Assembly (NCBI GenBank): GCA_016928995.1
Contig: JAFGJS010000048.1
Span: forward strand, 1-10,473
Direction of reading: 5' to 3'
DNA length: 10,473 bases
From: Candidatus Sumerlaeota bacterium
GTDB taxonomy: Bacteria; Sumerlaeota; Sumerlaeia; JAFGJS01
How positions within the stretch are numbered: the stretch's first letter is position 1; every line of letters begins with the position of its first letter. Positions 1 to 10,473 of the stretch are shown in pieces. Position numbers and translations under genes: made by a program. The notes under the pieces were generated by a model that was given only the letters and a program-made list of their open reading frames with translations, made no database searches and had not been told where the DNA came from.

Positions 1-273
1 ATTTTCACCAAAAGCGGCTTATTTTTCCATATTTTGCTCCATATTTCATTGAAAATCGGTTCACAAGCGGCATAAGTAGCAGATCCACACCAAAAGGGGA
101 AGAACCAAAAAGATAATGTGGTCCAAGAAGAGCCGCTATTATTTTATGGATAGATAGTATTTATCGATAATGATAAATACTATTTTCATTGCATGTGTGT
201 AGTTATATTTTCCATGAATAGCTACTAATCAAGGACGCTTATATGCGGAGGCGAAAGTGAATGTCGTTTTTTG
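1..273. other. AT-rich gene-free leader
   Basis: I see no convincing gene here. The stretch is markedly richer in A and T than the coding part of the window, and reading frames on both strands are short and broken. Its one clear structure is the palindrome at 154-183, listed separately. The short motif AGCGGC recurs near 14 and 67, with its complement GCCGCT near 132, but this is too short to interpret. An upstream gene may end just outside the window; nothing here shows its tail. Confidence 0.5.
154..183. repeat. Perfect 12-bp inverted repeat, AT-rich
   Basis: ATAGTATTTATC (154-165) and its exact reverse complement GATAAATACTAT (172-183) flank a six-base centre, GATAAT. The arms are almost entirely A and T, so as RNA this would be a weak hairpin. 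The T-run after it is short (TTTTC), so a classical terminator is unlikely. A dimeric-protein binding site, or a recombination or attachment palindrome, is possible. It lies about 570 bases before the first gene, too far to be its obvious operator. Confidence 0.6.
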
Positions 274-440
274 GAAGTGTCGCAACCCAGGGCGGCTGTG
301 CCACATTCAAGGGATACGACAAAAACTTTTGAGAACTGTGATATCGCAAGACAAAGCGGGAGCGACCGTCCCGGTCGCGAACTTTCGGGGTTGAGGACAG
401 CCCCTCCCACTTCAAGGGCTGCGCCCCGCCACTTGATATC
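274..440. repeat. Composite intergenic repeat with hairpins
   Basis: This non-coding stretch is a patchwork of short G/C-rich blocks. The clearest hairpin is GCGACCG (362-368), loop TCC, CGGTCGC (372-378), a perfect seven-base-pair stem. Around it lie blocks such as GGGCGGCTGTGCCAC (near 287) and GGGCTGCGCCCC (near 416). These resemble dispersed intergenic repeats I recall from PVC-type genomes. Reading frames through it on both strands are low in complexity and overlap each other, so I do not call a gene. Confidence 0.4.
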
Positions 441-450
441 CACTCCACAA

Positions 451-558
451 TCGAAATCGGGATCGGGATCGGGATCGGGATCGAAATCGCTATTAAAAAA
501 ACGACGACACCGATACCGATTTCGATCCCGATGGCGATAGCGATTGCGATTGCGATTC
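451..558. repeat. Hexanucleotide array folded as inverted repeat
   Basis: The left half is seven six-base units in register (451-492): TCGAAA, four copies of TCGGGA, TCGAAA, TCGCTA. After an A-rich centre, the right half is eight units of the complementary type (511-558): CGATAC, CGATTT, CGATCC, CGATGG, CGATAG, CGATTG twice, CGATTC. The halves pair: ATCGGGATCGAAATCG (474-489) is the exact reverse complement of CGATTTCGATCCCGAT (517-532), with a 27-base loop. On the minus strand a frame through it reads as an Asp-Pro repeat and then Arg/Asn-rich residues. I take that peptide to be an artefact of six-base periodicity. Confidence 0.75.
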
Positions 559-619
559 TGAAATGGCAATTGTGACATTAGAAAGCTCCTGTTTTTTCCA
601 TGGCGCACGCGGTCAATGT

Positions 620-648
620 TTGACAAACGTCACGAATCTTTCTAAAGT
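620..648 (+). promoter_or_regulatory. Candidate sigma70 promoter for the response regulator
   Basis: A perfect -35 hexamer TTGACA (620-625) is followed after 17 bases by TAAAGT (643-648), which matches the -10 consensus at four of six positions. Transcription would begin near 655 and leave a leader of about 70 bases before the gene at 727. Spacing and -35 are ideal and the -10 is weak. This is a sequence match only. Confidence 0.4.
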
Positions 649-686
649 GATCCTCCATAAAGCATAATACATTCGGCTTTCCATAA

Positions 687-703
687 ACGGGAGCTACTCC
701 CGT
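687..703 (+). promoter_or_regulatory. Leader hairpin before the response regulator
   Basis: ACGGGAG (687-693), loop CTA, CTCCCGT (697-703) forms a perfect seven-base-pair G/C-rich stem in the presumed 5' untranslated leader. It ends 23 bases before the start codon and 11 bases before the ribosome-binding sequence AAGGA (715-719). It could stabilise the leader or affect translation. No T-run follows, so it is not an intrinsic terminator. I recognise no known riboswitch consensus around it. Confidence 0.4.
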
Positions 704-726
704 GAAGAAGCCCCAAGGACTACAAG

Positions 727-1671
727 ATGGCAAAACTGCGCATTATGGTTGTGGATGACGATCCCGATTCCCAACTGATCTTGAGCAAGATTCTTCAGCC
801 GCACTACGACGTTCATTTGGCCGATAACGGGCTGGACGCGCTGGAGAAACTGGAGAGCCTCGATCCGGACATTGTGCTGGCCGACGTGGCCATGCCGGTG
901 ATGAACGGCTGGGAATTCGTGGAGCGGCTGCGCAAACAGCCGCAGTTCCAGAAAATCCCGGTCGTTTTTCTCTCGGCGATGGTGCAGAAAAACCACATCA
1001 AAACCGGCTACGACAGCGGCGCCGATTTGTACCTGACCAAGCCCATCGAGCCGGACCGCCTGCTGCGGATGCTGGAGATGCAGGTGCGCGAACGCAACCT
1101 GGTGCCCAAGGAGGCGCTGAACGCCACGGTGGACTCGGGCAAGTATGTGATTGATGAAGATGAGCCGGAGCCGCCGACCGAGCCGCTCGAGCCGATGCAC
1201 CGGGCGCGCGTGCTGATCGTGGACGACGATCAGGATCTGGCCATGATCATGAAGATGGAGCTTTCCCGTTTCTACGAAGTCGTCGTCTCGCACGACGGCC
1301 TGAGCGCAATGGACACGGCGCTGAAATGGAAGCCGGACATCTTCGTGATCGACTGGATGATGCCCAAGGTTTCGGGATACCAGATGGTGGAAATCCTGCG
1401 CCGCACGCAGAATTTCCATCATTCGCCAATCATCTTCATCTCGGCGAAGAGCTCGCCGCGCGACAAGATGATGGTCGAACGGCTCGACGTGGCGGCGTAT
1501 CTGCCCAAGCCATTCCTGCCGTCAGACTTGACCATGGTGATCGATAAGGAAATCAACAAGCCCGGTTTTCAAATCAATCCGAACCGTCCGCCGTTGCCGG
1601 ATGAACTCCGCACGGGACGGCAGGAGAACGCGGAAGAGCCGGGGAATGACAGTGTGAAATGGCAGGATTAG
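727..1671 (+). CDS. Tandem two-receiver response regulator, no output domain
   Basis: This 314-residue protein consists of two CheY-like receiver domains and a short tail. Receiver 1 (about 3-120) has the acidic cluster D10-D12, phosphoacceptor D53 (in LADVAMPVMNG), S83 and K105 (TKP). Receiver 2 (about 160-275) has D166-D168, phosphoacceptor D209 (in VIDWMMPKVSG), S239 and K261 (PKP). Both sites therefore look able to take phosphate. An acidic, proline-rich linker (about 136-158) joins them. The last 40 residues are polar and hydrophilic. No DNA-binding, GGDEF, HD-GYP or kinase domain is present, so it probably acts by phosphorelay or protein contact in the cytoplasm; the partner kinase is not in this window. 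The start is well supported: AAGGA lies seven bases upstream and the first strand (KLRIMVVDDD) begins at once. The next gene follows 54 bases on. Function beyond phosphotransfer signalling is unknown. Confidence 0.92.
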   Translation: MAKLRIMVVDDDPDSQLILSKILQPHYDVHLADNGLDALEKLESLDPDIVLADVAMPVMNGWEFVERLRKQPQFQKIPVVFLSAMVQKNHIKTGYDSGADLYLTKPIEPDRLLRMLEMQVRERNLVPKEALNATVDSGKYVIDEDEPEPPTEPLEPMHRARVLIVDDDQDLAMIMKMELSRFYEVVVSHDGLSAMDTALKWKPDIFVIDWMMPKVSGYQMVEILRRTQNFHHSPIIFISAKSSPRDKMMVERLDVAAYLPKPFLPSDLTMVIDKEINKPGFQINPNRPPLPDELRTGRQENAEEPGNDSVKWQD

Positions 1672-1690
1672 GCCGCGCGATGGCCTGAGC

Positions 1691-1719
1691 TTCTGCAAAA
1701 AGAAATTGGACGCTATAAA
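1691..1719 (+). promoter_or_regulatory. Possible promoter giving a leaderless SRAP mRNA
   Basis: TATAAA (1714-1719) sits 6 bases before the ATG at 1726, with a poor -35 candidate TTCTGC (1691-1696) at 17-base spacing. If used, transcription would begin at or next to the start codon, giving a leaderless transcript. In keeping with this, no purine-rich ribosome-binding sequence lies within 15 bases upstream of the ATG. Read-through from the regulator gene is the alternative. Confidence 0.28.
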
Positions 1720-1725
1720 CATCTT

Positions 1726-2418
1726 ATGTGTGGACGATACACTCAGACTGCGCCGTTGACGTTGGACAAACTGCAACGGCGCTTTGTCATTGATTGGATC
1801 CATCCCGACACGCCGCCAGGGCCGCGTTACAACATCGCCCCGACGCAAATCGCGCCGGTCCTGATGCAAGACGGCCAGCGGCGCATCGCGCTGCCCATGC
1901 GCTGGGGGCTGGCGCCCAGCTGGGCGCAAGACGAGAAGATCGGCGCGCGCATGATCAACGCGCGCGTGGAAACCATCGCGGAAAAACCAAGTTTCCGTCA
2001 GGCGTTCTTCCAGCGGCGATGCATGGCGCTCGCCGACGGTTTTTACGAATGGGTGCAGGATTCCGGCGGCGCCAAGCAGCCCTATCGCTTCGTGCTCAAG
2101 TCGCGCGAACCTTTCGGCTTCGCCGGTCTCTGGGAGCGATGGCAGCCGCCCGGACGGACTCCGTTGCTCACGTTCACCATTATCACGCGCCCGGCTAATC
2201 AATTCATGAAGCCGTACCATCCACGCATGCCGGTGATCCTGCGCCGTCAGGACGAAGCGGCGTGGCTGGATCCCGAGCTGCGCGACAAAGACGCACTGAT
2301 GCAGCTCTTGCTCCCGCGCAAATCGCGCATGATGGAGTGTCACCCCGTGGCCGATGTCGTCAACTCCCCTCATCACGACACCCCTCAATGCGTCGAACAG
2401 CAATTGGAACTGTTTTAA
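1726..2418 (+). CDS. SRAP-family abasic-site processing protein (YedK/HMCES-like)
   Basis: Proteins of this family (E. coli YedK, human HMCES) crosslink covalently to abasic sites in single-stranded DNA through the N-terminal cysteine, shielding them from cleavage. All expected features are visible in the 230 residues: the N-terminus MCGRYTQ exposes Cys2 after Met removal; PRYNIAPTQ (33-41) is the family signature; N78 lies in MINARVE, E108 in DGFYEW and H165 in YHPRMPVIL, the expected active-site set. The length matches bacterial members, and the C-terminus carries the usual VNSP...C.E pattern. The start is fixed by the obligatory Met-Cys. It follows the response regulator on the same strand by 54 bases and may be co-transcribed or have its own promoter at 1691-1719. 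No SOS box is evident. Family assignment is very secure; the role in this organism is inferred. The gene ends the first cluster, and the next 626 bases are non-coding. Confidence 0.95.
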   Translation: MCGRYTQTAPLTLDKLQRRFVIDWIHPDTPPGPRYNIAPTQIAPVLMQDGQRRIALPMRWGLAPSWAQDEKIGARMINARVETIAEKPSFRQAFFQRRCMALADGFYEWVQDSGGAKQPYRFVLKSREPFGFAGLWERWQPPGRTPLLTFTIITRPANQFMKPYHPRMPVILRRQDEAAWLDPELRDKDALMQLLLPRKSRMMECHPVADVVNSPHHDTPQCVEQQLELF

Positions 2419-2454
2419 CCGAACTTCCAATGTGGATTCTCCCCACAACCTAAA

Positions 2455-2910
2455 GGAACCTCTAATCATTCACCACAGAGACTCGAAGACACAAAGAACC
2501 GAATTGGGATCAACAGTAAATACAATGATTGAAATCTATGCGTGCTCCATGACTTCGTGTGAAAATTGTAATGATTTTGAGACGGCCTAAATTCAAAAAC
2601 CAAAACAAATTAGAAATTGAAACACGCCGCACATTGATCCCGGAACATGGCTGATCTCTCTGCGCCACCGCGCCTCTGCGGGAAAAAATTCGCAGAGCAG
2701 ATCTGATGCAAGATTCATATTGTCAGTCTATTCGCGGATGACTGCGGCGAATTTCTTATTTTTTATGATGGCAGACAAGGATTAAGGCGCCAGTAATATT
2801 AAATCTCACGCAAAGTCACAGAGCATGCAAAGATTGGACAATTGTGTTCGAAGCACATTAATAGATGCTCTGTGTCCTCGGTGTACTCTGTGGTGAATTT
2901 TAAAGGTTCC
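2455..2910. repeat. MITE-like segment bounded by inverted repeats
   Basis: This fills most of the 626-base gap 2419-3044, where I see no gene. The left end (2455-2480) reads GGAACCT..., ending ATTCACCACAGAG; the right end (2886-2910) is its reverse complement, CTCTGTGGTGAAT...AGGTTCC, with 13 and 7 exact bases at the two blocks. Weaker similarity continues inward over about 20 bases (GAAGACACAAAGA against GAGGACACAGAGC). Internal hairpins are CACAGAGCAT (2817-2826) with ATGCTCTGTG (2865-2874), and CTCTGCG (2674-2680) with CGCAGAG (2691-2697). No transposase frame fits inside, and I see no clear target duplication. It could be a non-autonomous element or a cluster of individually dispersed repeats of the 'CACAGAG' family. 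Confidence 0.5.
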
Positions 2911-3044
2911 ATTATTTAACGCTTATCTCGACCTTCCCTAAAAATATCGAACACCAAATTTGTGTTGCAATTCCAGTGTCCTGACGCAAAGTGGAGCCTC
3001 TTACGATATGCGCCGCGCGACGCGGCGGCAAAGGCGAAGACTCG

Positions 3045-4112
3045 ATGAAACGCATGATTGTCACAGGCTCCAGCGGACTGATCGGCTCGGCCGTGTGCGA
3101 ATATTTTCATGGCCAGGGCTGGGAGATCCACGGCATTGACAACAATCAGCGCGCCGTGTTTTTCGGACCGGAAGGCGACACGCGCTGGAATCAGCATCGG
3201 CTGCAAGAGACGCTGTCGCGCTTCACGCATCATGAACTCGACGTTCGCGACCGCTCCAACGTGCTCGGCGCTGTCGAACAGATCCAGCCGAAGGCCATCG
3301 TGCACGCCGCGGCGCAGCCTAGCCACGACCGGGCGGCGGCGATTCCTTTCGACGATTTCGACACCAACGCCGTGGGCACGCTGAACCTGCTCGAGGCGAC
3401 GCGGCGTTTCGCGCCCGAGGCGCCGTTCGTATTGCTCTCCACGAACAAGGTCTATGGCGACGCTCCGAATCGCATCGCGCTGGAGGAACTCGAAACGCGC
3501 TGGGATTACAACGATCCGGCGTATGAACAAGGCATTCCCGAGTCGCTCTGCATCGACCAGTGCAAGCATTCGCTCTTCGGCGCGAGCAAGTCCGCGGCGG
3601 ACCTGTTGACCCAGGAGTACGGACTGTACTTCGGCATGAAGACCTGCTGTCTGCGCGGCGGATGCCTCACCGGACCGGGCCACTCCGGCGTCGAACTGCA
3701 CGGCTTTCTGAGCTACCTGATCCGCTGCAACCTGGAGCAACGGCCGTATCGCGTGTACGGCTACAAAGGCAAGCAGGTGCGCGACAACATCCACAGTCTG
3801 GACGTGGCGCGATTCATTGACGGCTTCATCCGCGCGCCGCGTTGCGGCGAGGTGTACAACATCGGCGGCGGCAAGGCGAACAGCTGCTCGATCCTGGAGG
3901 CGTTCGAACTCGCGGAGCGCCTGTCGGGCGAGCCGATGCAGTTTGAGTACGACGAACGGAACCGCATCGGCGACCACATTTGCTACTACAGCGATCTGCG
4001 CAAGGCTCGCGCGCATTATCCGGAATGGGACATCACCGTGTCGCTCGAACAAATCTTCGAGCAAATCGCCGCCGCCTGGCGCGTGCGTATGAGAAAAGGG
4101 TCTGGGGTCTAG
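3045..4112 (+). CDS. NAD-dependent sugar-nucleotide epimerase, CDP-paratose/tyvelose 2-epimerase-like
   Basis: An extended short-chain dehydrogenase of 355 residues. The Rossmann motif TGSSGLIG is at 7-14, D32 ends the second strand, and STNKVYGD (132-139), RGGCLTGP (204-211), ELHGFL (217-222) and [13 protein letters not shown] (239-251) follow. The STNKVYGD and KQVRD blocks and the family's closing part are those of CDP-tyvelose/paratose 2-epimerase-like proteins, which act on nucleotide-linked sugars for surface polysaccharide. The usual catalytic Tyr of YxxxK is Phe here (F178-G-A-S-K182). I chose ATG 3045 because the Rossmann strand begins right after it; an in-frame GTG at 2991 would add 18 unlike residues. 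The ribosome-binding site is weak. The last residues (about 349-355, RKGSGV) and the stop TAG are read from a repeat arm (4095-4126), so the native C-terminus may have been changed. It probably works with the glycosyltransferase 258 bases on. The exact substrate is not determinable. Confidence 0.85.
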
Positions 4113-4362
4113 GATCTGGGGTCTGGATTGGAAGGCGTGCTTAAAGCCAGTATAAAAGGTACATAAAAAATTATGATTCTCGCACAGAGATGAAAAGGGG
4201 GGAAATCTATCCCTCGTGTCTTCGTGTCTTTGTGGTGAATTTATAAAGGTTGCTTAAAGTTCATTTTCAGCTGTTGAACATTGATAATGATGAGCCAAAG
4301 ATTCTATTCGCAGCATCAAATATTCCATCACCAGACCCTAGACCCTGAACCCTAGACCCTTT
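4095..4362. mobile_element. 268-bp element with 32-bp heptamer inverted ends
   Basis: The left arm (4095-4126) begins AAAGGGTCTGGGGTCT and continues in seven-base units of type (A/G)GGGTCT, closing in GG. The right arm (4331-4362), read on the other strand, begins AAAGGGTCTAGGGTTC and ends in the same GG. The arms agree at 27 of 32 positions. The outer flanks are GTGCGTATG (4083-4091) and GTGCGCTATG (4363-4372), one base apart in length and otherwise the same, which suggests a target duplication; three bases, AGA, lie between the left copy and the arm. The interior is AT-rich with no gene. The left arm encodes the epimerase stop; the right arm ends 8 bases before the next start codon. It may be a non-autonomous insertion or a folded intergenic repeat; no transposase is seen. 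Confidence 0.5.
4217..4253 (+). repeat. Second copy of the 'GTGGTGAATTT..AAAGGTT' repeat
   Basis: TGTCTTCGTGTCTTTGTGGT and the next 17 bases closely match 2873-2910, the right end of the segment at 2455-2910, in the same orientation. The shared core is TGTGGTGAATTT, then TAAAGGTT after one extra base. It sits inside the heptamer-bounded element at 4095-4362, so two repeat families are nested here. Confidence 0.6.
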
Positions 4363-4369
4363 GTGCGCT

Positions 4370-5500
4370 ATGCTTAAATTGGCTTACATCATTGAAAGCC
4401 TCTCCCCGCTGCTGACCGGCACGACGTCATCGGCGCAGGGATTGACTTTGGCGCTGAAACGGCGCGGCGTGGATCTGCGCATCGTGGCGCGCTGCCCCGA
4501 TCGCGAGGCCGCAGCGGTTGAGCGGCGCTTCGAAGGGCTGGCGCGCCTGGTGAAAGATTCGGAAAGCCGCGCAACATTCGCGCAGGCGATTGACAATGCC
4601 GTGGCATGGTGCGATCTGGCGCAGATCTCCGGCGTCTGGGATCCGTCCACGCGCATGGCCGCGGCGTCCGTGCGGCGGCATGGCAAGCCGCACATCTACA
4701 GCGTCCGCGGCATGCTCGATCCCCGGCGGCTGCGCGACAAGTGGTGGAAGAAATGGCCGTACGCCGTGCTGCTGGGCCGCCGCACGTACGCGCGAGCATC
4801 GGCGGTTCATGCGCTCACGCCCGATGAGGAAGGTTATCTGCGGCAATGGCGCTATCATGGACCGGTGTTCATCACGCCGAACGGCGTGGAACTGCCGCAA
4901 CGCGAAGCCGGTCCGGAGCCGTTTTACGACGCTTGCCCGCAGGCGCGCGGCAAACGCGTGCTGCTCTATCTCTCGCGCATCGACCGGCAAAAGGGCGGCG
5001 AGGAGCTGATTCGCGCGTTCGGGCAACTCGCGGAGCGCTATCCCGATTGGCTGCTGGTGATGGCTGGCAACACGCAACAGCCGAAATTCCTGCAGCGCGT
5101 GAAAGAACTGGTTCAGCGTGAAGGTTGGAACGGCCGGATTGTGTTCCCGGGATTTCTCTACGAAGACGCGCGATGGTCGGCGTTGGAAACCGCCGAGATA
5201 TTTACGCTGCCGTCGTACAGCGAGGGTTTCAGCAACGCGATCCTGGAAGCGCTGGCCTGGAATTGCGCCTGCTTGATCACGCCGCATTGCAGTTTCCCGG
5301 ATGTCGTTGAATGCGGCGCGGGGCTGTCGGTCGAACCGGCGGTGGAAACACTAACTGGCGCGCTGGAGGAATTGCTTTCATCGCCCGCTGAAACGCTCGC
5401 CGGCATGGCCCGCAAAGGCCGCGCGCTTGTCGAAGCGCGCTACACCTGGGATGCCGTGGCGGCACAGATGATCGAGCAATACCGGAAAATTCTGACATGA
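4370..5500 (+). CDS. GT4-family glycosyltransferase
   Basis: A retaining, GT-B-fold glycosyltransferase of 376 residues that would move a sugar from a nucleotide donor to a growing glycan at the inner face of the membrane. The N-terminal half begins MLKLAYIIESLSP with the glycine-rich turn LLTGTTSSA (14-22). The C-terminal half has ITPNGVE (168-174), LYLSRIDRQKGGEELIRAF (199-217), MAGN (231-234), VFPGFL (258-263) and the EX7E donor-site motif E285-G-F-S-N-A-I-L-E293. There is no signal peptide or membrane segment. I start at ATG 4370; a TTG nine bases upstream would add only three residues and lies within a repeat arm. No ribosome-binding sequence precedes it, because the bases just upstream are the right arm of the element at 4095-4362 (CCCTAGACCC). 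It follows the epimerase gene, so a surface polysaccharide role is likely. Donor and acceptor sugars are unknown. Confidence 0.92.
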   Translation: MLKLAYIIESLSPLLTGTTSSAQGLTLALKRRGVDLRIVARCPDREAAAVERRFEGLARLVKDSESRATFAQAIDNAVAWCDLAQISGVWDPSTRMAAASVRRHGKPHIYSVRGMLDPRRLRDKWWKKWPYAVLLGRRTYARASAVHALTPDEEGYLRQWRYHGPVFITPNGVELPQREAGPEPFYDACPQARGKRVLLYLSRIDRQKGGEELIRAFGQLAERYPDWLLVMAGNTQQPKFLQRVKELVQREGWNGRIVFPGFLYEDARWSALETAEIFTLPSYSEGFSNAILEALAWNCACLITPHCSFPDVVECGAGLSVEPAVETLTGALEELLSSPAETLAGMARKGRALVEARYTWDAVAAQMIEQYRKILT

Positions 5501-5501
5501 G

Positions 5502-5539
5502 AGAATCGCTGATTTGAGCGAGAGGCCAGCGGCGATTCT
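5502..5539 (+). other. Inverted repeat after the glycosyltransferase stop
   Basis: AGAATCGC (5502-5509) and GCGATTCT (5532-5539) are exact reverse complements with a 22-base loop, beginning two bases after the stop codon. No T-run follows, so an intrinsic terminator is not supported. It may still end or protect the transcript, or be part of the repeat cluster that follows. Confidence 0.3.
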
Positions 5540-5565
5540 ATGTTGCACAAGGCGGATTTCAACAC

Positions 5566-5673
5566 GCGCTTTTTGGACTGCGGCGGCCATGCCGCCGCCT
5601 TGGCTGCGAGGCTGGAGCGAATAAAGATCCGCTCTTCAAGGCGCAAGCATGGCTTGCGCACTCCGAAAAATGC
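5566..5673. repeat. REP-like hairpin cluster between convergent genes
   Basis: This 108-bp element separates the glycosyltransferase and hemL, which point at each other. Its ends are imperfect inverted copies: GCGCTTTTTGGACTGCGGC (5566-5584) against the reverse complement of TGCGCACTCCGAAAAATGC (5655-5673). Inside are three stems: GCGGCGGC-CAT-GCCGCCGC (5580-5598), GAGCG (5615-5619) with CGCTC (5630-5634), and GCGCAAGC-ATG-GCTTGCGC (5641-5659). The two strong stems each have eight pairs and a three-base CAT or ATG loop. The 'TTTTTGGACTGCGGCGG' style is one I recall as a dispersed repeat in Verrucomicrobiota-like genomes. It may act as a two-way transcript end. Confidence 0.6.
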
Positions 5674-5688
5674 ATGGCGTGAAATCTT

Positions 5689-6975
5689 CTACAGTTCCTT
5701 CATTGTCGCGCGGGCGGCGTCGAGGGTGGCGCTGATTTCCTGTTCGCCGTGACATACGCTGATGAAACCCGCCTCAAAGGGCGACGGCGCAAGGTAAACG
5801 CCGCGCTCCAGCATCTTCCAGAAATACTTGCGAAAACGAACGGCGTCGGCCTTTTTCGCATCGGCGTAGTTACGCACTTCGCCGCTGGTGAAATAGGCGC
5901 CGAACATCGAACCGGCGCGATAAACCTTCAATGGAATGTTCGCGGCTTGCGCAGCATCCTGCAAACCTTCCACGAGTGCGGCGGCCGCGCTGTTCAGCTT
6001 TTCATAAACCGCCGGATCGCGCAGTTGCTCCAGCGCGGCGATCCCGGCGGCCATCGCCAGCGGATTGCCCGAAAGCGTGCCGGCCTGATACACCGGACCT
6101 TCGGGCGCAAGCTGAGCCATGATTCCGGCCTTGCCGCCGAACGCCGCCGCCGGCAGTCCGCCGCCCAGCACTTTGCCCAGACACGTCAGGTCCGGCTCGA
6201 TGCCATAGGCTTGCTGCGCGCCGCCGGGACTGACGCGAAAACCGGTCATCACTTCGTCCAGAATCAGCAGCGCGCCATGCCGTGTGCACAGCTCGCGCAG
6301 AGCGGGCAGAAAATCGTCATCCGGCAGCACGCAACCGATATTGCCCGCCACAGGTTCGACGATGACGGCGGCGACCTGACCGTCATTGGCTTCGAACAAC
6401 CGGCGCACGGCCTCCGCATCGTTGTACGGCGCGGTCAGCGTGTCGTTCGCCGTGCCGGGCGTCACGCCGGGCGTGCCGGGTATGCCCAGCGTGGCCACGC
6501 CCGATCCGGCTTCAACCAGAAAACTGTCCGCATGACCGTGATAATTGCCTTCGAACTTGATGATCTTGTCGCGCTGCGCATAGCCGCGCGCCAGCCGCAC
6601 GGCGCTCATCGTGGCCTCCGAACCGCTGCTGACGAAGCGCATTTTCTGCATGGAGGGAAAGAATTCCTGCACCAGACCGGCCAGGCAGAATTCGAGCGCC
6701 GTGGGCGCGCCAAAGCTCGTCCCCTTTACGGCGGTCTCCTGCACAGCGGCCACGACCTTGGGATTGGCGTGGCCAAGGATCATCGGCCCCCAGCTCAACA
6801 CATAGTCGATGTACCGGTTCCCGTCCGCGTCGGTCAGATACGCCCCATCCGCCGACTCAATGAACAGCGGATTCCCCTCGACCGACTTAAACGCCCGCAC
6901 CGGGCTGTTCACTCCACCGACTAAAATATCACGCGATTGGGCGAAGAGCTGTCCGGATTTGGTATGGCTCGTCAT
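5689..6975 (-). CDS. hemL: Glutamate-1-semialdehyde 2,1-aminomutase
   Basis: This PLP enzyme converts glutamate-1-semialdehyde to 5-aminolevulinate, the last step of the C5 route to heme and other tetrapyrroles, in the cytoplasm. The 428 residues match the family length end to end: [11 protein letters not shown] (19-29) is the substrate-loop signature, [15 protein letters not shown] (116-130) binds the PLP phosphate, NYHGHAD (144-150) stacks on the ring, [11 protein letters not shown] (237-247) carries the Asp, and K268 in [11 protein letters not shown] (265-275) is the Schiff-base lysine. [16 protein letters not shown] is also present. The start has a good GAGAGG ribosome-binding sequence, which lies in the 16-base gap after the serC stop. 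It is therefore very probably the second gene of a serC-hemL operon. It converges on the glycosyltransferase across a hairpin cluster. Presence of hemL implies glutamyl-tRNA-dependent 5-aminolevulinate synthesis; hemA is not in this window. Confidence 0.97.
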
Positions 6976-6991
6976 GCGTAATCCTCTCGCG

Positions 6992-8077
6992 TCACCCGTT
7001 GGCGGCTTGGAATTCCTGCATGAATTTCGCCAGGGCTTCGACGCCGGCCTTAGGCATGGCGTTATAGATGCTGGCGCGGCAACCGCCGACGCTGCGATGG
7101 CCCTTGAGGTTCTTCAGGCCGGCGGCGTTACTTTCAGCGAGGAACTTCGCAGTCAGCTTGTCGCTGGACAGCGTAAAGACCACGTTCATCTGCGAGCGGT
7201 CGCTCGCCTTCACCGGGCTGTTGTAGAAGCCGCCGCTGCCCTCCACAACGTTGTAAAGCAGCGCGGATTTCTCCTCTGCGGCGGCCTCCATCGCGCTCAG
7301 GCCGCCATTCGCCTTGATCCACTTGAGCACCTTGCCCATGATCCAGATGGAGAACATCGGCGGGGTGTTGTAGAGCGATTGATTGTCCACATGGGGGCCG
7401 TAGCGGAGATACGCGGAAAGGTTCGGATTCAGCCCCTCGACGATGCTTTTGCAGATGAAAACAACGGCGAGTCCGGCCGGGCCGAGGTTCTTTTGCGCAC
7501 CGCCGTAGACCAGGTCGAATTTCTCCCACGGAATCGGACGGCTGAAGTATTCGGACGACATGTCGGCGACCAGCGGCACGCTGACCTCCGGCCAGGCGCT
7601 GAAGCGGATGCCGCCGATAGTCTCGTTCGAGGTGATGTGCAGATAGCGCGTGCCCGGTTCTACTTTGATCTCATCGCTTGCGGGCATGCGGGTGAATTTT
7701 TCGTCCGCGCCGCTCCAGGCCTCGTATACCTCGCCGCAGGGCTTGGCGTCGGCGAAGGCCTTCTTGGCCCAGCTGCCGCTCATCACGTAGCCGGCCTTGG
7801 CGCCGGGCGTCAGCAGATTCAGCGGAATCATGGCGAACTGCAGCGTGGCGCCGCCCTGGATCAACAACGGCTCGAATTCCGCCGGAGCGCCGAAAACCTC
7901 GCGCAGCAGGGCCAGCGCCTCTTGATGCACGGCGTCGTATTCCTTGGCCCGATGGCTCATTTCGATCAGCGACATGCCCGCGCCCTTGAAATCGACGAAT
8001 TCCGCCTGTGCTTCTTCCAGCGCTTCCAGCGGCAACGTGCAAGGCCCCGCGCAAAAATTAAAGACTCGTTGGCTCAT
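6992..8077 (-). CDS. serC: Phosphoserine aminotransferase
   Basis: This PLP enzyme transfers an amino group from glutamate to 3-phosphohydroxypyruvate in serine synthesis; in many bacteria it also serves pyridoxal-phosphate synthesis. The 361 residues equal the usual length. Visible motifs are [12 protein letters not shown] (5-16), [11 protein letters not shown] (37-47), the phosphate-binding GGATLQF (75-81), GSWAKKA (101-107), TSNETIGG (149-156), [11 protein letters not shown] (171-181) with D172, and K196 in [12 protein letters not shown] (191-202), the Schiff-base lysine. The C-terminus has the [14 protein letters not shown] substrate loop. I start at 8077 because MSQRVFNF fits the family and AGGGGA lies nine bases upstream; an in-frame ATG at 8128 would add 17 residues. 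hemL follows after 16 bases, so the two look co-transcribed. The promoter should lie in 8078-8371, but no convincing hexamers are seen there. Confidence 0.97.
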
Positions 8078-8371
8078 GGTTTCCAGTCCCCTTTTCCATT
8101 CAAGAATCCGCTGTTTCCGCGTCGTCAATCCCCTGCGGGAAAACAGCCGGTGATGTTTTTGTATGATTGCGAGGCTCTATACATGAGTCATTTTCCACAA
8201 GGTGTCCATGAAAAATTTGGCGCCGGATACGCCATCCACGAAAACCAGAAAACAACGAGATTGTGGAAATCGGACGGCGAAGCATTCCGATGTTGCCAGA
8301 AGCTTTGCCGGCGCGTTATCGTATGCCCAATCAATTTCGCGCAGCGAGCCGCGCAGCCAGGATGACTGGAC
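8078..8371. other. Divergent intergenic region with a doubtful small ORF
   Basis: This 294-base space must hold the promoters for serC (leftward) and the helical-repeat gene (rightward), but I find no pair of hexamers near consensus on either strand. On + there is a 60-codon frame, ATG 8183 to TGA 8363-8365, beginning MSHFPQGVHEKF, with GAGG about nine bases upstream and its stop six bases before the next start codon. That spacing would suit a translationally coupled leader peptide. The composition (six arginines and four cysteines toward the end) matches no family I know, and the frame runs on open upstream across serC, so chance is the simpler explanation. Confidence 0.25.
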
Positions 8372-10279
8372 ATGACGCATCGGAAAATGACAGCGGGATG
8401 GTGGATCGGCGCGGCCTTGGCGCTGCTCTTGATCGCCCCGGCGCACGGCGACCGGATGGCGCTGAAAAACGGCAACGTGCTGCATGGACTGACGCTGCAA
8501 CAGGAGGACTCGCGGGTTCAGTTTCGCGTGGATGCCAGCGACCTCTGGATTCCGCGCGGCCAAATCGCTTCGCTGGAACTCGATGATGAAGCGACGAACG
8601 CGTTGCTGCGGCTCGAAATCGCCTCGCAGCGCGGCCAGCTGGATGACGCGGCCGTGGAGGCGTTCCAGAGCGCGGCGCAATACTATCAGCCGGAACGGTT
8701 GCAGCGCGCGCTGACAGAGCGCGCAGGGGAACTGGTGGACGGTTTCGAACGCGCGGATGATGCGGCGCGGCAACGTTGGCTGGGACTGATGACGGGATTA
8801 GAGCGCGATCAGCCTGACGATCCGGCCTACGTCTGTCTGCTGGCGCGCCTGTTTGAACGCGCGGAATTGCCTGCGCAGGCACGCAAGACGTATTTACGGC
8901 TGCCGGAGGATTGGCTTGGCCGGCCGGAGCAAACAGAGCAACGCGCGCAAGCGGATGAATTTGCGAGCCGCGATGCGATCCGTACGTCGCGCGAGGAAGA
9001 TTTCACGGCGGCGGCGGAAGATCTGGAACTGCTGACACTGACGGATTCGAAACACACCACCGGTCTTGCGGTGTTCGCGGCGATGGCGGAAGGCCGGGCG
9101 GCGTCGCGCCAGGGAGAGTGGCGCCGGGCGCTGGAACTCTATGAACAACGCATCAGCAAACTGGCGCCGGAACTATGGTATCATCGTTCCCGCGCAACGC
9201 TGCACGGCGCTGAGGCGGCGCTGACCGCCGAAGAACCGGACGCCGCGGCGCAATTCCGGGCGGCGGAGGTCTGGCGCGATTTCGGAGCGCAATGGCGCGA
9301 ACGCGATTCGCTCGATCCGCCGATCGAGACGCTGCTGGAGCGCGCGGAGCATTGGATGGCGCACGGCGAACTGGCCGGCGCGCGCGCGTGCCTCGAGGCT
9401 TGCGACGCGCTCACCACCCGCTCAACCCAACGGCAATGGAAAATGCTGGAATATTACACGCTGGTCAGCGTGGACGCCGGGCGCACGCCGGACGTCCTGC
9501 GCGAACTCGTTCTGCGGATGATGGACGAAAAGCTCTTCGAGCAGGCGCGCGAGGGATGCCTGCGCCTGCGCAACATCGCAGGGCAAGAGGAACTGACAGA
9601 CGCGCTGCTGCGTAAATTAGATCAGGAAGAAGCGCAGTGGCTGTTTCAAACGGCCAAGCAGGAATTCAAATACGGCGCTTATCATCGCACGCTGGATCTG
9701 CTGGCGCACTTCAAACGGCAATTTCCCGATTCCGGCTTGAGCGATCCGGCGGAGCAATTGGAGCGCCAGACTCGCGAGGCCATGATTCAACCGCCGGAGG
9801 GAACGCAACCGGAAAATCCGGGCGACGAGGCCTGGAATGATTTGGAACGGCTATATCTGGCTCGCGGCATGCACGACCGGCTGGATGAAACCGATCCCCG
9901 GCAGCATGACGACATGCCCCTGACCTGGCGCGAAGTGGAAAAAATCCGCGAAAATCCGGAGCGCTACGTGGAACTGCGCAGCGCGCGGCGCAACGACTGG
10001 CAACGGGCGTATCGCGCCGAGCAGCTGTATCTTGAGGCGCGGCGGCTCTGGCGCGAAGGGCATTACAGCGAAGCCTCGCGCGCCGGATTTGAAATCGTGA
10101 ATCAACTCAGCGGCTCGATCTACGCCGAACTCTGGCTAGAATTGCAGGACGCGCTGCATATCGAATGGAAAGTGGAACTGATGCTCGACGGCCAGTCTGA
10201 ACCGTTCGTGCTTCAGACATACCATCTTTCCAGTCAGGAACTGGAACGCGAACTAAAAACAATCAACGACGCCCTGTGA
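8372..10279 (+). CDS. Exported helical-repeat (TPR-like) protein of unknown function
   Basis: I do not recognise a named family for this 635-residue protein. It opens with a classical signal peptide: positive MTHRK, hydrophobic core (about 9-23, GWWIGAALALLLIAP), and a likely cut after A24-H25-G26. Residues 27-70 look like a small beta domain (DRMALKNGNVLHG...WIPRGQIASLEL), a type common as the first domain of exported proteins in PVC-type bacteria as I recall. The rest is almost wholly alpha-helical, with TPR-like units rich in Ala, Leu, Glu and Arg: about 238-262 (GRAASRQGEWRRALELYEQR), 428-455 (KYGAYHRTLDLLAHFKRQFP) and 552-582 (LYLEARRLWREGHYSEASRA). There is no second membrane segment. 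It probably acts in the periplasm as a protein-binding scaffold; no catalytic motif is seen. The start has AGGA ten bases upstream. It diverges from serC and stands alone to the window's end. Confidence 0.85.
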   Translation: MTHRKMTAGWWIGAALALLLIAPAHGDRMALKNGNVLHGLTLQQEDSRVQFRVDASDLWIPRGQIASLELDDEATNALLRLEIASQRGQLDDAAVEAFQSAAQYYQPERLQRALTERAGELVDGFERADDAARQRWLGLMTGLERDQPDDPAYVCLLARLFERAELPAQARKTYLRLPEDWLGRPEQTEQRAQADEFASRDAIRTSREEDFTAAAEDLELLTLTDSKHTTGLAVFAAMAEGRAASRQGEWRRALELYEQRISKLAPELWYHRSRATLHGAEAALTAEEPDAAAQFRAAEVWRDFGAQWRERDSLDPPIETLLERAEHWMAHGELAGARACLEACDALTTRSTQRQWKMLEYYTLVSVDAGRTPDVLRELVLRMMDEKLFEQAREGCLRLRNIAGQEELTDALLRKLDQEEAQWLFQTAKQEFKYGAYHRTLDLLAHFKRQFPDSGLSDPAEQLERQTREAMIQPPEGTQPENPGDEAWNDLERLYLARGMHDRLDETDPRQHDDMPLTWREVEKIRENPERYVELRSARRNDWQRAYRAEQLYLEARRLWREGHYSEASRAGFEIVNQLSGSIYAELWLELQDALHIEWKVELMLDGQSEPFVLQTYHLSSQELERELKTINDAL

Positions 10280-10473
10280 GGCGTAACTCATTTTTTCCGG
10301 CCTGTTACGGCAGGCAACGACTTCAATATTTTTTTCATACGAAGCTTTTTTTCATGCTTTTTACAACTTACAATTTTCCTTGTTTTGGGCGCAACTCTCT
10401 TAAGCTACAGGATGATAATCTCTTTAATCATGATTCCTGATAAGCGCTGAAAGCGCTGAGTATCTCAGCCCAG
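10280..10473. other. AT-rich tail with small hairpins
   Basis: No gene is seen in these 194 bases. GCCTG (10300-10304) pairs with CAGGC (10311-10315) shortly after the stop of the preceding gene. A run of seven T's follows about 15 bases later, too far for a classical terminator, though one may still act here. Near the edge, GCTGAG-TAT-CTCAGC (10455-10469) is a perfect six-pair stem, next to a direct repeat AGCGCT (10443-10448 and 10452-10457). These may begin a repeat or leader that continues beyond the window. Confidence 0.3.

What the first reader, a model, noticed from the sequence alone, without database searches (positions are those of the whole stretch)
4083..4372. Heptamer-bounded element between two glycan genes, with a possible target duplication
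Two 32-bp arms (4095-4126 and 4331-4362) made of GGGTCT(A/G) units are inverted, 27 of 32 positions alike. They are flanked by GTGCGTATG and GTGCGCTATG. The right copy contains the glycosyltransferase ATG and the left copy lies in the epimerase gene. If this is a target duplication, the two genes once overlapped or abutted and the element split them, giving the epimerase a new C-terminus and stop. The one-base difference and the three extra bases at the left keep this uncertain.
Basis: partly seen in the sequence, partly recalled or inferred. Interest (0 to 1): 0.6.

Follow-up and report, generated by a model that had tools for sequence, protein, structure and literature searches.

The report
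Heptamer-ended mobile DNA at gene ends
Between two sugar-processing genes sits a decayed copy of a small mobile DNA piece whose ends are inverted rows of seven-letter repeats; related pieces in many bacteria carry one of two small protein genes, tend to insert at stop codons, and resemble the long-unexplained insertions in 23S ribosomal RNA.

Summary
The arms are real (27/32) and belong to a family: 17 loci in this genome, 10 with both inverted (GGGTCTR)n ends, none in 38 other genomes of the class. Ends are shared, insides differ: nothing, a four-helix-bundle (S23/IVP, PF05635) gene, a DUF6882 gene, or unknown ORFs. The window copy has no ORF; it lies at the 3' end of the epimerase gene and supplies its last residues and stop. 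This generalises. IVP genes (22/29 class loci; 12/14 plasmid loci) and GxxExxY genes (29/35) lie between inverted short-tandem arrays that mostly match only each other, against 0/29 PIN and 1/26 glycosyltransferase controls. Array period follows the protein: 7 for IVP, 8-10 for GxxExxY (P=1e-7). Occupied/empty plasmid pairs show insertion, two with a 5-bp duplication at the stop codon; an ORF-less copy also inserted. Most likely: a non-autonomous, decayed member of a mobile class that may include 23S rRNA intervening sequences. The mobilising enzyme is unknown.

The parts
4095..4126 (+). left arm: AAA + heptamer array GGGTCTG-GGGTCTA-GGATCTG-GGGTCT + GG
   Evidence: same array in 16 other loci of the genome
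4125..4135 (+). degenerate inner tail GGATTGGAAGG, counterpart of the family's GGTGATGGAGCGGC hairpin tail
4127..4330 (.). core without an ORF of 60 aa or more; holds a piece of a second dispersed repeat (4203-4242)
4318..4332 (-). right inner tail, reads GGTGATGGAATATTT outside-in: keeps GGTGATGGA, lacks the hairpin
4331..4362 (-). right arm: AAA + GGGTCTA-GGGTTCA-GGGTCTA-GGGTCT + GG on the - strand
4083..4091 (+). GTGCGTATG, proposed left copy of a target duplication (unproven)
4363..4372 (+). GTGCGCTATG, proposed right copy, contains the start codon of the next gene (unproven)
2991..4112 (+). NAD-dependent epimerase-like gene; its last codons GSGV and TAG lie in the left array
4370..5500 (+). 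glycosyltransferase gene starting 7 bp after the right arm

Best explanation
The feature is an old, ORF-less, non-autonomous copy of a small mobile element. Its ends are inverted arrays of about four heptamers (GGGTCTR), followed in better-kept copies by a short hairpin. One sister copy (contig C104) carries a four-helix-bundle S23/IVP gene between the same ends; others carry other single genes or nothing. Shown: a multicopy family with common ends and unlike contents, sited within about 15 bp of an upstream stop codon; the same architecture around most IVP and GxxExxY genes tested; and presence/absence of IVP-bearing and ORF-less elements at otherwise matching sites on cyanobacterial plasmids. 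Inferred: a protein acting in trans, possibly the IVP itself or a partner, recognises the arrays and inserts the element, sometimes with a duplication of about 5 bp. Copies that land at a gene's stop codon survive because the heptamers supply a new stop codon and the next gene keeps its start region. As RNA the arms would form a long stem, as in 23S rRNA intervening sequences.
For: Family: 17 loci, 10 with both ends, absent from 38 other genomes of the class. Arms within a copy are no more alike than arms of different copies (permutation P=0.59), as for a family-wide terminal repeat. Short copies fold back over their whole length, z about -12.8. Inner 5-bp hairpin: 92.5% of cells paired, two pairs with compensatory CG/GC swaps in 3 ends each, covariation 0.353 against 0.178 shuffled. 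C104 copy: PF05635 at 3e-35. Matched inverted flanks at score 18 or more: IVP 22/29, GxxExxY 29/35; PIN 0/29, GT 1/26. Period 7 versus 8-10. Scan of 632 kb from loci chosen for the epimerase: four heptamer pairs, two of them enclosing IVP genes. Plasmids: 12/14 IVP genes flanked by matched arrays. Empty sites with duplications GTAAT and TTCTA. ORF-less copy inside an IVP gene of one plasmid, intact in another, with further ORF-less pairs of the same array on such replicons. Stop side nearer than start side in 9/9 codirectional copies, median 5 against 55 bp.
Against: No target duplication in the GGGTCTR copies. No transposase with matching ends was found; the nine Y1 transposase matches of the genome have other ends where inspected. 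Elements of one genome have different arrays, which is odd for a single enzyme. IVP proteins have no known catalytic site. No relative with an empty site exists for the window locus. Location at stop codons may be survival rather than targeting.
Confidence: 0.75

Rival explanations
1. Static heptamer simple-sequence repeats (possible G-quadruplex formers) that arise by slippage near gene ends and act in termination or mRNA stability; the inverted pairing is secondary and nothing is mobile.
For: Rehm et al. 2015 (PMC4692102) describe GGGAATC and GGGGATT heptamers with a preference for four units, near stop codons on the sense strand, with about 70 inverted pairs in Xanthomonas, no link to mobile elements, and conserved positions between species. 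Both arms can form a G4 motif in 6 of 10 copies, one arm in three more.
Against: Copies share a non-repetitive hairpin tail and carry unlike genes between the same ends. Whole segments of related elements are absent from empty sites at 91-98% flank identity. Most other array families (e.g. GTTCTC, AGTCAGA) lack the GGG runs needed for a G4.
Confidence: 0.12
2. A REPIN: a pair of inverted REP sequences (tag GGAG plus hairpin) moved by a RAYT transposase, with the heptamers as an outer addition.
For: Inner tail GGAGCGGCTGCGCCGC is a GGAG-tagged hairpin in inverted pairs. The genome has nine matches to the Y1 transposase family.
Against: The eight of these that were read lie between other inverted hairpin repeats and have no GGGTCTR arrays. 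The heptamer arrays, not the hairpin, are what the window copy keeps; its hairpin is lost.
Confidence: 0.08
3. Selection at the RNA level only: the arms form a stem cut by RNase III or limiting decay between operon genes, and the inverted arrays were built by that selection rather than by transposition.
For: Strong fold-back; siting between codirectional genes; Coxiella 23S rRNA IVS with inverted ends and tandem heptamers is cut by RNase III (PMC4990558).
Against: Arms within a copy are not more complementary than arms of different copies. Codirectional siting is not clearly above the 72% baseline. Presence/absence at empty sites needs insertion or precise loss.
Confidence: 0.05

Closest known systems
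23S rRNA intervening sequences (IVS) with an S23/IVP ORF (Leptospira, Coxiella)
   Same: Inverted terminal repeats around an S23/IVP gene; the Coxiella IVS also has three tandem heptamers (GACAGAT) at its end, where RNase III cuts (PMC4990558). Here 22/29 class loci and 12/14 plasmid loci with IVP genes show matched inverted arrays.
   Different: Inserted between protein genes, not in 23S rRNA; many copies per genome; the window copy and most GGGTCTR copies lack the ORF.
G-rich heptamer repeats of Xanthomonas and Nostoc (Rehm 2015, PMC4692102)
   Same: Seven-base GGG unit, about four units, inverted pairs, next to stop codons on the sense strand.
   Different: There described as static, function unknown, not tied to mobile elements or to any protein family.
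MITEs
   Same: Short, multicopy, terminal inverted repeats, no ORF, mostly intergenic, non-autonomous.
   Different: Ends are tandem arrays that differ between families; no parent transposase found; no target duplication in the GGGTCTR copies.
REPINs and RAYT transposases
   Same: Inverted pair of GGAG-tagged hairpins inside the arrays; protein-specific end sequences; ORF-less copies alongside a gene-bearing one.
   Different: Heptamer arrays outside; the genome's Y1 transposase genes have other ends.
TAACTGA heptamer repeats of Beggiatoaceae (MacGregor 2015, PMC4679880)
   Same: Intergenic heptamer arrays shared by distant bacteria.
   Different: Direct repeats just upstream of start codons, proposed to act in translation; only one inverted case reported.

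Membership tests
MITE | terminal inverted repeats, short, no ORF | tested here: met
   32-bp arms, 268-bp element (4095-4362), no ORF of 60 aa
MITE | many copies with common ends | tested here: met
   17 loci, 10 with both ends
MITE | target-site duplication at the ends | tested here: not met
   no adjacent repeat of 3 bp or more in 10 copies; window 9/10-mer within chance
MITE | parent transposase with the same ends in the genome | tested here: inconclusive
   only Y1_Tnp was searched; its genes have other ends; other transposase families not searched
IVS (23S rRNA intervening sequence) | S23/IVP ORF inside | tested here: not met
   window copy has none; one sister copy (C104) has it, PF05635 E=3e-35
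IVS (23S rRNA intervening sequence) | inverted terminal repeats forming a long stem | tested here: met
IVS (23S rRNA intervening sequence) | location inside 23S rRNA | tested here: not met
   lies between epimerase and glycosyltransferase genes
IVS (23S rRNA intervening sequence) | excision from RNA by RNase III | not testable with these tools
   needs RNA work
REPIN/RAYT | two inverted tagged hairpins | tested here: not met
   hairpin present at one or both ends of most both-ended copies (16 ends aligned, one from a single-array locus) but lost in the window copy
REPIN/RAYT | cognate RAYT gene with the same ends | tested here: not met
[quoted passage not shown]
   (left arm has three full GGG runs, right arm four)

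The most novel reading that the evidence does not exclude
S23/IVP four-helix-bundle proteins and GxxExxY PD-(D/E)xK proteins are the end-recognition or mobility proteins of a widespread class of very small mobile elements whose ends are inverted short tandem arrays (period 7 and 8-10 respectively). The 23S rRNA intervening sequences are members of this class that landed in rRNA, and heptamer repeats such as GGGTCTR here, and perhaps GGGAATC in Xanthomonas, are their ORF-less offspring.
Probability: 0.45. Interest if true: 0.92.

Novelty: new variant of a known kind. Interest (0 to 1): 0.8.

Why it matters
How S23-bearing intervening sequences came into 23S rRNA is unsettled (PMC4990558 calls their functionality and origin unclear), and the function of intergenic heptamer repeats is open (PMC4692102). 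Here the two are linked: the same protein family sits between the same kind of arrays at many sites in unrelated bacteria, with occupied and empty sites that can be compared. Two protein families of unknown role (S23/IVP and GxxExxY) gain a testable function, with a sharp prediction: array period follows the protein.

Tried and rejected
Target duplication tested on 10 copies: none adjacent, so not used as proof. Locus-specific stem selection: arms within a copy not more alike. RAYT/REPIN: Y1 genes have other ends. G-quadruplex as the general principle: many array families have no GGG runs. Codirectional siting: 11 of 12 against a 72% baseline is weak. A strict detector of perfect arrays missed most elements and was replaced by an inverted-match scan. 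Some plasmid sites (2, 3, 7, 8) were too diverged or rearranged to define junctions. Paper searches for a prior link between IVP or GxxExxY genes and arrays found none in the held library; subscription papers are not held.

Full report
OBSERVATION. The segment as RNA folds to -111 kcal/mol, z = -8.0 against dinucleotide shuffles. The flanking GTGCGTATG and GTGCGCTATG are present, but a match of that quality is found in 9% of random 25-base pairs of the window and in 4.4% of flank pairs taken from different copies.

A FAMILY IN ONE GENOME. The window lies in a 4.55-Mb draft genome with no genus or family mate held. A DNA search and a pattern search found inverted or single (GGGTCTR)n arrays at 17 loci (window included), 10 of them with both ends. 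The same pattern is absent from 38 other genomes of the class. Better-kept ends read, from outside, 3-5 heptamers, GGTGAT, then GGAGCGGCTGCGCCGC and an A-rich run. The five base pairs of that hairpin are kept in 92.5% of cells, with CG/GC swaps on both sides in three ends at two pairs; covariation is 0.353 against 0.178 shuffled and at most 0.128 when slid. Short copies fold back over their whole length. The window copy keeps the arrays and GGTGATGGA on the right but has lost the hairpin. Arms of one copy are no more alike than arms of different copies (permutation P = 0.59), as expected of a family-wide terminal repeat.

CONTENTS. Between common ends lie unlike contents: about 100 bp of A-rich spacer, an S23/IVP four-helix-bundle gene (C104; PF05635, 3e-35; NCBIfam four helix bundle protein), a DUF6882 gene (C37), and an ORF without a family (C37); two further unnamed ORFs lie beside single arrays (C109, C137). 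The window copy has no ORF.

GENERALISATION. The nine PF05635 matches in the genome represent seven recognisable IVP genes plus one weaker hit; six of the seven show matched inverted short-tandem arrays on inspection, each with its own unit, and the seventh (L229) an array on one side. The eight PF13366 (GxxExxY) genes show the same. I tested this by aligning the 500 bp before each gene with the reverse complement of the 500 bp after it. A score of 18 or more is reached by 22 of 29 IVP loci and 29 of 35 GxxExxY loci from this class; flanks paired across loci reach it in 1.8% and 3.8%. Controls: 1 of 26 glycosyltransferase loci and 0 of 29 PIN-domain loci (Fisher P = 6e-10 and 1e-12). The arrays are therefore mostly locus-specific. 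Their period depends on the protein: 7 in 19 of 25 IVP loci (6-8 in 24 of 25), 8-10 in 29 of 31 GxxExxY loci, Mann-Whitney P = 1e-7. Loci of one genome or lineage are not fully independent, so these P values are optimistic.

The reverse test also holds on a small scale: in 632 kb of loci from other phyla, chosen only for the epimerase, a scan for inverted periodic pairs found four, all in Verrucomicrobia, and two enclose IVP genes. One of them (L057) sits directly before the epimerase homologue. In 400 kb of the window's genome taken from large contigs, several ORF-less inverted array pairs were found, one with the same array as an IVP-bearing element (L316 and L227).

MOBILITY. Fourteen plasmid loci with S23/IVP genes, mainly cyanobacterial, were read: 12 have matched inverted arrays, mostly of period 7; the threshold used there was more lenient (16), which cross-locus pairs reach in 10%. 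The genes split units such as nrdB/nrdA, cas6/cas4 and cmr2/cmr3. Blast of the regions found plasmids with the same neighbours and no element. At the Trichormus variabilis site the empty sequence AAAAAGTAATTAACAAAT becomes AAAAAGTAAT-element-GTAATTAACAAAT: a 5-bp duplication that takes in the stop codon. At a Nostoc site CAGATTCTAGATTATGC becomes CAGATTCTA-element-TTCTAATTATGC, again 5 bp and again at the stop codon; a third site has TAATG/TTATG, 4 of 5. A fourth site has no duplication, lost about 8 bp, and the element gave the upstream gene an earlier stop (Aulosira), which is what is seen at the window. Plasmid pNPM1 carries an ORF-less AGTCAGA element inside an IVP gene that is intact in pNsp_a, with no duplication beyond 1 bp, and further ORF-less AGTCAGA pairs lie elsewhere on such replicons. 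So both gene-bearing and ORF-less elements insert. That these are insertions rather than precise losses is inferred from the duplications and from many empty relatives.

THE WINDOW JUNCTION. In nine codirectional GGGTCTR copies the array is nearer to the upstream stop codon than to the downstream start in all nine, median 5 against 55 bp; gene calls are my own simple codon model. Seven of 11 plasmid elements lie within 6 bp of a stop codon by matched arms. Most epimerase homologues end at query residues 367-371, while here the last residues GSGV and the stop TAG are array sequence. Joining the flanks through GTGCGCTATG would give ...AAWRVRYA*, a typical end overlapping the next ATG.

MECHANISM. 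Best reading: a trans-acting protein recognises tandem arrays in inverted order and inserts the segment; survivors sit at stop codons because the heptamers carry TAG in shifting frames and the next gene keeps its start region. Shown: family, cargo, siting, presence/absence. Inferred: which protein acts, and whether siting is targeted. GxxExxY sequences read here keep a D...ExK pattern (e.g. FVADIVVHDIIIIELK, from the DNA of L235), in line with a nuclease; IVP has invariant N51, E54 and G55 but no known activity. RNA processing by RNase III, as in the Coxiella IVS (PMC4990558), may make insertions tolerable inside operons.

COMPARISON. Rehm 2015 (PMC4692102) and MacGregor 2015 (PMC4679880) describe heptamer arrays without mobility or a protein link. 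The Coxiella IVS paper reports both an S23 ORF and three tandem heptamers in an inverted terminal repeat, which fits this class, but the window copy fails the IVS definition (no ORF, not in rRNA), the MITE test of target duplication, and the REPIN test of a cognate RAYT. I file it as a MITE-like, non-autonomous member of an IVP-associated array-bounded class, not as a member of those families.

LIMITS. Draft genome, unnamed, broken at repeats; loci chosen as best family hits; the held paper library lacks subscription journals; no transposase families beyond Y1 were searched; all function is inferred.

Noticed in passing
window 440-566: Inverted pair of hexamer arrays (ATCGGG/ATCGAA type) 19 bp apart, 80% complementary, upstream of a response-regulator gene: another array family of the same build.
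   Followed up: no
window 2464-2505, 2800-2912 and 4203-4261: Copies of an 8-base-type repeat (CACAGAG, GTGTCTTCGTGTCTTTGTGGTGAA) like the arrays around GxxExxY genes; 2800-2912 looks like an inverted pair. One piece lies inside the window element.
   Followed up: partly
L200-L207: Y1-type transposase genes of this genome each lie between their own long inverted hairpin repeats (REP/RAYT-like), a parallel case of protein-specific ends.
   Followed up: partly
L211 1248-1946 and 5409-6162; L215 1-637; L219 4086-4900: GGGTCTR-bounded or GGGTCTR-flanked ORFs other than IVP: DUF6882 and three without a clear family; in L219 the ORF runs into the array.
   Followed up: partly
L057 3523-3996: Verrucomicrobial IVP element with heptamer ends directly upstream of a homologue of the same epimerase.
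   Followed up: no
L367 250-990: ORF-less AGTCAGA element inserted within an S23/IVP gene on Nostoc plasmid pNPM1; the gene is intact on pNsp_a.
   Followed up: yes
L352 around 1223-2002: Very long heptamer arrays (GCTAAAA/GCCAAAA, more than ten units) on both sides of an IVP gene between cas6 and cas4 of Pseudanabaena.
   Followed up: no
L347, L351, L352: Three of 14 plasmid IVP elements split CRISPR-Cas operons (cas6/cas4 twice, cmr2/cmr3 once).
   Followed up: no
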